From the NCBI RefSeq assembly GCF_016741875.1, contig NZ_JAERRF010000010.1, positions 124,001 to 188,000 on the forward strand: a stretch of DNA of 64,000 nt. Reading direction: 5' to 3'. How positions within the stretch are numbered: the first letter of the stretch is position 1; each line of letters opens with the position of its first letter. The position numbers and the translations under genes are program-made. This DNA comes from Streptomyces coffeae. GTDB taxonomy: Bacteria > Actinomycetota > Actinomycetes > Streptomycetales > Streptomycetaceae. Of the stretch, positions 1 through 64,000 are shown piece by piece. The notes under the pieces were generated by a model. It was not told the origin of the DNA. It worked only from the letters and a program-made list of their open reading frames with translations, and did no database searches.

Positions 1-1352
1 GGCCGCGGCCGGGCGAAGACCGTGCCGCCGTGCGCGAGGGCGATCTCGCGCACAATGGCCAGACCGAGCCCGGAGCCGGGCAGACTGCGGGCGCCCGGCG
101 CCCGGTAGAAGCGGTCGAAGACCCGCTCGCGGTCTTCCTCGTCGATTCCGGGGCCGCGGTCGCGGACCTCCACCCGGCAGCCGGTGACCACCACCTCGAC
201 CGGTTCGGTGCCCTCCTGGTCGAACTTGGCGGCGTTCTCCACCAGGTTGGAGATCGCCCGTTGCAGGGCGGCCGGGCCGCCCTCGACCCGGGTATCGCCT
301 TGTGCCCGTACGGTGATCTCGCGGCCGGTCCGGCGGCGGGCGAGGGTCGCGGCAGTGGTGGCCACCGCTTCCAGCGACACCGGGGTACGCGGTTCGTCGT
401 CCTTCTGACCGGCCGCCAGCTCCACCAGTTCATTGACCAGATCGGTCAGTTCCCGGGTCTCCCCCGCCAGATCGGCGAGCAGGTCCTCGCGCGCGGACGG
501 CGGCAGTTCCTCGAAGCGGCGCAGCAGCGAGACATTGGTGCGCAGCGAGGTGAGCGGGGTGCGCAGTTCGTGCCCGGCGTCCTGGACCAGCCGCCGCTGG
601 TCGTCCTTGGAGCGGGCGAGCTGTCCCAGCATGCCGTCGAACGACCGGCCCAGACGGCCCACTTCGTCCTGTCCGGTGACCGGTACCGCCACCTCCATCC
701 GGCCCGTCGCCGCCACGCTCTCGGCGACCCGGGTCAGCCGCACCAGCCGCCGGGTGATCCGTCCCGCCAGCCACCATCCGGCGAGCCCGGCGGCGGCGAT
801 GACGGCGGCGATGAACAGCGCGGTGCGCTTCTGGAGTTCGTTGAGCAGGTCCTCGGTGTCACTGAGCTGCTGGGCCACCTGGATCGCCCCGGTGCCGTCG
901 CCGACGGCCACGGTGGCCATCCGGTACGGCTCGTCGCCGATGCCGACGTTGCGCCGCACCACGGCCCCGGCCGTCCCGGAGGCGGCGGTGGCCCGGTCCT
1001 CGGGGCCGACCGGCAGCGGGGGTTTGCCCGCGTCGTAGACGGTGCCCCGGCCGTTGATCACCTGGACGTCCATCCGGCTGATCCGGCGCAGTTCGCCCCG
1101 GAGGTCGTAGGGGACCGGCACCTCGGAGGGGTACTCGCTGAGCACCACCTTCTGCCCCTGGACCTCGGTCCGCAGATCGCGCACGACGTCGTCGAAGGCC
1201 GACTGCTGGTCCACCCGCACCAGACCGGCCGCGGCGTCGTAGCTGAGGCCGCCGACCAGCAGGGTGACCACGGAGGCGACGGCCGCGAAGGACAGCGCGA
1301 AGGTGGTCCGCAGACTGGGTCGCGGACCGCGGAACCGGCGGGGACGGCGCAC
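1..1352 (-). CDS. Sensor histidine kinase, C-terminal end cut by window edge
   Basis: Membrane sensor kinase expected to phosphorylate the regulator encoded just upstream. From a GTG at 1352 (4 nt after the regulator stop) about 450 residues are visible: TM1 near 14-36, an extracytoplasmic sensor region to about 170, TM2 near 174-196, a HAMP linker, a HisKA motif DAGHELRTPLTSL with the phospho-accepting His near 261, then HATPase N box (NLVENAAKF near 369), G1 box (GPGID near 400) and G2 box (GSGLGLAIV near 425). The frame is still open at base 1, so the last residues are missing. The arrangement is that of MprB/PrrB-type kinases. The ligand cannot be inferred. Confidence 0.9.
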   Translation of the reverse strand, partial: MRRPRRFRGPRPSLRTTFALSFAAVASVVTLLVGGLSYDAAAGLVRVDQQSAFDDVVRDLRTEVQGQKVVLSEYPSEVPVPYDLRGELRRISRMDVQVINGRGTVYDAGKPPLPVGPEDRATAASGTAGAVVRRNVGIGDEPYRMATVAVGDGTGAIQVAQQLSDTEDLLNELQKRTALFIAAVIAAAGLAGWWLAGRITRRLVRLTRVAESVAATGRMEVAVPVTGQDEVGRLGRSFDGMLGQLARSKDDQRRLVQDAGHELRTPLTSLRTNVSLLRRFEELPPSAREDLLADLAGETRELTDLVNELVELAAGQKDDEPRTPVSLEAVATTAATLARRRTGREITVRAQGDTRVEGGPAALQRAISNLVENAAKFDQEGTEPVEVVVTGCRVEVRDRGPGIDEEDRERVFDRFYRAPGARSLPGSGLGLAIVREIALAHGGTVFARPR

Positions 1353-1356
1353 GCTC

Positions 1357-2055
1357 TCAGTCCTCCCGCAGGGTGTAGCCGACGCCGCGCACGGTGTGGA
1401 TGAGGGGCTCGGTGCCGTCCTGGTCGACCTTCCGGCGCAGATAGCCGATGTAGACGGCGAGGTTCTTCGATCCGGGGCCGAAGTCATAGCCCCAGATGCG
1501 GGCGTAGATGGTGGCGTGGTCCAGGACGATACCCGCGTTGCGCCCCAGCAGTTCCAGCAGGTCGAACTCGGTGCGGGTCAGCTCCAGTTCCGTACCGCCG
1601 CGCCAGACCCGCCGCGCCCAGGGGTCAAGTCGCAGGTCCGCGACCTCGACCACGCCATCGACGGCCGGTTCACCGGGCTCCACGGGGGCGGGGGCCGCAC
1701 GGCGCAGCAGGGCCCGCAGCCGGGCGAAGACCTCCTCGACCTCGAAGGGCTTGGCCACATAGTCGTCCGCGCCCGCGTCCAGGCCCTCGATCCGATCGGC
1801 GGTCTCGACCCTCGCGGTGAGCATCAGGATGGGTGTACGGTCCCCCTCGGCACGCAGCACCCGGCACACCTGGAGTCCGTCCACCCCCGGCATCATCACA
1901 TCGAGCACGATCACGTCCGGATGCTCGCGATGCGCGGCGGCCAGCGCCTCGATGCCGTCGGAGACCGCGGTGACCCGGTATCCCTCCAGGGTCAGGGCGC
2001 GCTCCAGGGCATGGCGGATGGCTCGGTCGTCCTCGGCGAGCAGCACGGTGTTCAT
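1357..2055 (-). CDS. OmpR-family response regulator (MprA/PrrA-like)
   Basis: DNA-binding response regulator of 232 residues, partner of the downstream kinase. The receiver domain has acidic residues E8-D10, phospho-acceptor D52 in VIVLDVMMP, T80 and K102. The C-terminal winged helix carries the usual FDLLELLGRNAG and YIGYLRRKVD segments. An upstream in-frame extension to 2214 exists, but the ATG at 2055 begins directly with the conserved first beta strand (MNTVLLAEDD), so it is preferred. The gene is divergent from the glycosyltransferase at 2235 and is translationally close to the kinase (4 nt). Target genes are unknown. Confidence 0.93.
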   Translation of the reverse strand: MNTVLLAEDDRAIRHALERALTLEGYRVTAVSDGIEALAAAHREHPDVIVLDVMMPGVDGLQVCRVLRAEGDRTPILMLTARVETADRIEGLDAGADDYVAKPFEVEEVFARLRALLRRAAPAPVEPGEPAVDGVVEVADLRLDPWARRVWRGGTELELTRTEFDLLELLGRNAGIVLDHATIYARIWGYDFGPGSKNLAVYIGYLRRKVDQDGTEPLIHTVRGVGYTLRED

Positions 2056-2234
2056 CACTCCCCGAGTCTGCCAAGATCCATCGGGCGCCGGATCCGCCCA
2101 CCCCTCCCGGGCTGCACTTCTTACCCGGCTCTCACCTTGTTCTCGCGACCGGCTTACCGAACCCGGAGAGGGTGTCGGATACGTTCCGGGGGAAACCCGC
2201 CCCGGCGATGCCACCGGCCGGAGAAAATCACCGT

Positions 2235-3488
2235 ATGAAGATCGTATTCCTGCTGCACAACGCCTACGGGATCGGCGGAACGATCCGGACCACGCTGAAT
2301 CTCGCCGCGGCGCTGGCCGATCACCACGAGGTGGAGATCGCCTCGATGCAGCGGCACCGCGAGACGCCGCGTTTCACCGTGGACCCCCGGGTACGGCTGA
2401 TCCCGCTGGTGGACACGCGCTCGGACGGTGCCGACGCACGGGATCCCCGATTCGGCGAGCCGGCCCGGGACTTCCCGGTCCACGAGAAGCGCTACGAGCA
2501 GTACAGCAGGCTGATCGACGAGCGGGCGGCCGAGTATCTGCGCGGCTGCGGCGCCGATGTGATCGTGGGCACCCGGCCGGGCGTCAATGTCTATCTCGCC
2601 CGCTTCGGCCCGCGCGGCGCGCTGCGCATCGCCCAGGAGCATCTGCGGTTCGAGGCGCACAGCAAGCGGCTGCGGGCGGAGCTCGCACCGCACTACCGCA
2701 CGCTCGACGCCGTGGTCACCACGACCGAGGCCGACTCCGCGGTCTACCGGAAGCGGATGCCGCTGCCGGGAGTTCAGATCCTGGCGATACCCAACAGCGT
2801 CCCGGAACCGGACCTCCCGCCCTCCGAGGGCACCGAGCCGGTGATCGCGGCGGCCGGGCGACTGGTCCGCGGCAAACGCTTCGACCTGCTGATCGACGCC
2901 TTCGCCGAGGTGGTGGACAAGCATCCCGAATGGCGGCTGCGGATCTACGGCGGCGGTGCGGAGAAGGACCGGCTGCGCGAGCGCATCAGCGGGCAGGGGC
3001 TGACGGGCAGCGCCGAGCTGATGGGGCCGCGCTTCCCGATCGAGGCGGAGTTCGCCAGGGCGTCGCTGGTCGCGGTGGCCTCGGACGCCGAGTCGTTCGG
3101 CATGACGATCGTGGAGGCGATGCGCTGCGGGGTGCCGGTGGTGAGCACCGACTGCCCGCTCGGGCCCGCCGAGATCATCCAGGACGGAGCCACCGGTCGG
3201 CTGGTGCCGACCGGGGACAAGCACGCGCTCGCCGCTGCCCTGCTGGAGCTGATCGACGACGCCCCGGCCCGGCGGGCCATGGGGGCCGCGGCGCTGGAGT
3301 CCGCGCGGATGTACGACCCGACGCCGATCTCCCGGCGCTACGAGCGGCTCTTCGAGGAGCTGGCCGCCAGCCGCGGCGCACGCCGCCGTGCGCGTGCCCG
3401 GGCCGCGCTGCGGTCCCGCGCCCGCCGGCTGGTGCGCCGCTGCACGGCGCTGTTCCGCCGCCGTCCGGGGACGGCGGCGGGCCGGTGA
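2235..3488 (+). CDS. GT4-family glycosyltransferase
   Basis: Retaining GT-B fold glycosyltransferase of 417 residues, probably cytosolic or peripheral. The N-terminal domain begins MKIVFLLHNAYGIGGTIR, with the G-rich acceptor loop of GT4 enzymes. The C-terminal domain has the AAGRLVRGKRFDLLI strand-helix and the nucleotide-sugar motif ESFGMTIVEAMRCGVPVVS (E-x7-E). The tail from about residue 375 is strongly Arg-rich (RARARAALRSRARRLVRR), which could bind anionic phospholipid or polyphosphate; that is inference. The ATG at 2235 is chosen over the frame opening at 2172 because it starts at the conserved beta strand. Substrates are unknown, and no cell-wall or antibiotic cluster lies beside it. 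Confidence 0.88.
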   Translation: MKIVFLLHNAYGIGGTIRTTLNLAAALADHHEVEIASMQRHRETPRFTVDPRVRLIPLVDTRSDGADARDPRFGEPARDFPVHEKRYEQYSRLIDERAAEYLRGCGADVIVGTRPGVNVYLARFGPRGALRIAQEHLRFEAHSKRLRAELAPHYRTLDAVVTTTEADSAVYRKRMPLPGVQILAIPNSVPEPDLPPSEGTEPVIAAAGRLVRGKRFDLLIDAFAEVVDKHPEWRLRIYGGGAEKDRLRERISGQGLTGSAELMGPRFPIEAEFARASLVAVASDAESFGMTIVEAMRCGVPVVSTDCPLGPAEIIQDGATGRLVPTGDKHALAAALLELIDDAPARRAMGAAALESARMYDPTPISRRYERLFEELAASRGARRRARARAALRSRARRLVRRCTALFRRRPGTAAGR

Positions 3489-3515
3489 GGGGCACGTCGC
3501 CGCGCCGACGACCGG

Positions 3516-5078
3516 CTACCAGGTCGTCGGCGCGTAGTCCTTGAGGAAGCAGCCGAAGAGGTCCTCGCCCTGCTCACCCCGGACGATCGGGTCGTAGACC
3601 CGAGCCGCGCCGTCGACGAGGTCGAGCGGGGCGTGGAAGCCCTCGGCGGCCAGCCGCATCTTGTCCGGGTGCGGCCGCTCATCGGTGATCCAGCCGGTGT
3701 CGACGCTGGTCATCAGGATGGCGTCGGACTCGAACATCTCGCGCGCACTGGTGCGGGTGAGCATGTTGAGCGCGGCCTTGGCCATATTGGTGTGCGGATG
3801 CCCGGCGCCCTTGTAGCCGCGGCCGAACTTGCCCTCCATCGCGGACACGTTCACCACGTACGTGCGCCGGGCGGGCGAGGCGGCCATCGCCGGGCGCAGT
3901 CGGCTCACCAGGATGAAGGGCGCCGTCTCGTTGCAGAGCTGTACTTCGAGCATCTCGACGGGGTCGACCTCGTGGACCCGCTGGATCCAGGTGTTGGTCG
4001 CGTCCAGGTCCGGTATGAGCCCGCCCGCGTCGATCGCGGTGCCGGCCTCGATCCGGGCGGGTGAGGCGGAGCCGCTGGTGAGGGCGAGAGCGGTGAGGTC
4101 CTGCGGGGACAGCGCCCCGTCCCGCGGCCGGCGCGGTCCCGGCAGCGCCGTCTGGGACCCGCTGCCGAACGCGCCGAGGACCGTGGCCTCGGGCAGCTCC
4201 CCGGCGGGCAGCGGCGCCGACTCGCCCGCTATCAGCTCCGCGTAGGCCTGGGGCGTGCGGCGGACGGTCTGCGCGGCGTTGTTGATCAGGATGTCGAGCG
4301 GACCGGCGGCGCTCACCGTGTCGGCCAGCCCGATGACCTGGGCGGGGTCCCGTAGATCAATGCCGACGATCTTCAGCCGGTGCAGCCACTCACCGCTGTC
4401 GGGCATCGCCTTGAAGCGGCGGATGGCGTCGTTGGGGAAGCGGGTGGTGATGGTGGTGTGCGCGCCATCGCGCAGCAGCCGCAGCGCGATATACATCCCG
4501 ATCTTCGCGCGGCCGCCGGTGAGCAGCGCACGCCGTCCGGTGAGATCGGTACGGGCGTCCCGGCGGGCCCGGTTCTCGGCGGCGCACTCGCGGCAGAGCT
4601 GGTGGTAGAACGCGTCGACCTCGACATAGCGGGTCTTGCACACGTAGCAGGAGCGGGCGCGCTCCAGGATGCCCGCGATCTCCGTGGTCACCGAGCTGGT
4701 GAGGGCCCGGCCGAGTGTCTCGTCGTCGATCCGGTCGGCGGCCCCGGTGGCGGTGGCCTCGGTCACGGCCTTGTCATTGGCCGTCTTCGCGGCCCGCCGC
4801 TCCTGGCGGCGGCGCTGCTTCACGGTGCGATAGATCCCGGCGGTGGCGCGTCGCACGGCGATGGCGTCGGGGTGGTCGAGCGGCAGCCGGTCGAGCTCCG
4901 CGAGCACGCTCAGGCAGATCGCCATCCGCTCGGGATCGATCCCGGGCACCTCGGCGGCGGCCTCGGCCGCCGGTCCCGTCTCGCTCGCCTCCGCTGTCAT
5001 GGGATCGACGCCCGTTGCGCCCGTTGTCATGGGATCGACACCCGTCGTCCCGGCCCGGCCGTCGTCAGTCACCGTCAT
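3516..5078 (-). CDS. SDR oxidoreductase with N-terminal zinc-ribbon-like module
   Basis: A 520-residue short-chain dehydrogenase-like protein, about twice the usual SDR size. Residues 1-150 are polar and partly repetitive (VDPMTTGATGVDPMTAEAS, from an imperfect tandem DNA repeat). A CYVC...CREC pair near 164-186 looks like a zinc ribbon. The Rossmann part follows with ALLTGGRAKIGMYIALRLL, ILINNAAQT and an approximately 100-residue insertion. At the active site Ser is present in VVNVSAMEG, but the expected YxxxK is TNMAK, so the catalytic Tyr is missing. The start at 5078 is preferred over 5156 because the upstream residues look non-coding. The gene is divergent from the ligase at 5495. The fold assignment is firm; catalytic activity is doubtful. 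Confidence 0.85.
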   Translation of the reverse strand: MTVTDDGRAGTTGVDPMTTGATGVDPMTAEASETGPAAEAAAEVPGIDPERMAICLSVLAELDRLPLDHPDAIAVRRATAGIYRTVKQRRRQERRAAKTANDKAVTEATATGAADRIDDETLGRALTSSVTTEIAGILERARSCYVCKTRYVEVDAFYHQLCRECAAENRARRDARTDLTGRRALLTGGRAKIGMYIALRLLRDGAHTTITTRFPNDAIRRFKAMPDSGEWLHRLKIVGIDLRDPAQVIGLADTVSAAGPLDILINNAAQTVRRTPQAYAELIAGESAPLPAGELPEATVLGAFGSGSQTALPGPRRPRDGALSPQDLTALALTSGSASPARIEAGTAIDAGGLIPDLDATNTWIQRVHEVDPVEMLEVQLCNETAPFILVSRLRPAMAASPARRTYVVNVSAMEGKFGRGYKGAGHPHTNMAKAALNMLTRTSAREMFESDAILMTSVDTGWITDERPHPDKMRLAAEGFHAPLDLVDGAARVYDPIVRGEQGEDLFGCFLKDYAPTTW

Positions 5079-5494
5079 CGCCGCTGCCGCTTTCTGGTAT
5101 CGCCGTTTTCCCTGGGTAACGGCGGAACTGTACGAAAGCGGGGCCGGATGCGCCAATCCCGGGCCGAGCGGGGGCGGTCACCGCGGCGGATTCCCCACGC
5201 CGCGGAGGCGCGGTGGGAACGCACCGCATCACGGCACGGAGCGGCGGGGCAGCCGCGCGGTGCCACGTCGGACGTGGGCGCGTCCGCCGTGGCACCGCGC
5301 CATGAAGGCCGGGGCGGATCGCGCCCCGACAGCGACCGCACGGGCCGCGCCGAGCGCCGCCGTCGCGGCGGAGGCGACTCGTCGCCATACGTGACTGACC
5401 GTCACCCTCCCTCTCTGATCGGGACGTTCCGTCACCGCACCACCGGTTCGAGGCAATACTCTCGGGGCATAGGCGGCGACAGAGGAGGAAGTGC
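5079..5494. other. 416-nt divergent intergenic region with hairpin and GTGAC palindrome
   Basis: Separates the zinc-ribbon SDR (leftward) from the glutamine-synthetase-like gene (rightward), so it should hold both promoters. I see no convincing ORF. It contains the long inverted repeat annotated separately at 5255-5300 and GTGACtgaccGTCAC at 5391-5405, a possible operator about 90 nt before the start at 5495. Confidence 0.6.
5255..5300. repeat. 12-bp perfect inverted repeat with nested stem
   Basis: GCGCGGTGCCAC (5255-5266) is exactly complementary to 5289-5300. The 22-nt interval contains GGACG (5270-5274) pairing with CGTCC (5281-5285). A single hairpin of about 17 paired bases can form between two divergent genes. 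It could terminate upstream-directed transcription, act as an operator, or be a mobile-element relic. Confidence 0.7.
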
Positions 5495-6853
5495 ATGGTG
5501 ACGGGCGACAGCGAGCGGGCGTATGCGCGGGCTCGGCAGGAGGCCGAGCGGCTGGCCGCGGACGGAGTCGGCGGAATCGCGCTGACCTGGGTGGACAATG
5601 CGGGCCTCACCCGGGTGAAGACCGTGCCCACCGCACGGCTTCCGCACGCCGCGCGCCGTGGCGTCGGGATGTCCCCGGTCTTCGACGTCTATCTGGTGGA
5701 CGACTCCATGACCACGAGCCCCCATATCGGCGGCCCCGACGGCGATCTGCGGCTCTTCCCCGACCTCGACCGGCTCACCCCGCTGGCAGCCCAGCCCGGC
5801 TGGGCCTGGGCGCCGGCCGACCGGTACGACCAGGCGGGAGCGGTGCACCCCACCTGCCAGCGGCTGTTCGCCCGGCGGATGACGGAGCGGGCCCGGGAGC
5901 GGGGGCTCACCCTGCGCATGGGGTTCGAGACGGAGTGGGTCGTCACCTCGGACGAGCCGTCGGACGAGAAGCCGCTCTACCCCACCACGGGCCCCGCGTA
6001 CGGGATGGCCCGGGTGGTCGACCTCTCCGGATATCTCGCCGATCTGCTCGGCGCCCTGCACGCCCAGCAGGTCGAGGTGCTCCAGCTCCACCCGGAGTAC
6101 TCCCCGGGGCAGTTCGAGGTGTCCGTGGCCCCCGCGGACCCGGTCGGCGCCGCCGACCTGGCCGTCCTGGTACGGGAGACGATCCGGGCGGTGTCGGGGC
6201 GGGCCGGGCTGCACCCGCTGTTCGGTCCGGTGGTCGAGGCGGGCGGGGTGGGCAACGGCGGCCATCTCCATCTGAGCCTGTGGCAGGACGACAGCAATCT
6301 GTGCCGGGACGGCGACGGCCCCCACGGGATGACGGCCACGAGCGAGGCGTTCCTCGCCGGGGTGCTGCGGGCCCTGCCCGCCCTGCTCGCGGTCGGCGCC
6401 CCCTCCCCCGCGAGCTATCTGCGGCTCGAGCCCTCCCGCTGGGCCGGGGCGTACCAGTGCTGGGGGCTGGAGAACCGGGAGGCCGCACTGCGCTTCATCA
6501 CCGGCGCGCCGGACGACCCGGGCGCGGCCAACGCCGAGGTCAAATGCTTTGACCCGGCGGCCAATCCGTATCTGGTGACGGGCTCGGTCATCGCCGCCGG
6601 GCTGGCCGGTCTCGACGCCGGTCTGACGCTGCCCGCGCCGGTGTCCGGTGACCCGGTGGTCCAGGGGCGGGAGCGGCGGCTGCCCACCTCGCTGCCGGAG
6701 GCGCTGGAGCGGTTCGAGGACTCCGCGGTGCTCCGGGAGGCGATGGGCGATCCGCTCTTCGAGTCCATCGCGGCGGTACGCCGGGCGGAGTCCGAGCTGT
6801 TCGCGAAGGCGAGCCCCCAGGAGATCGCGACCGCGACCCGCGGGCGGTACTGA
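5495..6853 (+). CDS. Glutamine synthetase-like gamma-glutamyl ligase (GlnA/FluG C-domain type)
   Basis: A 452-residue class-I glutamine-synthetase fold enzyme of the kind that ligates glutamate to amines other than ammonia. Visible landmarks are the N-terminal beta-grasp domain, GFETEWV (metal-binding Glu region near 143-149), NGGHLHLSLW (near 249-258) replacing the canonical NGSGMHxH loop, and ENREAALRF (catalytic Arg region). Streptomyces use GlnA2, GlnA3 and GlnA4 relatives for polyamine or ethanolamine glutamylation; which applies here cannot be read from sequence. The start at 5495 has an AGGAGGAAG Shine-Dalgarno 7 nt upstream. The stop is 3 nt before the amidohydrolase, recalling fungal FluG, where both domains are fused. 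Confidence 0.88.
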   Translation: MVTGDSERAYARARQEAERLAADGVGGIALTWVDNAGLTRVKTVPTARLPHAARRGVGMSPVFDVYLVDDSMTTSPHIGGPDGDLRLFPDLDRLTPLAAQPGWAWAPADRYDQAGAVHPTCQRLFARRMTERARERGLTLRMGFETEWVVTSDEPSDEKPLYPTTGPAYGMARVVDLSGYLADLLGALHAQQVEVLQLHPEYSPGQFEVSVAPADPVGAADLAVLVRETIRAVSGRAGLHPLFGPVVEAGGVGNGGHLHLSLWQDDSNLCRDGDGPHGMTATSEAFLAGVLRALPALLAVGAPSPASYLRLEPSRWAGAYQCWGLENREAALRFITGAPDDPGAANAEVKCFDPAANPYLVTGSVIAAGLAGLDAGLTLPAPVSGDPVVQGRERRLPTSLPEALERFEDSAVLREAMGDPLFESIAAVRRAESELFAKASPQEIATATRGRY

Positions 6854-6856
6854 ACC

Positions 6857-8026
6857 GTGCCCGCCGCCGAGAGGCCGGACCCGGCCGAACTTCCGCTGCC
6901 GCCCCTGGTGGACCACCACTGCCACGGGGTGGTCCGCTCCGAGCTGGACTCGGCCGCGTTCGAGGCGTTCCTGACCGAGTCCGACGCGCCCGCCGCGCTC
7001 GGCACCACGTTCTTCGACAGCCAGCTGGGCTTCGCGGTGCGCCGCTGGTGTCCGCCGCTGCTCGGCCTGGAACCGCACTGTCCGCCCGCCCACTATCTCG
7101 CCCGGCGGCGCGAGTTGGGGGTGCGGGAGGTGACCCGGCGGCTGCTGACGGCGTCCGGCATCGGTGCGTTCCTGGTGGACACGGGGCTGCCCGGGGATCT
7201 CACCACCCCGCGGGAGCTGGCCACGGCGTCGGGCGGTACGGCCCATGAGATCGTCCGCCTGGAGCACCTGGCGGAGCGGACCGCCGACACCGCGCTGACC
7301 GCGGACGACTTTCTGACCGGTCTTGCGGACGGGGTGCGCGAGGCGGCCCGTACGGCCGCGGGGTTCAAGTCGGTGGCCGCGTACCGCTACGGGCTGGACT
7401 TCGCCCCCGAACCCCCGGCCCCGGCCGCCGTCCACACCGCGGCCGAGCGCTGGCTCGCCCACCGGTCCGACGATCCCGGGGCCGCGGCCCGGGTCACCGA
7501 TCCCGTACTGCTGCGCCATCTGCTGTGGTCGGCCGCGCACACCGGGCTGCCCCTCCAGTTGCACACCGGGTTCGGGGATCCGGATCTGCGGCTGGACCGC
7601 TGCGATCCGCTCGCGCTGACCGACTTCATCCGCGCGGTACGGCCCACCGGCTGCACACTGATCCTGCTGCACGGCTATCCGTACCACCGCGGCGCGGGCT
7701 ATCTGGCCGCCGTCTTCCCCCATGTCTACGCCGATGTGGGGCTGGCCCTGGCGCACACCGGAGCGCGGGCCGGTGCCATTCTGGCCGAGATGCTGGAGCT
7801 CGCGCCCTTCGGCAAGGTGCTGTTCTCCACGGACGCCTACGGTCTGCCCGAGCTGTATGTGGTGGGGGCCCGGCTGTTCCAGGAGGCGCTGGCCGCGCTG
7901 GTGAACGGCTGGGTGGCGGAGGGAGCCTGGTCGCGGCGGGACGCCCACCGGGTGGCGGCGCTGCTCGCCGCGGACAACGCCCGGCGGGTGTACGGGCTGG
8001 GAGTTGCGTCCGGCCGCGACACCTGA
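6857..8026 (+). CDS. Amidohydrolase family protein (FluG N-domain-like)
   Basis: A 389-residue metal-dependent hydrolase with a TIM-barrel amidohydrolase-2 pattern: VDHHCHG near 21-27 (metal-binding HxH), a possible bridging Lys in GFKSVAAYRYG, then LQLHTGFGDPD, LILLHGYPYHRGAGY and the late metal ligand in LFSTDAYGLPE. It begins with GTG 3 nt after the ligase stop and has no strong Shine-Dalgarno, so it is probably translationally coupled. The pair probably works on gamma-glutamyl amides, one enzyme making and the other cleaving or processing them; this is inferred from the fused FluG arrangement. No signal peptide, hence cytosolic. Confidence 0.85.
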   Translation: MPAAERPDPAELPLPPLVDHHCHGVVRSELDSAAFEAFLTESDAPAALGTTFFDSQLGFAVRRWCPPLLGLEPHCPPAHYLARRRELGVREVTRRLLTASGIGAFLVDTGLPGDLTTPRELATASGGTAHEIVRLEHLAERTADTALTADDFLTGLADGVREAARTAAGFKSVAAYRYGLDFAPEPPAPAAVHTAAERWLAHRSDDPGAAARVTDPVLLRHLLWSAAHTGLPLQLHTGFGDPDLRLDRCDPLALTDFIRAVRPTGCTLILLHGYPYHRGAGYLAAVFPHVYADVGLALAHTGARAGAILAEMLELAPFGKVLFSTDAYGLPELYVVGARLFQEALAALVNGWVAEGAWSRRDAHRVAALLAADNARRVYGLGVASGRDT

Positions 8027-8141
8027 TCCCTCCACGCCGGGTGGTGCGGGGGGGGGACCTCTCGCTCCCCCGGGTGGCGCGGGTACCGGGGGCGGGCAGT
8101 ACGGTGCCCCGACGAACCCGTCAGTAACCGGAGGAGATCGC

Positions 8142-8933
8142 ATGCGGATCAGCGGTACGACCGTCCTGCTCACCGGGGCTACCGGAGGCATCGGCCAGAC
8201 ACTGGCCCGCGCGCTCGCGGCCAAGGGCGCCAACCTCCTGCTCACCGGGCGGCGCGAGGAGGTGCTGCGGCCGCTGGCCGACCGGCTCGGGGGGCGGGCG
8301 CTGGTGGCCGATCTGGCCGACCGCAAGGACCTCGAGCGGCTCGCCGAGGAGGCGTCGGACGCCCGGATCCTCATCGCCAACGCCGCGCTGCCCTCCAGCG
8401 GGCAGGTCCTCGACTATGAGACCGACCAGATCGACCGCGCCCTCGATGTCAATCTGCGCGCTCCGCTGCTGCTGTCCCGGCTGATGGCTCCCAGGATGGT
8501 GGCCGAGGGCTCCGGCCATCTGGTGATGATCGGCTCGCTGTCGGGCCGTACCGCCTCCCCCGGTGCCGCGCTCTACAACGCGTCCAAGTTCGGGCTGCGC
8601 GGCTTCACGCTCGGCTTGCGGCAGGACCTGCACGGGACGGGTGTCGGAGTGTCGCTGGTGCAGCCCGGATTCGTGGGCGACGCGGGGATGTTCGCCGACT
8701 CCGGCGCCACTCCGCCCGCCGGGGTGCGGACCGTCTCCACCCGCCAGGTGGCGGTGGCGACCATCCGCGCCATCGAGCGCAACCGGGCCGAAGTGAACGT
8801 CGCCCCGGTGGAGCTGCGCTTCGGCAGCGCCCTCGGCGGACTGTTCCCGAGCCTGTCCGAGCGGGCCCAGCGGCGGGCCGGGGCCGACCGGACCGCCGGC
8901 CAACTCGCCGACGGACAGCGCGACAAGCGCTGA
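8142..8933 (+). CDS. SDR family oxidoreductase (paralogue of 44544-45335)
   Basis: Classical NAD(P)-dependent short-chain dehydrogenase of 263 residues. Nucleotide motif TGATGGIG, IANAALPS in place of NNAG, catalytic Ser in GSLSGRTAS and YNASK with Tyr and Lys intact. The start ATG at 8142 has a GGAGGAGAT Shine-Dalgarno; earlier in-frame codons lead into non-coding sequence containing a run of nine G at 8048-8056. It is strikingly similar to the SDR at 44.5 kb: same length, same C-terminal RDKR, and the same blocks IANAALPS and RQDLHGTGVGVSLVQP. It follows the ligase-amidohydrolase pair by 115 nt and may or may not be co-transcribed. Substrate unknown. Confidence 0.9.
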   Translation: MRISGTTVLLTGATGGIGQTLARALAAKGANLLLTGRREEVLRPLADRLGGRALVADLADRKDLERLAEEASDARILIANAALPSSGQVLDYETDQIDRALDVNLRAPLLLSRLMAPRMVAEGSGHLVMIGSLSGRTASPGAALYNASKFGLRGFTLGLRQDLHGTGVGVSLVQPGFVGDAGMFADSGATPPAGVRTVSTRQVAVATIRAIERNRAEVNVAPVELRFGSALGGLFPSLSERAQRRAGADRTAGQLADGQRDKR

Positions 8934-9084
8934 GCCACGGGTGCGCGGAGGGGAGCCGCCCGCCTTTCGCGCAACCCCGGCGCGCGGCAGCCCTCGTGGG
9001 GCACCGCACACGCACGCTCGTACCCGCCGGTTGTGGTGTAGGTTCGAGCGCCCCCACCGGGTGTTCGAGCGAGGGAGCGGGTCG

Positions 9085-10146
9085 ATGCGCGCTGTGGTGT
9101 TCGACGACTTCGGGCACAGGCCCGAGGTCCGGATCGTCGACGACCCCGCCCCCTCCCGGAGCGGTGTGGTGATCCGGGTCGAGGCGACCGGGCTGTGCCG
9201 CAGCGACTGGCACGGCTGGATGGGGCACGACCCGGACATACGGCTGCCGCATGTCCCCGGCCATGAACTGGCGGGTGTGGTGGCGGAGGTGGGCCCGGAC
9301 GTCCTCAACTGGAGCCCGGGACACCGGGTCACCGTCCCCTTCGTGTGTGCGTGCGGGCGCTGTGCCGCCTGCGCGGAGGGCGCCCAGCAGGTGTGCGAGC
9401 GGCAGACCCAGCCGGGGTTCACCCACTGGGGGTCCTTCGCGGAGTTCGTGGCGATCGAGAACGCCGACGTGAATCTGGTCGGTATCCGCAATGAGCTGTC
9501 GTTCACCACGGCCGCGAGCCTCGGCTGCCGTTTCGCCACCGCGTTCCGCGCCGTGGTGACACAGGGCCGGGTCGCCCCGGGGCAATGGGTCGCGGTGCAC
9601 GGCTGCGGCGGGGTGGGGCTGTCCGCGGTCATGATCGCCGCGGCCGCCGGGGCACGGGTGGTGGCGGTGGACATCGCACCGCGTGCACTCGCCCTGGCCG
9701 CGCGGTTCGGGGCGGAGGTGTGCGTGGACGCGGCGTCCATCCTGGGGTCGGTGGCGGAGGCGGTCGCGGACGCGACGGGGGGCGGGGCCCATGTCTCACT
9801 GGACGCGCTGGGCTCCCCGCGCACCTGTGCCGCGTCCATCAAGTCCCTCCGTCGCCATGGCCGCCATGTCCAGGTCGGACTGCTGCCGCCGGCCGCCGGC
9901 ACCCCGATGCTCCCCATGGACCAAGTGATCGCGCTCGAACTGCACCTGCTCGGCAGCCATGGCATGGCCGCCCACGCCTACCGGCCGATGATGGAGATGG
10001 TGGAGGCCGGATCACTGCGGCCCGATCTGCTGGTCACCGATGTCATCGGCCTGGATGAGGTGCCCGAGGCGCTGTCCGCGATGGCGGCGGGGGCGAAGGG
10101 CGGGGTCACCGTGATCGAACCGGGCCGCCCGCCCCGGAAGCGCTGA
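9085..10146 (+). CDS. Zinc-dependent alcohol dehydrogenase (MDR family)
   Basis: A 353-residue medium-chain dehydrogenase. Catalytic zinc ligands lie in TGLCRSDWHGW and GHELAGVV. The structural zinc loop is CACGRCAACAEGAQQVC, with its four cysteines. The Rossmann fold shows VHGCGGVGLSAVMIA and the acidic strand end VVAVDI, suggesting NAD preference. The ATG at 9085 follows GAGGGAGCGGG; the earlier in-frame GTG at 8941 would add 48 low-complexity residues. It stands alone between the SDR and the efflux gene. The broad family (benzyl, allyl or sugar alcohols) prevents naming a substrate. Confidence 0.9.
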   Translation: MRAVVFDDFGHRPEVRIVDDPAPSRSGVVIRVEATGLCRSDWHGWMGHDPDIRLPHVPGHELAGVVAEVGPDVLNWSPGHRVTVPFVCACGRCAACAEGAQQVCERQTQPGFTHWGSFAEFVAIENADVNLVGIRNELSFTTAASLGCRFATAFRAVVTQGRVAPGQWVAVHGCGGVGLSAVMIAAAAGARVVAVDIAPRALALAARFGAEVCVDAASILGSVAEAVADATGGGAHVSLDALGSPRTCAASIKSLRRHGRHVQVGLLPPAAGTPMLPMDQVIALELHLLGSHGMAAHAYRPMMEMVEAGSLRPDLLVTDVIGLDEVPEALSAMAAGAKGGVTVIEPGRPPRKR

Positions 10147-10209
10147 CCGGCAGCGGCCCCGCGGACGGCGGCGGCGCTACGCCGGATGACCGCGCTCGAC
10201 ACGCGTAAC

Positions 10210-10273
10210 CGAAACTTTTGCGTTTCGATGAAGTGCGGGCTACTTTCATGGAGTACGAAACGGTTTCGTACTC
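10210..10273 (+). promoter_or_regulatory. Promoter with two inverted-repeat operators for the efflux gene
   Basis: A TTGCGT -35 (10218-10223) and a TACTTT -10 (10241-10246) are 17 nt apart. CGAAAC and GTTTCG (10210-10215 and 10222-10227) overlap the -35. A stronger palindrome with 10-bp arms, GAGTACGAAA (10251-10260) and TTTCGTACTC (10264-10273), separated by CGG, lies over the expected start point. Both share a CGAAAC core, so one dimeric repressor could bind both. TetR-family control of MFS pumps is common, but no regulator gene is adjacent. Confidence 0.75.
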
Positions 10274-10312
10274 TTGCGGAATCGTTCAGCCTCCAGCCCG
10301 GAGGGCACCGCC

Positions 10313-11815
10313 ATGCGCCAGAGCACCACCCGCACCTCGACCGGCCCGACCACTCCGATCTCCCCGCCGGCCGACGCGGTCCGGCACCGCTGGTGGATCC
10401 TCGCCGCCATTGGCATCGCTCAGCTGATGGTGGTCCTCGACGCCACCGTCGTGAACATCGCCCTGCCCTCGGCACAGCACGACCTCGGCTTCTCCGACGG
10501 CAACCGCCAGTGGATCGTCACCGCCTACTCCCTGCCCTTCGGCAGTCTGCTGCTCCTCGGCGGGCGGCTGGCCGACCTCTTCGGCCGCAGGGCGGTCTTC
10601 CTCATCGGTGTGGCCGGGTTCGCCGCGGCCTCGGCGCTGGCGGGGGCGGCAAGCGGCTTCGGACTGCTGGTCACCGGCCGGGCCCTGCAAGGTCTCTTCG
10701 CCGCGCTGCTCGCCCCCGCCACGCTGTCACTGCTCAACACCACCTTCACCGACGCCAGGGAGCGGGCGAAGGCGTTCGGCGCGTACGGAGCCATCGCCGT
10801 GTCGGGCGGCGGTATCGGACTGCTGCTGGGCGGACTGCTCACCGAGCATCTGAGCTGGCGGTGGACCCTCTACGTCAATCTCGGCTTCGCCGCCCTCGCG
10901 CTGGCCGGCGGAGTGGCGTTCCTCCGCCGCGGCGCCCCCGCGGACCGGCCCCGACTCGACCTCCCCGGCACCGTTGTTGTCTCCGCGGGCCTCTTCGGGC
11001 TGGTCTACGGCTTCTCCAACGCCGAGAGCCACTCCTGGTCCTCCCCGCTCACCTGGGGATTCCTGACCGCCGGGACCGTACTGCTGATTTCCTTCGCCCG
11101 TCGGCAGACCCGTACGGCCCATCCGCTGCTGCCGCCCCGGGTGCTGCTGGACCGCGACCGCGGCGCCTCCTTCCTGGCCATCGGGCTCTCCGGCGCGGGC
11201 ATGTTCGGTGTCTTCCTGTTCCTCACCTACTACCTCCAGGGCGGTCTGCGGTTCAGCCCCGTCCAGACCGGTCTTGCGTTCCTGCCGATGATCGGCGGAC
11301 TGATGGTCAGCGCGCAGTTCTCCACCGGTGTCCTGGTGCCCCGACTGGGCCCCAAGGCCGTGGTGCCGCTGGGGATGGGGCTGACCGCCATCTCCATGGT
11401 GTGGCTGACCGGCCTCGGCCTGGCCAGCGACTACGCCACGACCGTGCTGCCGCCACTGCTGCTGTCCGGGATCGGGCTCGGTCTGGTGATGCCCCCGGCG
11501 ATGGCGATGGCCACCGACCGGATCGACCCGGACGACGCCGGGGTCGCCTCCGCCGCCGTCAACACGATGCAGCAGATCGGCGGTTCCATCGGCACCGCCC
11601 TGCTCAACACCCTGGCCGCCGACGCCGCGGCCGACTATCTGGCGGAGCACCGGCCGGGCCCGGTCACCGCGGCCCGGGCTCAGCTGCACAGCTACGAGGT
11701 CGCCTACTGGTGGTCGGCGGGCATCTTCGTCGCGGGGGTGATGCTGACGGCGGCCCTGTACCGCAAAGGCCGGACCGGCAAAGACGCCGACACACCGGTG
11801 GCCGTGCCCGTGTGA
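10313..11815 (+). CDS. MFS transporter, DHA2 family (drug:proton antiporter)
   Basis: A 500-residue inner-membrane exporter predicted to have 14 transmembrane helices. Motifs: LDATVVNIALPSAQHDLG in TM1 (motif D1), GGRLADLFGRRAVFL in loop 2-3 (motif A), and GRALQGLFAALLAPATLSLL (R in TM4). The ATG at 10313 follows GGAGGGCACC; the frame opening at 10274 falls inside the operator. It is a single gene governed by the palindromic operator upstream, consistent with substrate-inducible efflux. Substrate unknown. Confidence 0.92.
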   Translation: MRQSTTRTSTGPTTPISPPADAVRHRWWILAAIGIAQLMVVLDATVVNIALPSAQHDLGFSDGNRQWIVTAYSLPFGSLLLLGGRLADLFGRRAVFLIGVAGFAAASALAGAASGFGLLVTGRALQGLFAALLAPATLSLLNTTFTDARERAKAFGAYGAIAVSGGGIGLLLGGLLTEHLSWRWTLYVNLGFAALALAGGVAFLRRGAPADRPRLDLPGTVVVSAGLFGLVYGFSNAESHSWSSPLTWGFLTAGTVLLISFARRQTRTAHPLLPPRVLLDRDRGASFLAIGLSGAGMFGVFLFLTYYLQGGLRFSPVQTGLAFLPMIGGLMVSAQFSTGVLVPRLGPKAVVPLGMGLTAISMVWLTGLGLASDYATTVLPPLLLSGIGLGLVMPPAMAMATDRIDPDDAGVASAAVNTMQQIGGSIGTALLNTLAADAAADYLAEHRPGPVTAARAQLHSYEVAYWWSAGIFVAGVMLTAALYRKGRTGKDADTPVAVPV

Positions 11816-11844
11816 CGGTGCGGCACGCCCGCGCCCCCGCTCGA

Positions 11845-12922
11845 TCAGTCCAGCACCGTCAGATCGAGGGTGCTCAGCCGCTCGGGGTCGGCCAGGATGT
11901 CGATCGCGGCGATCCGCCCCCGGTGACCGTGAAGCCCAGCACCGAGAACGGACGGCCCGCGCGTGAACTGACCACCCCCACCGCCCCGTTCACCAGGGCG
12001 GGCCGGGCCACCGTGCCCGATCCGCCCACGCGCGAGAAGGTGAGCGCCTGGTTCGCCACCGCCGTGGCGCCGCGCACCTCGCGCGAGGCCGGGGCGGACG
12101 CCGCGCCGTAGTCGGCACGCAGCACCACCTCGGGGTCGAGCAGGGCGATCAGCCCCTCGAAGTCGCCCGCGCGCGCGGCGGCGAGAAACGCGTCGACGAC
12201 CTCGCGCTGTCCAGGGCCCGTCGTCACAGGGGCCGCCCTGCTCCCGACGCCTGGCACGGCGCCCCCAGCTACCGCTGGGAGGTGCCCCCGGCCGCGTTGT
12301 CGGAGTCGCCCGAGTACGCCCGGTACGAGGGCGATCCTCCGCCTTGCGATCTTCCCCCAGCTACCGCTGGGAGGTGCCCCCTGCACCAGACGCCGCTCGC
12401 GGCCGGACGCCCCCTTTGACGACGGACCCTAGCGAGGTCCGGATCGGGCGCCGGGGCCGCTCCCCGCACCCGGCGCCGGGCGCGGCTGGCGAGCTGCCCG
12501 GCCGCCGCCGGGCTGCGGTCGACGAGCGGCGCGATCTCGTCGAAGGGCACCCCGAAGAGATCGTGCAGCACAAAGGCCAGCCGTTCGGCCCGGGCGAGTG
12601 TCTCCAGGACGACGAGCAGGGCGAGGCCGACCGAGTCGGCGATCAGCGCCTGGTCCTCCGGGTCGGGCACCCGCACCTCCAGCGGCTCCTCACGCCGCTG
12701 GTGACGCGAACGCAGCAGGTCCGGACAGACCCGGCCCACCACTGTGGTCAGCCAGCCCCCCATATTCCGTACCGCCTCGGCGTCCGAACGGCTCAGCCGC
12801 AGCCATGTCTCCTGGACCGCGTCATCCGCCTCACTCAGCGAGCCGAGCATGCGGTAGGCCACCGCCCGCAGCCGTCCGCGGTGGGCCTCGAAGCTCTCCG
12901 CCAGAACGTGGTGCCGGTCCAT
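11845..12922 (-). pseudogene. Broken ECF41-type sigma factor gene (SigJ-like) with SnoaL domain
   Basis: From ATG 12922 the frame encodes sigma region 2 (AYRMLGSLSEADDAVQETWLRL) and region 4 (RLAFVLHDLFGVPFDEIAPL...RARRRVRG), ending in the family linker DPDLAR. The family then continues QREVVDAFLAA into a SnoaL-like domain. Here that continuation is in another frame, 218 bp further on, after the element at 12213-12430. The original SnoaL end (RIAAIDILADPERLSTLDL, stop at 11845-11847) is again out of frame: one base is missing near 11920, where ACCGGGGGCGG lacks a nucleotide, so the interrupted frame stops early at 11874. Two independent lesions argue for a pseudogene; a truncated sigma protein could still be made. 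Confidence 0.85.
12213..12430. mobile_element. MITE-like element, 218 bp, inserted in the sigma factor gene
   Basis: Ends are inverted repeats: AGGGCCCGTCGTCACAGGGG at 12213-12232 matches the complement of 12411-12430 at 18 of 20 positions. The interior has two perfect 28-nt direct boxes at 12262-12289 and 12354-12381 (each starting CCCCCAGC and containing the stem CCCAGC-TACC-GCTGGG). They flank a core shared with the element at 35285-35449. There is no transposase. A target duplication cannot be fixed; the right end abuts TA. Removing the element would rejoin the sigma linker nearly in register (DLA...QREVV). Confidence 0.8.
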
Positions 12923-13067
12923 CGGTCCTATCTCCTCGTCGCAGATGCCGCGCGGATGTCGCGCGCGTCATCTGTCCGACGGATGCGGCCGCCCGGATGT
13001 GACAGCCGGAGCCGCCGCCCGCGTTCGCCCGTACGGGCCTACCCAGCACTGTCGCGCCCCCATAACG

Positions 13068-13081
13068 TGGGAGCGCTCCCA
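13068..13081 (+). promoter_or_regulatory. CebR operator (perfect 14-bp palindrome)
   Basis: TGGGAGCGCTCCCA is exactly the consensus bound by CebR, the LacI-family cello-oligosaccharide repressor of Streptomyces. It lies 62 nt before the cellulase start, a normal repressor position, so induction by cellobiose or cellotriose is expected. Confidence 0.9.
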
Positions 13082-13142
13082 ACACCCGTGTCCCCACGAG
13101 CGCGGTGCGCACATCGGCCGCGCCCGCGACAGAAGGGTCCCC

Positions 13143-14972
13143 ATGTCCCACTCCCCCCGGCCGCGCGGCGCGCGGACGGCCGCCGTCGTGCTCGTCGGCA
13201 CGCTGGTCCTGGCCGCCGCCCCGGCGGCCCCCGCCGCCCCCGGGGCGCGGTCCGCCGCCGCGGCCGTCTCCCCGTCCGCCGTCCATGTCAACCAGCTCGG
13301 CTATCTGCCCGACGGCCCCAAACGCGCCACCGTCGTGAGCGCGAGCGCCACCGGATCAACCTGGCAACTCCACGACGCCCACGGCATGTTGACCGCCTCC
13401 GGCACCACCACCGCGCGCGGCACCGACCCCGCTTCCGGAGACTCCACGCATGTGGTGGACTTCTCCTCGTTCCGGGGCACGGGCTCCGGCTACACCCTCA
13501 CCGTCGAGGGGCGGACCAGCCCTCCGTTCGCCATCCGCACCGACCTCTACGACACGTTGCGCGCGGACGCGATGTCCTTCTTCTACCAGCAGCGCAGCGG
13601 GATCCCCATCGAGGCGTCACTCGCCGGGGCGGCCTACGCACGGCCGGCCGGACACCTCGGGATCGCCCCCAACACCGGTGACACCGCCGTACCGTGCGTC
13701 AGCGGGGTGTGCGACGCGGTCCGGGATGTGCGCGGTGGCTGGTACGACGCCGGGGACCAGGGCAAGTATGTGGTCAACGGCGGTATCGCCACCTGGCAGC
13801 TGGTGAACTCCTTCGAGCGCGCGCAGCGGGCGGGCCATCAGGCGGCGCTGGGCGACGGCACACTGCGGCTGCCCGAGCGGAGCAACGGCGTGCCCGATGT
13901 GCTCGACGAGGCGCGCTGGGAGCTGGAGTTCCTGATGCGGATGCAGATCCCGGAGGGACAGCCGCGGGCGGGGATGGCGTTCCACAAGATCCATGACGCC
14001 GCATGGACCGCGCTGCCCACCCGGCCCGACCAGGACGCCCAGCCGCGGGAGCTGCACCCGCCGTCGACGGCGGCCACCCTCAACCTGGCCGCGGCCGCCG
14101 CGCAGTGCGCCCGGGTCTTCGCACCGTACGACCCGCTCTTCGCCACCCGCTGTCTGGCCTCCGCGCGCCGCGCCTGGAACGCCGCACGGGCCACCCCCGG
14201 CCTGTGGGCGCCGGTTTCGGACAGCACCGGCGGCGGGCCGTACGACGACACCGAGGTCGGCGACGAGTTCTACTGGGCCGCGGCCGAGCTGTACGCCACC
14301 ACCGGTGAGGCGGAGTACCGGGACGCGGTCACCGCCTCGCCCTTCCACACCGCGGACGAGGAGGTGTTCACCCCGGTCGGCTTCTCCTGGCAGGACACCG
14401 CGGCGCTCGGCCGGATCACCCTGGCCACCGTCCCGGTCGGGCTGCCCGCCGCCGAACTCGCCCGTATCCGCGGCTCGTTGGTCACCGCTGCCGACAACTG
14501 TCTGGCGGCGATGGACCGTCAGGGGTACGCCGTCCCGCTGCCCGCGGACGGCTATGTCTGGGGCTCCAACGGCCAGGTGGCCAACAACGCGACGGTGATC
14601 GCCGTGGCGTACGCGCTGACCGGGGAGCGGCGCTACCGCACGGGGGCGATCGAGGCGCTCGACTATCTGCTGGGCCGCAACGCGCTCGGTCAGTCGTTCA
14701 TCACCGGCCACGGCACCCGGGCGTCACACCACCAGCATCACCGCTTCTGGGCGCACAGCTACGACGCCGCGCTGCCGGAGCCGCCCGCCGGTACGCTCGC
14801 GGGCGGCCCCAACCAGTCCCTGGAGGATCCGGTGGCGCAGGAGAAGCTGCGGGGCTGTGCGCCCGCCCGCTGCTATGTCGATGACATCGGCTCGTACTCC
14901 ACCAACGAGGTGGCCATCAACTGGAACGCGCCGCTGGCGTGGCTGGTCGCCTTCGCCGCCGAGCGGGGCTGA
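13143..14972 (+). CDS. Secreted GH9 endoglucanase with N-terminal Ig-like domain
   Basis: A 609-residue cellulase. Residues 1-38 are a signal peptide (Arg-rich start, hydrophobic core AVVLVGTLVLAAAP, Ala-rich cleavage region). Residues about 45-130 match the CelD_N immunoglobulin-like domain (VHVNQLGYLPDGPKRA). The (alpha/alpha)6 barrel follows. GGWYDAGDQGKYV near 197-209 holds the catalytic Asp pair, SFITGHGTRASHHQHHR is the substrate-binding His motif, and DDIGSYSTNEVAINWNA near the end holds the proton-donor Glu. No cellulose-binding module is present. The start at 13143 gives the signal peptide directly. Regulated by the CebR box upstream and followed by a strong terminator. Confidence 0.92.
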   Translation: MSHSPRPRGARTAAVVLVGTLVLAAAPAAPAAPGARSAAAAVSPSAVHVNQLGYLPDGPKRATVVSASATGSTWQLHDAHGMLTASGTTTARGTDPASGDSTHVVDFSSFRGTGSGYTLTVEGRTSPPFAIRTDLYDTLRADAMSFFYQQRSGIPIEASLAGAAYARPAGHLGIAPNTGDTAVPCVSGVCDAVRDVRGGWYDAGDQGKYVVNGGIATWQLVNSFERAQRAGHQAALGDGTLRLPERSNGVPDVLDEARWELEFLMRMQIPEGQPRAGMAFHKIHDAAWTALPTRPDQDAQPRELHPPSTAATLNLAAAAAQCARVFAPYDPLFATRCLASARRAWNAARATPGLWAPVSDSTGGGPYDDTEVGDEFYWAAAELYATTGEAEYRDAVTASPFHTADEEVFTPVGFSWQDTAALGRITLATVPVGLPAAELARIRGSLVTAADNCLAAMDRQGYAVPLPADGYVWGSNGQVANNATVIAVAYALTGERRYRTGAIEALDYLLGRNALGQSFITGHGTRASHHQHHRFWAHSYDAALPEPPAGTLAGGPNQSLEDPVAQEKLRGCAPARCYVDDIGSYSTNEVAINWNAPLAWLVAFAAERG

Positions 14973-14979
14973 CACACCG

Positions 14980-15016
14980 ACGGGGTGGGTGCCGGTGTGC
15001 GGCACCCACCCCGTCC
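14980..15016. terminator. Strong bidirectional terminator hairpin
   Basis: A 16-bp perfect stem, GACGGGGTGGGTGCCG (14980-14995) with its complement at 15001-15016, and a 5-nt loop. It sits between the convergent cellulase and glutathione peroxidase genes. Confidence 0.9.
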
Positions 15017-15030
15017 GGGCATTCCGCCGG

Positions 15031-15519
15031 TCAGCCGGGCAGCTGGGTCTCGATCGCGGCGACCAGCTCCGGCGCCTCGGGCTCGGTGCGCGGCCGGAAC
15101 CGGCCCACGACCTCACCGCTCGGCGAGATCAGGAACTTCTCGAAGTTCCACTGCACATCCCCGGCCTCCCCGGCCGCGTCCGCGACCTTGGTCAGCTCGG
15201 CGTAGAGCGGGTGCCGCTGCTCGCCGTTGACATCGGTCTTCTCCAGCAGCGGGAAGGTGACGCCGTAGGTCGTGGAGCAGAAGGTGTGGATCTCCTCACC
15301 GGTGCCCGGTTCCTGCCCCGCGAACTGGTTGCAGGGCACGCCCAGCACGGTGAAACCACGCCCGGCGTAGCGCTGCTGCAACCGCTCCAGACCCTCGTAC
15401 TGCGGCGTGAGGCCGCACTTGGACGCCACATTGACCAGCAGCACCGCGGTGTCCTGGTGCGTGCCGAGCGTGGTGGGCTCGCCGGACAGGGTGCGCAACG
15501 GAATGTCGTACAGGCTCAT
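15031..15519 (-). CDS. Glutathione peroxidase family protein (thiol peroxidase)
   Basis: A 162-residue cytosolic peroxidase of thioredoxin fold. The peroxidatic Cys is C35 in NVASKCGLTPQY, at the position of animal selenocysteine. The catalytic Gln lies in VPCNQFAGQEPG, and the Trp-Asn pair in VQWNFEKFLIS. A further Cys in FCSTTYGVTFPLL suggests thioredoxin- or mycothiol-coupled resolution, since actinomycetes lack glutathione; that is family knowledge. The ATG at 15519 is the conserved start (MSLYDIPLRTL); the longer frame to 15729 runs into the neighbouring gene. It shares a bidirectional terminator with the cellulase. Confidence 0.93.
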   Translation of the reverse strand: MSLYDIPLRTLSGEPTTLGTHQDTAVLLVNVASKCGLTPQYEGLERLQQRYAGRGFTVLGVPCNQFAGQEPGTGEEIHTFCSTTYGVTFPLLEKTDVNGEQRHPLYAELTKVADAAGEAGDVQWNFEKFLISPSGEVVGRFRPRTEPEAPELVAAIETQLPG

Positions 15520-15562
15520 CGGGTCGACCACCTTTGTCGTTCGTTCTTCCAGTACGCACAAT

Positions 15563-16342
15563 CTAGGTGACCAGGATGAGCGGAATGTCGCCGCAGGGCC
15601 GCAGCCGCCGTCCGCCGTGCTCGACACCGTCCGCGGGACCGGCCGGGACCGCCCCGAAGTCCGGGCCCTTGAAGAGCGCGCCGGTGAGGTAGTCGGCGCA
15701 GGTGGAGGCGGCGACCCGGCCGCGCGCATTGACGAGGAAGGCGGGGTCGGGCAGCCGCTGTAGCACCGGCATCACCGCGGCCTCGAAGTGCGAGAGATAC
15801 ACATCCGCCGCCGCCACGCCCATGAAACGGCCATCGACGGTCACCGGCACGGAGAGGGTGAGGCTGTACTCGTCGGAGCAGAGGTAGTCCACATACGGTC
15901 CGGCGACCGCGCGGCGGCCGGTGTCCCGGGCCAGTGCGAACCAGTCCCAGTGGGTGTAGTCGGAGTACGCCGAGTGCTCCGGGTCCAGGTCGAGCAGCAG
16001 CGGGCGCACCTCGCCGCCCGCGCCGATCTGCCACCACTCCAGCCAGGCCGGTACATCGGCGAGCAGTTCCGGCGCGGCCACGAACCCCGCGCCGGAGACC
16101 AGTTCGAGCCGGGTGAGCCGGGTGTGCAGCCCGGGGCGGAGCTCGGCCAGATCGGTGGTGACGGGCTGCCGCCCGCTTGCCGAGACGGAGGTGAGCAGCT
16201 CGGCCGCGTCGTCACGGATCTCGCGGACGGCGTCGAACACACCCTCCAGGGTGTCGCGGACCCGGACCGCCACATCGGCGGCCGTCACCGTGTCATCCAG
16301 GAGGTCCGGCCCGGCACCCGCGGGTCGGGGGCTGCTACCCAT
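15563..16342 (-). CDS. Cache-domain protein, soluble
   Basis: A 259-residue ligand-sensing protein without signal peptide or membrane helix. The cache pattern is clear in WDWFALARDTGRRAVAGPYV, YLCSDEYSLTLSVPVTVDG and GVAAADVYLSHFEA, with a PAFLVNARGRVAAST strand pair at the end. Soluble cache proteins are unusual, since most are extracytoplasmic sensors of amino acids and amines. The ATG at 16342 has an AGGAG Shine-Dalgarno. It lies 10 nt after the GntR gene in the same direction and is divergent from the polyamine-type importer, so a role sensing that importer's substrate is a reasonable inference. Confidence 0.85.
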   Translation of the reverse strand: MGSSPRPAGAGPDLLDDTVTAADVAVRVRDTLEGVFDAVREIRDDAAELLTSVSASGRQPVTTDLAELRPGLHTRLTRLELVSGAGFVAAPELLADVPAWLEWWQIGAGGEVRPLLLDLDPEHSAYSDYTHWDWFALARDTGRRAVAGPYVDYLCSDEYSLTLSVPVTVDGRFMGVAAADVYLSHFEAAVMPVLQRLPDPAFLVNARGRVAASTCADYLTGALFKGPDFGAVPAGPADGVEHGGRRLRPCGDIPLILVT

Positions 16343-16352
16343 AGGTGTTCTC

Positions 16353-17123
16353 CTAGGGAGGGGGTCCGTCGGCGGAGCCGGGCGTGGCGAGGCGGAGTTC
16401 GACCAGACGCGCCATGCACCGCTGGACGCACGCCTCGGCCAGGGCTCTGGCCTGCTCGTCCGCATCATCTTGCAGGGCGCAGATCACAGCGCGGTGACGA
16501 TCGCACACGTCCTTCAGATACTCGTCGTCCGCGAGCACCAGGGAGAGCAGCGCGCCCACTTCCGTCTGGATGGCTATCTCCTCGCGGGTCAGCCGCGCGG
16601 ACTGGGCGGCGGCGGCCAGCTCCACATGGAAACGGCCGTGCACCCGGCTGCGCGCCGGGGGGTCGGACGCTTCGGCCAACTGGTCGACGGAGCGGCTGAG
16701 TTGGAGCAGATCGCCGGGCTCGGTGCGGTGGGCGGCCAGTCGGGCGGCGGCTCCGGAGACGGCGGCCCAGTGGTCGCCGAGGTCACGGAGCTCCTCAGTG
16801 CTCCAGCCGAGGAGCAGCCCGCGCAGCCGCTCCTCGGCGGGGCCTTCGGGGACGGTGACGAAGCTGCCCCCGCCGCGGCCCCTGCGGGTGGTGACCAACC
16901 CCTGCTGACGCAGGGCCATGAGTGCTTCACGCAGGGTGACGGTGGAGACACTGAGCCGCGCCGCGAGATCGGACTCGCCGGGCAGCTGCTCCCCGTCCGC
17001 CAGCAGTCCGAGCTCTATGGCATCCCCCAGCCGTCGCACCACAGCGTCCACCCTGGCCTGGCTGTCGACGGGCGCGAAGACGCCCTGCCGGGCACCGCCA
17101 AAGTCTCGCGTCACCACACTCAC
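16353..17123 (-). CDS. GntR/FadR-family transcriptional regulator
   Basis: A 256-residue regulator. The winged helix near 25-85 shows GEQLPGESDLAARLSVSTVTLREALMAL, a typical GntR recognition region, followed by the wing QGLVTTRRGRGGGSFV. The C-terminal helical FCD-type domain contains HGRFHVELAAAAQSARL and DRHRAVICAL, with metal-ligand His residues in the usual places. A GTG start at 17123 is used. It is divergent from the ABC importer across 107 nt of relatively AT-rich DNA and operonic with the cache gene. It probably represses the importer and is released by its substrate. Confidence 0.9.
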   Translation of the reverse strand: MSVVTRDFGGARQGVFAPVDSQARVDAVVRRLGDAIELGLLADGEQLPGESDLAARLSVSTVTLREALMALRQQGLVTTRRGRGGGSFVTVPEGPAEERLRGLLLGWSTEELRDLGDHWAAVSGAAARLAAHRTEPGDLLQLSRSVDQLAEASDPPARSRVHGRFHVELAAAAQSARLTREEIAIQTEVGALLSLVLADDEYLKDVCDRHRAVICALQDDADEQARALAEACVQRCMARLVELRLATPGSADGPPP

Positions 17124-17158
17124 CCCCTGTCCGTTGACTCAGGCTTTACCTTAACGGG

Positions 17159-17181
17159 GTCTTGTAATTAGACCTATGTCT
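17159..17181. promoter_or_regulatory. Candidate GntR operator between regulator and importer
   Basis: GTCT (17159-17162), AGAC (17170-17173) and GTCT (17178-17181) make two overlapping inverted repeats in an AT-rich stretch of the divergent promoter region. This is the likeliest site for the adjacent GntR protein, but it does not match a canonical FadR box exactly. Confidence 0.45.
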
Positions 17182-17230
17182 TCATAGTTTTACGGACCAA
17201 CGTCCAGCGGCATCAGAAAGGTTCCCGCCC

Positions 17231-18268
17231 ATGGAGGGGAAAGCCATCCGACTGCAGAGCCTGCGCAAGTCCTTCGGGAAGACGGAGGCGGTCGCCGGAG
17301 TCGACCTGGAGATATCGGACGGCGAGTTCTTCTCGATGCTGGGGCCCTCCGGATCCGGCAAGACCACGGTGCTCCGGATGATCGCGGGCTTCGAACCGCC
17401 CACCGGCGGCACCATCGAGCTGGCCGGGCGGGACGTCACCCGGCTCGCCCCGTTCGAGCGGGATGTGCACACCGTCTTCCAGGACTACGCGCTCTTCCCG
17501 CATATGACGATCGAGCAGAACGTCGCCTACGGACTGAAGATCCGACGAGTCCCGAAGGCCGAACGGCTGCGCCGGGCCCGTGAGGCACTGGCCGACGTCC
17601 GGCTCGAAGGACTCGGCGACCGCAGGCCCGCCCAGCTCTCCGGAGGCCAGCGGCAGCGAGTGGCCCTCGCCCGGGCCCTGGTCAGCCGCCCCAGGGTGCT
17701 GCTGCTCGACGAACCGCTGGGCGCCCTCGACCTCAAGCTGCGCGAGCAGATGCAGATCGAACTCAAGGAGCTCCAGCGGGAGGTGGGCATCACCTTCGTC
17801 TTCGTCACCCACGACCAGGACGAGGCGCTGACCATGAGCGACCGGATCGCGGTCTTCAACCGGGGCCGGGTGGAGCAGGTGGGCACCCCCGCCGAGATCT
17901 ACGAACGCCCCGCCACCCCCTTCGTCGCCGGTTTTGTCGGCACCTCCAATCTGCTCACCGGTCCGGCCGCGGAGCAGGTGGTGGGTGAAACCGGCACCTT
18001 CAGCATCCGCCCGGAGAAGATCCGGGTGCTGAAGGAGGACCGGGACAGCGGTACGCCGGACTGTGCCGGCGCCGTCGGCACCGTCGCCGAGGTCGTCTAT
18101 CTCGGGGACGCGACCCGTTTCCTCGTCGACCTCGACGCCGGGGGGCGGCTCACCGCCCTCCAGCAGAACCTGGAGACCTCCTCCGAGGACGTCGCGGGGT
18201 ACCGCGGCTCACGGGTCAGGCTCCAGTGGCAGCCGCGCCACACCGTCCGGGTCCCGGACGCCGACTGA
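17231..18268 (+). CDS. ABC transporter ATP-binding protein, PotA-like
   Basis: A 345-residue ATPase for the importer encoded downstream. Walker A GPSGSGKTT near 39-47, Q-loop VFQDYALFPH, signature LSGGQRQRVALARAL, Walker B VLLLDEPLGALD, H-loop FVTHDQDEAL. A C-terminal TOBE domain follows (IRPEKIRVL, AEVVYLGDATRFLVDL), as in spermidine/putrescine and related amine importers. ATG at 17231. It is the first gene of a four-gene operon (ATPase, binding protein, two permeases). Confidence 0.93.
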   Translation: MEGKAIRLQSLRKSFGKTEAVAGVDLEISDGEFFSMLGPSGSGKTTVLRMIAGFEPPTGGTIELAGRDVTRLAPFERDVHTVFQDYALFPHMTIEQNVAYGLKIRRVPKAERLRRAREALADVRLEGLGDRRPAQLSGGQRQRVALARALVSRPRVLLLDEPLGALDLKLREQMQIELKELQREVGITFVFVTHDQDEALTMSDRIAVFNRGRVEQVGTPAEIYERPATPFVAGFVGTSNLLTGPAAEQVVGETGTFSIRPEKIRVLKEDRDSGTPDCAGAVGTVAEVVYLGDATRFLVDLDAGGRLTALQQNLETSSEDVAGYRGSRVRLQWQPRHTVRVPDAD

Positions 18269-18336
18269 GCCCCCGGCGCGTCCCGCCCGCGTCACCTTTC
18301 ATCCCTCCGTCGTCCCCCACCCTGTGGAGACTTGTC

Positions 18337-19530
18337 GTGCACATGCCCTATTCGCTCAAGGCCGCCGCGGCGGCCGGAGTCCTGCTCCTCGCCACCGCCT
18401 GCGGCTCGTCCGGTACGTCCTCGTCGGCCGGCGGCTTCGATCCACCGGACCTCAAACCGCGCAAGCAGCTCGGCAAGACCGAGGGCAAGGTGAACCTCAT
18501 CGCCTGGGCCGGCTATGTCGAGGACGGCAGCAACGACCCGAAGGTCGACTGGGTCAGCGACTTCGAGAAGCAGACCGGCTGTCAGGTCAGTTCCAAGACC
18601 GCGGCCAGCTCCGACGAGATGGTCAGCCTGATGAAGAGCGGTCAGTACGACGCGGTCTCCGCCTCCGGCGACGCCTCGCTGCGGCTGATCGCCTCCGGTG
18701 ACGCCGCACCCGTCAACACCACGCTGGTCCCCCACTACAAGGACGTCTTCGCCGGTCTGAAGAAGAAGGACTGGAACTCGGTCGACGGCGTCCCCTACGG
18801 CATCCCGCACGGCCGGGGCGCCAACCTCCTGATGTACAACACCAAGAAGGTCTCCCCCGCCCCCGACTCCTGGTCCGCCGTCTTCGACCAGGCGTCCGCC
18901 CACAAGGGCAAGGTCACCGCGTACGACTCACCGATCTACATCGCCGACGCCGCGCTCTACCTGATGAAGAGCAAGCCCTCGCTGGGCATCAAGAACCCCT
19001 ACGCGCTGGACCAGAAGCAGTTCGACGCGGCCGTGGATCTGCTCAAGGACCAGAACCGCAACATCGGCGAGTACTGGAGCGACTACCTCAAGGAGATCTC
19101 CGCCTTCAAGAGCGGCAACTCCGTGGTCGGCACCTCCTGGCAGGTGATCGTCAACGCCACCCAGGCCGAGAAAGCCCCGGTCAAGGCAGTGCTGCCCAAG
19201 GAGGGCGCCACCGGCTGGTCCGACACCTGGATGATCTCGGCCAAGGCCAAGCACCCCAACTGCGCCTACAAGTGGATGGACTGGATCATCTCCCCCAAGG
19301 TCAACGCACAGGTGGCCGAGTACTTCGGCGAGGCCCCGGCCAACGAGAAAGCCTGTGCCCTCACCGCGGCCAAGAACCACTGCGACACCTTCCACGCGGC
19401 CGACGAACCGTACTGGAAGAGGGTCCACTTCTGGACCACTCCGGTCGCCCAGTGCCTCGACGGCCGCAAGGACGCGAAGTGCGTGCCGTACGCCAAGTGG
19501 GTCCAGGCCTGGACCGAGATCAAGGGCTGA
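18337..19530 (+). CDS. Polyamine-type ABC substrate-binding lipoprotein, PotD-like
   Basis: A 397-residue lipoprotein anchored outside the membrane. The signal peptide ends in lipobox LATAC with the lipidated Cys followed by GSSGTSSS. The mature protein has the PotD-like opening GKVNLIAWAGYVEDGSND, then the hinge regions YDAVSASGDASLRLI and VDGVPYGIPHGRGANLLMYN. GTG at 18337 is preferred because GGAG lies 7 nt upstream; ATG at 18343 is the alternative. Substrate could be a polyamine, GABA or another cationic amine. The unlinked gamma-glutamyl ligase at 5.5 kb would fit polyamine catabolism, but that is inference. Confidence 0.9.
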   Translation: MHMPYSLKAAAAAGVLLLATACGSSGTSSSAGGFDPPDLKPRKQLGKTEGKVNLIAWAGYVEDGSNDPKVDWVSDFEKQTGCQVSSKTAASSDEMVSLMKSGQYDAVSASGDASLRLIASGDAAPVNTTLVPHYKDVFAGLKKKDWNSVDGVPYGIPHGRGANLLMYNTKKVSPAPDSWSAVFDQASAHKGKVTAYDSPIYIADAALYLMKSKPSLGIKNPYALDQKQFDAAVDLLKDQNRNIGEYWSDYLKEISAFKSGNSVVGTSWQVIVNATQAEKAPVKAVLPKEGATGWSDTWMISAKAKHPNCAYKWMDWIISPKVNAQVAEYFGEAPANEKACALTAAKNHCDTFHAADEPYWKRVHFWTTPVAQCLDGRKDAKCVPYAKWVQAWTEIKG

Positions 19531-19537
19531 GCCTGAT

Positions 19538-20422
19538 ATGACCAAGACCGCGCCGGCCGCCGGATTCGTCCGGCGGCTCGCCGGGACCCTGCACCGCCGT
19601 CCCCGGCTCCAGCTGTCCCTGCTGCTCACCGCGCCGCTGACCTGGCTTGTCCTGGCCTATCTCGGCTCGCTCAGCGCGCTGTTCCTGTCCGCGTTCTGGA
19701 CGACGGACAGTTTCACCTCGAGCGTGGTGAAGGTCTGGAACACCGACAACTTCACCACCCTGTTCCAGAGCGACGTCTACCGCCAGGTCGCCCTGCGGAG
19801 CGTCGGCGTGGCGCTGGCGGTCACCGCGCTGTGCGCCGTGATCGCCTTCCCCGTAGCCTTCTACACCGCCCGGATCGCCAAGCCCCGCTGGCGGCCCCTG
19901 CTGGTGGTGGCGATCCTCACCCCGCTGTGGGCCAGCTATCTGGTCAAGGCGTACGCCTGGCGGCTCATCCTCGCCGAGGGCGGTCTGCTGGACTGGCTGC
20001 TCGGTCCGCTCGGACTCGACGGACCCGGTTACGGGCTGACCGCCACCGTCCTGGTGCTGACGTATCTGTGGCTGCCGTACATGATCCTGCCGATCCACGC
20101 CGGGCTCGAACAGCTCCCGGACAATCTGCTGGACGCCTCCGCCGACCTCGGTGCCCGCACCGGCCGGACCTTCCGTTCGGTGGTGCTGCCGATGCTGCTG
20201 CCGTCCATCGCGGCCGGGTCGGTCTTCACCTTCTCGCTCAGCCTCGGCGACTACATCGCCGTGCAGATCGTCGGCGGCAAGACCCAGCTGATCGGCAATC
20301 TCATCTACTCCAACATCACCCTCGATCTGCCGCTCGCCGCGGCGCTGGGCACCGTACCGGTGTTGATCATCGTGGGCTATCTGCTCGCGGTCCGCCGCAC
20401 CGGTGCCCTCAGCAGCCTCTGA
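19538..20422 (+). CDS. ABC transporter permease, PotB-like
   Basis: A 294-residue inner-membrane permease with about six transmembrane helices. The cytoplasmic coupling loop reads LLDASADLGARTGRTFRSVV, the EAA-loop position. The large first loop before TM2 is typical of PotB. ATG at 19538, 7 nt after the binding-protein stop. Third gene of the importer operon. Confidence 0.92.
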   Translation: MTKTAPAAGFVRRLAGTLHRRPRLQLSLLLTAPLTWLVLAYLGSLSALFLSAFWTTDSFTSSVVKVWNTDNFTTLFQSDVYRQVALRSVGVALAVTALCAVIAFPVAFYTARIAKPRWRPLLVVAILTPLWASYLVKAYAWRLILAEGGLLDWLLGPLGLDGPGYGLTATVLVLTYLWLPYMILPIHAGLEQLPDNLLDASADLGARTGRTFRSVVLPMLLPSIAAGSVFTFSLSLGDYIAVQIVGGKTQLIGNLIYSNITLDLPLAAALGTVPVLIIVGYLLAVRRTGALSSL

Positions 20423-20447
20423 CGGCCCGCACACCGAAGGCCCTTCG

Positions 20448-21263
20448 ATGAATCTCTCCCGCCCCGCGCGCATCACCCTGCGCATCGCCGCCGGGCTCGG
20501 CTTCGCGGTCATCTATGTGCCGCTGCTGCTGGTCCTGGTCAACTCCCTCAATCCCGACCGCAGTTCCGGCTGGCCACCGCCCGGACTCACCCTCCACTGG
20601 TGGGCCGATGCCTGGCACAGCACCGGTGCCCGCGACGCGCTGTGGACCTCGGTCAAGGCCGGTCTCGGCGCCACCGCGATCGCCCTGGTCCTCGGCACCC
20701 TCATCGCCTTCGCCGTGCAGCGCTTCCGCTTCTTCGGCCGGGAGACCCTCTCCTTCCTGGTCGTCCTGCCGATCGCGCTGCCCGGTATCGTCACCGGTGT
20801 CGCCCTCAACACCGCCTTCCGTACGGTCCTCGAACCGCTCGGGGTGGGCCTGGGCATGTTCACCGTGGTGGTCGGCCACGCCACCTTCTGCATCGTGGTC
20901 GTCTTCAACAATGTGATCGCCCGGCTGCGCCGGATGGCCGGATCCTATGAACAGGCCGCCATGGATCTGGGCGCGAACACCTTCCGGGCCTTCGTCGACA
21001 TCACCTTCCCGCTGGTGCGCTCGGCCCTGGTGGCGGGCGGGCTGCTCGCCTTCGCGCTGTCCTTCGACGAGATCGTGGTGACGACCTTCACCGCGGGCCC
21101 CGGTATCCAGACCCTGCCGATCTGGATCTTCTCCAATATGGCCCGCCCCCAGCAGGCCCCGGTGGTCAACGTCGTCGCCGCCGTCCTCGTCCTGCTGTCG
21201 GTCATCCCCATCTACCTCGCCCAGCGGCTGTCGTCGGACACCGCGACGGGCAGCCGGATCTGA
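20448..21263 (+). CDS. ABC transporter permease, PotC-like
   Basis: A 271-residue permease, partner of the preceding one. The coupling loop is YEQAAMDLGANTFRAFVDITFPLV. TM1 is IAAGLGFAVIYVPLLLVLVNSL, followed by the short extracellular loop with LHWWADAW that is common in PotC. ATG at 20448, 25 nt after the PotB-like stop. It is the last gene of the operon; a hairpin follows at 21269. Confidence 0.92.
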   Translation: MNLSRPARITLRIAAGLGFAVIYVPLLLVLVNSLNPDRSSGWPPPGLTLHWWADAWHSTGARDALWTSVKAGLGATAIALVLGTLIAFAVQRFRFFGRETLSFLVVLPIALPGIVTGVALNTAFRTVLEPLGVGLGMFTVVVGHATFCIVVVFNNVIARLRRMAGSYEQAAMDLGANTFRAFVDITFPLVRSALVAGGLLAFALSFDEIVVTTFTAGPGIQTLPIWIFSNMARPQQAPVVNVVAAVLVLLSVIPIYLAQRLSSDTATGSRI

Positions 21264-21268
21264 AAGGC

Positions 21269-21291
21269 CCGTCCCACCACCGCGGGGACGG
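21269..21291 (+). terminator. Hairpin after the importer operon
   Basis: CCGTCCC (21269-21275) pairs with GGGACGG (21285-21291) across a 9-nt loop, 6 nt after the last importer gene. It would separate the importer from the conflict-type locus that follows. Confidence 0.6.
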
Positions 21292-21333
21292 CGAACGGCA
21301 TATCGTTCGTGACGGAGCGCGGAGGGGGGCGCG

Positions 21334-21891
21334 GTGGCGCGGGACGGGAACGGCGATGCGGAGAATCTGACGAACAAGCTGCTCATCGTGGAGTACGAGC
21401 AGGTGAAGGAGGAGCAGCGGGCGCGGATCGGGTTCCGGGACAATCTGCTCTACGCCACGCTCGCCTCGATGGCGGCCATCATCACCTTCTCCTTCCAGAA
21501 CGGCGGTCAGCCCGAGCTGCTTCTGCTGCTGCCGCCCGCGTCGGTGGTGCTGGGATGGGCGTATCTGGTCAACGACGAAAAGATCTCGGCCATCGGACGC
21601 TATGTGCGCGGGGATCTGGGGCCGCGGCTGGCGGCGCTGGCGCCGGGGTCCTCGCGGGTGTTCGGATGGGAGACGGCCCATCGCGACGACCACCGCAGGG
21701 TCTCCCGGAAGCGGCTCCAACTCGCCGCGGATCTGCTGCTGTTCTCGGTGGCGCCGATGGCCGCCCTGATCGTGTGCTGGTCATCGGAGCCGCTGCCTCC
21801 GTGGCTGCTGGCGGTGTCGGTGGCCGAAGTGGCGCTGGTCGCCGTGGTCACCGTGGAGATCGTGCGGTACGCGGATCTCCACCGTCCGTGA
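21334..21891 (+). CDS. Four-TM membrane protein, unknown function
   Basis: A 185-residue protein I cannot name. A charged N-terminal helix (LLIVEYEQVKEEQRARIGFRDNLLYATLAS) leads into two hydrophobic segments (about 40-55 and 60-80), a cytoplasmic charged loop with GWETAHRDDHRRVSRKRLQ, and two more (about 130-150 and 155-178). GTG start with a strong GGAGGGGGG Shine-Dalgarno. It precedes the EAD-nucleosidase by 80 nt on the same strand. Small multi-TM proteins are common as sensors or effectors beside EAD/VMAP systems, so membership of that locus is plausible but unproven. Confidence 0.75.
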   Translation: MARDGNGDAENLTNKLLIVEYEQVKEEQRARIGFRDNLLYATLASMAAIITFSFQNGGQPELLLLLPPASVVLGWAYLVNDEKISAIGRYVRGDLGPRLAALAPGSSRVFGWETAHRDDHRRVSRKRLQLAADLLLFSVAPMAALIVCWSSEPLPPWLLAVSVAEVALVAVVTVEIVRYADLHRP

Positions 21892-21971
21892 TGTGAACAT
21901 GTACATCGACGCCGGGCCCGCGGTGGCGCAGCATGGTGGGTTCGGGTCACAACGGTGCCGAGGGGGAAACG

Positions 21972-23093
21972 GTGACGGCTGGCGACAACGGGGGCTCCGC
22001 GCGGGCGGATGTGGTGGTACTCACCGCGCTGGAGGTGGAGTACCGGGCGGTGTGCGCCCATCTTCAGGAGTTGCGCCCGGTGCGGGCCGAGCGGGGTGCC
22101 CTGTTCGAGGTGGGCTCCTTCCGTGAGGGTTCCGTCGAGCGGCGGGTGGCGACCCATATGACCGGCCCCGGCAATCCGGGCGCGGCGGCCGCGGTCGAGC
22201 GGGCCGCGGCGCTGTTCGCGCCCCGCGCGCTGCTGTTCGTCGGGGTGGCGGGCGGGCGCAAGGACGTGGTGCTGGGCGATGTGGTGGCCGCCGACGCGGT
22301 GTACGACTACGAGACCGGCAAGGACACCGAGCAGGGTTTTCTGCCCCGGCAGAAAACCCACCAGTCGGCGTACGGACTGGTGCAGTTGGCCCGGATCGTC
22401 ACCGCGGGCGACACCTGGCAGCGGCGGATCCGCCCGTCGGACGGCTCCCCGCTCCCCCGCGCCCATGTCAAACCGATCGCGGCGGGCGGGCGGGTGGTGG
22501 CACACCATCGCTCGGACGCCGGACGCAGACTGGCGGCGGCCGCGGGAGACGCCGTCGCGGTGGACATGGAGGGCTTCGGCTTCCTGGCGGGCGCGTATCT
22601 CAATCAGCATCTGGACGCCCTGGTGATCCGGGGCATCTCGGATCTGCTGGGCGACAAGGGGGAGGCTCATGACGAGCGCTGGCAGCCCGTGGCGTCCCGG
22701 AATGCCGCCGCCTTCGCGTTCGAGCTGATCGGGCGGCTACCCGAGGAGGCGGGCGCGGCGCGCCCCGCGCCCGCGGCGCATGCCGTCTCACCCTCCGCGC
22801 GCCGTCAGCACAAGCTGACCATTCATCAATTGGGTGTCATGGCCGATGCCTTGCTCGACATTCCCGGGATGACCTCGCCCGCCCGCTGGCAGCAGCTGCT
22901 CGATGAGCTGCCCACCGTCGGCACCGCGGTCGGCCGGCAGTCGGCGAGCCGGGCGGAGGCGCTGGCCCTGCTGCGGACCTGTGAGGCATACGGCGCGCTG
23001 AAGGAGCTGGTGGAGGTGGTGTCCGTGCTCGCGCCGGACACCCCGGCGACGGCCGAACTGGCCCGGCGCATAGCGGAGCTGGGCCGTGCGTGA
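21972..23093 (+). CDS. Nucleosidase (PNP/MTAN superfamily) with C-terminal effector-associated domain
   Basis: A 373-residue cytosolic protein. Residues about 10-245 form a purine-nucleoside phosphorylase/MTAN-like domain: VVVLTALEVEYRAV, GPGNPGAAAAVERA, LLFVGVAGGRKDVVLGDVV, AVDMEGFGF near 196-204 (sugar-binding MEG motif) and IRGISDLL with the catalytic Asp near 222. After a Pro/Ala linker, residues about 278-368 (IHQLGVMADALLDIPGM..., ALALLRTCEAYGALKELVEV) resemble EAD-type adaptor domains. In such systems nucleosidase domains are effectors that degrade nucleotides. GTG at 21972 follows GAGGGGGAA; ATG 21933 is the alternative. The active site looks intact. Confidence 0.82.
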   Translation: MTAGDNGGSARADVVVLTALEVEYRAVCAHLQELRPVRAERGALFEVGSFREGSVERRVATHMTGPGNPGAAAAVERAAALFAPRALLFVGVAGGRKDVVLGDVVAADAVYDYETGKDTEQGFLPRQKTHQSAYGLVQLARIVTAGDTWQRRIRPSDGSPLPRAHVKPIAAGGRVVAHHRSDAGRRLAAAAGDAVAVDMEGFGFLAGAYLNQHLDALVIRGISDLLGDKGEAHDERWQPVASRNAAAFAFELIGRLPEEAGAARPAPAAHAVSPSARRQHKLTIHQLGVMADALLDIPGMTSPARWQQLLDELPTVGTAVGRQSASRAEALALLRTCEAYGALKELVEVVSVLAPDTPATAELARRIAELGRA

Positions 23094-23273
23094 CCGCGCG
23101 GACGCGGGCACGCTCGGCGCGCACCCGGGAGCGCCGGGGAGTGTCGCCCGGGGCGTGCAGGGCATACAAGTTGTCCGGAGTCCGGGCGGGCGGCGCCCGC
23201 GATATGACAGGGTCTCCGGCGGGGGATCACCGGCGGCGGGGACCGGTGATACGGGCTCAGGGGAGGGCATGGC

Positions 23274-24764
23274 ATGGCGGCCATGGGGGAAGGCAGCCTG
23301 GCATCGGTCACCAATCTGGTCACAGCGCTCAAGGAGTTCCGCTGTCTGACGAATCCGGAATCCCGTGAACTGTGTCTGGAACTGGCCGCCAGGGAACTGG
23401 AATCGGCCGTACCGGTCCGCAGCCACCGGGTGACCGACTACTTCCTGGTCGAGCTGGCCCGGGAGTGTCTGGACAATGTGCGGGTGATGCGGGCGCTGCG
23501 CGCGTCGCTGGCGGTGTTGGTCTCGGACGCGGACGCGATGCACCAGCTCGACGCGGTCATGGCGCAGATGACGGCCCGTCCGGCGCTGCCCGTGCCCGCC
23601 ACCGCGGAGCTGCGGTCGCTGCTGGAGGAGCTGGAGATCGGACAGCTGGGGCAGCTGTGCCGGGCGGCGGCGGGCCCGCTCCAGGACGTTCCCCCGGTCA
23701 CCGGCCCCTGGCACGCCTTCGAGGTGCTGAGCCGGATGAACGCCCAGCCGGGCAGTCTGCCGCCGGGGCTCGCCCTGGTGGAGTATCTGGCCGCGTCCGC
23801 ACAGCCGTTGCGCACGGCGGACGCGTTGCGTGCGTGGGCCGATGAGCGGGCCCGGGAGCTGTCCCTGACCTCGCAGCTGAGATCGCTGCGCCAGCAGGTG
23901 GGCCATGCCGCCCCGGCCGAGCCGGTCGACGCCTATCTGGTGATCCGGCTGCTGCGGCAGGAGGAGCCGGGCCGCTATGAGCTCTCGTCCTGGCACCAGT
24001 ACGACCCCACCGGCTGGCATCCGGCCCGGGGCCCGGTCACCCAGGTCACCTCGGCCACCGCCGAGCGGGCCGTCCAGGACCTGGTGTTCGCCGCGGCGGA
24101 GGAGTGGGACGACGCCCGGTCCATCCATGTGGAGTTCATGCTGGGCGCCGATGACCTGAACCTTCCGGTGCATCTGTGGCGCCAGGAGCTGGACAGCGAT
24201 CTGGCCACTCCGCTGTGCATGGACTACCCCGTGGTGATAAGGAGTCTGGAGCGCTGCCAGACCCGCCGCTGGCACCGGTCGTGGAAGCAGCGCTGGCAGG
24301 TCTTCGCCGATCAGCCCCTGCGTTCCAAGCAGCTGGTCATCGACGGCCCGGACCCGGACAGCCCGTCCTCGGGGGACGTCGGCGGGCTGCTGGCCCGGCT
24401 CAAGGCCGATCCGTATGTGGTCGCGCTGGTCCTGAACTCGCCCCCGGGGGCCACCCCCGAAGGGACGAACGAGGCGCTGGCGGCGTGGCGGGCCGGGATC
24501 CCCGTGGTGACCTGGGACCGCCGCCACACCCGCGCCCCCGACCTGGTCCATTGGCTGAGACAAAAACCGGCCGAGGCCAGCGGGAACCTGGCACGGCTCC
24601 GCGAAGCCGTGACAGAGTTACGTCTGGACGCCCATACGATCGACTCCGCGGAGCGGGAGCATCACCCGGGGCAGCATGTGATGCTCGTCTGGGACGACCC
24701 GACCCGTCCCGTGGAGCCGGTGGGGCGGTTGACGGGGCCGGACGAGGGGGTGGGGAGCCGATGA
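23274..24764 (+). CDS. VMAP-type protein: EAD plus VMAP-C (vWA-MoxR-associated protein)
   Basis: A 496-residue protein. Residues about 8-98 form an alpha-helical EAD-like domain (SVTNLVTALKEFRCLTN..., YFLVELARECLDNVRVMRAL), of the same general pattern as the tail of the nucleosidase. Residues 105-205 are a middle helical region, and 215-455 match VMAP-C (VDAYLVIRLLRQEEPG, IHVEFMLGADDLNLPVHLW, YPVVIRSLERC, VVALVLNSPP). VMAP proteins link an effector through EAD-EAD contact to a MoxR ATPase and a vWA partner, here the next two genes. Codon 449 is TTA (24618-24620). The ATG at 23274 has GGGAGGG 6 nt upstream; the stop overlaps the next start by 4 nt. Confidence 0.82.
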   Translation: MAAMGEGSLASVTNLVTALKEFRCLTNPESRELCLELAARELESAVPVRSHRVTDYFLVELARECLDNVRVMRALRASLAVLVSDADAMHQLDAVMAQMTARPALPVPATAELRSLLEELEIGQLGQLCRAAAGPLQDVPPVTGPWHAFEVLSRMNAQPGSLPPGLALVEYLAASAQPLRTADALRAWADERARELSLTSQLRSLRQQVGHAAPAEPVDAYLVIRLLRQEEPGRYELSSWHQYDPTGWHPARGPVTQVTSATAERAVQDLVFAAAEEWDDARSIHVEFMLGADDLNLPVHLWRQELDSDLATPLCMDYPVVIRSLERCQTRRWHRSWKQRWQVFADQPLRSKQLVIDGPDPDSPSSGDVGGLLARLKADPYVVALVLNSPPGATPEGTNEALAAWRAGIPVVTWDRRHTRAPDLVHWLRQKPAEASGNLARLREAVTELRLDAHTIDSAEREHHPGQHVMLVWDDPTRPVEPVGRLTGPDEGVGSR

Positions 24765-25939
24765 GCGAGGCGGAGTCCGCGCGACGGCACAACGGGCGGG
24801 TCCACAACGACCCGGGGTCCACCGCGAATCCACTGCCGTCCGGCGTGCCACGCCCCTGGTGGATCTACCAGGGCACCGGCCGCCCGCTGCACGACGTCGA
24901 CCTGGAAGAGATCCTTCCGCCGCCTCCTCCCTGGCGTACCTTCGGCGGGGTCTCGGCCTGCCCTCCGGACGCCGAGGCGCCCGCGGGCGCGTTAGCGGAC
25001 CGGGACGGGGCGCCGACCGAACCCCCGGCACCGCCGGAGGAGGAGCAGGACGCGGCCCGGCGGCTGGGAGCCACCCCGCTGGGCCTGCGGGCCGGCGCCG
25101 AGGAGGCCGACGTCGTCAACGCGGCGCTCATCCTCAGGCGTCCGCTCCTGGTGACCGGGCGCCCCGGTACGGGCAAGTCCACCCTGGCCTACCGCATCAG
25201 CCGGGAACTGGGCCTCGGCCGGGTGCTGCGCTGGCCGATCACCACCCGCACCACCCTGCGGTCCGGGCTGTACGGCTACGACGCCGTCGGCCGGGTGCAC
25301 GCGGCCGCGGCCGGACAGGCGGCGGAGCGGGACACCCCGGAGCCGGGCCCCGAGGACATCGGGGACTTCCTCCAACTGGGGCCGCTGGGCACGGCGATGC
25401 TGCCGTACCGCCTCCCCCGTGTGCTGCTCATCGACGAATTCGACAAGAGCGATATCGATCTGCCCAATGACCTGCTCGACATCTTCGAGGCCGGTGAGTA
25501 CGCCATCCCCGAGCTGGTGCGCGTCCGCAGGCGCCGGCCGGCCGTATCGGTCCTCACCGACGACCCCGACCGCAGTACCGTCATCGCCTCGGGCCGGGTG
25601 CGCTGCCGTGCCTTCCCGGTCGTGGTCATCACCAGCAACGGTGAGCGGGAGTTCCCGCCCGCGTTCCTGCGCCGCTGCCTCCAGCTGCGACTGCCCGACC
25701 CGGACGCGGACCGGCTCGCCGCGATCGTGGCCGCTCATCTGGGGCGGGCCGACGATCCGCGCGCCCAGGAGCTCATCCAGATGTTCCTGGAGCGCAGTGA
25801 GCTCGAAGGAGGGCTCGCCGCCGACCAGTTGCTCAACGCGGTGTATCTGGTGACGTCCCAGTCCCAGGTGCCCGGTCCCGAGTGGGAGGAGCTCCTGCAC
25901 TCCGTCTGGCACCGGCTGGACGCAGCGGGCCCGACATGA
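24761..25939 (+). CDS. MoxR-type AAA+ ATPase
   Basis: A 392-residue ATPase. Residues 1-110 are proline-rich and disordered-looking (EEILPPPPPW). The AAA+ module has Walker A GRPGTGKST near 133-141, Walker B LLIDEFDKSDIDLPNDLLDI, sensor 1 ITSN in VVVITSNGEREF and the arginine region FPPAFLRRCLQLRLP. MoxR proteins remodel vWA-domain partners, and the next gene carries such a domain. Start and stop both overlap neighbours by 4 nt (ATGA), so translation of the three genes is coupled. Codon 78 is TTA (24992-24994), within the linker. Confidence 0.88.
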   Translation: MSEAESARRHNGRVHNDPGSTANPLPSGVPRPWWIYQGTGRPLHDVDLEEILPPPPPWRTFGGVSACPPDAEAPAGALADRDGAPTEPPAPPEEEQDAARRLGATPLGLRAGAEEADVVNAALILRRPLLVTGRPGTGKSTLAYRISRELGLGRVLRWPITTRTTLRSGLYGYDAVGRVHAAAAGQAAERDTPEPGPEDIGDFLQLGPLGTAMLPYRLPRVLLIDEFDKSDIDLPNDLLDIFEAGEYAIPELVRVRRRRPAVSVLTDDPDRSTVIASGRVRCRAFPVVVITSNGEREFPPAFLRRCLQLRLPDPDADRLAAIVAAHLGRADDPRAQELIQMFLERSELEGGLAADQLLNAVYLVTSQSQVPGPEWEELLHSVWHRLDAAGPT

Positions 25940-28900
25940 CACACGACCCAGGCGGCGGGTCCCCCGGGCACGGCCCACGGGGCCTGGACTGGCAGCAGAT
26001 CGCCGACGCCGTATGGCTGGCCGTCTGCAAGGCCGAGACGGACCGCGGACCGGACCGGGCCGGCCCCGATCCGCTCACCCGGCCCCCGGAGGCGGACGCA
26101 CCGCCGCCGGATGACGGTCCGTCCGGTGCACCGCCGTCGGAGCGCGAGCCGGAGGAGGAGCGGGCGCCCGAGCCCGATCTGACCGTCTCCGCCCCCCTGC
26201 CCGCCGAGGTCGCCGCAGCCGGGGACCATCCGGCCGCCGCGACGGAACCGGCCCTGGCCACCCATGTTGTCCTGCCCGCCCCGCGGTGCTCCGCCCCCGG
26301 ACCGATGCTCGCCGAGCGTGCGCTGTCCCGGGCGCTGCGCCCCCTCAAGCGCACCACGCCCTCCCCGGTCGCGCTGGAGGTCGACGAGGAGGCCACGGCC
26401 GAGCGTGCGGCGCGCGAGGGGCTGTGGGTGCCCGAGTGCGTTCCGGTGCGGGAGCGCTGGATGGACGCGGTCCTCGTGGTGGACTGCGGACGATCGATGG
26501 TGGTCTGGCGCCGGACGGCGACCCGGCTGGTCACCGTGTTGCAACGGACCGGCGCCTTCCGGGACGTACGGGTGCACCGGATCGACAGCGACCGCCTGTT
26601 ACCCGACGACGGGGAGGGCGGGCCGGCCGGGCGCGGGGACCGTCCGGGGCCGGGTTCGCCGGTGGCCGGAATGTCGCCGCGGGACCGGCGGGCGGTGCTG
26701 GTGCTCACCGACGGCATCGGCGCGGCCTGGGCCGACGAGAGCGCCCAGCGCGCGCTGGCCCGCTGGGCGCGGAGTGCCTCGGTGGCCGTACTGCACGTAC
26801 TGCACCAGGGCCGCTGGGCGCACACCGGAGTGGCGCCGGAGCGGGTGCGGGTGCGCGCCCCCGGGCCGGGCGCCCCCAACGCCACCTGGGCTCCGGCCGA
26901 TGGCGGCTCCTGGCCCGGGGGCGAGCCGCCGGTGCCGGTGCTGGAGCTGGACGCGCGGTGGCTGGCCGGCTGGGCGCAGCTGGTGGCCCGGCCCTCGGCC
27001 CGTGGCCAGGAGACGCTGGCCCTGCTGCCCGGCGTACCGGCCGAGCGCTGGGAGCGCGAACCGGAACCGAGCGCCCTGGACCGGGTCTTCCGGTTCCGTA
27101 CGACGGCCTCGCCCAGCGCCTTCCGGCTGGCGTCCCGGCTGGCGGCGGCTCCGTTGAACATTCCGGTGATGGAGTTTGTGCAGGGGATCCACCACCCGGA
27201 GGGCAGCCCCGGCGATCTGGCGGAGATCCTGCTGGGCGGGCTGCTGCGCAAGGTGGGGACGGCCGACCCCATGGACGAGACGGGCATCGGCTACGAATTC
27301 CACAGCGGGGTACGGGAGCTGCTGCTGTCGGCCGGGATGCGGGACGAGTCGCTGTACATCCTGCGCAGCGTTCTGGACCGGCTGGGAAAGCGCTGGCAGC
27401 CGCTGCATCTGCTGCGCGATCTGCTCAACCACCCTTCGGAGCCGGTGCGGGATCTGCCCACCACCGAGCGACTGCTGCCGTACCTCAGACTCCAGGAGCA
27501 GGTCTACCAGGCGCTGTCGGGCCCGTATCTCGAAGGCGCGCGCTCTTTTCGCGCTCTTGTCCTCGCCCATCAGACGGTCGCCCCTATGGGCGAACACCCC
27601 CCGGATCCAGTTGATGACAGGTCCGGCAGGGGAAAAAATGTGGTCCCCGATGCGGCTGAGGCGGTTGCCGTGACTGACTCCACCACTCCCCGATCCACCG
27701 CGCGTTCCCATGCCGACGATTCACCCGCCCCGCCGTCGCACCGCGCGCCGGGTCCGGCGGGAGAGCACCTGAGAGGAAGTTTTGTGTCCGTGACCGCTGC
27801 TCGGTCCCTGCCCGCCGTGGAGGAGCGCCGGGCCGGGGATCCCCCGTCCATCTGGGGCAATGTGCCGCCCCGGAACAACAACTTCACCGGACGGCAGACG
27901 CTGCTCGACGTGCTCCACGAGCGGCTGCGCAGTGAGGGCACGGCGGCCGTGCTGCCGGAGGCGCTGCACGGCCTCGGCGGAGTCGGCAAGTCCCAGATCG
28001 CCCTGGAGTACGTCCATCAGCACGCCGCGGACTACGACGCGGTGTGGTGGATCCCGGCCGAGCGCACCGAGCAGATCCGCCAGGCGCTGGTCCAGCTCGC
28101 CGACCGGCTCGGTCTCCAGGCGGGCATGGAGGCCAACACGGCCGTGCCGACCGTGCTGGACGCGCTGCGCACCGGGCGGCCCTGCCGCAACTGGCTGCTG
28201 GTCTTCGACAATGCCGAGGAGCTGGATACGGTCCGGCCGTTCTTCCCCGCGGGCGGTCCCGGCCGCATCCTGGTCACCTCGCGCAACGCCCAGTGGTCGC
28301 GGGCCGCCCGCACTGTCGAGGTGGATGTCTTCGAGCGCGAGGAGAGCATCGAGCTGCTGCTGCGGCGGGGTCCGGAGCTGCCGCGGGACCAGGCGGACCG
28401 GGTGGCCGACGCGCTCGGGGATCTGCCGCTGGCCATCGAGCAGGCGGCGGCCTGGCTGACCGAGACCGGCATGCCGGTCAATGAGTACCTCCAGGTGTTC
28501 GAGGACGAGCGGTCCGATGTCTCCACCCGTCGCAGCGAACTGCTGGCGGCGGGGGTGCCGGTCGACTATCCCGAACCGGTGGCCGCCGCCTGGAACATGT
28601 CGCTCCGGCGGCTGGCCGAGACCCATCCCGGCGCGCTGCAACTGCTCCAGATGTGCTCCTTCTTCGCTCCCGAGCCGATTTCGCGGCGGCTGTTCTCCGG
28701 GGTCCGGGGGGTTTCGCTCTCCCCCGAGCTGTCGGAGGTGCTCCAGGACCCCATCAAACTGGGCCATGCCATCCGTGAGATCAATCGCTACGCCCTGATC
28801 AAAATCAATCACCGCAGCAACACCATCGAAATGCACCGGCTGGTGCAGGCAGTGCTGATCGGCCAGATGTCCCCGCAGCAGCAGGCGGATATGAAGCACA

Positions 28901-30342
28901 GCGCGCATGTGCTGCTCGCCTACGGCGACCCCAATGACGTGGCACCGCCCAACTGGGGCCGGTACGCCGATCTGCTGTCGCATGTCCGCGCCTCCCGGGC
29001 CATGGAGTGCGACGACAAATGGGTGCGGCAGATGGTGCGCAACCTGGTGCGGTTCCTCTATGTGTGGGGAGACCACGAGGGCGCGCTCGAACTGGGCCGT
29101 CAGGTACGGGAGAAGTGGCTCGAGACGCTCGGCGAGGACAGCCCGGAGTCGCTGGCGGTCTCCCGGACCCTGGGTCATGTCCTCACCGTCCTCGGCTACT
29201 TCGAGCAGGCGCGGGAGCTCAACAGCCGCACCCTGGAGCTCCAGCGCGCCGCCGAGGGCGACGACCACGAGAACACCCTCGTCACCCTGGGCGCGGTGGC
29301 CAGCGACGCGCGCTTCCAGGGCGACTTCGCGCGCTCGCTGGAGCTGGAGCGGGACCGCTGGAGCAGGACCCGGCGGCTGTTCGGCGAGGAGGACCCGTAC
29401 ACCATCGCCGCGGCCAACGACTACGCCCTGGGGCTGCGGGCGGCCGGGGACTACGCGCGCGCCCGGGAGGTGGACGAGAGCGCCCACAACATCGCCGAGG
29501 TCATCCTCGGCGAGGACAATCTGCTGGCCATCCTGCTGGAGACCAACGTCAGCATCGACGTCCGCGAATGCGGTGACTACATGACCGCCCGCGGCATGCT
29601 GGAGCAGACCTGCGCGCGGATCCGCAGAGTGCTTCCGCAGAACGCGCCCATCGGTGTCTACGCGCTGCGCAATCTCGCCGTGGCGCGCCGCAAGGCGGGC
29701 GACCACGAAGGCGCCCTGGAGATCAGCCAGGAGGTTCTGGAGCGCTACCGGCTGCGCTACGCCGAGCCCAATCTCAACATCTCCACGACCGCGCTCAACC
29801 TGTCGATGGATCTGCGGCAGACGGCCGATCTCGACGGCGCCCGCGAACTCGGCCTGAAGTGTGTGGAGGACATGCGGGACGCGCTGGGGCCGCGCCACCC
29901 GGTGACCCTGAGCGCGGCGCTCGACCTCGCCATCACCTTGCGGCTGCTGGGCGAGACGGAGGAGGCGCTCCGGCTGAACGAGCGGACGCTGCCGCTGCTC
30001 GTCGAGCGGCTGGAGGCCGACCACCCGGTCTCGCTGGCCTGCGCGATCAACCTCGCCAGCGATCACTTCACGCTGGCGGACTACGAGGAGGCCAGGCGGC
30101 TGGACACCGAGACCCTGGCGGCCTGCCGGACCCGGCTGGGCGAGGACCACCCCACCACCCTCGCCTGCGCGCTCAATCTCTCCGGTGATCTGCGGGCGCT
30201 GGGCGAGGGCAGATCGGCGGAGGAACTGCACCATGACGCGCTCACCCGGATGCGGCAGGTGCTGTCCGCCGGCCATCCGGCCACGGTGGCGGCGGCCCGG
30301 GGCATCCGCGCGGACTGCGATGTGGAGGCCATGGCCTTCTGA
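25936..30342 (+). CDS. FxsT-like protein: vWA-like, NB-ARC STAND ATPase and TPR repeats
   Basis: A 1468-residue cytosolic STAND protein. Order: short helix 17-34 (LDWQQIADAVWLAVCKAE); acidic Pro-rich linker to about 125; SAV_2336/vWA-like domain about 170-330 with VVDCGRSM (a MIDAS-like DxGxS) and VLVLTDGIG; a helical block near 390-500; NB-ARC from VPPRNNNFTGR near 643, with P-loop HGLGGVGKS near 677-685, Walker B WLLVFDNAE, ILVTSRN and LGDLPLAIEQAAAWL; then a winged helix and about ten TPR units from 1020 to the end (repeated DHPxTLxCAxNL). Architecture and neighbours match the FxSxx-COOH system TPR protein FxsT. Codon 222 is TTA (26599-26601). It converges with the hydroxylase gene across 18 nt. 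Confidence 0.82.
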   Translation: MTHDPGGGSPGHGPRGLDWQQIADAVWLAVCKAETDRGPDRAGPDPLTRPPEADAPPPDDGPSGAPPSEREPEEERAPEPDLTVSAPLPAEVAAAGDHPAAATEPALATHVVLPAPRCSAPGPMLAERALSRALRPLKRTTPSPVALEVDEEATAERAAREGLWVPECVPVRERWMDAVLVVDCGRSMVVWRRTATRLVTVLQRTGAFRDVRVHRIDSDRLLPDDGEGGPAGRGDRPGPGSPVAGMSPRDRRAVLVLTDGIGAAWADESAQRALARWARSASVAVLHVLHQGRWAHTGVAPERVRVRAPGPGAPNATWAPADGGSWPGGEPPVPVLELDARWLAGWAQLVARPSARGQETLALLPGVPAERWEREPEPSALDRVFRFRTTASPSAFRLASRLAAAPLNIPVMEFVQGIHHPEGSPGDLAEILLGGLLRKVGTADPMDETGIGYEFHSGVRELLLSAGMRDESLYILRSVLDRLGKRWQPLHLLRDLLNHPSEPVRDLPTTERLLPYLRLQEQVYQALSGPYLEGARSFRALVLAHQTVAPMGEHPPDPVDDRSGRGKNVVPDAAEAVAVTDSTTPRSTARSHADDSPAPPSHRAPGPAGEHLRGSFVSVTAARSLPAVEERRAGDPPSIWGNVPPRNNNFTGRQTLLDVLHERLRSEGTAAVLPEALHGLGGVGKSQIALEYVHQHAADYDAVWWIPAERTEQIRQALVQLADRLGLQAGMEANTAVPTVLDALRTGRPCRNWLLVFDNAEELDTVRPFFPAGGPGRILVTSRNAQWSRAARTVEVDVFEREESIELLLRRGPELPRDQADRVADALGDLPLAIEQAAAWLTETGMPVNEYLQVFEDERSDVSTRRSELLAAGVPVDYPEPVAAAWNMSLRRLAETHPGALQLLQMCSFFAPEPISRRLFSGVRGVSLSPELSEVLQDPIKLGHAIREINRYALIKINHRSNTIEMHRLVQAVLIGQMSPQQQADMKHSAHVLLAYGDPNDVAPPNWGRYADLLSHVRASRAMECDDKWVRQMVRNLVRFLYVWGDHEGALELGRQVREKWLETLGEDSPESLAVSRTLGHVLTVLGYFEQARELNSRTLELQRAAEGDDHENTLVTLGAVASDARFQGDFARSLELERDRWSRTRRLFGEEDPYTIAAANDYALGLRAAGDYARAREVDESAHNIAEVILGEDNLLAILLETNVSIDVRECGDYMTARGMLEQTCARIRRVLPQNAPIGVYALRNLAVARRKAGDHEGALEISQEVLERYRLRYAEPNLNISTTALNLSMDLRQTADLDGARELGLKCVEDMRDALGPRHPVTLSAALDLAITLRLLGETEEALRLNERTLPLLVERLEADHPVSLACAINLASDHFTLADYEEARRLDTETLAACRTRLGEDHPTTLACALNLSGDLRALGEGRSAEELHHDALTRMRQVLSAGHPATVAAARGIRADCDVEAMAF

Positions 30343-30360
30343 GCCGGCCGCGGGGAGCGT

Positions 30361-32199
30361 TCAGCGGCCATGGGTTCCGATCCACCGCGCGAGGGCGATC
30401 GGATCGGGCCCCGGGCCGGGGCCGGGCGTCCGCTCCGGCCCCGCGCCGTATAACGCCCGGTGGACGGCGAGCACCAGCTCCGGGCGGCTCAGCAGCGCCT
30501 GTCGCGCGGTGCCGTCCGGCATGCTGAGCGCAAGCCCCGCCCAGGCACTGAGATCGTCCGGGGCCGTCGCCAGCCGGGCCCGGTAGCCGTGCAGCGCGGC
30601 CTCGGTCCGGTCCGCGGCCCAGTCGAGATCGGCCCCGGCGGGTGTGGTGCCGTCGGGGAGCGTTGCGTCCCGGTCCGCGTCGAGGCGGGCGAACGCCACC
30701 GGGTCCATGAGCCGGTGGCGGACGAGCGCGGGGCGCACCGGGATCCCGGTGGGAGCCGGCCGGACGGCGGTGGCGGGCAGATCCCGCGGAGGGGCGTTGC
30801 CCGCCCGCCAGGCCCGCGCCCAGCGGGTGGTCTGCGCGGGGTCGGGCCTGAGGTGGCGCAGCCGGTAGACGAGTTCGGCGTCGATGAGCACATCCGCCGC
30901 CCAGCGCCGCGGCAGCGACGGGACGGGCTCGGCCGACCACGCGGCGAGCCGCTCTGCCACGAGCTGGAGGAACCTTTCACCGAGCGGTGTGAGCCGGGCG
31001 TGGGCGAGGAGTGTCCGCAGCCCCCGCGCGGTCTGCGCACGGCGCAGGGCGAACTCGAACGCGGCGGTGTCCCGGGCGGGCCCGGCCTCCGCGAGCTGCC
31101 ACCGGTCCCGCCAGAACCCCGTGACACCGAGGAACGCGTACACCCCGTGCAGCAGACCCCGCAGCGGTCGGGGGTCCAGCCGCCAGGGCGCGTAGTGGAC
31201 CTCCTCCAGGCCCCCTTCGATCAGCGGCACCAGATCCATCAGTGCGCTGAGCTTGATGTGCTGCGCCTCGTGCACCAGCGACGCGGCCAGCGCGAGCGGG
31301 TCGTCGGGGCGGCCGAGCAGCACACATCCGCGGGCTTCCGGGGAGGAGGCGCTGAACAGATCGGGAGGGGCGGTGTAGGGCACGGGGACGAGGGAGCCCA
31401 GACATGCGGCGATCCCCCGGGGGTCCACCTGCGACTGCTCCGCGACCAGCCGCCATGCGGTGTCGAAACACCCCTGCCAGTGCTTCCACTCGTCGTCGGT
31501 GAGTCTTTCCGGCGGGGTGGTGCGCAGGAAATCGCGATAGGGGTCGACATCGTCGAGGAAGGGCTCGCAGATATGCCCCTGGTGTTCGCCGCGCAATCGC
31601 CGGAGGCCGTACCATCCCGGCGCATTCCGGGTGAGGTCGAAAGGCAGCGGGACCGTATGCGGTCCGGCGGTCAGCGTGGCCTTCCCCTCCGGGGTGCGGA
31701 CGACCTCGGCGGTTTCCGCCGTCCGGTCCGGGAGGCAGGCGAAACCGAGGGCGGGCAGGATCACCCCGCCCTCGCGCACCGCCACCGTGGTACGGAAGTC
31801 GATTCCCGCGAGAAGTGCGGCCGAAGCGGCCATGGCATAGAGATAGCCGGTTTCGGTCCACAGTGGCGTTTTCACCGGTTCCCGGCCGCGCAGCCCGCGT
31901 AGACAGCGGTTGAGCCAGGTGCCCGCCTGGGGGTGCAGCAATACCCGCTCCACGGCCGCCGGGGCCGCACGCTCCGCCCGGATCAGAAGGCGCCACGGCT
32001 CCCGGGCGTCGGGGAGTGGGCCCGGTAACGCGGGATGGTCGGCGGCGATGCCGACCAGGGCGCGCAGCAGGAGCATGGTCCGGCTGCGCTGCCCGGATCG
32101 CAGCTCGGCCACCGACGACACACCGCCCGAACCCCGGCCCAACTCGGTGAAGCACCGCTCCGAAAGACGATGAAAGGAACGCTCAGCCGTCATGGCCAC
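30361..32199 (-). CDS. HExxH-motif protein, putative 2-oxoglutarate-dependent peptide beta-hydroxylase
   Basis: A 612-residue protein whose central motif is SLVHEAQHIKL near 304-314 (HExxH). It matches the HEXXH-domain proteins that accompany FxSxx-COOH peptides, now interpreted as iron- and 2-oxoglutarate-dependent peptide hydroxylases; this is family knowledge. No signal peptide, so modification would be cytosolic. The N-terminal 150 residues are helical (SERCFTELGRGSGG); the C-terminal half is Arg/Pro-rich and helical. GTG at 32199 or ATG at 32193 are both possible. Two TTA codons lie at positions 58 and 583. It follows the small precursor-like gene by 28 nt on the same strand. Confidence 0.8.
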   Translation of the reverse strand: MAMTAERSFHRLSERCFTELGRGSGGVSSVAELRSGQRSRTMLLLRALVGIAADHPALPGPLPDAREPWRLLIRAERAAPAAVERVLLHPQAGTWLNRCLRGLRGREPVKTPLWTETGYLYAMAASAALLAGIDFRTTVAVREGGVILPALGFACLPDRTAETAEVVRTPEGKATLTAGPHTVPLPFDLTRNAPGWYGLRRLRGEHQGHICEPFLDDVDPYRDFLRTTPPERLTDDEWKHWQGCFDTAWRLVAEQSQVDPRGIAACLGSLVPVPYTAPPDLFSASSPEARGCVLLGRPDDPLALAASLVHEAQHIKLSALMDLVPLIEGGLEEVHYAPWRLDPRPLRGLLHGVYAFLGVTGFWRDRWQLAEAGPARDTAAFEFALRRAQTARGLRTLLAHARLTPLGERFLQLVAERLAAWSAEPVPSLPRRWAADVLIDAELVYRLRHLRPDPAQTTRWARAWRAGNAPPRDLPATAVRPAPTGIPVRPALVRHRLMDPVAFARLDADRDATLPDGTTPAGADLDWAADRTEAALHGYRARLATAPDDLSAWAGLALSMPDGTARQALLSRPELVLAVHRALYGAGPERTPGPGPGPDPIALARWIGTHGR

Positions 32200-32227
32200 C
32201 TTGTTCCGGAAAGCGAGGGATGCGGCA

Positions 32228-32419
32228 CTATTCCGAGGTTCCCTTGCTCCCGCAATTCTGTCCGGAAGTCGAGGAGTTCACCAGGGTCGGTGGAAATTGG
32301 ACCGCGTCGAGCAGCCGCTGGGTCACCGAAGAAAGCCCATCGCTCCGGTCAAGGTCTTCGAGGGTCGCTCCCGAAAGGTCCAGCAGCTCCGTCTCGACCC
32401 CGGTCGCGGCTCGCTCCAT
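32228..32419 (-). CDS. Candidate RiPP precursor peptide, FxsA-like leader without FxSxx end
   Basis: A 63-residue peptide with a strong GGAGGGGG Shine-Dalgarno before ATG 32419. Residues 10-40 (TELLDLSGATLEDLDR, then SSVTQRLLDAV) resemble the DLTxxPLxxL...RVL part of FxSxx-COOH precursors. Residues 44-63 are different: Pro-Pro followed by a Ser/Thr/Asn/Gly-rich tail with one Cys and a terminal Ser-Glu, and no FxSxx motif in this or the other two frames. The adjacent hydroxylase makes this tail the likely modified core. GC at third positions is roughly three quarters, lower than in neighbouring genes. The call rests on position, size and leader resemblance, not on detected modification. Confidence 0.7.
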   Translation of the reverse strand: MERAATGVETELLDLSGATLEDLDRSDGLSSVTQRLLDAVQFPPTLVNSSTSGQNCGSKGTSE

Positions 32420-32505
32420 GACACCGTCCCCCTCCGGACGCTACACACCGGCTCACGTGAGGCACCCCTCATGGTGACCTACCCATTTTGATTGCGAAAG
32501 GGTGA

Positions 32506-32534
32506 ACACAGCCAGTCGGCGCCTGGCTTGTCAA
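32506..32534 (-). promoter_or_regulatory. Promoter for precursor-hydroxylase pair
   Basis: On the minus strand TTGACA (32529-32534) is followed after 17 nt by TGTGTT (32506-32511). The -35 is consensus and the -10 weak. It lies about 90 nt before the precursor start and after a small hairpin that ends the preceding lipoprotein transcript. Confidence 0.5.
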
Positions 32535-32544
32535 GATTTTCGGA

Positions 32545-32561
32545 CACCTCTACGCGAGGTG
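32545..32561 (-). terminator. Small hairpin between lipoprotein and precursor genes
   Basis: CACCTC (32545-32550) pairs with GAGGTG (32556-32561) around a 5-nt loop, with an A/T-rich stretch following on the minus strand. It lies 30 nt downstream of the lipoprotein stop. Confidence 0.5.
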
Positions 32562-32590
32562 ACATCGGTCCGGTATGCCGCTGTCAGATG

Positions 32591-33304
32591 TCAGGTGCCC
32601 GCTCCGGAACGGACCGCTTCGACATCGAAGACCCCTCCGCAGACGCGGAAGGAGTGCGCCGCCGTCTTCATGGCCCGGAGTGAGTCCGGCGGGTAGGCCC
32701 GGATGGCCGCGGCGGGCTTCCAGCACGGGGTGTCGCTCACGCCCTCGTTGAGGGTGTGCAGGACCGCGGAGGCCCTGCCGCCCGGCGGCAGGGAGACGGT
32801 GGAGTGCGAGGGGCCCCGCCGGACGGCGGGGGCGCCTATGAGGGCGCCGTCGGCGTCGAGCAGGGACACCCCGGGGAATCCGGTGAGGGTGCAGGCCGAG
32901 GTCGAGGTGTTGGTCAGGACCAGCGGCAGATACACATTGCCCGCGCCCACATCCTTGCGGCCCACGGTCAGCTTCAGCGCTTGCGTGGAGCAGATGCGGC
33001 GTACGGCCGGGGCGGCCGCGGAGTCCGTGGCGGACCGGGCGCGGGACGGTGCGGAGTGGTCACGCGGGGCGGCGGCGCCCTGGGACGCGTCCGAGGAATC
33101 CGATGCGCGCGATGTGTCCGAGGAATCCGCCGCGTCCGAGGTGTGGGCGGCGCCGGAGGTGTCGGAGCGTGTCCAGGCCCCCGCCCCGGAGTCGGTGCCG
33201 CACCCCGTGGCCGTGGCCAGCGCGCCGATGAGCAGCGCGGATAAGACCAGCGGCCGGGAGCGGGTGGTGGTACGCCGTGCTGCCGTGCCGTGCCGTTGTG
33301 CCAT
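32591..33304 (-). CDS. DUF4232-type lipoprotein with Ser/Asp-rich linker
   Basis: A 237-residue putative lipoprotein. The signal peptide (LVLSALLIGALATATGC) ends in a lipobox with Cys followed by GTD. Residues about 45-100 are a low-complexity linker of SDxSDxS units (SDTSRASDSSDAS), then the DUF4232 domain with four cysteines in ICSTQALK, SACTLTGFPGVSLL, DTPCWKPA and FRVCGGVF, expected to form disulfides outside the cell. ATG 33304 has GGGGAGG 7 nt upstream. Codon 21 is TTA (33242-33244), shared with the neighbouring conflict genes. It lies upstream of the precursor on the same strand but behind its own terminator; a functional link is unproven. Confidence 0.82.
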   Translation of the reverse strand: MAQRHGTAARRTTTRSRPLVLSALLIGALATATGCGTDSGAGAWTRSDTSGAAHTSDAADSSDTSRASDSSDASQGAAAPRDHSAPSRARSATDSAAAPAVRRICSTQALKLTVGRKDVGAGNVYLPLVLTNTSTSACTLTGFPGVSLLDADGALIGAPAVRRGPSHSTVSLPPGGRASAVLHTLNEGVSDTPCWKPAAAIRAYPPDSLRAMKTAAHSFRVCGGVFDVEAVRSGAGT

Positions 33305-33757
33305 GAGTGACCTCCCCAGGTCAGCCATCGGCGGGGCACCGACCGCGAGGGCGCGTGCCCCGATGCTTCCTGTCCATCCCCCTTGGCTCACCCTTCCCCG
33401 CTTTGACTCCGTTATGTCACCCGGTACATTGACCGCATTCCTCCGGCAATTCCGCATAGCGCACACCTCGCCGCAATCGGTCGAATCGGAAATGTAGTGA
33501 TGCAGGTCACAGAGGAATCCGCCAACTGATCGATTTCCAGGGAGAGATCACCGACGGCAACGGATTCCTTTGTGGCGTAACGTTTCTGACAACCATTCGG
33601 AAAGAAACGCTCTCGCTCTCCGGAGGAGACCCGACGCACAGAGTGACACCCGGGTGTGGGGTCCGGAGACCGGTGCCTTGCTCAACACCCCGAGACCTTG
33701 TCGTGACCAAATCGATGTGTTTACTGTGCGGCTCTCGTCGCATTCCATGCGCGGGCC
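33305..33757. other. Gene-free region upstream of the riboswitch
   Basis: About 450 nt with lower GC than the surroundings between the divergent lipoprotein and cell-wall hydrolase genes. It must contain the promoters for both, and the hydrolase start point should be near its right end. I see no conserved ORF and no further structured RNA that I can name. Confidence 0.5.
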
Positions 33758-33960
33758 TCCTTCGCCGGAGCGCCGAGTCCTGCCGTCGGCTGAGGGGTGA
33801 CACGACGACCTGTCACGGCAGGAGCGGGGGAACCAGGTAGGCGCCGTACCGCGCGACCACGCGGTACGGCTTGGGGTGAAGACGCACCACGGGGCCATGG
33901 CGCCGCGTGCGTGCGGCCGGGCAACTCCAGCCCGAACCCGACAGCTCACCTCGCAGGCGT
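33758..33960 (+). ncRNA. c-di-AMP riboswitch (ydaO-yuaA class)
   Basis: The leader contains the class hallmarks in order: CGCCGAGTCCTGCCGTCGGC, then CACGGCAGGAGCGGGGGAA, a GTACCGCGCGACCACGCGGTAC stem region, CTTGGGGTGAAGACGCACC, and at the 3' end GGGCAACTCCAGCCCGAACC with CCGACAGCTCACCTCGCAGG. In Streptomyces this riboswitch precedes rpf and other cell-wall hydrolase genes and turns them off when c-di-AMP is high. The next gene, 17 nt later, is such a hydrolase. Boundaries are approximate. Confidence 0.9.
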
Positions 33961-33962
33961 AG

Positions 33963-35189
<1,227 letters not shown>

Positions 35190-35210
35190 GCCGCCCGGCA
35201 CATGCTGAGC

Positions 35211-35244
35211 GGGTTGCCCGGGCGGTGCACCGCCCGGGCAACCC
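35211..35244 (+). terminator. Long perfect palindrome terminator
   Basis: A 34-bp perfect palindrome: the arm GGGTTGCCCGGGCGGTG (35211-35227) is exactly complementary to 35228-35244. It lies 22 nt after the hydrolase stop. Confidence 0.85.
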
Positions 35245-35284
35245 AGCACATCCCCCACGGCACCGCTTCCCCGCGACCCCGCCC

Positions 35285-35449
35285 AGGCCCTGTCCTGCCG
35301 ATCTTCGCGGGCCCGCGACGCCTAGCACCGCGCCTCGCCGCGTTGTCGGGATCTTCCGAGTACGCCCAGTACGAGGACGACCCTCCGCCTTGCGATCCAC
35401 GGCACCAGACGCCGCGGGCTGATCCACGAAGATCGACAGGACAGGACCT
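35285..35449. mobile_element. MITE-like element, 165 bp, abutting the DUF1876 stop codon
   Basis: Imperfect terminal inverted repeats: AGGCCCTGTCCTGCCGATCT (from 35285) pairs with the complement of the end at 35449 with about three mismatches over 26 nt. The core 35317-35415 aligns with the element at 12213-12430 (GACGCCTRGCAC..., GAGTACGCCC, CCTCCGCCTTGCGATC, GCACCAGACGCCGC) but lacks its two 28-nt boxes, and its terminal repeats are different. The right end supplies the last bases of the neighbouring stop codon. No coding capacity. Confidence 0.75.
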
Positions 35450-35717
35450 ACATCGTCAGATGAGCCTTGGTGTGTGTGACTTCCTCGATGTCGCCGCCCG
35501 CCTTGCCGATCAGCCGGTGGGCGAGGTTGCTCAGTGCCCTCGCCGCCGCGATCTCCTCGCCGACTCTCGGCTGTGCCGGGTCGTCGGGGTTGCGGTTGGC
35601 GCGGCCCTGGGCCAGCATCTCGGTGCCGTCGTGCATCCTCAGCCGGACCACCGCCTCGGTCAGCGGGCCGACCTCACGGAATTCCATCTGTATGTCGCAT
35701 CCCACGATCGTCTCCAT
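35448..35717 (-). CDS. DUF1876 domain protein
   Basis: A small 89-residue cytosolic protein matching the DUF1876 family: a dsRBD-like pattern of strands then helix (GCDIQMEFREVGPLTEAVVRLRMHDG...; VGEEIAAARALSNLAHRLI). Function is not known. ATG 35717 follows GGAGGTGAT. It is 17 nt downstream of the phosphoribosyltransferase and probably co-transcribed with it. The TAG stop lies on the border of the element at 35285-35449, so the original 3' flank has been displaced. Confidence 0.85.
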   Translation of the reverse strand: METIVGCDIQMEFREVGPLTEAVVRLRMHDGTEMLAQGRANRNPDDPAQPRVGEEIAAARALSNLAHRLIGKAGGDIEEVTHTKAHLTM

Positions 35718-35734
35718 CGCGATCACCTCCTGCC

Positions 35735-36397
35735 TTACCCTCCAGGATGCGCCTCCCCCGTCTCTCCGGTCGAGTGGGACAGCAGCTCCACGACCTCGGC
35801 GTCCCCGGTCTGGGAGAAGTCCTGGTACCACTCGCCGACCGCGGAGAACTCCGGCGGTGTGGACAGGCACACCACCTCGTCCGCGTCCTCGCGCAGTGAC
35901 GCGACCGCGTCCGGCGGCGCCACCGGGACGGCCAGGACGACCCGGGCCGCCCCCTGCGCCCGCGCCACCCGGCAGGCCGCGCGTGCGGTGGCGCCGGTCG
36001 CGATCCCGTCGTCCACGATGATCACCGTCCGGCCCTCGACCGCCATCCGCGGCCGCCCCCGGCGGAACCGCCGCGCCTGGCGGACCAGCTCCGCCTGCTC
36101 GGTCCGCTCCACCTCCTGGATGTCCTCCTCGCCGACCCGGCTCATCCGGATGATCGCCTGGTGCACCACCCGCACACCGCCCTCGCCGATGGCGCCGAAG
36201 CCCAGCTCACGGTGGTAGGGGACGCCGAGCTTACGGACGATGATCACGTCCAGCGGTGCCCCGAGGGCCTGGGCGACCTCGAAGGCCACCGGCACCCCGC
36301 CCCGGGGCAGCCCCAGCACCACGGGCCGCTCGTCGCGCAGCGGCCGCAGCGCCTCGGCGAGGCGCCGCCCGGCGTCCATGCGGTCGCTGAAGATCAT
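35735..36397 (-). CDS. Phosphoribosyltransferase family protein
   Basis: A 220-residue protein with a type-I phosphoribosyltransferase fold: PRGGVPVAFEVAQALGAPLDVIIVRKLG (PPi loop region) and the PRPP-binding motif VIIVDDGIATGATA. Orphan members of this family are widespread in actinobacteria, often near stress proteins; the nucleobase is not evident because the hood region is divergent. ATG at 36397. It heads a two-gene unit with the DUF1876 gene and is divergent from the genes at 36522. Confidence 0.88.
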   Translation of the reverse strand: MIFSDRMDAGRRLAEALRPLRDERPVVLGLPRGGVPVAFEVAQALGAPLDVIIVRKLGVPYHRELGFGAIGEGGVRVVHQAIIRMSRVGEEDIQEVERTEQAELVRQARRFRRGRPRMAVEGRTVIIVDDGIATGATARAACRVARAQGAARVVLAVPVAPPDAVASLREDADEVVCLSTPPEFSAVGEWYQDFSQTGDAEVVELLSHSTGETGEAHPGG

Positions 36398-36521
36398 CGC
36401 TCACCCCCGGCACAAAGGCTCTCCTTCGAATCAAGCCGACATTGCCCCGGGCCGCAAACGGGCGGCACCGCCCGCGCGGGCTTCCAGGGCGCATTCCGCG
36501 CCCCGGAGGCACCCTGGAGGT

Positions 36522-36761
36522 ATGAGGAACACGACGAATCCGGGCGCGTCCGGATACCCCGTCTTCGTCGAGCCCTTCGACGCCGACACCCGCTACCGGC
36601 GGGTGAGGCTGCGCGGCCTCGGCTGTGAACCCCTCGAACGGGAGGAGTTCGAGCCGACCGTCCGCCGGGCCTTCCCGGACATCGACTTCGACGATCCGGA
36701 GCAGGTCCACTGGGCCGACCGGCCGGGGCAGTGGCCGGCCTGGCACCCGGGCGAGGCATGA
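36522..36761 (+). CDS. Small hypothetical protein, 79 aa
   Basis: An acidic 79-residue protein I do not recognise. It contains FVEPFDADTRYRRVRLRGLGCEPLEREEFEPTVRR in part and ends HWADRPGQWPAWHPGEA, rich in Trp and Pro. A CTGGAGG Shine-Dalgarno precedes ATG 36522. The stop overlaps the next start by 4 nt (ATGA), so it is translated with the DUF72 gene. Confidence 0.7.
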   Translation: MRNTTNPGASGYPVFVEPFDADTRYRRVRLRGLGCEPLEREEFEPTVRRAFPDIDFDDPEQVHWADRPGQWPAWHPGEA

Positions 36762-37528
36762 CCGTCCTGATCGGCACGTCAGGCTGGCAGTACAAGGACT
36801 GGCGGGGCGATCTCTATCCGGCCGACTGCCCACAGCGGCTGTGGCTGGAGGAGTACGCCTGTGCCTTCGCCACTGTCGAGAGCAACAACGCCTTCTACCG
36901 GCTGCCCGACCACGACCAGTTCGTCACCTGGCGGAACCGCACCCCCGACGGGTTTGTGATGGCGCTCAAGGCCAGCCGCTATCTCACCCACATCAAGCGG
37001 CTGCGCGACCCGCGGGAGCCGGTGGAGCGGCTGATGTCGCACGCACAGGGCCTCGGCGACCGGCTCGGCCCCGTCCTGCTCCAGCTCCCGCCCACCCTGC
37101 GCGCCGATCCCGCGCTGCTGGACACCGCCCTGGGCTGCTTCCCCGCCGGGACCCGGGTGGCCGTCGAACCGCGCCATACGTCCTGGTGGACCGATGAGGT
37201 GCGCGCGGTGCTGGAGCGCTACGGCGCCGCGCTGTGCTGGGCGGACGCCGGATCGCGACCGGCCGCCCCGCTGTGGCGCACCGCCGGGTGGGGCTATCTG
37301 CGCTTCCACGGCGGCCGCGCCCACCCGGCCCCGCGCTACGGCGCCCAGGCGCTGGGCACCTGGGCGCACCGGGTGGCCGAGACCTGGCCGGGCGGTGCCG
37401 AGGTGTACGCGTACTTCAACAACGACACGGGCGGGGCGGCGGTGCACGACGCCGCCGCCTTCGCCCGGTCGCTGTCCAAGCTGGGCCGGGAGGTCAGCCG
37501 TACGCCTTCCACACTGCCAGTCGGCTGA
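36758..37528 (+). CDS. DUF72 family protein
   Basis: A 256-residue TIM-barrel-like protein of the DUF72 (YecE) family: IGTSGWQYKDWRGDLYP at the start, VESNNAFYRLP, FVMALKASRYLTHIKRL, GPVLLQLPP, VAVEPRHTSWW and VYAYFNNDTGGAAVHDA at the end. No signal peptide, hence cytosolic. The family's biochemical role is unsettled. It is coupled to the small ORF upstream and converges with the sugar permease gene. Confidence 0.92.
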   Translation: MTVLIGTSGWQYKDWRGDLYPADCPQRLWLEEYACAFATVESNNAFYRLPDHDQFVTWRNRTPDGFVMALKASRYLTHIKRLRDPREPVERLMSHAQGLGDRLGPVLLQLPPTLRADPALLDTALGCFPAGTRVAVEPRHTSWWTDEVRAVLERYGAALCWADAGSRPAAPLWRTAGWGYLRFHGGRAHPAPRYGAQALGTWAHRVAETWPGGAEVYAYFNNDTGGAAVHDAAAFARSLSKLGREVSRTPSTLPVG

Positions 37529-37585
37529 GCGGCCTCGCTGAAGTCCGGTGGGGTCGGGGCACTTCCCGCGGAGCGGCTGGCCGGC

Positions 37586-38410
37586 TCACTCCTTGACGGC
37601 GCCGCCGAGCATCCCTTCGATGAAGCGGCGCTGGAGCGCCACGTAGACCACCACCACCGGCAGCGCGATCAGCACCGAGGCCGCCGCGAGCAGGGCCGCG
37701 TCGGAGCTGTGCTGTCCCTGGAAGAAGGCGAGGCCCAGCGGGACGGTGCGATGGGCCTCGTCGCTGACCATGACCAGTGCCATCAGGAACTCGTTCCAGG
37801 TCCACATGAAGGTAATGACCACCATGGTGGAGATCGCCGGGCGGCCCATCGGGACGAGCACCCGCCACAGGGTGGTCCAGGTGTCCGCGCCGTCGATCCG
37901 GGCCGCCTCGATCACCGCCCGTGCACTGCTCCGGAAGTAGGTGCGCATCCAGAACACGCCGAAGGCCAGGGACTGCGCCGTCTGCGGCAGGATCAACGCC
38001 CAGTAGGTGTCGGTGAGTCCGGCCCAGCGCAGATCGAAGTAGAGCGGGACGACCAGGGCCTCCTGCGGCAGGGTGAGCCCGATGACGAAGAGGTGGAACA
38101 GCACGGTGGAGCCGGGGAAGCGCATCACGCCGAAGGCGTACGCGGCCAGGACGGCCAGCACCGTGGTGACCGCCACGACGACCGCGGTGACCAGCAGCGA
38201 GTTGCCGAGGTAGGTGCCGAAGTGGCCACGGCTCCAGGCGTCGGTGAAGTTGCTCCAGTGCGGTCCGTCCTCGGGCAGCGAGAACCCGGTGTCCAGGGAG
38301 TCCTGTGAGCCGAAGGCCGTGGAGAGGATGCCGATCACCGGGGTGAGCGCGATGACGGCGAACAGGGTGAGGATGCCGTAGGTGACACCGCGTTCCAGAC
38401 GTGTGGTCAT
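37586..38410 (-). CDS. Carbohydrate ABC transporter permease, MalG-like
   Basis: A 274-residue inner-membrane permease with six predicted helices and the EAA coupling loop VIEAARIDGADTWTTLWRVL. It is the last gene of the operon formed by kinase, binding protein and two permeases; its ATG at 38410 overlaps the MalF-like stop by 4 nt. No ATPase gene is present. Confidence 0.92.
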   Translation of the reverse strand: MTTRLERGVTYGILTLFAVIALTPVIGILSTAFGSQDSLDTGFSLPEDGPHWSNFTDAWSRGHFGTYLGNSLLVTAVVVAVTTVLAVLAAYAFGVMRFPGSTVLFHLFVIGLTLPQEALVVPLYFDLRWAGLTDTYWALILPQTAQSLAFGVFWMRTYFRSSARAVIEAARIDGADTWTTLWRVLVPMGRPAISTMVVITFMWTWNEFLMALVMVSDEAHRTVPLGLAFFQGQHSSDAALLAAASVLIALPVVVVYVALQRRFIEGMLGGAVKE

Positions 38411-39321
38411 GACCGCCGCCCTTCGACGAGCCGGGAGACCGTGACGGTCAGGACGAAGATCAGCACCGTGAGGGCCACTCCGACGGCGGCGGCCGAGCCG
38501 ACCTGGTTGGTCTCGAAGGCCCGGTGGTAGACCTCGTAGGCCGGTACGGACGTGGCGTTTCCGGGGCCGCCGCTGGTGGTGATGTAGATCAGGTCGAAGT
38601 TGCGCAGCCCCGCGATGATGGTCAGGGTCAGTGCCACCGCGATCTGCGGCCGGAGGCCGGGCAGGGTGACGGTGAGGAACTCCCGGACCGGCCCGGCGCC
38701 GTCCATCCGCGCCGCCTCGTACAGCTCACGCGGGATCCGCTGGGCCCCGGCGAGGAAGAGGACCATGCACAGTCCGGTGCCGACCCAGGTGCCGACCACA
38801 CCGACCGCGGGCAGCGCCCAGGTGTAGTCGCCGAGCCAGGGGCGGGCCAGTGAGCCGAGGCCGACGGCCCGGAGGATGTCGTTGAGCAGTCCGTCCGGGG
38901 CGAGGAGGGAACGCCAGGCCACCCCGACCACGATCAGCGCCAGCACCTGGGGCAGGAACAGCACGGTGCGGAAGAAGGTCATCCCGCGCACCCGGACCCG
39001 GGACATCACCGCGGCCAGCAGCAGTCCGATGGCCACCGGCAGGGCCGAGTAGAACACGAGCAGCAGCAGGGCGTGGGCGAACGGGGCGCGCAGCGAGGGA
39101 TCGCTGAACAGATCGCGGTAGTTGTCGAACCCGGCCGGGGTGGCCACGGTCAGCCCGTCCCAGTGCACGAAGGACAGCCAGACCGACTGGCCGAAGGGGT
39201 AGAGCAGGAAGACGGCGTACACCGCGAGGGCGGGCAGGAGGTAGAGATAGCCGATGGCGCGGGGCTCACCGGGTGCCCGCCGCCGGTAGCCGCTCTTCGG
39301 CGCGGCGGGACGGGCCTTCAT
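38407..39321 (-). CDS. Carbohydrate ABC transporter permease, MalF-like
   Basis: A 304-residue permease. A short cytoplasmic start (RRRAPGEPRAIGYLYLLPALA) leads into TM1; the EAA loop is YEAARMDGAGPVREFLTVTL. The ATG at 39321 overlaps the binding-protein stop by 4 nt. It pairs with the MalG-like protein to import a sugar delivered by the lipoprotein encoded upstream. Confidence 0.92.
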   Translation of the reverse strand: MKARPAAPKSGYRRRAPGEPRAIGYLYLLPALAVYAVFLLYPFGQSVWLSFVHWDGLTVATPAGFDNYRDLFSDPSLRAPFAHALLLLVFYSALPVAIGLLLAAVMSRVRVRGMTFFRTVLFLPQVLALIVVGVAWRSLLAPDGLLNDILRAVGLGSLARPWLGDYTWALPAVGVVGTWVGTGLCMVLFLAGAQRIPRELYEAARMDGAGPVREFLTVTLPGLRPQIAVALTLTIIAGLRNFDLIYITTSGGPGNATSVPAYEVYHRAFETNQVGSAAAVGVALTVLIFVLTVTVSRLVEGRRS

Positions 39322-40748
39322 CGGGTGCCCGCCGGGTCCGGCTTCGCCGCGTGGCGTTTCCGCTGTTCCGCGATGAAGCGGCCGTAGTCCCGCTGGAGCG
39401 TGGTGGCCAGCTTCCCGGGTGAGGTCTTCCCGCTGACGACGCCCTGGAGGGCGGCCGAGAGGGTGTCGTAGAAGGTGGGGGTGGCGTAGTCCAGGTACGG
39501 CACGAGGCCGTCGGCGGCGCTGAGCCGCTTCCAGCCGTCGATCATCTGGCCGTCGACGGTGTCCGGTTCGACCTCGGCCGCGGCCCTGCCGGGTACGGCG
39601 GGCAGCACACCGTGGCGGGTCATGACGTCGGCGGCGTGGGCGTTGGTGATGAAGTCCAGGTAGGCGGCGGCCACTTCGGGGTGGTGGGAGCGGGAGGTGA
39701 TGGACCAGGCGAGGCCCTGGCCGCCGGTGGTGACGGGGTCGCCACCGGCCTTCGCGGGCGGCGGTGGCATCAGACCCAGCGTGTCGCCCATGGTCTTCTT
39801 CAGATCGGCCAGCTGCCAGGTGCCGGTGAGCAGATAGGCGCCCTCGCCGGAGGCGAACTTCTTGGCCGCGTCGTCGTAGCCGAGGCCGTTGGCGCCCTTG
39901 GGCAGATAGCCGCGCGTCGTCCAGTCGGTGAGGGTGGCCGCGGCGTCCTTGGTGGCGGCGGTCCCGAAGCCGTCGCCCCGGCCGAGGACGGTGTCCCGGG
40001 TGCCGGTGGCGTCGAGCTGGTCCTGGAGCACACCGAAGGTGTGGATGGCGGGGTACTTGTCCAGGTTGCCGAACTGCACGGGCAGTTCGCCGCGGTCCTT
40101 GAGCTTCGCCAGGCCGTCGGTGAACTCCCGCCAGGTCCGCGGAGGTTGGAGGTCCGCCTTCCTCAGCAGCTCCTTGTTGTAGTAGAGGCCGATGTACTCA
40201 CCGGTCTGGGATATGCCGTACAGCCGCCCGGTGCCGAAGTCGGTGCCGTCGGCGGAGACCCGGTTGAGATTGAGCAGGGTGTTCGGGTAGCGGGTGTTCC
40301 AGTCGTAGATCCCGGCGTAGTTGTCGAGCGGGGTGAGCAGTCCGGCCCGGACGAAGGAGACCATGTCGGGATAGCCCTGGTTGGCCTGGATGACATCCGG
40401 CGGGTTGTTCCCGGAGACGGCCAGCTTGAGCGTGGTCTTCAGATCGGCGAAGCTGCGCGCCACCCGCTTGATCCGCACATGGGGGAATTTCCGCTGGAAC
40501 TCCTGGTTGAGCTGCGTCAGTTCGCCGTTCGTACCACCGCGGATCTCCTGGTCCCACACGGTCAGCGTGACCTTCCCGGCCTTCGCCGGATCCGGTACGG
40601 CGGTGGCCGCCCCGGTGCCGGGACCGGCGGCCCCCGAGCCGTCGGTCCCGGGCACACAGCCCGTGGCGAGCAGGACGAGAGCGGCGGCGAGCACGGTGGG
40701 CGCGGTTCTGGCGTGCCGTCGGCGCGCCCCGGAGCCGGGGATTCCCAT
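39318..40748 (-). CDS. Extracellular sugar-binding lipoprotein
   Basis: A 476-residue ABC binding lipoprotein of the carbohydrate (MalE-like, cluster B) family. The signal peptide ends LVLLATGC with the lipid-attachment Cys, followed by a Gly/Ala/Thr linker. The mature domain starts GKVTLTVWDQE and has PDVIQANQGYPDMV and EGAYLLTGTWQLADLKK. ATG 40748 is 6 nt after GAAGGAG; an ATG two codons earlier overlaps the ribosome-binding site. It lies 44 nt after the PfkB kinase gene. The ligand is unknown; the divergent GH4 gene suggests a glycoside. Confidence 0.9.
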   Translation of the reverse strand: MGIPGSGARRRHARTAPTVLAAALVLLATGCVPGTDGSGAAGPGTGAATAVPDPAKAGKVTLTVWDQEIRGGTNGELTQLNQEFQRKFPHVRIKRVARSFADLKTTLKLAVSGNNPPDVIQANQGYPDMVSFVRAGLLTPLDNYAGIYDWNTRYPNTLLNLNRVSADGTDFGTGRLYGISQTGEYIGLYYNKELLRKADLQPPRTWREFTDGLAKLKDRGELPVQFGNLDKYPAIHTFGVLQDQLDATGTRDTVLGRGDGFGTAATKDAAATLTDWTTRGYLPKGANGLGYDDAAKKFASGEGAYLLTGTWQLADLKKTMGDTLGLMPPPPAKAGGDPVTTGGQGLAWSITSRSHHPEVAAAYLDFITNAHAADVMTRHGVLPAVPGRAAAEVEPDTVDGQMIDGWKRLSAADGLVPYLDYATPTFYDTLSAALQGVVSGKTSPGKLATTLQRDYGRFIAEQRKRHAAKPDPAGTR

Positions 40749-40792
40749 GGACATCTCCTTCACGCAGCAGTGAGCGGAATCCGCGGGCGGTG

Positions 40793-41905
40793 TCAGGCGC
40801 CCCGGAAGCCGAGGGTGGGCAGGGCTCTCAGCCGTGGCCAGTCGCGCACATGGGCCGGTATCAGACCGGAGAGGAATCCGTAGCGGTGTGCCAGGTCGCG
40901 GGCATCCGCGGAGCCGCCGCGGGCCGAGCGCTCGGCGCGGTTCCACCACGCGGCCACCTCCGGCCAGCCGGGCGCGGCCAGGGAGCCGCCGAAGTGCTGG
41001 ACCGACAGGGCGGCGGTGAGGTTGGCGAAGGCGAGCCGGTCGGGGAGCGGCCATCCGGCGAGCGTCCCGGTCATGAATCCGGCCACGAACACATCACCGG
41101 CGCCGGTGGGGTCGAGCGCGTCCACGGCGAGCCCCGGCACCTCGGCGCTCTCCCCGGTGACCGAGTCGACGGCCACGGCGCCCTCGGGGCCCTTGGTGAC
41201 CACGGCGATGGGCACCCGTTCGGCCATGGCGCGCACCGCCCGCTCGGGGGTGTCGGTGTCGGTGTAGCGCTGGGCCTCGGCCGCGTTGGGCAGGAAGGCG
41301 TGGGCGTGCGGCAGATCGGGGAGGGCGGCGAGGTCCCAGCGTCCGCTGTCGTCCCAGCCGACGTCGGCGAAGACCTTGCTGCCCTGGGCGTGTGCCCGGC
41401 CCACCCACTCCTCCGGCCGTCCCGGCTCGAAGGAGGCCACACAGGCGCGGGTGCGGGGCGGGGTGCCGGGGACGGCGGGCGGTGGGGCCGGGTGCTCGTG
41501 GGTCACCATGGTGCGTTCGCCCTCGTACGCCATGGAGACGGTGACCGGGGAGTGCCAGCCGGGGACCCGGCGGGAGGGGCTGAGGTCGACGCCCTCGCCG
41601 TTCTCCAGGCTCTCCCAGCAGTAGTCGCCGTAGACATCGGTGCCGAACGCCGCGGCCAGGGTGGTGTGCAGTCCGAGCCGGGCCAGGGCAGTGGCCATGT
41701 TGGCGATGCCGCCGGGGCTCGAGCCCATGCCGCGCGCCCAGCTCTCGGTGCCGCGCACGGGTGCGTGGTCGAGCCCGGTGAGGATGATGTCCAGGAACAC
41801 GGTGCCGGTCAGATAGACGTCGTGCACGGGGTCCGTGGGGGCGCGCAGCGCGGCGAGCGGATCGATCGGATGGATCGGATCGGGTGTTCCGGCCGTGGAG
41901 CTCAC
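40793..41905 (-). CDS. PfkB-family carbohydrate kinase
   Basis: A 370-residue ribokinase-like kinase. The N-terminal motif is SSPGGIANMATALARLG (substrate loop), and the C-terminal ATP/anion-hole motif is LDPTGAGDVFVAGFMTG with the catalytic Asp. GTG 41905 follows AAAGGGG; the frame opening at 42001 would extend across the divergent promoter. First gene of the sugar-import operon, so it probably phosphorylates the incoming sugar or a product of it. It is divergent from the DeoR regulator by 124 nt. Confidence 0.88.
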   Translation of the reverse strand: MSSTAGTPDPIHPIDPLAALRAPTDPVHDVYLTGTVFLDIILTGLDHAPVRGTESWARGMGSSPGGIANMATALARLGLHTTLAAAFGTDVYGDYCWESLENGEGVDLSPSRRVPGWHSPVTVSMAYEGERTMVTHEHPAPPPAVPGTPPRTRACVASFEPGRPEEWVGRAHAQGSKVFADVGWDDSGRWDLAALPDLPHAHAFLPNAAEAQRYTDTDTPERAVRAMAERVPIAVVTKGPEGAVAVDSVTGESAEVPGLAVDALDPTGAGDVFVAGFMTGTLAGWPLPDRLAFANLTAALSVQHFGGSLAAPGWPEVAAWWNRAERSARGGSADARDLAHRYGFLSGLIPAHVRDWPRLRALPTLGFRGA

Positions 41906-41991
41906 CAACGCCCCTTTCTCGGAACGGGGGGTGTCATGGACGTGAGCGACACCCTGCACCTGCCTGACGCTCAATGCAAGACATCGGTCAC

Positions 41992-42007
41992 ACTCGCGCA
42001 AACTCGC
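41992..42007. promoter_or_regulatory. Candidate DeoR operator: 10-bp-spaced direct repeat
   Basis: ACTCGC occurs at 41992-41997 and again at 42002-42007, exactly one helical turn apart, in the 124-nt divergent region between the kinase and DeoR genes. Phased direct repeats are typical DeoR-family sites. Confidence 0.45.
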
Positions 42008-42029
42008 TCAGGTGGAGTAGGTTGCCCCC

Positions 42030-42791
42030 ATGCTGCGAGAGACCCGCCACGAGAAGCTGCTGAGCATCCTCGGCGAGGAGGGTGTGCTCCCCATCGGGGA
42101 GATCGCCACGCGGCTGGGCATCAGCGAGGCCACCGCCCGGCGGGACATCACCGAGCTGGGCCGGGCCGGGCGGCTCACCCGGGTCTACGGCGGCGCGGTG
42201 GCCGCCCCCACCCCGGGCGAGGAGCGCCCGTTCAGCGAGGTGGAGGTCGACGACCTGGCCGAGAAGCAGGCCGTCGCCCGGCGGGCTGCGGAGCTGGTCG
42301 CGGACGGCGATGTCCTGCTGCTGGATATCGGCACCACCACCCTCCAGCTCGCCAAGCAGCTGCGCGGACGGCCGGTCACCATCGTGACCAGCAACCTCGC
42401 GATCTACGACGAACTGCGTGACGACCCGCGGGTGACGTTGATCCTGCTCGGCGGGCAGGTGCGCGCCAACTACCGGTCGATGGTGGGGTTTCTCACCGAG
42501 TCCAACATCCGCCAGCTGCATGTGGGCCGACTCTTCCTCGGTGCGAGCGGGGTGCTGCCGGACGGCAGCGTGCTGGACAGCACCCATGTGGAGGTGCCGG
42601 TGAAGCGGGCCATGCTCGAAGCCACCCGCGAGGTGGTGCTGCTGGTCACCACGGGCAAGTTCCCCGGCGAGACCGGTCTCGCCCGGATCTGCGGGCCCCG
42701 GCAGATCGACACCCTGATCACCAACGCGGCATCCGATCCGGCGACGCTCGCCGTGTTCCGCGAGGCCGATGTGGAGGTACTGACCGTATGA
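42030..42791 (+). CDS. DeoR-family transcriptional regulator
   Basis: A 253-residue regulator. The N-terminal helix-turn-helix is LPIGEIATRLGISEATARRDI, followed by the signature RVYGGAV. The C-terminal sugar-phosphate-binding DeoRC domain shows LLDIGTTTLQLAKQL, TIVTSNLAIYDEL, LFLGASGV and VTTGKF. These proteins sense phosphorylated sugars, fitting the PfkB kinase in the divergent operon. The stop overlaps the GH4 start by 4 nt. It probably autoregulates and controls both transcription directions. Confidence 0.92.
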   Translation: MLRETRHEKLLSILGEEGVLPIGEIATRLGISEATARRDITELGRAGRLTRVYGGAVAAPTPGEERPFSEVEVDDLAEKQAVARRAAELVADGDVLLLDIGTTTLQLAKQLRGRPVTIVTSNLAIYDELRDDPRVTLILLGGQVRANYRSMVGFLTESNIRQLHVGRLFLGASGVLPDGSVLDSTHVEVPVKRAMLEATREVVLLVTTGKFPGETGLARICGPRQIDTLITNAASDPATLAVFREADVEVLTV

Positions 42792-44161
42792 GGCTGACTG
42801 TGCTGGGCGGCGGCGGTTTCCGTATGCCCCTGGTGTACCGGGCGCTGCTGGACGACAGCGGTGACGCGGCCGGGCGCTGCACCGAGCTGGTGCTGTACGA
42901 CACCGACGCCACCCGGCTCGACGCCATCGGCGCGGTCCTGGCCGAGCAGGCGGCGGGCCGTGCCACCGCCCCCGCCGTACGGGCCACCACCGACCTCGAC
43001 GAGGCCCTGCGCGGCGCCGACTTCGTGTTCTCCGCCATCCGCGTCGGCGGTCTGGAGGGGCGGGCGCACGACGAGCGGATCCCGCTGGCCGAGGGGGTGC
43101 TCGGCCAGGAGACCGTCGGGGCGGGCGGGGTGCTGTACGGGCTGCGCACCCTGCCGGTGGCGGTCCGGATCGCCGAGCGGGTCGCGGCGGTGGCCCCGGA
43201 CGCCTGGGTCATCAACTTCACCAACCCCGCGGGCATGGTCACCGAGGCGATGCAGCGGGTGCTGGGCGACCGGGTGATCGGCATCTGCGATTCCCCGGTG
43301 GGGCTGTGCCGCAGGGCCGCGCGGGCGCTGGGCGCCGACCCGGATCGGGCCTCCTACGACTACGTCGGACTCAACCACCTCGGCTGGCTCCGCCGGGTGG
43401 TGGTGGACGGCCGGGACCGGATGCCCGAACTCCTCGCGGACACCGGCCTGTTGGAGTCCTTCGAGGAGGGCAGGCTGTTCGGCGCCGAATGGCTGCGGGC
43501 GCTGGGCGCCCTGCCCAACGAATATCTGCACTACTACTACTTCAACCGCGAGGCGGTGGCCTCGATCCGGCAGGCCCCTGCCACCCGCGGTGAGTTCCTC
43601 CGGGAACAGCAGGCGCGCTTCTACGCGTCGGCCGCCACCGAGGGCGCGGGAGCGCTGGAGCTCTGGGAGCGGACCCGGCTGGAGCGGGAGGCCACGTACA
43701 TGGCGGAGAGCCGTGAGGCCTCCGGCGGCTGGCAGCGCGACACCTGCGATCTCGACGGCGGCGGCTACGACCGGATCGCGCTGGCCATCATGCGCGCCAT
43801 CGCCCGCGACGAGCGGGCCACCCTGATCCTCAACGTCCGCAACCGCACCGCGGTCCCGGGTCTGGACGCCGACGCCGTGGTGGAGGTGCCGTGTCTGGTG
43901 GACGCGGGCGGGGCGCGCCCGCTGGCGACCGGTGCGGTGGCCCCGGACCAGCTGGGGCTGATGCTCTCGCTGAAGGCGGTGGAGCGCTCGACCATCGAGG
44001 CGGCGGCTTCGGCGGCGACCGGAGCGGGCGCCCGTGCGGGCAGCGCCCGCGGCGCGGCCCTGCGGGCCCTCGCCCTCCATCCGCTGGTGGACTCGGTCAG
44101 TGTCGCGGCCCGGATCCTGGACGCCTCGGGGGCGCTCACCCGCGACGCACCCCGCTCCTAG
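42788..44161 (+). CDS. GH4 family glycosidase (6-phospho-beta-glucosidase-like)
   Basis: A 457-residue NAD- and metal-dependent glycosidase. The Rossmann start is LTVLGGGGFRMPLVYRALL; DFVFSAIRVGG and GVLGQETVGAGGVLYGLR follow. The metal motif is GICDSPVGLC (Cys near 174) and the second ligand His is in VGLNHLGW near 197-199. GH4 members are grouped by the residues after that Cys; CDSP does not match the best-characterised CNVP, CDMP, CHSV or CHG groups I know, so specificity is open. Cytosolic. Translationally coupled to DeoR. It may cleave a glycoside phosphorylated by the PfkB kinase. Confidence 0.88.
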   Translation: MRLTVLGGGGFRMPLVYRALLDDSGDAAGRCTELVLYDTDATRLDAIGAVLAEQAAGRATAPAVRATTDLDEALRGADFVFSAIRVGGLEGRAHDERIPLAEGVLGQETVGAGGVLYGLRTLPVAVRIAERVAAVAPDAWVINFTNPAGMVTEAMQRVLGDRVIGICDSPVGLCRRAARALGADPDRASYDYVGLNHLGWLRRVVVDGRDRMPELLADTGLLESFEEGRLFGAEWLRALGALPNEYLHYYYFNREAVASIRQAPATRGEFLREQQARFYASAATEGAGALELWERTRLEREATYMAESREASGGWQRDTCDLDGGGYDRIALAIMRAIARDERATLILNVRNRTAVPGLDADAVVEVPCLVDAGGARPLATGAVAPDQLGLMLSLKAVERSTIEAAASAATGAGARAGSARGAALRALALHPLVDSVSVAARILDASGALTRDAPRS

Positions 44162-44322
44162 GGCCGGTCCGCGGGGACGGCTCGATCCGGAACGCGCGGT
44201 GCCGGAGCCGTCCGGTCCGGGGCGGCGGGTGATGCGCACGAGCGCGGCCCTCGAGCCGGACCGCGACGACCCGGATACGGGTTCCGGCGGGAACTCCGGC
44301 TGTGCTTCCGATGGCGTTCAGG

Positions 44323-44365
44323 CGCGGTGGCCGATCGCCACCGCGGCCGATCGCCACCGCGGTGG
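44323..44365. repeat. Tandem 16-bp repeat forming hairpins
   Basis: GGCCGATCGCCACCGC occurs twice in tandem (44329-44344 and 44345-44360), bordered by GCGGTGGC on the left and GGTGGC on the right. Stems GCGGTGGC/GCCACCGC can form, and GCCACCGCGGTGGC is itself a palindrome. Probably acts as terminator for the GH4 transcript. Confidence 0.7.
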
Positions 44366-44402
44366 CCTCCGGCTGCGCCTGGCGCTCCGCGGGAAGTGCC
44401 GC

Positions 44403-44500
44403 GAGGTGCCGTCATGCGTCCGCGGCTACGTCGTGGCTGGTCGCGCCCACGCGGCGGAGCCGCACATCGACACAGCCCCGCGCCCCTTCGGGGCGCAACC
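44403..44500 (-). repeat. Interspersed Streptomyces terminator-like repeat
   Basis: On the minus strand, starting about 45 nt after the SDR stop, a hairpin GCGCCCC-GAA-GGGGCGC (44480-44496) is followed by GGGGCTGTGTCGATGTGCGG, CTCCGCCGCGTGGGCGCGAC and CAGCCACGACGTAGCCGCGG. I recognise this string from many Streptomyces intergenic regions, where it follows genes as a terminator-like repeat; copy number here cannot be checked. Confidence 0.65.
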
Positions 44501-44543
44501 CGAACCGCACCGGACCGCAGCGAGGCCGCTGAGACACAGGCCG

Positions 44544-45335
44544 CTACCGCTTGTCCCGATGGGCCTCCGCGACCTCCTTGATGGTGCGCTCGGCACTGGA
44601 GCCGCGCTGCAACTTCTCCGCGAAGCCGGGGAACTGCCCGGCGATGGCACTGAGCGCCCTCAACTCCACCGGCGCGACATTGACTTCGCAGAGATCGCGC
44701 TCGACGGCCCGCATCACTCCCGCCGACACCTGGCCCGGGGAGACCATGCGCACACCGGTCGGCGGGGCGACGCCCGTGGCGGCCCACATACCTGCGTCGC
44801 GTACGGCGCTGGGCTGGACGAGAGAGACTCCCACCCCCGTACCGTGCAGGTCCTGGCGGAAGGCGAGCGCGAAGCCGCGCAGCCCGAACTTGGCCGCGCA
44901 GTAGAGCGAGGAGTACTTGGTGGCCGTCTTCCCGGAGATCGAGCCGACGAGGACGATATGGCCCCGACCCGCCTCGACCATCCGGGGCGCGAGCGCGCGG
45001 GCCAGCATGACGGGGGCATGCAGGTTCACGGTCAGCGCACGGTCGATCTGCTCGGGCGTGTAGTCGAGTAGATCGCCGTTGGAGGGCAGAGCGGCGTTGG
45101 CGATCAGAATGTCCGTGTCGGGGCAGGCCTCGGCAAGGTGGCCGACCTGGTCCGGGTCCGCGAGATCGGCGGTGACCACTCGGGCACCGAGCTCGTCGGC
45201 GAGCGCCGCCAGGGCATCGGCACGGCGCCCGGAGAGGACCAACTTGGCTCCCTTGGCAGCCAGTTCGCGGGCGATGGTCTGACCGATGCCGCCCGCGGCC
45301 CCGGTCAGGAGAATGGTCGATCCTTCGATGCGCAT
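44544..45335 (-). CDS. SDR family oxidoreductase (paralogue of 8142-8933)
   Basis: A 263-residue short-chain dehydrogenase: TGAAGGIG nucleotide loop, IANAALPS, catalytic Ser in GSISGKTAT and YCAAK with Tyr and Lys. ATG 45335 gives MRIEGSTILL, matching the start of the 8.1-kb paralogue; both are exactly 263 residues and end RDKR. Unlike the paralogue, it has a clear promoter overlapped by a 22-bp palindrome and faces a TetR regulator. The GXXXGIG region and the basic residues SGRRAD after the second strand favour NADP. Substrate unknown. Confidence 0.9.
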   Translation of the reverse strand: MRIEGSTILLTGAAGGIGQTIARELAAKGAKLVLSGRRADALAALADELGARVVTADLADPDQVGHLAEACPDTDILIANAALPSNGDLLDYTPEQIDRALTVNLHAPVMLARALAPRMVEAGRGHIVLVGSISGKTATKYSSLYCAAKFGLRGFALAFRQDLHGTGVGVSLVQPSAVRDAGMWAATGVAPPTGVRMVSPGQVSAGVMRAVERDLCEVNVAPVELRALSAIAGQFPGFAEKLQRGSSAERTIKEVAEAHRDKR

Positions 45336-45353
45336 GCGACAAGCCTCTCGAAA

Positions 45354-45400
45354 ACTGTTCGTTCGAACGAACAGTAAGAAGGGCGGGGCGGCCGTGTCAA
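45354..45400 (-). promoter_or_regulatory. Promoter with 22-bp palindromic operator for the SDR gene
   Basis: On the minus strand TTGACA (45395-45400) and TACTGT (45371-45376) are 18 nt apart. The perfect palindrome with arms ACTGTTCGTTC (45354-45364) and GAACGAACAGT (45365-45375) covers the -10 and the expected start point. The arrangement implies repression by a dimeric, probably TetR-type, protein; the TetR gene 330 nt away is the obvious candidate. Confidence 0.8.
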
Positions 45401-45703
45401 CAGCGGATATCGCCGGGCTCGGGCGCAGGGCGCGCTGCGGGAGACGGCGGGGGCTGACCGCGGACGCGCCGCGGGGTAGCGGTTGCCCCTGCTGGAGGCG
45501 GCCGGTCGCGGTCGAGGACGACACCGCCGCGGCCGGAGCCGACGCGCTTCGGCCGCGGCGGTGAGGGCGCCCCGCGAGGCGCCGACGCGCACCTGCTCGG
45601 CGGCGTCGTACTGCGGCATCACCGGGCGGCCGGCGGGCCCCGCCGGTCCCCCGGCCGGAGCGGCCCCCGGCCCTTTTCCTGCCGGGAGGGCGCCGGTGGC
45701 ACA
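45376..45703. other. Divergent intergenic region with 14-bp inverted repeat
   Basis: A 328-nt region between the SDR and TetR genes. Beyond the SDR promoter it contains CACCGCCGCGGCCG (45522-45535) pairing exactly with 45550-45563 across 14 nt. There is no ORF with credible coding features. The TetR promoter should lie at the right end, but I see no second copy of the ACTGTTCG palindrome there. Confidence 0.6.
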
Positions 45704-46279
45704 ATGACTGCCATGTCCAAGTCCCCCGGAACCCGGCAGAGCATCATCGACGCCGTCCTGCGCGTCATCGGTGAGGACGGCGTTGCCGGGGTCACCAACC
45801 GGCGGATCGCCAAGGAGGCCAAGGTCTCCCTCGGCTCGGTCACCTACCACTTCACGACCCAGCACGAGATGTTGCGTGAGAGTCTGCTCCACTTCGTCGC
45901 GGAGGAGACCCGGCGCCTCACCGAGCTCGCCGCCCAGTGCCAGACGGACGGGATGGACGCCGATCGGGCCGCCACCACGGTCGGCGAGGTCACCTGGGGT
46001 ACACAGTTCGACACCAGGCACATCGCGCCCTTCGAGCTCTATGTCCAGGCGGGCCGCGACGAGCGGTTGCGCACCGCGGCCGCGCAGTGCTTCGACGCAT
46101 ACGACCAATTGGCCACCCGGATCCTCACCAGTCTCGGCGTACCCGACGCCGAGCGGCTGGCGAGCAGCGCCGTCGCGCTGATCTTCGGACTGCAACTGCG
46201 CAGCCTGGCCACCGGCCTGCCCGCCGAGGAACTCGTCGACGCCATACTGCTGCTGGCACGCGGGGCACAGCACGCCTGA
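45704..46279 (+). CDS. TetR-family transcriptional regulator
   Basis: A 191-residue repressor. The N-terminal helix-turn-helix reads GEDGVAGVTNRRIAKEAKVSLGSVTYHF, a typical TetR recognition helix. The C-terminal region is helical, ligand-binding and of the short TetR_C type (ELYVQAGRDERLR). ATG 45704 or ATG 45713 can serve as start. It is divergent from the SDR gene, whose promoter carries the palindrome, so a regulator-target pair is likely. A hairpin terminator follows at 46299. Confidence 0.88.
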   Translation: MTAMSKSPGTRQSIIDAVLRVIGEDGVAGVTNRRIAKEAKVSLGSVTYHFTTQHEMLRESLLHFVAEETRRLTELAAQCQTDGMDADRAATTVGEVTWGTQFDTRHIAPFELYVQAGRDERLRTAAAQCFDAYDQLATRILTSLGVPDAERLASSAVALIFGLQLRSLATGLPAEELVDAILLLARGAQHA

Positions 46280-46298
46280 CCCCCGGCTCCGGCTCCGG

Positions 46299-46323
46299 CC
46301 GCCCACCGCTGAGCCGTGGGCGG
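46299..46323 (+). terminator. Hairpin after the TetR gene
   Basis: CCGCCCAC (46299-46306) pairs with GTGGGCGG (46316-46323) around a 9-nt loop, 20 nt after the TetR stop. Confidence 0.65.
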
Positions 46324-46635
46324 CGAGACCCTGGAAGCGTTCGGCTCCCGGCTGACTCGTGTCCGAACGGGCATCCACCCGCCCTCGCCCGCGCCCGATC
46401 GGGCCCCCTGTTCCGGCCCTCGTCGAGCAAACGGGCACCAAACGGGCCCACGAGAGGAAAAACCAGCCATCCTCCATCCGCACCCTTCGTCACTTCACAC
46501 CCACTGACCTGCTGAGATAACGTTCAAGAAACGGGCATATACGGTCACGATCTCCTCAGCGCTAAGGCTGGCCACCTGATGACGGGCTTGTAAAACTTCC
46601 ACGCAAGCCAGGAGAGCAACGCAGAGAGGTGCGGT
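46324..46635. other. Promoter region of the sugar-alcohol operon
   Basis: About 310 nt without a gene. The last 130 nt are lower in GC, as expected for a promoter, and include GGCTTG (46585-46590) and CAAGCC (46604-46609), an inverted repeat 27-51 nt before the DeoR start that could be its own operator. No other structure was recognised. Confidence 0.5.
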
Positions 46636-47397
46636 ATGGACGCGGAGGAACGCCGTCGGGAGATCCTCGAGACGGCCCGCCGTGCCGGAGCCGTCGATGT
46701 CGGCAAGCTCGCCGCGGACCTCGGTGTCTCCAAGGAGACCGTTCGCCGCGATCTGAGTGTGCTGGAGCGACACGGTCTGGTGCGCCGCACCCACGGCGGC
46801 GCCTATCCCGTGGAGAGCGCGGGATTCGAGACGACCCTGGCCTTCCGCACCACCATGCACGTCCCCGAGAAGCAGCGGGTCGCGGAGGCGGCGGCCGCGC
46901 TGCTGGGCGACGCCGAGACGGTCTTCGTGGACGAGGGGTTCACCCCGCAGCTGATCGCGGAGGCGCTGCCCCAGGACCGTCCGCTCACGGTGATCACCGC
47001 CTCCCTCACCACCGCCGGTGGCCTCGCCGAGCGGGAGAACACCACCGTGCTGCTGCTCGGCGGGCGGGTGCGCGGCGGCACCATGGCCACCGTGGACCAC
47101 TGGGCGACCCATATGCTCTCCGGCTTTGTCATCGACCTGGCCTTCATCGGCGCCAACGGCATCTCCCGGCAGTACGGCCTCACCACCCCCGATCCGGCCG
47201 TCAGCGAGGTCAAGGCGCAGGTGGTCCGGGTGTCCCGGCGGAAGATCTTCTCCGGGGTGCACACCAAGTTCGGCGCCGTCAGCTTCTGCCGGTTCGCCGA
47301 GGTGTCCGACTTCGAGGCGATCGTGACGGACACCGGGCTCCCGCTGACCGAGGCACATCGCTACTCCCTGCTGGGCCCGCAGATCATCCGCGCCTGA
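46636..47397 (+). CDS. DeoR-family transcriptional regulator
   Basis: A 253-residue regulator: helix-turn-helix VDVGKLAADLGVSKETVRRDLSVLERHGLV with signature RRTHGGAYPVES, then the DeoRC domain (VFVDEGFTPQLIAEAL, LTVITASLTTAG, LAFIGANGIS, DPAVSEVKAQVV, HTKFGAVSF). The ATG at 46636 begins the conserved region. It precedes the sugar-alcohol importer on the same strand by 76 nt, so it probably regulates it in response to a phosphorylated or free polyol. Confidence 0.92.
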   Translation: MDAEERRREILETARRAGAVDVGKLAADLGVSKETVRRDLSVLERHGLVRRTHGGAYPVESAGFETTLAFRTTMHVPEKQRVAEAAAALLGDAETVFVDEGFTPQLIAEALPQDRPLTVITASLTTAGGLAERENTTVLLLGGRVRGGTMATVDHWATHMLSGFVIDLAFIGANGISRQYGLTTPDPAVSEVKAQVVRVSRRKIFSGVHTKFGAVSFCRFAEVSDFEAIVTDTGLPLTEAHRYSLLGPQIIRA

Positions 47398-47473
47398 CAC
47401 ACCGTCACGCGACCTGCTCCGCCCCGCTGTCACTCCCCGCTCCCTCCCACACGTCCCTTCGATTGGACCTGTC

Positions 47474-48826
47474 ATGCCCGTCCTGACTCTTCGTGCTGCC
47501 CGGATACCGCTGGTGGCCCTGACCGCGGGAGCGCTCCTCGCCGGGTGCGCCGGCATGGGGGGCGGTGGCTCCGGCAAGAGCATCAACGTCCTGATGGTCA
47601 ACAACCCCCAGATGATGGAGTTGCAGAAGCTCACCGCGAAACACTTCACCAAGGAAACCGGCATCAAGGTGCACTTCACGGTGCTGCCGGAGAACGATGT
47701 CCGCGACAAGATCAGTCAGGACTTCGCCAATCAGGCCGGTCAGTACGACGTGGCCACCATCAGCAACTTCGAGGTCCCGTTCTACGCCAGGAACGACTGG
47801 CTGCTGCCGCTGGACGACCGGGTCGCACACGACCGGGCCTTCGACCAGAAGGACATCCTGCCCCCGATGCGCCAGTCGCTGACCGCCGACGACGGCCGGC
47901 TGTACGCCCAGCCGTTCTACGGTGAGTCGTCCTTCTTGATGTACCGCAAGGATGTGTTCGCCGAGAAACATCTGACCATGCCCAAGCGGCCCACCTGGCA
48001 GCAGGTGGCCGAGCTGGCGGCCAAGGCCGACGGCGCGCGCACCGGGATGAAGGGCATCTGTCTGCGCGGACTGCCCGGCTGGGGCGAGCTGATGGCACCG
48101 CTCACCACGGTCGTCAACACCTTCGGCGGCACCTGGTTCACCAAGGACTGGAAGGCGCAGCTCACCTCCCCCGGGTTCAAGGAGGCGACCAAGTTCTATG
48201 TCGACCTGGTGCGCAAGCACGGTGAGGCGGGCGCGCCGCAGTCCGGTTTCGCCGAATGCCTGAACAACCTCACCCAGGGCAAGAGCGCCATGTGGTACGA
48301 CGCCACCTCGGCCGCCGGATCGCTGGAGGCCGCCGACTCCCCCGTCAAGGGCAAGATCGGCTATGCCCAGGCGCCGGTGGTGAAGACCAAGAGCTCCGGC
48401 TGGCTCTACACCTGGGCGTGGGGCATCCAGAAGGCGTCCCGTGCCCACGACAACGCATGGAAGTTCGTCCGCTGGGCCTCCAGCAAGCAGTACGAGCGCC
48501 TGGTGGGCAAGACCTTCGGCTGGGCCAACGTCCCGGCGGGCAAACGGGCTTCCACCTACGCAAGCCCCGACTACCGCAAGGCCGCCGGCACCTTCTCGGA
48601 GGTCACCCGCGAGGCCATCACCAGCGCCCGGCCACGTGACCCGGGTGTGCAGCAGCGGCCGACCATCGGCATCCAGTTCGTCGACATCCCGGAGTTCTCG
48701 GATCTCGGCACCAAGGTCGCACAGGAGATCAGTGCCGCGATCGCCGGAAAGCAGTCCGTCGACGAGGCGTTGAAGAAGTCGCAGAAGCTGGCCGAGAAGG
48801 TCGGCGAGGAGTACCGAGATGAGTAA
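47474..48826 (+). CDS. Sugar-alcohol-type ABC substrate-binding lipoprotein
   Basis: A 450-residue binding lipoprotein resembling sorbitol/mannitol-binding proteins (SmoE type). The signal peptide ends LLAGC with Gly/Ser linker. The mature part has INVLMVNNPQMMELQKLT, DVATISNFEVPFYARNDWLLPL, YAQPFYGESSFLMYRKD and SGWLYTWAWGIQKAS. ATG at 47474. The stop overlaps the permease start by 8 nt. Polyol specificity is inferred from family resemblance and the dehydrogenase at the operon end. Confidence 0.88.
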   Translation: MPVLTLRAARIPLVALTAGALLAGCAGMGGGGSGKSINVLMVNNPQMMELQKLTAKHFTKETGIKVHFTVLPENDVRDKISQDFANQAGQYDVATISNFEVPFYARNDWLLPLDDRVAHDRAFDQKDILPPMRQSLTADDGRLYAQPFYGESSFLMYRKDVFAEKHLTMPKRPTWQQVAELAAKADGARTGMKGICLRGLPGWGELMAPLTTVVNTFGGTWFTKDWKAQLTSPGFKEATKFYVDLVRKHGEAGAPQSGFAECLNNLTQGKSAMWYDATSAAGSLEAADSPVKGKIGYAQAPVVKTKSSGWLYTWAWGIQKASRAHDNAWKFVRWASSKQYERLVGKTFGWANVPAGKRASTYASPDYRKAAGTFSEVTREAITSARPRDPGVQQRPTIGIQFVDIPEFSDLGTKVAQEISAAIAGKQSVDEALKKSQKLAEKVGEEYRDE

Positions 48827-49784
48827 TCCCACGACTGCCGCCCCCGTACGCGACCCGCGTCCGCCGGCCGTGACCACCGCCTCGCGGCACACCGCCAAGG
48901 TGCCCCGCAACCGCGCCCGCGAGTGGGCCACCCGGGCTCCGCTGATGCCCGCGCTGATCTTCCTGATCGTGGTCACCCAGCTGCCGTTCGTGGCCACACT
49001 GGTGATCTCGTTCTTCGACTGGAACGCCTTCCGGCCCGACCATCGCGAATTCACCGGTCTGGACAACTACCGGACCGTGGTCAATGACGAGGGCTTGCGC
49101 GAATCCATCCTGACCACGGTGCTGCTGACCGCCGGTGTGGTGATCGTCAGCGTGGTGCTGGGGCTGCTGCTGGCGCTGCTGCTGGACCGGAAATTCCGTG
49201 GCCGCGGGCTGGTGCGCACCATGCTCATCGCACCGTTTCTGCTGGTCCCGGTGGCCTCCGCGCTGCTGTGGAAGCATGCGCTGTACAACCCTGAGTACGG
49301 TCTGTTCAACGGGGTACTCAACTGGCTGGGCGGGCCCCAGCCGGACTGGATCTCCGATATGCCACTGCTGGCCGTCGAGATGTCCCTGGTGTGGCAATGG
49401 ACACCGTTCATGATGCTGATCCTGCTGGCCGGGCTCCAGAGCCGCCCCCTGGACATGATCGAGGCGGCCCGGCTGGACGGCGCGGGCAGCTGGCAGATCT
49501 TCCGCTATCTCACCCTGCCGCATCTGCGCCGCTATCTGGAGCTGGGCACCCTGCTGGGGTCGATCTACATCGTGCAGAACTTCGACGCGGTGTTCACCCT
49601 GACCCGTGGGGGTCTGGACACCGCCAACCTCCCGTACACCATCTACGAGACCTTCTACAACGCTCATGAGTACGGGCTGGCATCCGCGGCCGGCGTGCTG
49701 GTGGTGATCGGCACGATCGTCATCGCCACCTTCGCGCTGCGCGTGGTGTCCTCCCTGTTCCGTGAGGAGGTGTCCCGCGCATGA
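48819..49784 (+). CDS. Sugar-alcohol ABC transporter permease, MalF-like
   Basis: A 321-residue permease with six predicted helices after a 45-residue cytoplasmic tail. The coupling loop is DMIEAARLDGAGSWQIFRYL. It overlaps the binding-protein gene by 8 nt and the next permease by 4 nt, indicating tight translational coupling. Confidence 0.92.
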   Translation: MSNPTTAAPVRDPRPPAVTTASRHTAKVPRNRAREWATRAPLMPALIFLIVVTQLPFVATLVISFFDWNAFRPDHREFTGLDNYRTVVNDEGLRESILTTVLLTAGVVIVSVVLGLLLALLLDRKFRGRGLVRTMLIAPFLLVPVASALLWKHALYNPEYGLFNGVLNWLGGPQPDWISDMPLLAVEMSLVWQWTPFMMLILLAGLQSRPLDMIEAARLDGAGSWQIFRYLTLPHLRRYLELGTLLGSIYIVQNFDAVFTLTRGGLDTANLPYTIYETFYNAHEYGLASAAGVLVVIGTIVIATFALRVVSSLFREEVSRA

Positions 49785-50659
49785 CCGCGTCGACCGCCCA
49801 GGCGGCCGTCACCGCCATTCCCCCGTCAACCCGCCGGGCCAGGCGCCGCGGTGCCGCGCTCGGACTGCTGGCCTGGTTCACCGGGATCGTGTTCGTCCTG
49901 CCGGTGCTGTGGATGGTGCTGACCTCCTTCCACTCCGAGTCCAACGCCGCCACCAACCCGCCATCGGTGACCGCGCCGCTCACCCTGGACGGCTACCGCG
50001 AGTTCTTCGGGGCGGGCGGTGGGGCGAGCCCCTGGCCGCCGCTGCTCAACTCCCTGGGCGCGAGCGTGTTCTCCACCCTCTTCGTCCTGGTACTGGCCCT
50101 TCCGGCGGCGTATGCGCTGTCCATCCGGCGGGTGCGCAAGTGGACGGATGTGATGTTCTTCTTCCTGTCCACGAAGATGCTGCCGGTGGTGGCCGGTCTG
50201 CTCCCGGTGTTCCTGTTCGCCAAGGACACCGGCTTCCTGGACAACATCTGGCTGCTGGTCATCCTCTACACCTCGATGAATCTGCCGATCGCGGTGTGGA
50301 TGATGCAGTCCTTCCTCGCCGACATCCCGGTGTCGGTGATCGAGGCCGCGCAGATGGACGGGGCGCGGCTGCCCACCGTCCTGGTGCGGGTGATCGCCCC
50401 GATCGCCGGTCCGGGGATCGCCGCCACCTCGCTGATCTGCTTCATCTTCAGCTGGAACGAGATGCTCTTCGCCCAGGTGCTCACCGGTGTGGTCGCCCAG
50501 ACCGCCCCGGCCTTCCTGACCGGCTTTGTCACCAGCCAGGGGCTGTTCCTCGCCCAGGTGTGTGCCGCGTCCGTCGTCATTTCCCTGCCGGTGCTGGCCG
50601 CCGGCTTCGCCGCCCAGGACAAACTGGTCCAGGGCTTGTCTCTAGGAGCAGTCAAATGA
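49781..50659 (+). CDS. Sugar-alcohol ABC transporter permease, MalG-like
   Basis: A 292-residue permease. The coupling loop is VIEAAQMDGARLPTVLVRVI, and TM1 is LGLLAWFTGIVFVLPVLWMVL. The stop overlaps the dehydrogenase start by 4 nt. No ATPase is encoded in the operon, as in other Streptomyces sugar importers that borrow MsiK. Confidence 0.92.
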   Translation: MTASTAQAAVTAIPPSTRRARRRGAALGLLAWFTGIVFVLPVLWMVLTSFHSESNAATNPPSVTAPLTLDGYREFFGAGGGASPWPPLLNSLGASVFSTLFVLVLALPAAYALSIRRVRKWTDVMFFFLSTKMLPVVAGLLPVFLFAKDTGFLDNIWLLVILYTSMNLPIAVWMMQSFLADIPVSVIEAAQMDGARLPTVLVRVIAPIAGPGIAATSLICFIFSWNEMLFAQVLTGVVAQTAPAFLTGFVTSQGLFLAQVCAASVVISLPVLAAGFAAQDKLVQGLSLGAVK

Positions 50660-51645
50660 GGGCCGCCGTCATCGAAGCCCCCGGCAAGGTCACCGTCGAA
50701 ACCGTTCCGGACCCCACGCCGGGCCCCCGCGAGGTGGTGGTCGATGTGGCGGCGTGCGGTCTGTGCGGCACCGATCTGCATATTCTCCAGGGCGAGTTCG
50801 CCCCCACACTGCCGATCGTCCCGGGGCACGAGTTCGCCGGGCAGGTGGTGGGCGTCGGCAGCGCTGTCACCGAGCTGGCGGTGGGTGACCGGGTGGCGGT
50901 GGATCCGTCCCTGCACTGCCACGAGTGCCGCTACTGCCGGATCGGGCGGGGCAATCTGTGCGACAACTGGAACGCCATCGGGGTCAGTGTCCCCGGCGGC
51001 GCCGCCGAGTTCGCCGTCGCCCCGGTGGCCAACTGCGTCAAGCTGCCGGAGCACGTGGCGACGTCGGACGCGGCCCTCATCGAGCCGCTGTCCTGCGCCG
51101 TGCGCGGCTATGACGTCCTGCACGGCAATCTGGGCGCGGAGGTGCTCATCTACGGCTCGGGCACCATGGGCCTGATGATGCTGGAGCTGGCCAAACGGAC
51201 CGGCGCCACCACGGTGGACATGGTGGACATCAACCCCGAACGGCTGGCCACCGCAAGCACACTGGGCTGTTCCCGGTCCGCCGGCTCGCCGGAGGAGCTG
51301 GAGCAGCCGCGCGGCTGGGACGTGGTCATCGACGCCACCGGCAACCAGGCCGCCATTCAGGACGGACTGGGCCGGGTGGCCAAAGCCGGAACGTTTCTCC
51401 AGTTCGGAGTCTCCGACTACGCGACACGGGCCACGGTCGAGCCGTACAAGATCTACAACCAGGAGATCACCATCACCGGTTCGATGGCCGTGCTGCACAG
51501 CTATGAGCGCGCCGCCGGACTGTTCGCCTCGGGCGTCCTGGACCCGGAGATCTTCATCAGCCACCGGCTGCCGCTCGAGGAGTACCCCGCGGCGCTGGAG
51601 CAGTTCGCGTCCGGCCAGGGCCGCAAGATCGTGGTGGTGCCGTAG
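50656..51645 (+). CDS. Zinc-dependent polyol dehydrogenase (sorbitol/xylitol type)
   Basis: A 329-residue medium-chain dehydrogenase. Catalytic zinc ligands: Cys in ACGLCGTDLHI, His-Glu in PGHEFAGQV. The structural zinc loop is CHECRYCRIGRGNLC. The Rossmann motif is IYGSGTMGLMML with acidic VDMVDIN, favouring NAD. Last gene of the DeoR-linked importer operon (4-nt overlap), so it probably oxidises the imported sugar alcohol to a ketose. A strong hairpin follows. Confidence 0.9.
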   Translation: MRAAVIEAPGKVTVETVPDPTPGPREVVVDVAACGLCGTDLHILQGEFAPTLPIVPGHEFAGQVVGVGSAVTELAVGDRVAVDPSLHCHECRYCRIGRGNLCDNWNAIGVSVPGGAAEFAVAPVANCVKLPEHVATSDAALIEPLSCAVRGYDVLHGNLGAEVLIYGSGTMGLMMLELAKRTGATTVDMVDINPERLATASTLGCSRSAGSPEELEQPRGWDVVIDATGNQAAIQDGLGRVAKAGTFLQFGVSDYATRATVEPYKIYNQEITITGSMAVLHSYERAAGLFASGVLDPEIFISHRLPLEEYPAALEQFASGQGRKIVVVP

Positions 51646-51666
51646 CACTCCGGCGCACACGGCGCA

Positions 51667-51698
51667 CCGGTGGGGAGGGCACTCGCCCTCCCCACCGG
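51667..51698 (+). terminator. Hairpin terminator after the polyol operon
   Basis: CCGGTGGGGAGGGC (51667-51680) pairs perfectly with 51685-51698 across a 4-nt loop, 21 nt after the dehydrogenase stop. Confidence 0.88.
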
Positions 51699-51768
51699 CG
51701 TGGTTGACGCCCCCTCCCCCGGGCCCCAGGCTTGGGCCGATGCGATCTTGGGCCAGGGAGGGTACGGA

Positions 51769-53145
51769 ATGAACGGCGCGGCGGTAGTGGTGGGCGGAGG
51801 GCTGGCGGGGACGCTGGCGTTAGGCGCTCTGATCGGTCAGGTCGGCACGGTCACCGTCATCGAGCGGGACCGCTATCCGGAGGATCCGGTGTTCCGCAAG
51901 GGGGTGCCCCAGGGACGCCATCTCCATGTCTTCCTCAGCGGCGGCCAGCGGGCCCTGGAGACGCTTCTCCCGGGCACCCTCGCGGAGTTGGCGGCGGCGG
52001 GCGCGCACCGGATGGAGGCGCCGCGCGATGTGATCACCAGGACCGCCAGCGGCTGGCAGCGCCGTTTCCACGAGGGCAGGCACTCCGTGCTCAGCTGCAC
52101 CCGCCCGCTGTTCGACGCCACCGTACGGGCCCGGGTGCTCGCCGAGGCGGCCCGCTCCGGCACCCGGGTGGAGGTGCTGGAGGCGACCGAGGCCATCGGA
52201 CTGCTGGGCACGGCGGACCGGGTGAGCGGGGTACGGGTGCGGGCGCGCGACGCGGAGCGCGCCGAGCGCGACATCCGTGCCGATCTGGTCGTCGACGCCT
52301 CCGGGCGCTCCTCGCGCGCTCCCCAGTGGTTCGGGGAACTCGGCCGCCCCGCGCCGCGCGAGGAGGTGGTCGACGCCGGGATCGGCTACTCCACCCAGAT
52401 GCTGCGGCCCGCCGAGCCGCTGGACATGTCGATGGTCGTCGAGCCGCGGCCCAACTGCCCGCGCGGCGCCGCGTGGTCGCCCGTCGAGAACGGCAACTGG
52501 CTGCTGACGATGGCCGGAGTGCGCGGCCACCATCCGCCGACCGAAAGCGCAGAGGTGCTGGACTTCATCGCCTCGCTCGACGAACCGCATCTGCACGAGC
52601 ACGTGAGCGGCTGCACACCGGTGTCCCCGCCGTTCGGCTACCGGGACACCGCCAACCGCCGCCGCTCCTACCACGCCCCGGGCGGTGTGCCCGAGGGCTT
52701 CATCGCGGTCTCGGACGCCGCGTGCACCTTCAACCCGATCTACGGCCAGGGCATGTCGGTGGCCGCGCTGAGCGCTCTCGCCCTGCGCGACTGCCTGGTC
52801 AAGGGGGGTCTGCGGCCGGGTTTCGCGGCCGTGGCGCAGCGGGCGGTGGCCCGCGCCAGTGACACCGCGTGGCTGACCGCCGTGGGCGCCGACCGGCCCT
52901 ATGCCGCGGCCGAGGACGCGACCCCGCCGGGCGCCGCCGAGCGGATCCAGACCTGGTACTTCGGCCGTCTGGTCGCGCGGGCGACGATCGACCCGGTGGT
53001 GGGCGCGGCCTTCCGCGACCTCACCCACCTGGCCGCGCCCACGTCCCGGCTGCTCTCCCCCGCCGTCGCGCTGCGGACGGTGCTGCTGCCGCGCCGCGGG
53101 GGGCTTCCGACGCCGCCGCTGCGGGTCGAGGAGACGGTGCGGTAG
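51769..53145 (+). CDS. FAD-dependent monooxygenase/oxidoreductase
   Basis: A 458-residue flavoprotein. The N-terminal dinucleotide motif is AAVVVGGGLAGTLALGAL, with ERDRY ending the second strand. DLVVDASGRSSRAP is the second nucleotide motif, and GFIAVSDAACTFNPIYGQGMSVAALSAL is the FAD ribityl-binding GD-like region. Resembles geranylgeranyl-reductase- or halogenase-like p-hydroxybenzoate hydroxylase-fold enzymes of secondary metabolism, but no biosynthetic partner is adjacent. ATG 51769 has GGGAGGG. Codon 18 is TTA (51820-51822), suggesting bldA-dependent developmental expression. Confidence 0.85.
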   Translation: MNGAAVVVGGGLAGTLALGALIGQVGTVTVIERDRYPEDPVFRKGVPQGRHLHVFLSGGQRALETLLPGTLAELAAAGAHRMEAPRDVITRTASGWQRRFHEGRHSVLSCTRPLFDATVRARVLAEAARSGTRVEVLEATEAIGLLGTADRVSGVRVRARDAERAERDIRADLVVDASGRSSRAPQWFGELGRPAPREEVVDAGIGYSTQMLRPAEPLDMSMVVEPRPNCPRGAAWSPVENGNWLLTMAGVRGHHPPTESAEVLDFIASLDEPHLHEHVSGCTPVSPPFGYRDTANRRRSYHAPGGVPEGFIAVSDAACTFNPIYGQGMSVAALSALALRDCLVKGGLRPGFAAVAQRAVARASDTAWLTAVGADRPYAAAEDATPPGAAERIQTWYFGRLVARATIDPVVGAAFRDLTHLAAPTSRLLSPAVALRTVLLPRRGGLPTPPLRVEETVR

Positions 53146-53177
53146 GGGCGGGCCGTGGAGGTTCTCCGGCCCGCCCC
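53145..53177. terminator. Hairpin between convergent genes
   Basis: GGGGCGGGCCG (53145-53155, starting on the last base of the stop codon) pairs with 53167-53177 across 11 nt. It serves the FAD monooxygenase and, from the other side, the snapalysin gene. Confidence 0.75.
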
Positions 53178-53213
53178 GTCGAGCGTTCGCTCAGCTCGCT
53201 CCCGCGCGCCGGA

Positions 53214-53777
53214 TCAGTCCGCGTAGACGGTGGTCCGTGCGGTGCCCGAAGTGACCGCCGCGCCGCCGAAGTTGTCCTCGACCTCGGCCTTCTCGGAGGC
53301 GTCGGGGTTGGGGTTGGCACAGGACGTCCCGGCCGTGGAGCCGGACATCAGGCTGGAGCACGGGCCCGGTTTCTTGTCGGGCAGCCCCAGGATGTGGCCG
53401 AGCTCGTGGGAGGAGATCCGCACGGTGTTGTAGCCCTGGTCGACGGCCTGGCGGCCGAAGTAGACGGTGCCGCTGCCCAGCCCGTCGACCGCGGCGCGCG
53501 GCCAGCCGTCGTCCGCGACGATACGGACGTTCGCCCGCTGACCGGAAGTGGCGGGCTTGAGCTGGACGTTGGTCACGCTCTCGTTCCACACGGCCACGCC
53601 CTTGGAGACCGCGTCCTTGAACTCGGCCGCCCCGGAGGCATCGTAGGTCACCACCCGGGCTGCGGCGTGTTCGGCCTGCGGGCCGGCGGCAGGGGCGGCC
53701 ACGGCCTGTCCGCCCGCCAGGGCGAGGGTCGCCGCCACGGCGGCTGGTAAGGCGCGCACAAGCCTTCTGGATGTCAC
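53214..53777 (-). CDS. Snapalysin-family secreted zinc metalloprotease
   Basis: A 187-residue protease. The signal peptide spans about 1-28 (RRLVRALPAAVAATLALAG). The mature domain contains TYDASGAAEFKDAV, VYFGRQAVDQGYN and the zinc motif SSHELGHILGLPD (HExxHxxGxxD, the Asp as third ligand), typical of Streptomyces small neutral proteases, with Cys residues in GPCSSLMSG and TSCANPNP for a disulfide. GTG 53777 follows AAGGAGG; an upstream frame to 54020 crosses simple repeats. Codon 10 is TTA (53748-53750). No LysR-type SnpR neighbour is seen. Confidence 0.92.
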   Translation of the reverse strand: MTSRRLVRALPAAVAATLALAGGQAVAAPAAGPQAEHAAARVVTYDASGAAEFKDAVSKGVAVWNESVTNVQLKPATSGQRANVRIVADDGWPRAAVDGLGSGTVYFGRQAVDQGYNTVRISSHELGHILGLPDKKPGPCSSLMSGSTAGTSCANPNPDASEKAEVEDNFGGAAVTSGTARTTVYAD

Positions 53778-54079
53778 GATCGGCCTCCTTGTGGGGGAAG
53801 GAACCTTTTGGGCTTCTGGCTTCTGGCTTCTGGCTTCTGGCTTCTGAACGTGAACATGACGCACCGCCATGCTCATCGGCCACCATGCCCACCCCGGACC
53901 CCGTCCAACCGGCGGTCCCTCCTCCGTTTTATCCGGTGGGAGCCACCCGTTCGGCCCAGCGCCCGCCGTCCCGGCCGCCGCGGGGGCCGTGCCCCGAGCG
54001 GGGGAACGCCGCCGCGACAACGGCCCGGGGGCTGTTTAGCCTTCAGGGACATATGCCGTCTGTGAAGGACGTGAGCGCC
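53778..54079. other. Divergent region between snapalysin and YceI genes
   Basis: A 302-nt region with promoters for both directions. Its main feature is a heptamer tandem repeat (annotated separately) about 36-70 nt upstream of the snapalysin start. No ORF is supported. Confidence 0.6.
53813..53846. repeat. Heptanucleotide tandem repeat (CTTCTGG), 4.9 copies
   Basis: CTTCTGG occurs four times perfectly in tandem from 53813, then CTTCTG. On the snapalysin sense strand it reads CCAGAAG and sits just upstream of the ribosome-binding site. Such repeats can change copy number by slippage and shift promoter or leader spacing. Confidence 0.85.
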
Positions 54080-54619
54080 ATGACGGACACCACCGACACC
54101 AACACCGCCTCCCCCGCTTCCCCCGCCACCGGCCACTGGCGCCTGGACGCCGACCGGTCCTCGGTCCGTCTCCGGCACCGGACCATGTGGGGACTGGTCA
54201 ATGTCAAGGGCGCCTTCACTCGGGTGGAGGGCGACGGCGAAGTGAGGCCCGACGGCTCCGCACACGGCAACCTGGCCATCGACGCCGCCTCGCTGGACAC
54301 CGGCAACCGCAAACGCGACACCCATCTGCGCGGCCCGGAGTTCTTCGACGTGGAGAACCATCCGCGGATCGTCTTCACCGTGACCGACGCGTCCCCCGAG
54401 GGCAGCGGCGCGGCACGGGTCAACGGCGTGCTGACCATCGTCGGCCGCAGCCACCCGATGACGTTCACCGCCCGGCTCGACGAGGTGGCCAAGGACACCG
54501 TCACCCTCACCGCGGAGGTCGTGATCGACCGCCATGACTTCGGGATGGCCGCGAACCCCGGCGGCATGATGACGGGCGCCGCCACCGTGTCCGTCGCCGC
54601 CCGCTTCACCCGCCATTAG
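54080..54619 (+). CDS. YceI family protein
   Basis: A 179-residue lipocalin-like beta-barrel protein: WRLDADRSSVRLRHRTMWGLVNVKGAFTRV in part at the start, SLDTGNRKRDTHLRGPEFFDVE, PRIVFTVTDAS and LTIVGRSHPMTF. These bind polyisoprenoids or amphiphilic ligands. No signal peptide, so cytosolic here, unlike E. coli YceI. ATG 54080 has AAGGA 10 nt upstream; GTG 54071 is possible. Confidence 0.9.
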   Translation: MTDTTDTNTASPASPATGHWRLDADRSSVRLRHRTMWGLVNVKGAFTRVEGDGEVRPDGSAHGNLAIDAASLDTGNRKRDTHLRGPEFFDVENHPRIVFTVTDASPEGSGAARVNGVLTIVGRSHPMTFTARLDEVAKDTVTLTAEVVIDRHDFGMAANPGGMMTGAATVSVAARFTRH

Positions 54620-54716
54620 CCGTCCGGGCACCCGTCCGGACACCCGCCCGCCGGCAGGTCCGCGCCCGGGGCGCACACGTTTCGTGGGCCCCGGCGCGGC
54701 CCCCTAGAATCGCCGG

Positions 54717-56582
54717 ATGGCTCTCCCGGAAAACGGTCCCGAACCCGGCAACGGTCCCGACGGCAGCGAGGCGGAGCGCGTACTGCGCCGCGTCTTCGGC
54801 TACGACGCGTTCCGCGGAGGTCAGCGGGAGATCATCGAGCATGTGGTGGCCGGTGGTGACGCGCTGGTCCTGATGCCGACCGGCGGCGGCAAGTCGCTGT
54901 GCTACCAGATCCCCGCGCTGGTCCGTAAGGGCGTGGGGGTGGTGGTCTCACCGCTCATCGCGCTGATGCAGGACCAGGTGGACGCTCTGCGCAACCTCGG
55001 GGTGCGGGCCGGTTTCCTCAACTCCACCCAGGATCCGGACGAGCGGCGGCTGGTCGAGGCCGAGTTCCTCGCGGGCGAGCTGGATCTGCTGTATCTGGCG
55101 CCGGAGCGGCTGCGTCTGGAGTCCACGCTGCGGCTGCTGGAGCGGGGCACGGTCTCGCTGTTCGCCATCGACGAGGCGCACTGCGTGGCCCAGTGGGGAC
55201 ACGACTTCCGGCCCGACTACCTGGCCCTGTCCGAGTTGCACGAACGCTGGCCCAGCGTGCCCCGGATCGCGCTCACGGCGACCGCCACCGAGGCCACCCA
55301 CTCCGAGATCGCCTCACGGCTGAAGCTCCAGGACGCCCACCACTACGTGGCCAGCTTCGACCGCCCCAACATCCAGTACCGGATCGCCGCCAAGAACGAC
55401 CCCAAGCGACAGCTGCTGGAACTGCTGCGCACCGAGCACACGGGCGACGCGGGCATCGTCTACTGCCTGTCCCGCGCCTCGGTGGAGAAGACCGCCGACT
55501 TCCTGGTGAGCAACGGGATCGAGGCGCTGCCGTACCACGCGGGTCTTGACGGGCTCACCCGCGCCGAGCACCAGGCGCGGTTCCTGCGGGAGGACGGTCT
55601 GGTGGTGGTGGCGACCATCGCCTTCGGCATGGGCATCGACAAACCGGATGTGCGGTTCGTGGCCCATCTGGACCTGCCCAAGTCCGTCGAGGGCTACTAC
55701 CAGGAGACCGGCCGCGCGGGGCGGGACGGCCTGCCGTCCACCGCCTGGCTGGCGTACGGGCTCCAGGACGTCATCCAGCAGCGGAAGATGATCGACACCT
55801 CGGAGGGCGACGAGGCCCACCGGCGGCGGCTGGGCGCTCATCTGGAGGCCATGCTGGCGCTGTGCGAGACCGTCGCATGCCGCCGGGTCCAGCTGCTGGA
55901 CTACTTCGGGCAGCAGAGCGGTCCGTGCGGCAACTGCGACACCTGTCTGACCCCGCCGGAGTCCTGGGACGGCACCATCCCCGCGCAGAAGCTGCTGTCC
56001 ACGGTGGTCCGGCTGAAGCGGGAACGGAACCAGAAGTTCGGCGCGGGCCAGATCATCGACATCCTGCTCGGCAAGAAGACGGCGAAGGTCATCCAGTTCG
56101 ACCATGACGCACTGTCGGTGTTCGGCGTCGGCACCGAGCTGCGCGAGGCCGAATGGCGCGGTGTGGTACGGCAGTTGCTGTCACAGGGGCTGATCGGTGT
56201 CGAGGGCGACTACGGCACGCTGGTGCTCACCGAGGGCAGCGCCGCGGTGCTGACCCGGCAGCGCGAGGTCAGACTGCGGCGGGAGCCGGAGAAGGCCGCC
56301 CGCGCGGCGAAGTCCGCCAAGGCGGCCAGGCCCAAGAGCGCGGAGGCGTCCGCCGAACTGCCCGAGGAGGCGGTGCCGGTCTTCGAGCGGCTGCGCGCCT
56401 GGCGCGCCGCCTCCGCGAAGGAGCAGGGTGTCCCGGCGTATGTGATCTTCCATGACGCCACGCTGCGGCAGATCGCCACCGAGCGTCCCACGACCCTGGA
56501 GGTGCTGGCCACGGTGAACGGTGTCGGGGAGAACAAGCTGGCCAAGTACGGGCAGCAGGTCCTGGACGCCCTGGCGGAGTAG
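54717..56582 (+). CDS. recQ: ATP-dependent DNA helicase RecQ
   Basis: A 621-residue superfamily-2 helicase. Motif 0 FRGGQREII, Walker [18 protein letters not shown] box [20 protein letters not shown] (motif II with the aromatic-rich loop), ALTATAT (motif III), [19 protein letters not shown] (motif V), [11 protein letters not shown] (motif VI). The zinc-binding cysteines are [12 protein letters not shown]...CGNCDTC, then the winged-helix RQC region, and an HRDC domain from about 547 ([40 protein letters not shown]). Acts in recombination and fork repair. Between RQC and HRDC lies an Ala/Lys-rich linker. Confidence 0.96.
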
Positions 56583-56606
56583 CCGCCGGGGCTGGTACCG
56601 CGGCCG

Positions 56607-59015
56607 TCAGCCGAGCGGCAGCGGCAGCCAGATGGACTCGCCGGGCGCGACGGTCAGCGTGCGGTCCGGGAGCCGCAGCTCGATGGGCGGCTCCTCCGAG
56701 TCCGGCACCCTGATCCACAGCCGCCCGGAGCGCAGCCGCAGCACGATCCCCCAGTGGCCGCGGTAGCGCACGGACACCGCGTACTCCGAGAGTTCCGGCA
56801 GCGGCACCGGGTCCAGCCACAGGGCGTCCTCACGGGTCTCCAGACCGGTGAGGCCGCGCTGCACCAGATCGAGGGTGCCGCCCATGGCGCCGAGGTGGAT
56901 GCCTTCCGCGGTGGTACCGCCCTGGATGTCGGCCACATCACCGGCCAGCGCCTCCTGGCAGTACCGCCATGCCTCGGCACGGCGGGCCCGTGCCAGCACC
57001 CAGCCGTGCACCAGCCCGCTGAGGGTCGAACCGTGGCTGGTGCGGCGCAGGTAGTACGCGACCGTGGCGTGCCAGGTCTCGTCGTCGAGGCCGTAGCCGA
57101 GCTGATGGAAGAGCTCGGCCAGTTCGGCGGGCGAGAAGAGGTAGCCGAGCATCAGCGCGTCGGCCTGTTTGGACGCCTGGTAGCGGTTGACGGTGTCGCC
57201 CTCGGACTCCAGGATCCGGTCCAGGCGGCGGATGTCGCCGTAGCGTGCGCGATAGCCGTCCCAGTCCAGCTCGGCCAGGTCCTGGTAGCCGTCGAACTGG
57301 CTGATGACGCCCTGGTGGAAGGGGATGCGCAGCCGCCGGGAGACATCTTCCCAGTGCTCCGGTTCGGCGCGGTCCAGGCCGATGCGCTCGAACAGTTCGC
57401 GCCGCCGCGGCTCGGGCAGGGTGCGGGTCAGCTCCAGGGCGCGGCTGAGCACCCAGGCGGCGGTGACATTGGTGTACGCGTTGTCGTCGAGGCCGGGCTG
57501 CTGGGCGCCGGGGTAGCCGTCGTGGTACTCGTCGGGGCCGACCACCCCGCGGATGCGGTACCGGCCGTGGTCCGGGTCGAGGACGGCGGCGTCCGCCCAG
57601 AACCGGGCGATCTGCACCAGCATCTCCGCGCCCTTGGTGTGCAGGAAGTCGGTGTCATTGGTGGCCTGGCAGTACTGCCACACGTTGTACGCCACGGCCG
57701 AGCCGACGTGGTGCTGCAACCGCGAGTAGTCGGGCAACCAGCGGCCCGAGCGCGGGTTCACATGGAGGATCTGGGTCTCCTCACGGCCGTCGCTGCCGCT
57801 CTGCCAGGGGTACATCGCACCGGCCCGCCCGGCGTCCGCCGCCGCCCGGCACGCCTGGGGCAGCCGGCGGTGCCGGTAGTGCAGCAGGGCCCGGGACACC
57901 TCGGGGAAGTGCAGATTCAGATACGGCAGGACGAACAGCTCGTCCCAGAACACATGGCCGCGGTACGCCTCACCGTGCAGTCCGCGCGCGGGTACGCCCA
58001 CGTCCAGCTCGGCGGTGTGCGGGGAGAGCGTCTGGAAGACGTGGAACAGATGCAGCCGCAGGATGCGGCCCGCCTCACCCGGCACCTCCAACGCGCCCTC
58101 GCGCCACAGGTGTTTCCACGCGGTGTGGTGCGAGGCCAGCAGCCCGGCGAAGTCCGGGGCGCGCTCCACACGGTCGACGGCGGCGCACAGCGGATCGGCG
58201 ATCGCCGCGTCCCTGGAGGTGTGCACCGCCACGGTTTTCTCCACCGTGACGGGTGCCTCGGAGGTGATCGGTACGGTCAGCTCCCGGACGGCCCCGGTCC
58301 CGGTGAGGCGCTGTCCGGTGGTGGCGGCCACGCCCTCGGTCACCCGGGTGCGCGCGGCCATGGCCACCCGTACGTCGGAAGCCGAGGTACGGCAGCTCAG
58401 CCACACCGTGTCGGCCGCGGCGACCCCGGTGCGCAACTCGGTCAGATGGTGCCCGGCCAGATCGCGGTAGCGGGCCACCCCCGCGTTGGCCACGGCGCCG
58501 TCGAGCCCGGACTCGATCTCGACCGTGCCCGACCAGCCCACGGCGGTGAAGGTGGTCCGCTGTGCCGCCAGATGGGGATCGCCCATGTGGACCAGCCGCC
58601 GCTGCTCCACGACGAGCACCCGGCGGTGGCGGTCGGTGAACCGCAGCCGCCGGGTGAGCGTGCCGTGCTGCATATCGAGGGTCTGCCGGTACTCGGTCAG
58701 TCCCTCGCCGTCGGGCGTGAGCCAGGGGCCGGGGCCGGGCGCGGCGGGGTCCGGCCCGGAGAGCCGGTAGCGCAGCGGGAGCCAGTCCGGCAGGTTGACC
58801 AGGTCCTCGTTCTCGACCTGCCCTCCGGCGATCTCCGACACCAGCCGGTTGTAGCAGCCCGCGGCATAGGTGCCCGGGTAGTGCACCTCGTCGGCCGCGG
58901 TCTCGGAGGCCGCCCCCCGGGTGGCCAGGTAGCCGTTGCCCAGGGTGCACAGCGACTCCCGCAGCCGCTCCTCCGCGGGCGCGTAGCCCTGGTACTCCCA
59001 CACCCAGTCCGACAC
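56607..59015 (-). CDS. GH65 glycoside hydrolase/phosphorylase
   Basis: An 802-residue (alpha/alpha)6-barrel enzyme of the maltose/trehalose/kojibiose phosphorylase family. N-terminal beta-sandwich (ESLCTLGNGYLATRGA), then the catalytic domain (HVFWDELFVLPYLNLHFPE, MYPWQSGSDGREE, VVGPDEYHDGYPG with the general acid Glu near 493, DDNAYTNVTAAWVL), and KQADALMLGYLF with the conserved Lys that binds phosphate in true phosphorylases. C-terminal beta domain. GTG start at 59015 without a strong Shine-Dalgarno. Cytosolic. The disaccharide substrate cannot be fixed. It converges with recQ across 24 nt. Confidence 0.92.
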   Translation of the reverse strand: MSDWVWEYQGYAPAEERLRESLCTLGNGYLATRGAASETAADEVHYPGTYAAGCYNRLVSEIAGGQVENEDLVNLPDWLPLRYRLSGPDPAAPGPGPWLTPDGEGLTEYRQTLDMQHGTLTRRLRFTDRHRRVLVVEQRRLVHMGDPHLAAQRTTFTAVGWSGTVEIESGLDGAVANAGVARYRDLAGHHLTELRTGVAAADTVWLSCRTSASDVRVAMAARTRVTEGVAATTGQRLTGTGAVRELTVPITSEAPVTVEKTVAVHTSRDAAIADPLCAAVDRVERAPDFAGLLASHHTAWKHLWREGALEVPGEAGRILRLHLFHVFQTLSPHTAELDVGVPARGLHGEAYRGHVFWDELFVLPYLNLHFPEVSRALLHYRHRRLPQACRAAADAGRAGAMYPWQSGSDGREETQILHVNPRSGRWLPDYSRLQHHVGSAVAYNVWQYCQATNDTDFLHTKGAEMLVQIARFWADAAVLDPDHGRYRIRGVVGPDEYHDGYPGAQQPGLDDNAYTNVTAAWVLSRALELTRTLPEPRRRELFERIGLDRAEPEHWEDVSRRLRIPFHQGVISQFDGYQDLAELDWDGYRARYGDIRRLDRILESEGDTVNRYQASKQADALMLGYLFSPAELAELFHQLGYGLDDETWHATVAYYLRRTSHGSTLSGLVHGWVLARARRAEAWRYCQEALAGDVADIQGGTTAEGIHLGAMGGTLDLVQRGLTGLETREDALWLDPVPLPELSEYAVSVRYRGHWGIVLRLRSGRLWIRVPDSEEPPIELRLPDRTLTVAPGESIWLPLPLG

Positions 59016-59101
59016 GGCCGCTCACCGGCTCTCGCTCCTCGACACTCCCATTGTCGTCGGGGGCGGGGCGGTGCACCGGTCGGATGGCGCCACCGGGGTG
59101 G

Positions 59102-59557
59102 TCAGCAGAGCTTGTAGTCGACGCGGCTGCTGTTGTACGAGCAGGTGTCGACGGTGGATCCGCTGCTCTTGCGCAGCGTGGCCTTGTCACTGGTGTTGTT
59201 CCAGACGTACGCCCGGCGGTCCTGGTACTTGGTGGCGGAGGTGTCCGAGCCGGTGCCGGTGCGCACGGTCACGGTCTTGCCCGCGCCGAGGGTGTAGCTC
59301 GGGAAGGTGTACGTGTGGTTGCTCGCGTCCACCAGCACCCAGCCCTTGAGGCTGACCCCGCGTGAGGTGGAGTTCTTGATCTGGACGTATTCGGCATTGA
59401 GGCTGGAGTTGCTGCCGTTGTCGCTGCCGGGAGAGTCGTAATAGATCTTGGACAGGTGGACCGAGCCCGCGGCTCCGGCGGGCGCCGCGGGGTACAGCAG
59501 CGCGGCGGCGCAGCCGACGGCGAGCAGGGCGCCGGTGCGAGCGGCAGTTCGGGACAT
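59102..59557 (-). CDS. Secreted lamin-tail-domain protein
   Basis: A 151-residue protein with signal peptide (ALLAVGCAAALLYPAAPAGAA) and a lamin-tail-domain-like beta sandwich: VHLSKIYYDSPGSDNGSN, NAEYVQIKNST, LKGWVLVDASNHTYTFPSYTLG and AYVWNNTSDKATLRKSSG. Two Cys at the end (TCSYN and the C-terminal residue) may form a disulfide. ATG 59557 follows GGGGGAGA. Function in Streptomyces is unknown; such domains often accompany extracellular nucleases, but none is linked here. Confidence 0.88.
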   Translation of the reverse strand: MSRTAARTGALLAVGCAAALLYPAAPAGAAGSVHLSKIYYDSPGSDNGSNSSLNAEYVQIKNSTSRGVSLKGWVLVDASNHTYTFPSYTLGAGKTVTVRTGTGSDTSATKYQDRRAYVWNNTSDKATLRKSSGSTVDTCSYNSSRVDYKLC

Positions 59558-59602
59558 ACGTCTCCCCCTTGCGTGTGGTGCGTGATGAGCGTGATGGCAC
59601 AG

Positions 59603-59677
59603 GACGGACGGGCGGCCGCGTCCGAAGATGGTTTGGAGTCGGCGAGATGACTCCTTCGGTGCGGCCGCCCGTCCGTC
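59603..59677. repeat. Large inverted repeat with 17-bp perfect arms and nested stems
   Basis: GACGGACGGGCGGCCGC (59603-59619) pairs exactly with 59661-59677. Inside, CCGAAG (59622-59627) can pair with CTTCGG (59654-59659), and GGAGTC (59635-59640) with GACTCC (59649-59654). The whole 75 nt could fold into one extended hairpin. It lies 46 nt upstream of the lamin-tail start. Confidence 0.8.
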
Positions 59678-59842
59678 TTCCCCCCACTTTGTGTGGAGCA
59701 CCAGAGTGGCCCGCCGAGAGCCCCGGCGGCAGGGCTGCGCGGCCCTTGAGACGGGGCCGTCCGGCCCCTGGTCCGGTGGGGTGCGATATGGGCGGTGACG
59801 GGCCGGTCCGGACCCGGCGGCCACCGCGGCGCGGCGACTACG

Positions 59843-59864
59843 GTGACGACGGTGACGACGTCAC
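59843..59864. promoter_or_regulatory. Candidate operator upstream of acyl-CoA ligase
   Basis: GTGACGAC at 59843-59850 is followed by the palindrome GTGACG-A-CGTCAC at 59852-59864, about 72 nt before the ligase start. The repeated half-site suggests a dimeric regulator; none is encoded adjacent. Confidence 0.45.
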
Positions 59865-59935
59865 TCTTGAAGCCCGCCCCGGGGCGTGTCAGCGTGGCGA
59901 TCCGTCCCTCCACCCCGCCACCTCGGGAGACACCG

Positions 59936-61516
59936 GTGACCGCATCCTCGCTGCCCGTGGACATCGTGCGCGCCCGCCGCCACGGCATCGCCGATCTGCT
60001 GTCGCGCACCGCGCTGCGGCTGCCGCACAAGACCGCCGTGGTCGACGGTCCGCTGCGGCAGACGTTCGCCGAACTCGACGCGGTGGTGGACCGGACCGCG
60101 GGCGCGCTGGCCGCACGCGGAGTGGTCCCGGGCGACCGGGTGGTGCTGTACGCGCGCAACGCACACGGCTTTGTGGTCGCCTACTTCGCGCTCGCCCGGC
60201 TGGGCGCGGTGTCGGTCCCGGTCAACTTCATGCTGACTCCGCCCGAAGTCGCCTATGTGCTGGACCATTCGGGGGCCGTGGGGATCATCGCCGGCGTGGA
60301 TCTGCTCGACGCCGCCGACGCCGCGCTGGCGGAGGCGGCGCCACCACGTCTCGTGGTGCGGGCGGCGATCGGCGGCGGGCACGGCGAGTGGGAGGACCTC
60401 GCGGCGCTGGGCGAGGAGGACGGCCACCGGGTCCCCGACCCCGCTCTGACGGACGACGATCCGGTGCAGCTGATGTACACCTCGGGGACCGAGTCCCGGC
60501 CCAAAGGCGCCATCATGACCAGCCGCAATCTCATCTCCCAGTATCTGACGGCGATCGTGGTCGGCGATATGTCGGCCGATGACGTCGAGATCCACGCGAT
60601 GCCGCTGTACCACTGCGCCCAGTTGCACGCGTGTCTCACCCCGGACATCTATCTGGGCGCCACCTCCCTGGTGCTGCCCGGCCCGGATCCGGCGACCCTG
60701 CTGGCCACCATCGAGGCGGAGCGGGTGACCAAGCTGTTCGCGCCGCCGACGGTGTGGATCGCGCTGCTGCGCCATCCGGAGTTCGGCACCCGCGATCTGT
60801 CGTCGTTGCGCAAGGGCTACTACGGCGCGGCGTCGATGCCGGTGGCCGTACTGGCCGAGCTGCGCCACCGGCTGCCGGGGCTGGCGCTGTACAACCTCTA
60901 CGGCCAGACCGAGATGTCCCCGATCGCCACCGTACTGGGCCCGGACGACCAGGAGCGCAAGGCCGGATCCGCGGGGCGGGCCGCACTCAACGTCGAAACG
61001 CTGGTGGTGGACGAGGACGACCGTCCGGTGCCGCCGGGCACGACCGGCGAGATCGTGCACCGGGGCCCGCACACCATGCTCGGCTACTGGCGGGACCCCG
61101 AGCGCACCGCGGAGGCGTTCCGTGGCGGCTGGTTCCACAGCGGCGATCTGGGGGTGATGGACAACGAGGGGTATCTGACCGTCGTCGACCGCAAGAAGGA
61201 CATGGTGAACACCGGCGGGGAGAACGTGTCCGGGCGCGAGGTGGAGGAGGTCATCCACAGCCATCCGGCCGTCACCGAGGCCGCGGTGTTCGGGGTGCCG
61301 CATCCGTACTGGATCGAGGCGGTGACGGCGGTCGTGGTGCCCCGGCCGGGTGAGACGGTGGACGTCCAGGACATCCTGGACCACTGCCGCTCCCGGCTCG
61401 CGGGCTACAAAGTGCCCAAGTACGTGGCGCTCGCCGAATCCTTGCCGAAGAACCCCAGCGGGAAGATCCTCAAGCGTCAACTCCGCACGGTCTACGCGCA
61501 CTTGGGTGAGATCTGA
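59936..61516 (+). CDS. Fatty-acyl/aryl-CoA ligase (AMP-binding family)
   Basis: A 526-residue adenylate-forming enzyme that activates a carboxylic acid as acyl-AMP and then the CoA thioester. A3 motif LMYTSGTESRPKGAIM (normally TSGTTGxPKG, here ES), A5 NLYGQTEMSP, A7 FHSGDLGVMDNEGYLTVVDRKKDM, A8 NVSGREVEEVIHSHP and the catalytic Lys in PKNPSGKILKRQL. GTG 59936 follows GGGAG at 6 nt; the longer frame to 59795 runs through the palindrome region. Closest by eye to medium/long-chain acyl-CoA synthetases. Stand-alone gene. Confidence 0.92.
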   Translation: MTASSLPVDIVRARRHGIADLLSRTALRLPHKTAVVDGPLRQTFAELDAVVDRTAGALAARGVVPGDRVVLYARNAHGFVVAYFALARLGAVSVPVNFMLTPPEVAYVLDHSGAVGIIAGVDLLDAADAALAEAAPPRLVVRAAIGGGHGEWEDLAALGEEDGHRVPDPALTDDDPVQLMYTSGTESRPKGAIMTSRNLISQYLTAIVVGDMSADDVEIHAMPLYHCAQLHACLTPDIYLGATSLVLPGPDPATLLATIEAERVTKLFAPPTVWIALLRHPEFGTRDLSSLRKGYYGAASMPVAVLAELRHRLPGLALYNLYGQTEMSPIATVLGPDDQERKAGSAGRAALNVETLVVDEDDRPVPPGTTGEIVHRGPHTMLGYWRDPERTAEAFRGGWFHSGDLGVMDNEGYLTVVDRKKDMVNTGGENVSGREVEEVIHSHPAVTEAAVFGVPHPYWIEAVTAVVVPRPGETVDVQDILDHCRSRLAGYKVPKYVALAESLPKNPSGKILKRQLRTVYAHLGEI

Positions 61517-61539
61517 GCGCCGATCGGTGATCGGTACGG

Positions 61540-62475
61540 TCAGCGGCGGGGCGAGCGCCGCCGCGGCGCCTCGTCCTCCTCTTCCTCCTCGCCGTACTCC
61601 TCGCCCTCGTACTCTTCGTCCTCGTCGTACTCGTCTTCGTCCTCGTCGTACTCGTCGCCCTCGTCGCCTTCGTCGCCCTCGTCTTCTCCGTCCACGACCT
61701 CGCCCTCGTGGATCTCGCCGCGCCAGCCCTCGATCTCGTCGGGGTTGAGCAGCACTTCGGCCATCAGATGGCGGCGGAAGTGCTTCAGTTCCAGGCGCAC
61801 CCGGCGGCCCTGGGCCCGCCAGATGTTTCCGGTGCGCTCGAAGAAGCCCTGCGGGTAGTACTGGAGGACCACCATGATCCGGGTGAGCTCGGGGGCGATC
61901 TCATGGAAGGTGACCGCGCCGTTCACATGGCCCTTCTCGGCCTGTGAGGTCCAGATGATGCGCTTGTCCGGCACCTGCTCGACGATCTCGGAGTGCCACT
62001 TGCGGTGCGACCAGAAGACCTGCGCCTTCCAGTCCAGCTCGGTGTCGGACTCCTGCGAGACGTCCTCGACCTTCTTCATATAGCTGGGGAAGTCCTCGAA
62101 CTGGGTCCACAGGTCGTAGGTGAGCGAGACGGGCGCGCCGACATCGATCTGCTCGACGATATTGGTGACCTTCAGCGACTTGTCCCGCCCGCCCCCCTTG
62201 CCACCGCCCAGCCCCGGGACCACTTCCTCGACCTTGTCCACCGCCTTGTCCTTGACGGTCTCCAACCCCGCCTTCACCAGCGGCTTCACGGGTACGTCCA
62301 GACCGCCTCCGGCCTTGCCCACGGCCTGCTTGCCGCGCTGGGTCACCGAAGACACGGCCTTCTGCCCCAGGGCGCCCACGAGGTTCCGCGCCTCCTTCTT
62401 CAGGCGCTCGGTGGGCAGTTCCTGGACGAGGGCACCGAGCCCTCCCGAGCCTTGTTCATCCGCCTTCCGCGCCAT
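61540..62475 (-). CDS. SRPBCC family protein, GvpZ-like, with acidic tail
   Basis: A 311-residue protein. Residues 1-100 are Lys/Gly/Val-rich amphipathic helices (KEARNLVGALGQKAVSSVTQ; VKAGLETVKDKAVDKVEEV). Residues about 102-245 are a polyketide-cyclase/START-like barrel (KVTNIVEQIDVGAPVSLTYD, QFEDFPSYMKKVEDVSQ, WTSQAEKGHVNGAVTFHEI, YYPQGFFERTGN). Residues 253-300 are almost all Glu/Asp/Gly/Tyr, then a basic end. Proteins of this type occur in Streptomyces gas-vesicle clusters as GvpZ. Here no gvpA, F, G, J, L or K is nearby. It is 6 nt downstream of the GvpY-like gene. Confidence 0.8.
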   Translation of the reverse strand: MARKADEQGSGGLGALVQELPTERLKKEARNLVGALGQKAVSSVTQRGKQAVGKAGGGLDVPVKPLVKAGLETVKDKAVDKVEEVVPGLGGGKGGGRDKSLKVTNIVEQIDVGAPVSLTYDLWTQFEDFPSYMKKVEDVSQESDTELDWKAQVFWSHRKWHSEIVEQVPDKRIIWTSQAEKGHVNGAVTFHEIAPELTRIMVVLQYYPQGFFERTGNIWRAQGRRVRLELKHFRRHLMAEVLLNPDEIEGWRGEIHEGEVVDGEDEGDEGDEGDEYDEDEDEYDEDEEYEGEEYGEEEEEDEAPRRRSPRR

Positions 62476-62481
62476 AGGCCC

Positions 62482-63030
62482 TCACCCCTGACTCCGCCGT
62501 CCGGACCCTCCGGACTCGCTCCGCTTCCGGGTCTTCGCCGGGCGGTCGGCGGCCGGTTTCCGCCGCCGGTCCTCGCTCCGGCTCCGCTCCGCGCCCCGCG
62601 GCCGCTCCCCGCTCGGGCCGCGCCCGCCGGACCGCGCGGCGGAAGTGCTCTTGCGCTCCCGCGCCCTGCCCTTCGCCTCCCGCTCGCCGGAGGTCTTCCG
62701 CTCCTCGGACGTATCCGGCTCCTCGGACGTGTCCGGCTCCTCGGACGTGTCCCGGCCGCGCAGTGTGCTCGCCCGGCGCTCCAGCCGGTCACTCAGAGCG
62801 TCTATACGATGACTGGCCGCCGACACGACGGCCGACCGTCCCGCGGACGCCACCTGACCGCGGACATCGCGGCCCAGCTTGCCGATGTCCGAGGTGGGCA
62901 GGACATCCGTGCCGCGGGACGCGAGTCGCTTGCCCGCCGCCATGCCGGCGAGCGCGACGGCCCACCGCATCCTGCGACGGCGCCCGAAGAGGTAACCGCT
63001 GGCGAAGGCCAGCGCCGCCTCGCTCTTCAT
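62482..63030 (-). CDS. GvpY-like small basic protein with disordered tail
   Basis: A 182-residue protein. Residues 1-45 (KSEAALAFASGYLFGRRRRM, then WAVALAGMAAGKRL) form hydrophobic Gly-rich helices broken by an Arg cluster; 45-95 is amphipathic (DIGKLGRDVRGQVASAGRSA). After that come three tandem DTSEEP/R hexapeptides encoded by an 18-bp repeat near 62700-62755, and a Ser/Arg/Gly/Lys-rich tail. Relatives are often mislabelled DNA primase and sit beside SRPBCC genes in gas-vesicle clusters (gvpY-gvpZ). ATG 63030 follows GGAGGA. Co-transcribed with the next gene. Function unknown. Confidence 0.75.
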   Translation of the reverse strand: MKSEAALAFASGYLFGRRRRMRWAVALAGMAAGKRLASRGTDVLPTSDIGKLGRDVRGQVASAGRSAVVSAASHRIDALSDRLERRASTLRGRDTSEEPDTSEEPDTSEERKTSGEREAKGRARERKSTSAARSGGRGPSGERPRGAERSRSEDRRRKPAADRPAKTRKRSESGGSGRRSQG

Positions 63031-63181
63031 GATCGGTCCTCCTCACCGCCACCGGAGCACGGCCGCCACTCGAAGAGCCCCCATACACGGGCCTCACTTT
63101 CGAGTATGTCGCATTCACCCCATTTATGAATTTCGTGGATTCCCGAGATTCCGAGATTCCGGGGATCCGGGAGTTCCACGG

Positions 63182-64000
63182 TCAGGCCGCCAGCGCCGGG
63201 TGCAGCACCACCTTGGTGTAGCCCTCGATCCGCTGATCGAACTTCTCGTACGCCGACGGCGCCTGGTCCAGTGGGAGTTCATGCGAGACCACGAAGCTCG
63301 GTGTGGCGCGACGGGCAATGATCATGTCGCGCAGCTGACGGTTGTACCGCTTGACGCTGCACTGGCCGGTGCCGATCCGCTGCCCCTTCTCAAACATCCG
63401 GCCGATGGAGAGGAGGAGCTCACCGTGTCTGGCGTGCTCGTCGGGGCCGCCGGGGTCGGAGGGCACATACAGGCCCGGCACCCCGAGCATCCCGGTCGGC
63501 CGCACGGTGTCCACCAGCCCGTTGAGGACGATCGCGGGCTCCTCGTGGCCGGCGTCGCGGGACTGGGCCTGGTACCCCACCGCGTCCACCCCCTTGTCGG
63601 TGCCCTCCCCGCCGGTCCGGTCCTTGATCTGCTCGGCCGGGTCGCCCTTGGTGAAGTCGATGGGAATCGCCCCGATCTCCTCGGCCTTGGCCAGCCGTTC
63701 GGGCACCCGGTCCACCACGAACACCTTGGCGGCACCGCGCAACAGGGCCGAGTAGGCGGACATCAGCCCCACCGGTCCGGCGCCGTAGACGACCACGCTC
63801 TCACCCAGGGAGACCTGTGCCAGCTCGCACCCGTGATAGCCGGTCGGGAAGATATCGGCGAGCAGAACGAAGTCGGTCTCGAACTCATCGCCTTCGGGCA
63901 GCTTCAAACAGTTGAAGTCGGCGTAGGGCACCCGCAGATGTTCCGCCTGGCCACCGGTGTACGGCCCCATCGCCACATAGCCGTAAGCACCGCCCGCGAA
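63182..64000 (-). CDS. Glutathione-independent formaldehyde dehydrogenase, N-terminus beyond window
   Basis: The C-terminal 272 residues of a zinc medium-chain dehydrogenase of the FdhA type: FAGGAYGYVAMGPYTGGQAE at the visible start, TGYHGCELAQVSLGES, Rossmann VVYGAGPVGLMSAYSALLRG, the acidic VVDRVPERL, then DAVGYQAQSRDAGHEEPAIVLN, GLYVPSDPG and the C-terminal IEGYTKVVLHP. The catalytic zinc site lies before the visible part. Likely NAD-dependent oxidation of formaldehyde or related alcohols with tightly bound cofactor. Stop at 63182. The 151-nt gap to the GvpY-like gene contains a low-GC stretch with short GAGATTCC repeats that may terminate it. Confidence 0.9.
   Translation of the reverse strand, partial: FAGGAYGYVAMGPYTGGQAEHLRVPYADFNCLKLPEGDEFETDFVLLADIFPTGYHGCELAQVSLGESVVVYGAGPVGLMSAYSALLRGAAKVFVVDRVPERLAKAEEIGAIPIDFTKGDPAEQIKDRTGGEGTDKGVDAVGYQAQSRDAGHEEPAIVLNGLVDTVRPTGMLGVPGLYVPSDPGGPDEHARHGELLLSIGRMFEKGQRIGTGQCSVKRYNRQLRDMIIARRATPSFVVSHELPLDQAPSAYEKFDQRIEGYTKVVLHPALAA

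What the first reader, a model, noticed from the sequence alone, without database searches (positions are those of the whole stretch)
32228..32419. FxsA-like RiPP precursor without the FxSxx C-terminus
The 63-residue peptide has the leader-like TELLDLSGATLEDLDR block and a Shine-Dalgarno, and sits 28 nt before the HExxH gene. Its tail (PPTLVNSSTSG then QNCGSKGTSE) has no FxSxx, so a FxsB cyclophane is not expected and no FxsB gene is near. Residues open to beta-hydroxylation (Asn, Gln, Ser, Thr) dominate the tail. This may be a distinct, hydroxylase-only RiPP class.
Basis: partly seen in the sequence, partly recalled or inferred. Interest (0 to 1): 0.8.

Follow-up and report, generated by a model that had tools for sequence, protein, structure and literature searches.

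The report
Hydroxylase-only peptide with conserved cysteine tail
A small Streptomyces peptide and the iron enzyme predicted to oxidise it sit inside an immune-like gene cluster; the peptide belongs to a kind described from genomes in 2020, but its tail, in which a single cysteine is held constant, is a variant not described there in the text read.

Summary
The ORF is real: minus strand 32228-32419, 63 codons, directly upstream of an alpha-ketoglutarate (aKG) HExxH oxygenase gene, and kept there in 25 other Streptomyces loci. Its leader is related to FxsA leaders; the tail is not FxSxx, and no FxsB reaches the family cut-off in this genome. Peptide-enzyme pairs without radical SAM are not new: Kaur et al. 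2020 described them (RxD and acidic tails) in vWA-MoxR-VMAP ternary conflict systems, and this locus has that architecture, with a vWA-NB-ARC-TPR protein convergent to the pair. New here is the tail: neither RxD nor acidic, but a small-residue stretch whose only invariant residue behind a Pro anchor is one Cys (26 of 26), 11-14 residues on, with 0-7 residues after it. The matching enzymes form one clade (SH-aLRT 93; core 100). Most likely the leader docks on the enzyme, Fe/aKG oxidises the tail, and the product acts on the NB-ARC protein. Gene, kinship, synteny and fold are shown; chemistry, site and role are inferred.

The parts
32228..32419 (-). precursor peptide gene, 63 codons plus stop
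32288..32419 (-). FxsA-like leader, residues 1-44 (MERAATGVETELLDLSGATLEDLDRSDGLSSVTQRLLDAVQFPP)
   Evidence: coordinates; leader HMM and profile-profile matches; pN/pS 0.43
32231..32287 (-). tail, residues 45-63 (TLVNSSTSGQNCGSKGTSE)
32252..32254 (-). codon of Cys56, the only invariant residue behind the Pro anchor (26 of 26)
32420..32437 (-). ribosome-binding region CCGGAGGGGGACGGTGTC
32468..32553 (-). conserved upstream block (TTGACA ... CCCTTTCGCAATCAA ... GGTAGGTCACCATG), possible promoter or operator; function not shown
   Evidence: alignment of 26 upstream regions, coordinates; no sigma-70 consensus hit
30361..32193 (-). aKG-HExxH-type oxygenase gene (ATG start; longest ORF begins at GTG 32199)
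   Evidence: TIGR04267 174 bits, cut-off 40; AlphaFold2 pLDDT 93.9, matches SjiH Z 42.3 and ChlH Z 28.2
31258..31272 (-). HEAQH motif of the oxygenase
25936..30342 (+). vWA (SAV_2336 N-term) - NB-ARC - TPR protein, convergent with the oxygenase gene
   Evidence: NF041121 436.6 bits, NF040586 867.3 bits; Pfam NB-ARC, TPR; start
24761..25939 (+). MoxR-like AAA+ ATPase
   Evidence: AAA_5 26.3 bits, cut-off 22; start
23274..24764 (+). EAD2 - VMAP-M0 - VMAP-C protein
21933..23093 (+). nucleoside phosphorylase (PNP_UDP_1) - EAD2 effector-like protein

Best explanation
The peptide is the substrate of the neighbouring aKG-HExxH oxygenase, and the pair is the peptide-modifying arm of a vWA-MoxR-VMAP ternary conflict system. 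The FxsA-like leader docks on the enzyme; the tail, a flexible small-residue stretch, reaches the iron site so that a residue at a fixed distance from the leader, most simply the invariant Cys or one near it, is oxidised with Fe(II), O2 and aKG. The modified peptide then binds the vWA, NB-ARC or TPR part of the convergently encoded NLR-like protein and sets its activation, with PNP-EAD2 as a possible effector. Shown: ORF, conservation, leader kinship, synteny, enzyme family and predicted fold, Cys constancy, clade of the tail type. Inferred: enzyme-substrate relation (strong), action on the NB-ARC protein (moderate), site of oxidation (weak).
For: 87 of 94 HExxH loci (5 of the 94 are duplicates) have a leader-HMM peptide within about 700 nt upstream on the same strand; six more have one elsewhere in the locus. 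A profile of 26 Cys-tail peptides hits 20 of 391 genomes of the order, and all 19 non-self loci read carry a HExxH gene on the same strand. NB-ARC matches in 85 of 93 loci, duplicates included; vWA, NB-ARC and TPR in 25 of 25 Cys-clade loci, VMAP and MoxR in 22 of 25, the three misses being short loci. FxsB of L117, used as query, matches none of the other 92 loci at E<=1e-5. Enzyme: TIGR04267 174 bits; HE..H in 94 of 94 loci, which were chosen by other motifs or by the peptide; fold match to SjiH (Z 42.3, 406 residues) and ChlH (Z 28.2, 319 residues). Tail: Cys 26 of 26, one per tail, 11-14 residues from the Pro anchor although 0-7 residues follow it. Tail type follows the enzyme tree: Cys label 3 changes against 26.1 in shuffles. 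Leader-guided oxidation by relatives PflC/PosC is published.
Against: No biochemistry. The oxidised residue is unknown; in PosA only the Ala of ARMD was critical although the whole motif is conserved, so an invariant Cys need not be the site: it could be what the target protein binds. No maturation or export gene could be assigned: the nearby M23/Rpf-type gene (33978-35189) and sugar-type ABC permeases (37586-39321) look like peptidoglycan and sugar functions and were not shown to belong. No experiment on the ternary system was seen in the passages read; PADLOC models gave no hit for peptide, oxygenase, NB-ARC or VMAP proteins and only partial hits for PNP and MoxR. Six of the 87 leader-HMM hits score under 13 bits, and 15 precursors were seeds of that HMM. 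Eight of 93 loci have no NB-ARC match.
Confidence: 0.6

Rival explanations
1. The HExxH protein is a metallopeptidase that cuts the precursor to release the C-terminal peptide as toxin or signal, as Kaur et al. proposed in 2020.
For: Zincin-like kinship: aminopeptidases and LTA4 hydrolase appear at Z 5.1-5.9; published proposal; PflC has proteolytic activity without the leader.
Against: The best structural matches by far are aKG oxygenase domains ChlH and the related SjiH (Z 28 and 42); published relatives are Fe/aKG oxygenases. No invariant cleavage motif other than Pro and Cys in the tail.
Confidence: 0.15
2. One reading: the enzyme beta-hydroxylates Asn, Gln, Ser or Thr residues of the tail, and the Cys is incidental or serves only the target. 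(This is a variant of the best explanation, not exclusive of it.)
For: PosC hydroxylates strings of Gln, and hydroxylated Asn is reported too; over 26 tails Ser is 23%, Thr 10%, Asn 8% of residues and Asn is in 24 of 26.
Against: No Asn, Gln, Ser or Thr position behind the Pro anchor is invariant; Cys is.
Confidence: 0.35
3. The pair makes a secreted RiPP natural product and only happens to lie beside the ternary system.
For: RiPP-like leader and tail; aKG-HExxH enzymes occur in RiPP clusters.
Against: NB-ARC match in 85 of 93 loci, from several actinobacterial families; vWA-NB-ARC-TPR in 25 of 25 Cys-clade loci.
Confidence: 0.12
4. A degenerate FxsA: the radical-SAM step was lost and the peptide is decaying.
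For: Leader kinship with FxsA; fast tail (pN/pS 0.77).
Against: Leader under constraint, Cys 26 of 26, tail type follows the enzyme clade; RxD-tail sisters without FxsB match in other families.
Confidence: 0.04

Closest known systems
Peptide-processing arm of vWA-MoxR-VMAP ternary conflict systems, RxD and acidic types (Kaur et al. 2020, PMC7159879)
   Same: small fast-diverging peptide plus zincin-like enzyme, no radical SAM, AP-ATPase (NB-ARC) and TPR fused to the vWA protein
   Different: tail has no RxD and no acidic run (none of 87 precursors here has four contiguous acidic residues in its last 30); it has an invariant Cys; the enzyme is assigned here to the aKG oxygenases, not the peptidases
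FxsA/FxSxx-COOH cyclophane RiPPs (TIGR04268) with FxsB
   Same: leader kinship; HExxH and TPR/NB-ARC partners
   Different: no FxSxx, no model match, no FxsB over cut-off in the genome
PflA/PflC and PosA/PosC (PMC12636437; first part and passages read)
   Same: leader-dependent aKG-HExxH enzyme acting without radical SAM; conserved C-terminal element
   Different: NHLP leader, MNIO-nitroreductase partner, Gln string and ARMD tail; conflict-system genes not mentioned in what was read
SjiH (PDB 22ob) and ChlH (PDB 8s5f)
   Same: fold of the oxygenase (Z 42.3 and 28.2)
   Different: ChlBH is a radical-SAM fusion that needs a cyclophane; nothing in print on SjiH was found in one search

Membership tests
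FxSxx-COOH peptides (TIGR04268) | C-terminal FxSxx | tested here: not met
   tail QNCGSKGTSE
FxSxx-COOH peptides (TIGR04268) | model score of at least 28 bits | tested here: not met
   no match at E<=1; Cys-tail relative L074 13.8 bits
FxSxx-COOH peptides (TIGR04268) | FxsB radical SAM enzyme (TIGR04269) | tested here: not met
   own genome best 63.3 bits, cut-off 370
FxSxx-COOH peptides (TIGR04268) | homologous leader | tested here: met
   hhalign of Cys-type against 6 FxsA: E 8.7e-5, probability 60, while 50 column shuffles reach at most 8.25; through RxD leaders 4.7e-13 and 1.5e-9
aKG-HExxH peptide oxygenases (TIGR04267) | model score of at least 40 bits | tested here: met
   174.4 bits
aKG-HExxH peptide oxygenases (TIGR04267) | HExxH motif and the conserved APWR..PRP region | tested here: met
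   HEAQH; APWRLDPRP
aKG-HExxH peptide oxygenases (TIGR04267) | fold of ChlH/SjiH | tested here: met
   Z 28.2 and 42.3 on a predicted model
aKG-HExxH peptide oxygenases (TIGR04267) | Fe(II)/aKG-dependent oxidation of a peptide | not testable with these tools
   needs biochemistry
VMAP-ternary conflict system with peptide-processing arm | VMAP, MoxR and vWA genes | tested here: met
   VMAP-C 142.8, VMAP-M0 90.3, AAA_5 26.3 bits; SAV_2336_NTERM 436.6 bits. That the SAV_2336 N-term domain holds the vWA part is recalled, no Pfam vWA model matched
VMAP-ternary conflict system with peptide-processing arm | AP-ATPase plus TPR fused to the vWA protein when radical SAM is absent | tested here: met
   one 1468-aa protein, with the caveat on vWA above
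VMAP-ternary conflict system with peptide-processing arm | tail of FxSxx, RxD, acidic or FtsH-associated type | tested here: not met
   the first three are absent from the window tail; the FtsH-associated tail is not defined in the text read

The most novel reading that the evidence does not exclude
The invariant Cys is the oxidation site: beta-hydroxylation of Cys would give a thiohemiacetal that can lose H2S and leave a formylglycine-like aldehyde, or alpha-oxidation at or next to it would cut the backbone to an amide. The enzyme would place the Cys by counting 11-14 residues from the leader, and the electrophilic or trimmed peptide would be the ligand that arms or restrains a bacterial NLR-like ATPase, tying immune readiness to O2, iron and aKG.
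Probability: 0.13. Interest if true: 0.85.

Novelty: new variant of a known kind. Interest (0 to 1): 0.52.

Why it matters
Peptide arms of bacterial NLR-like ternary systems were proposed in 2020 with the enzyme read as a peptidase. The comparison here re-reads that enzyme as an aKG oxygenase by sequence and predicted fold, adds a Cys-tail type with a simple spacing rule, and gives a minimal two-gene pair (63-aa peptide, 610-aa enzyme) that can be tested by co-expression and mass spectrometry. If the modified peptide acts on the NB-ARC protein, it would be a ribosomal, oxygen-dependent ligand of a bacterial immune-type switch.

Tried and rejected
FxsA with a sequencing error: rejected, 26 loci agree. 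The plus strand of the stated coordinates: reads something else. A hidden radical-SAM partner: none over the FxsB cut-off, none in the window. A second, FxSxx-type peptide in this genome: no match over cut-off among 150 of 670 candidates scored; the window peptide is not among the listed matches either. The DUF4232 gene (32591-33466) and the M23/Rpf gene (33978-35189) as system parts: found in 20 and 15 of 25 Cys-clade loci, absent from L029, L080, L081, L094 and L124, so treated as bystanders. PNP-EAD2 as an exclusive partner of Cys tails: matches in 19 of 25 Cys-clade loci (four of the six misses, L078, L026, L073, L029, end before its place; L094 and L124 do not), but L028 with another tail also scores 150 and nine further loci 43-57. 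Likeness of RxD tails to ARMD and P-R(V/T)DN of published substrates: noted, not used as evidence, since R, M and D are individually dispensable for PosC. Promoter and terminator scan 30200-32800: nothing found. SjiH in print: one search, nothing relevant among the 20 listed. Lentzea/Nocardia (4 loci..PLITC) and Kibdelosporangium (2 loci) tails also hold Cys but lie elsewhere on the enzyme tree and are not in the 26. Enzyme residues fixed in the Cys clade (P287 and D322 in 26 of 26, A312 in 24 of 26, each in at most 10% of the other 61) are a lead only, since SjiH also has Asp at the D322 place in the alignment.

Limits. One search kept the best 80 of 412 related stretches, so shares of tail types hold for relatives of this enzyme only. 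Tail labels are loose patterns; L130 counts as RxD by chance (its sisters L099, L109, L131 are 'other'). L075 (cut contig) and L076 (frames split) were dropped from the tree with the five duplicates. The tree is a quick search without bootstrap, with long branches flagged. Only 6 of 30 fetched FxsA loci gave a sequence under my filter. A Cys-tail type in print: the listing of one aimed search, listings and passages of PMC8195603 show none; the supplementary tables of Kaur et al. were not opened (no look-ups allowed), so it may stand there.

Full report
What is there. On the minus strand of the window, 32228-32419 encodes a 63-aa peptide with a ribosome-binding region kept in close relatives. 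The next gene downstream is a 610-612-aa protein with HEAQH, TIGR04267 at 174 bits (cut-off 40) and a sub-cut-off match (101 of 225 bits) to the FxsBH 'lost HExxH' model. Convergent to it runs a 1468-aa protein with an SAV_2336-type N-terminus, NB-ARC and TPR (NF040586, 867 bits; [quoted passage not shown] That is the gene content of a vWA-MoxR-VMAP ternary conflict system, with the caveat that the vWA reading of the SAV_2336 domain is recalled.

Is it more than chance? tblastn of the peptide against 392 genomes of the genus finds 15 (own included) at E<=0.01, 11 of them below 1e-13. In all 15 a HExxH gene follows on the same strand; the NB-ARC-TPR gene is there in 14, and the contig of the 15th (G001) ends inside it. 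In 18 close orthologues the leader has pN/pS 0.43 and the tail 0.77; shifted sense frames of the leader give 1.02 and 1.61, antisense frames 0.95, 0.46 and 1.79, the 0.46 being the frame that shares third positions. A profile of 26 orthologues finds 20 of 391 genomes of the order, all in this genus (1 of 10 genera), and in a sample of the class only the own genome (1 of 296). All 19 non-self loci read (one further place got no locus) carry a HExxH gene on the same strand within about 3 kb; only three of the 19 (L181, L182, L183) have the Cys tail, the others share the leader but end otherwise. So the Cys type itself was seen in 4 of these 391 genomes.

Wider family. With an alignment of 15 HExxH proteins, a scan of one genome for each of 84,980 species gave 412 relatives, of which 79 distinct loci were kept. 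A leader HMM, seeded with 15 of these peptides, finds a peptide within about 700 nt upstream of the HExxH frame in 87 of 94; of the other seven, L075 is cut at the contig end and six have a leader-bearing peptide elsewhere in the locus. Six of the 87 score under 13 bits and are doubtful. By loose tail patterns the 87 are: Cys 37, RxD 28, SGS-like 5, other 17. NB-ARC matches in 85 of 93 loci other than the window. FxsB, sought with the one of L117, is in L117 only; its peptide ends in FDSII and is the only one of ten tested to pass the FxSxx-COOH model (46 bits).

The Cys tail. The 37 Cys labels are 26 different loci of one enzyme clade, five duplicates of these, four Lentzea/Nocardia and two Kibdelosporangium loci. 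On a tree of 87 enzymes the 26 form one side of a branch (SH-aLRT 93; without L094 and L124, 24 rows, 100); the label as a whole needs 3 changes against 26.1 in shuffles, as low in 0 of 500. In the 26 the invariant columns are M1, T10, E11, L12, L20, R35, V40, P43 and C56 (window numbering): behind the Pro anchor only Cys. It stands 11-14 residues from that Pro, while 0, 1, 2, 6 or 7 residues follow it, so its place looks measured from the leader side, not from the C-terminus. Eight tails end in the Cys itself (L072-L074, L029/L080/L081, L094/L124: three branches of the tree); the window, L018, L063 and L020 carry seven further residues, L019 six. Gln is in 11, Asn in 24, Ser in 25 and Thr in 25 of 26 tails. 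All 25 Cys-clade loci besides the window have vWA, NB-ARC and TPR matches; VMAP and MoxR are in 22, the other three loci being short.

Leader kinship. Profile comparison links Cys-type and RxD-type leaders (E 4.7e-13), RxD-type and FxsA (1.5e-9), and Cys-type and FxsA directly but weakly (8.7e-5, probability 60; best of 50 column shuffles 8.25; only 6 FxsA sequences). The peptide is FxsA-related by leader but fails the FxSxx-COOH family on tail, score and partner.

The enzyme. AlphaFold2 on an alignment of 50 sequences gives pLDDT 93.9 and pTM 0.93. Its best structural matches are SjiH-Ni (22ob; Z 42.3, 2.7 A over 406 residues, 30% identity) and the ChlH domain of ChlBHExxH (8s5f; Z 28.2, 3.3 A over 319 residues); the next row is Z 9.1 over 87 residues. 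HE..H is present in 94 of 94 loci, which were picked by other motifs or by the peptide. This supports an Fe/aKG oxygenase rather than the peptidase assumed in 2020, though PflC can also cut peptides. P287 and D322 are fixed in 26 of 26 Cys-clade enzymes and rare in the other 61, a lead for specificity.

What is known. From Kaur et al. 2020 (one section read in full; passages): about 20% of actinobacterial VMAP-ternary systems carry a zincin-like 'MPTase' and a small fast-diverging protein; four tail types; a SPASM radical SAM with FxSxx; AP-ATPase and TPR fused to the vWA protein in the RxD and acidic types. The present locus has that architecture, with a tail of none of the three types defined in the text. 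From PMC12636437 (first of six parts; passages): PflC and PosC hydroxylate Gln strings and remove ARMD oxidatively, with a role of the leader. From PMC13060819 (passages): PesO hydroxylates Pro; earlier members hydroxylate His, Asp, Phe and Gln. Morishita et al. 2024 is known here only as cited in these.

Mechanism. Best supported: leader docking, oxidation of the tail at a fixed distance, use of the product by the NB-ARC-TPR protein. Shown are gene, kinship, synteny, predicted fold and Cys constancy; inferred are catalysis, site and target. The chemistry of a Cys site (thiohemiacetal, aldehyde, or backbone cut) follows from general knowledge and is a proposal.

Verdict.

Noticed in passing
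window 32468-32553: A block upstream of the peptide gene (TTGACA, CCCTTTCGCAATCAA, GGTAGGTCACCATG on the minus strand) is unusually constant in the 18 nearest relatives and partly in L029/L080/L081; possible regulatory site.
   Followed up: partly
L110, L111, L120, L127, L136: A further tail type without RxD or Cys (such as ..LSTIGGSSGS) belongs to one enzyme clade with full support.
   Followed up: no
L101, L106, L107, L116: Lentzea/Nocardia precursors with long tails that end in PLITC and hold a further Cys; separate enzyme clade.
   Followed up: no
L128, L134: Two HExxH genes on opposite strands of one locus, each with a leader peptide, one tail ..RFD, the other ..GGYNPQRDERD or ..GGYQPQRDAYDE.
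   Followed up: no
L089, L092, L133 and other RxD loci: RxD tails of ternary systems resemble ARMD of PflA/PosA and P-R(V/T)DN of the pes peptides, substrates of characterised aKG-HExxH enzymes; a common recognition element is possible.
   Followed up: partly
window 30361-32193: P287 and D322 of the oxygenase (612-aa numbering) are fixed in the Cys clade; D322 lies just behind the HExxH motif, where 46 of 61 other enzymes have His.
   Followed up: partly
L076: In the BJHW01 draft of Streptomyces violaceusniger NBRC 13459 the peptide reading is split over two frames and the HExxH frame is short (437 codons); draft quality or decay cannot be told apart.
   Followed up: no
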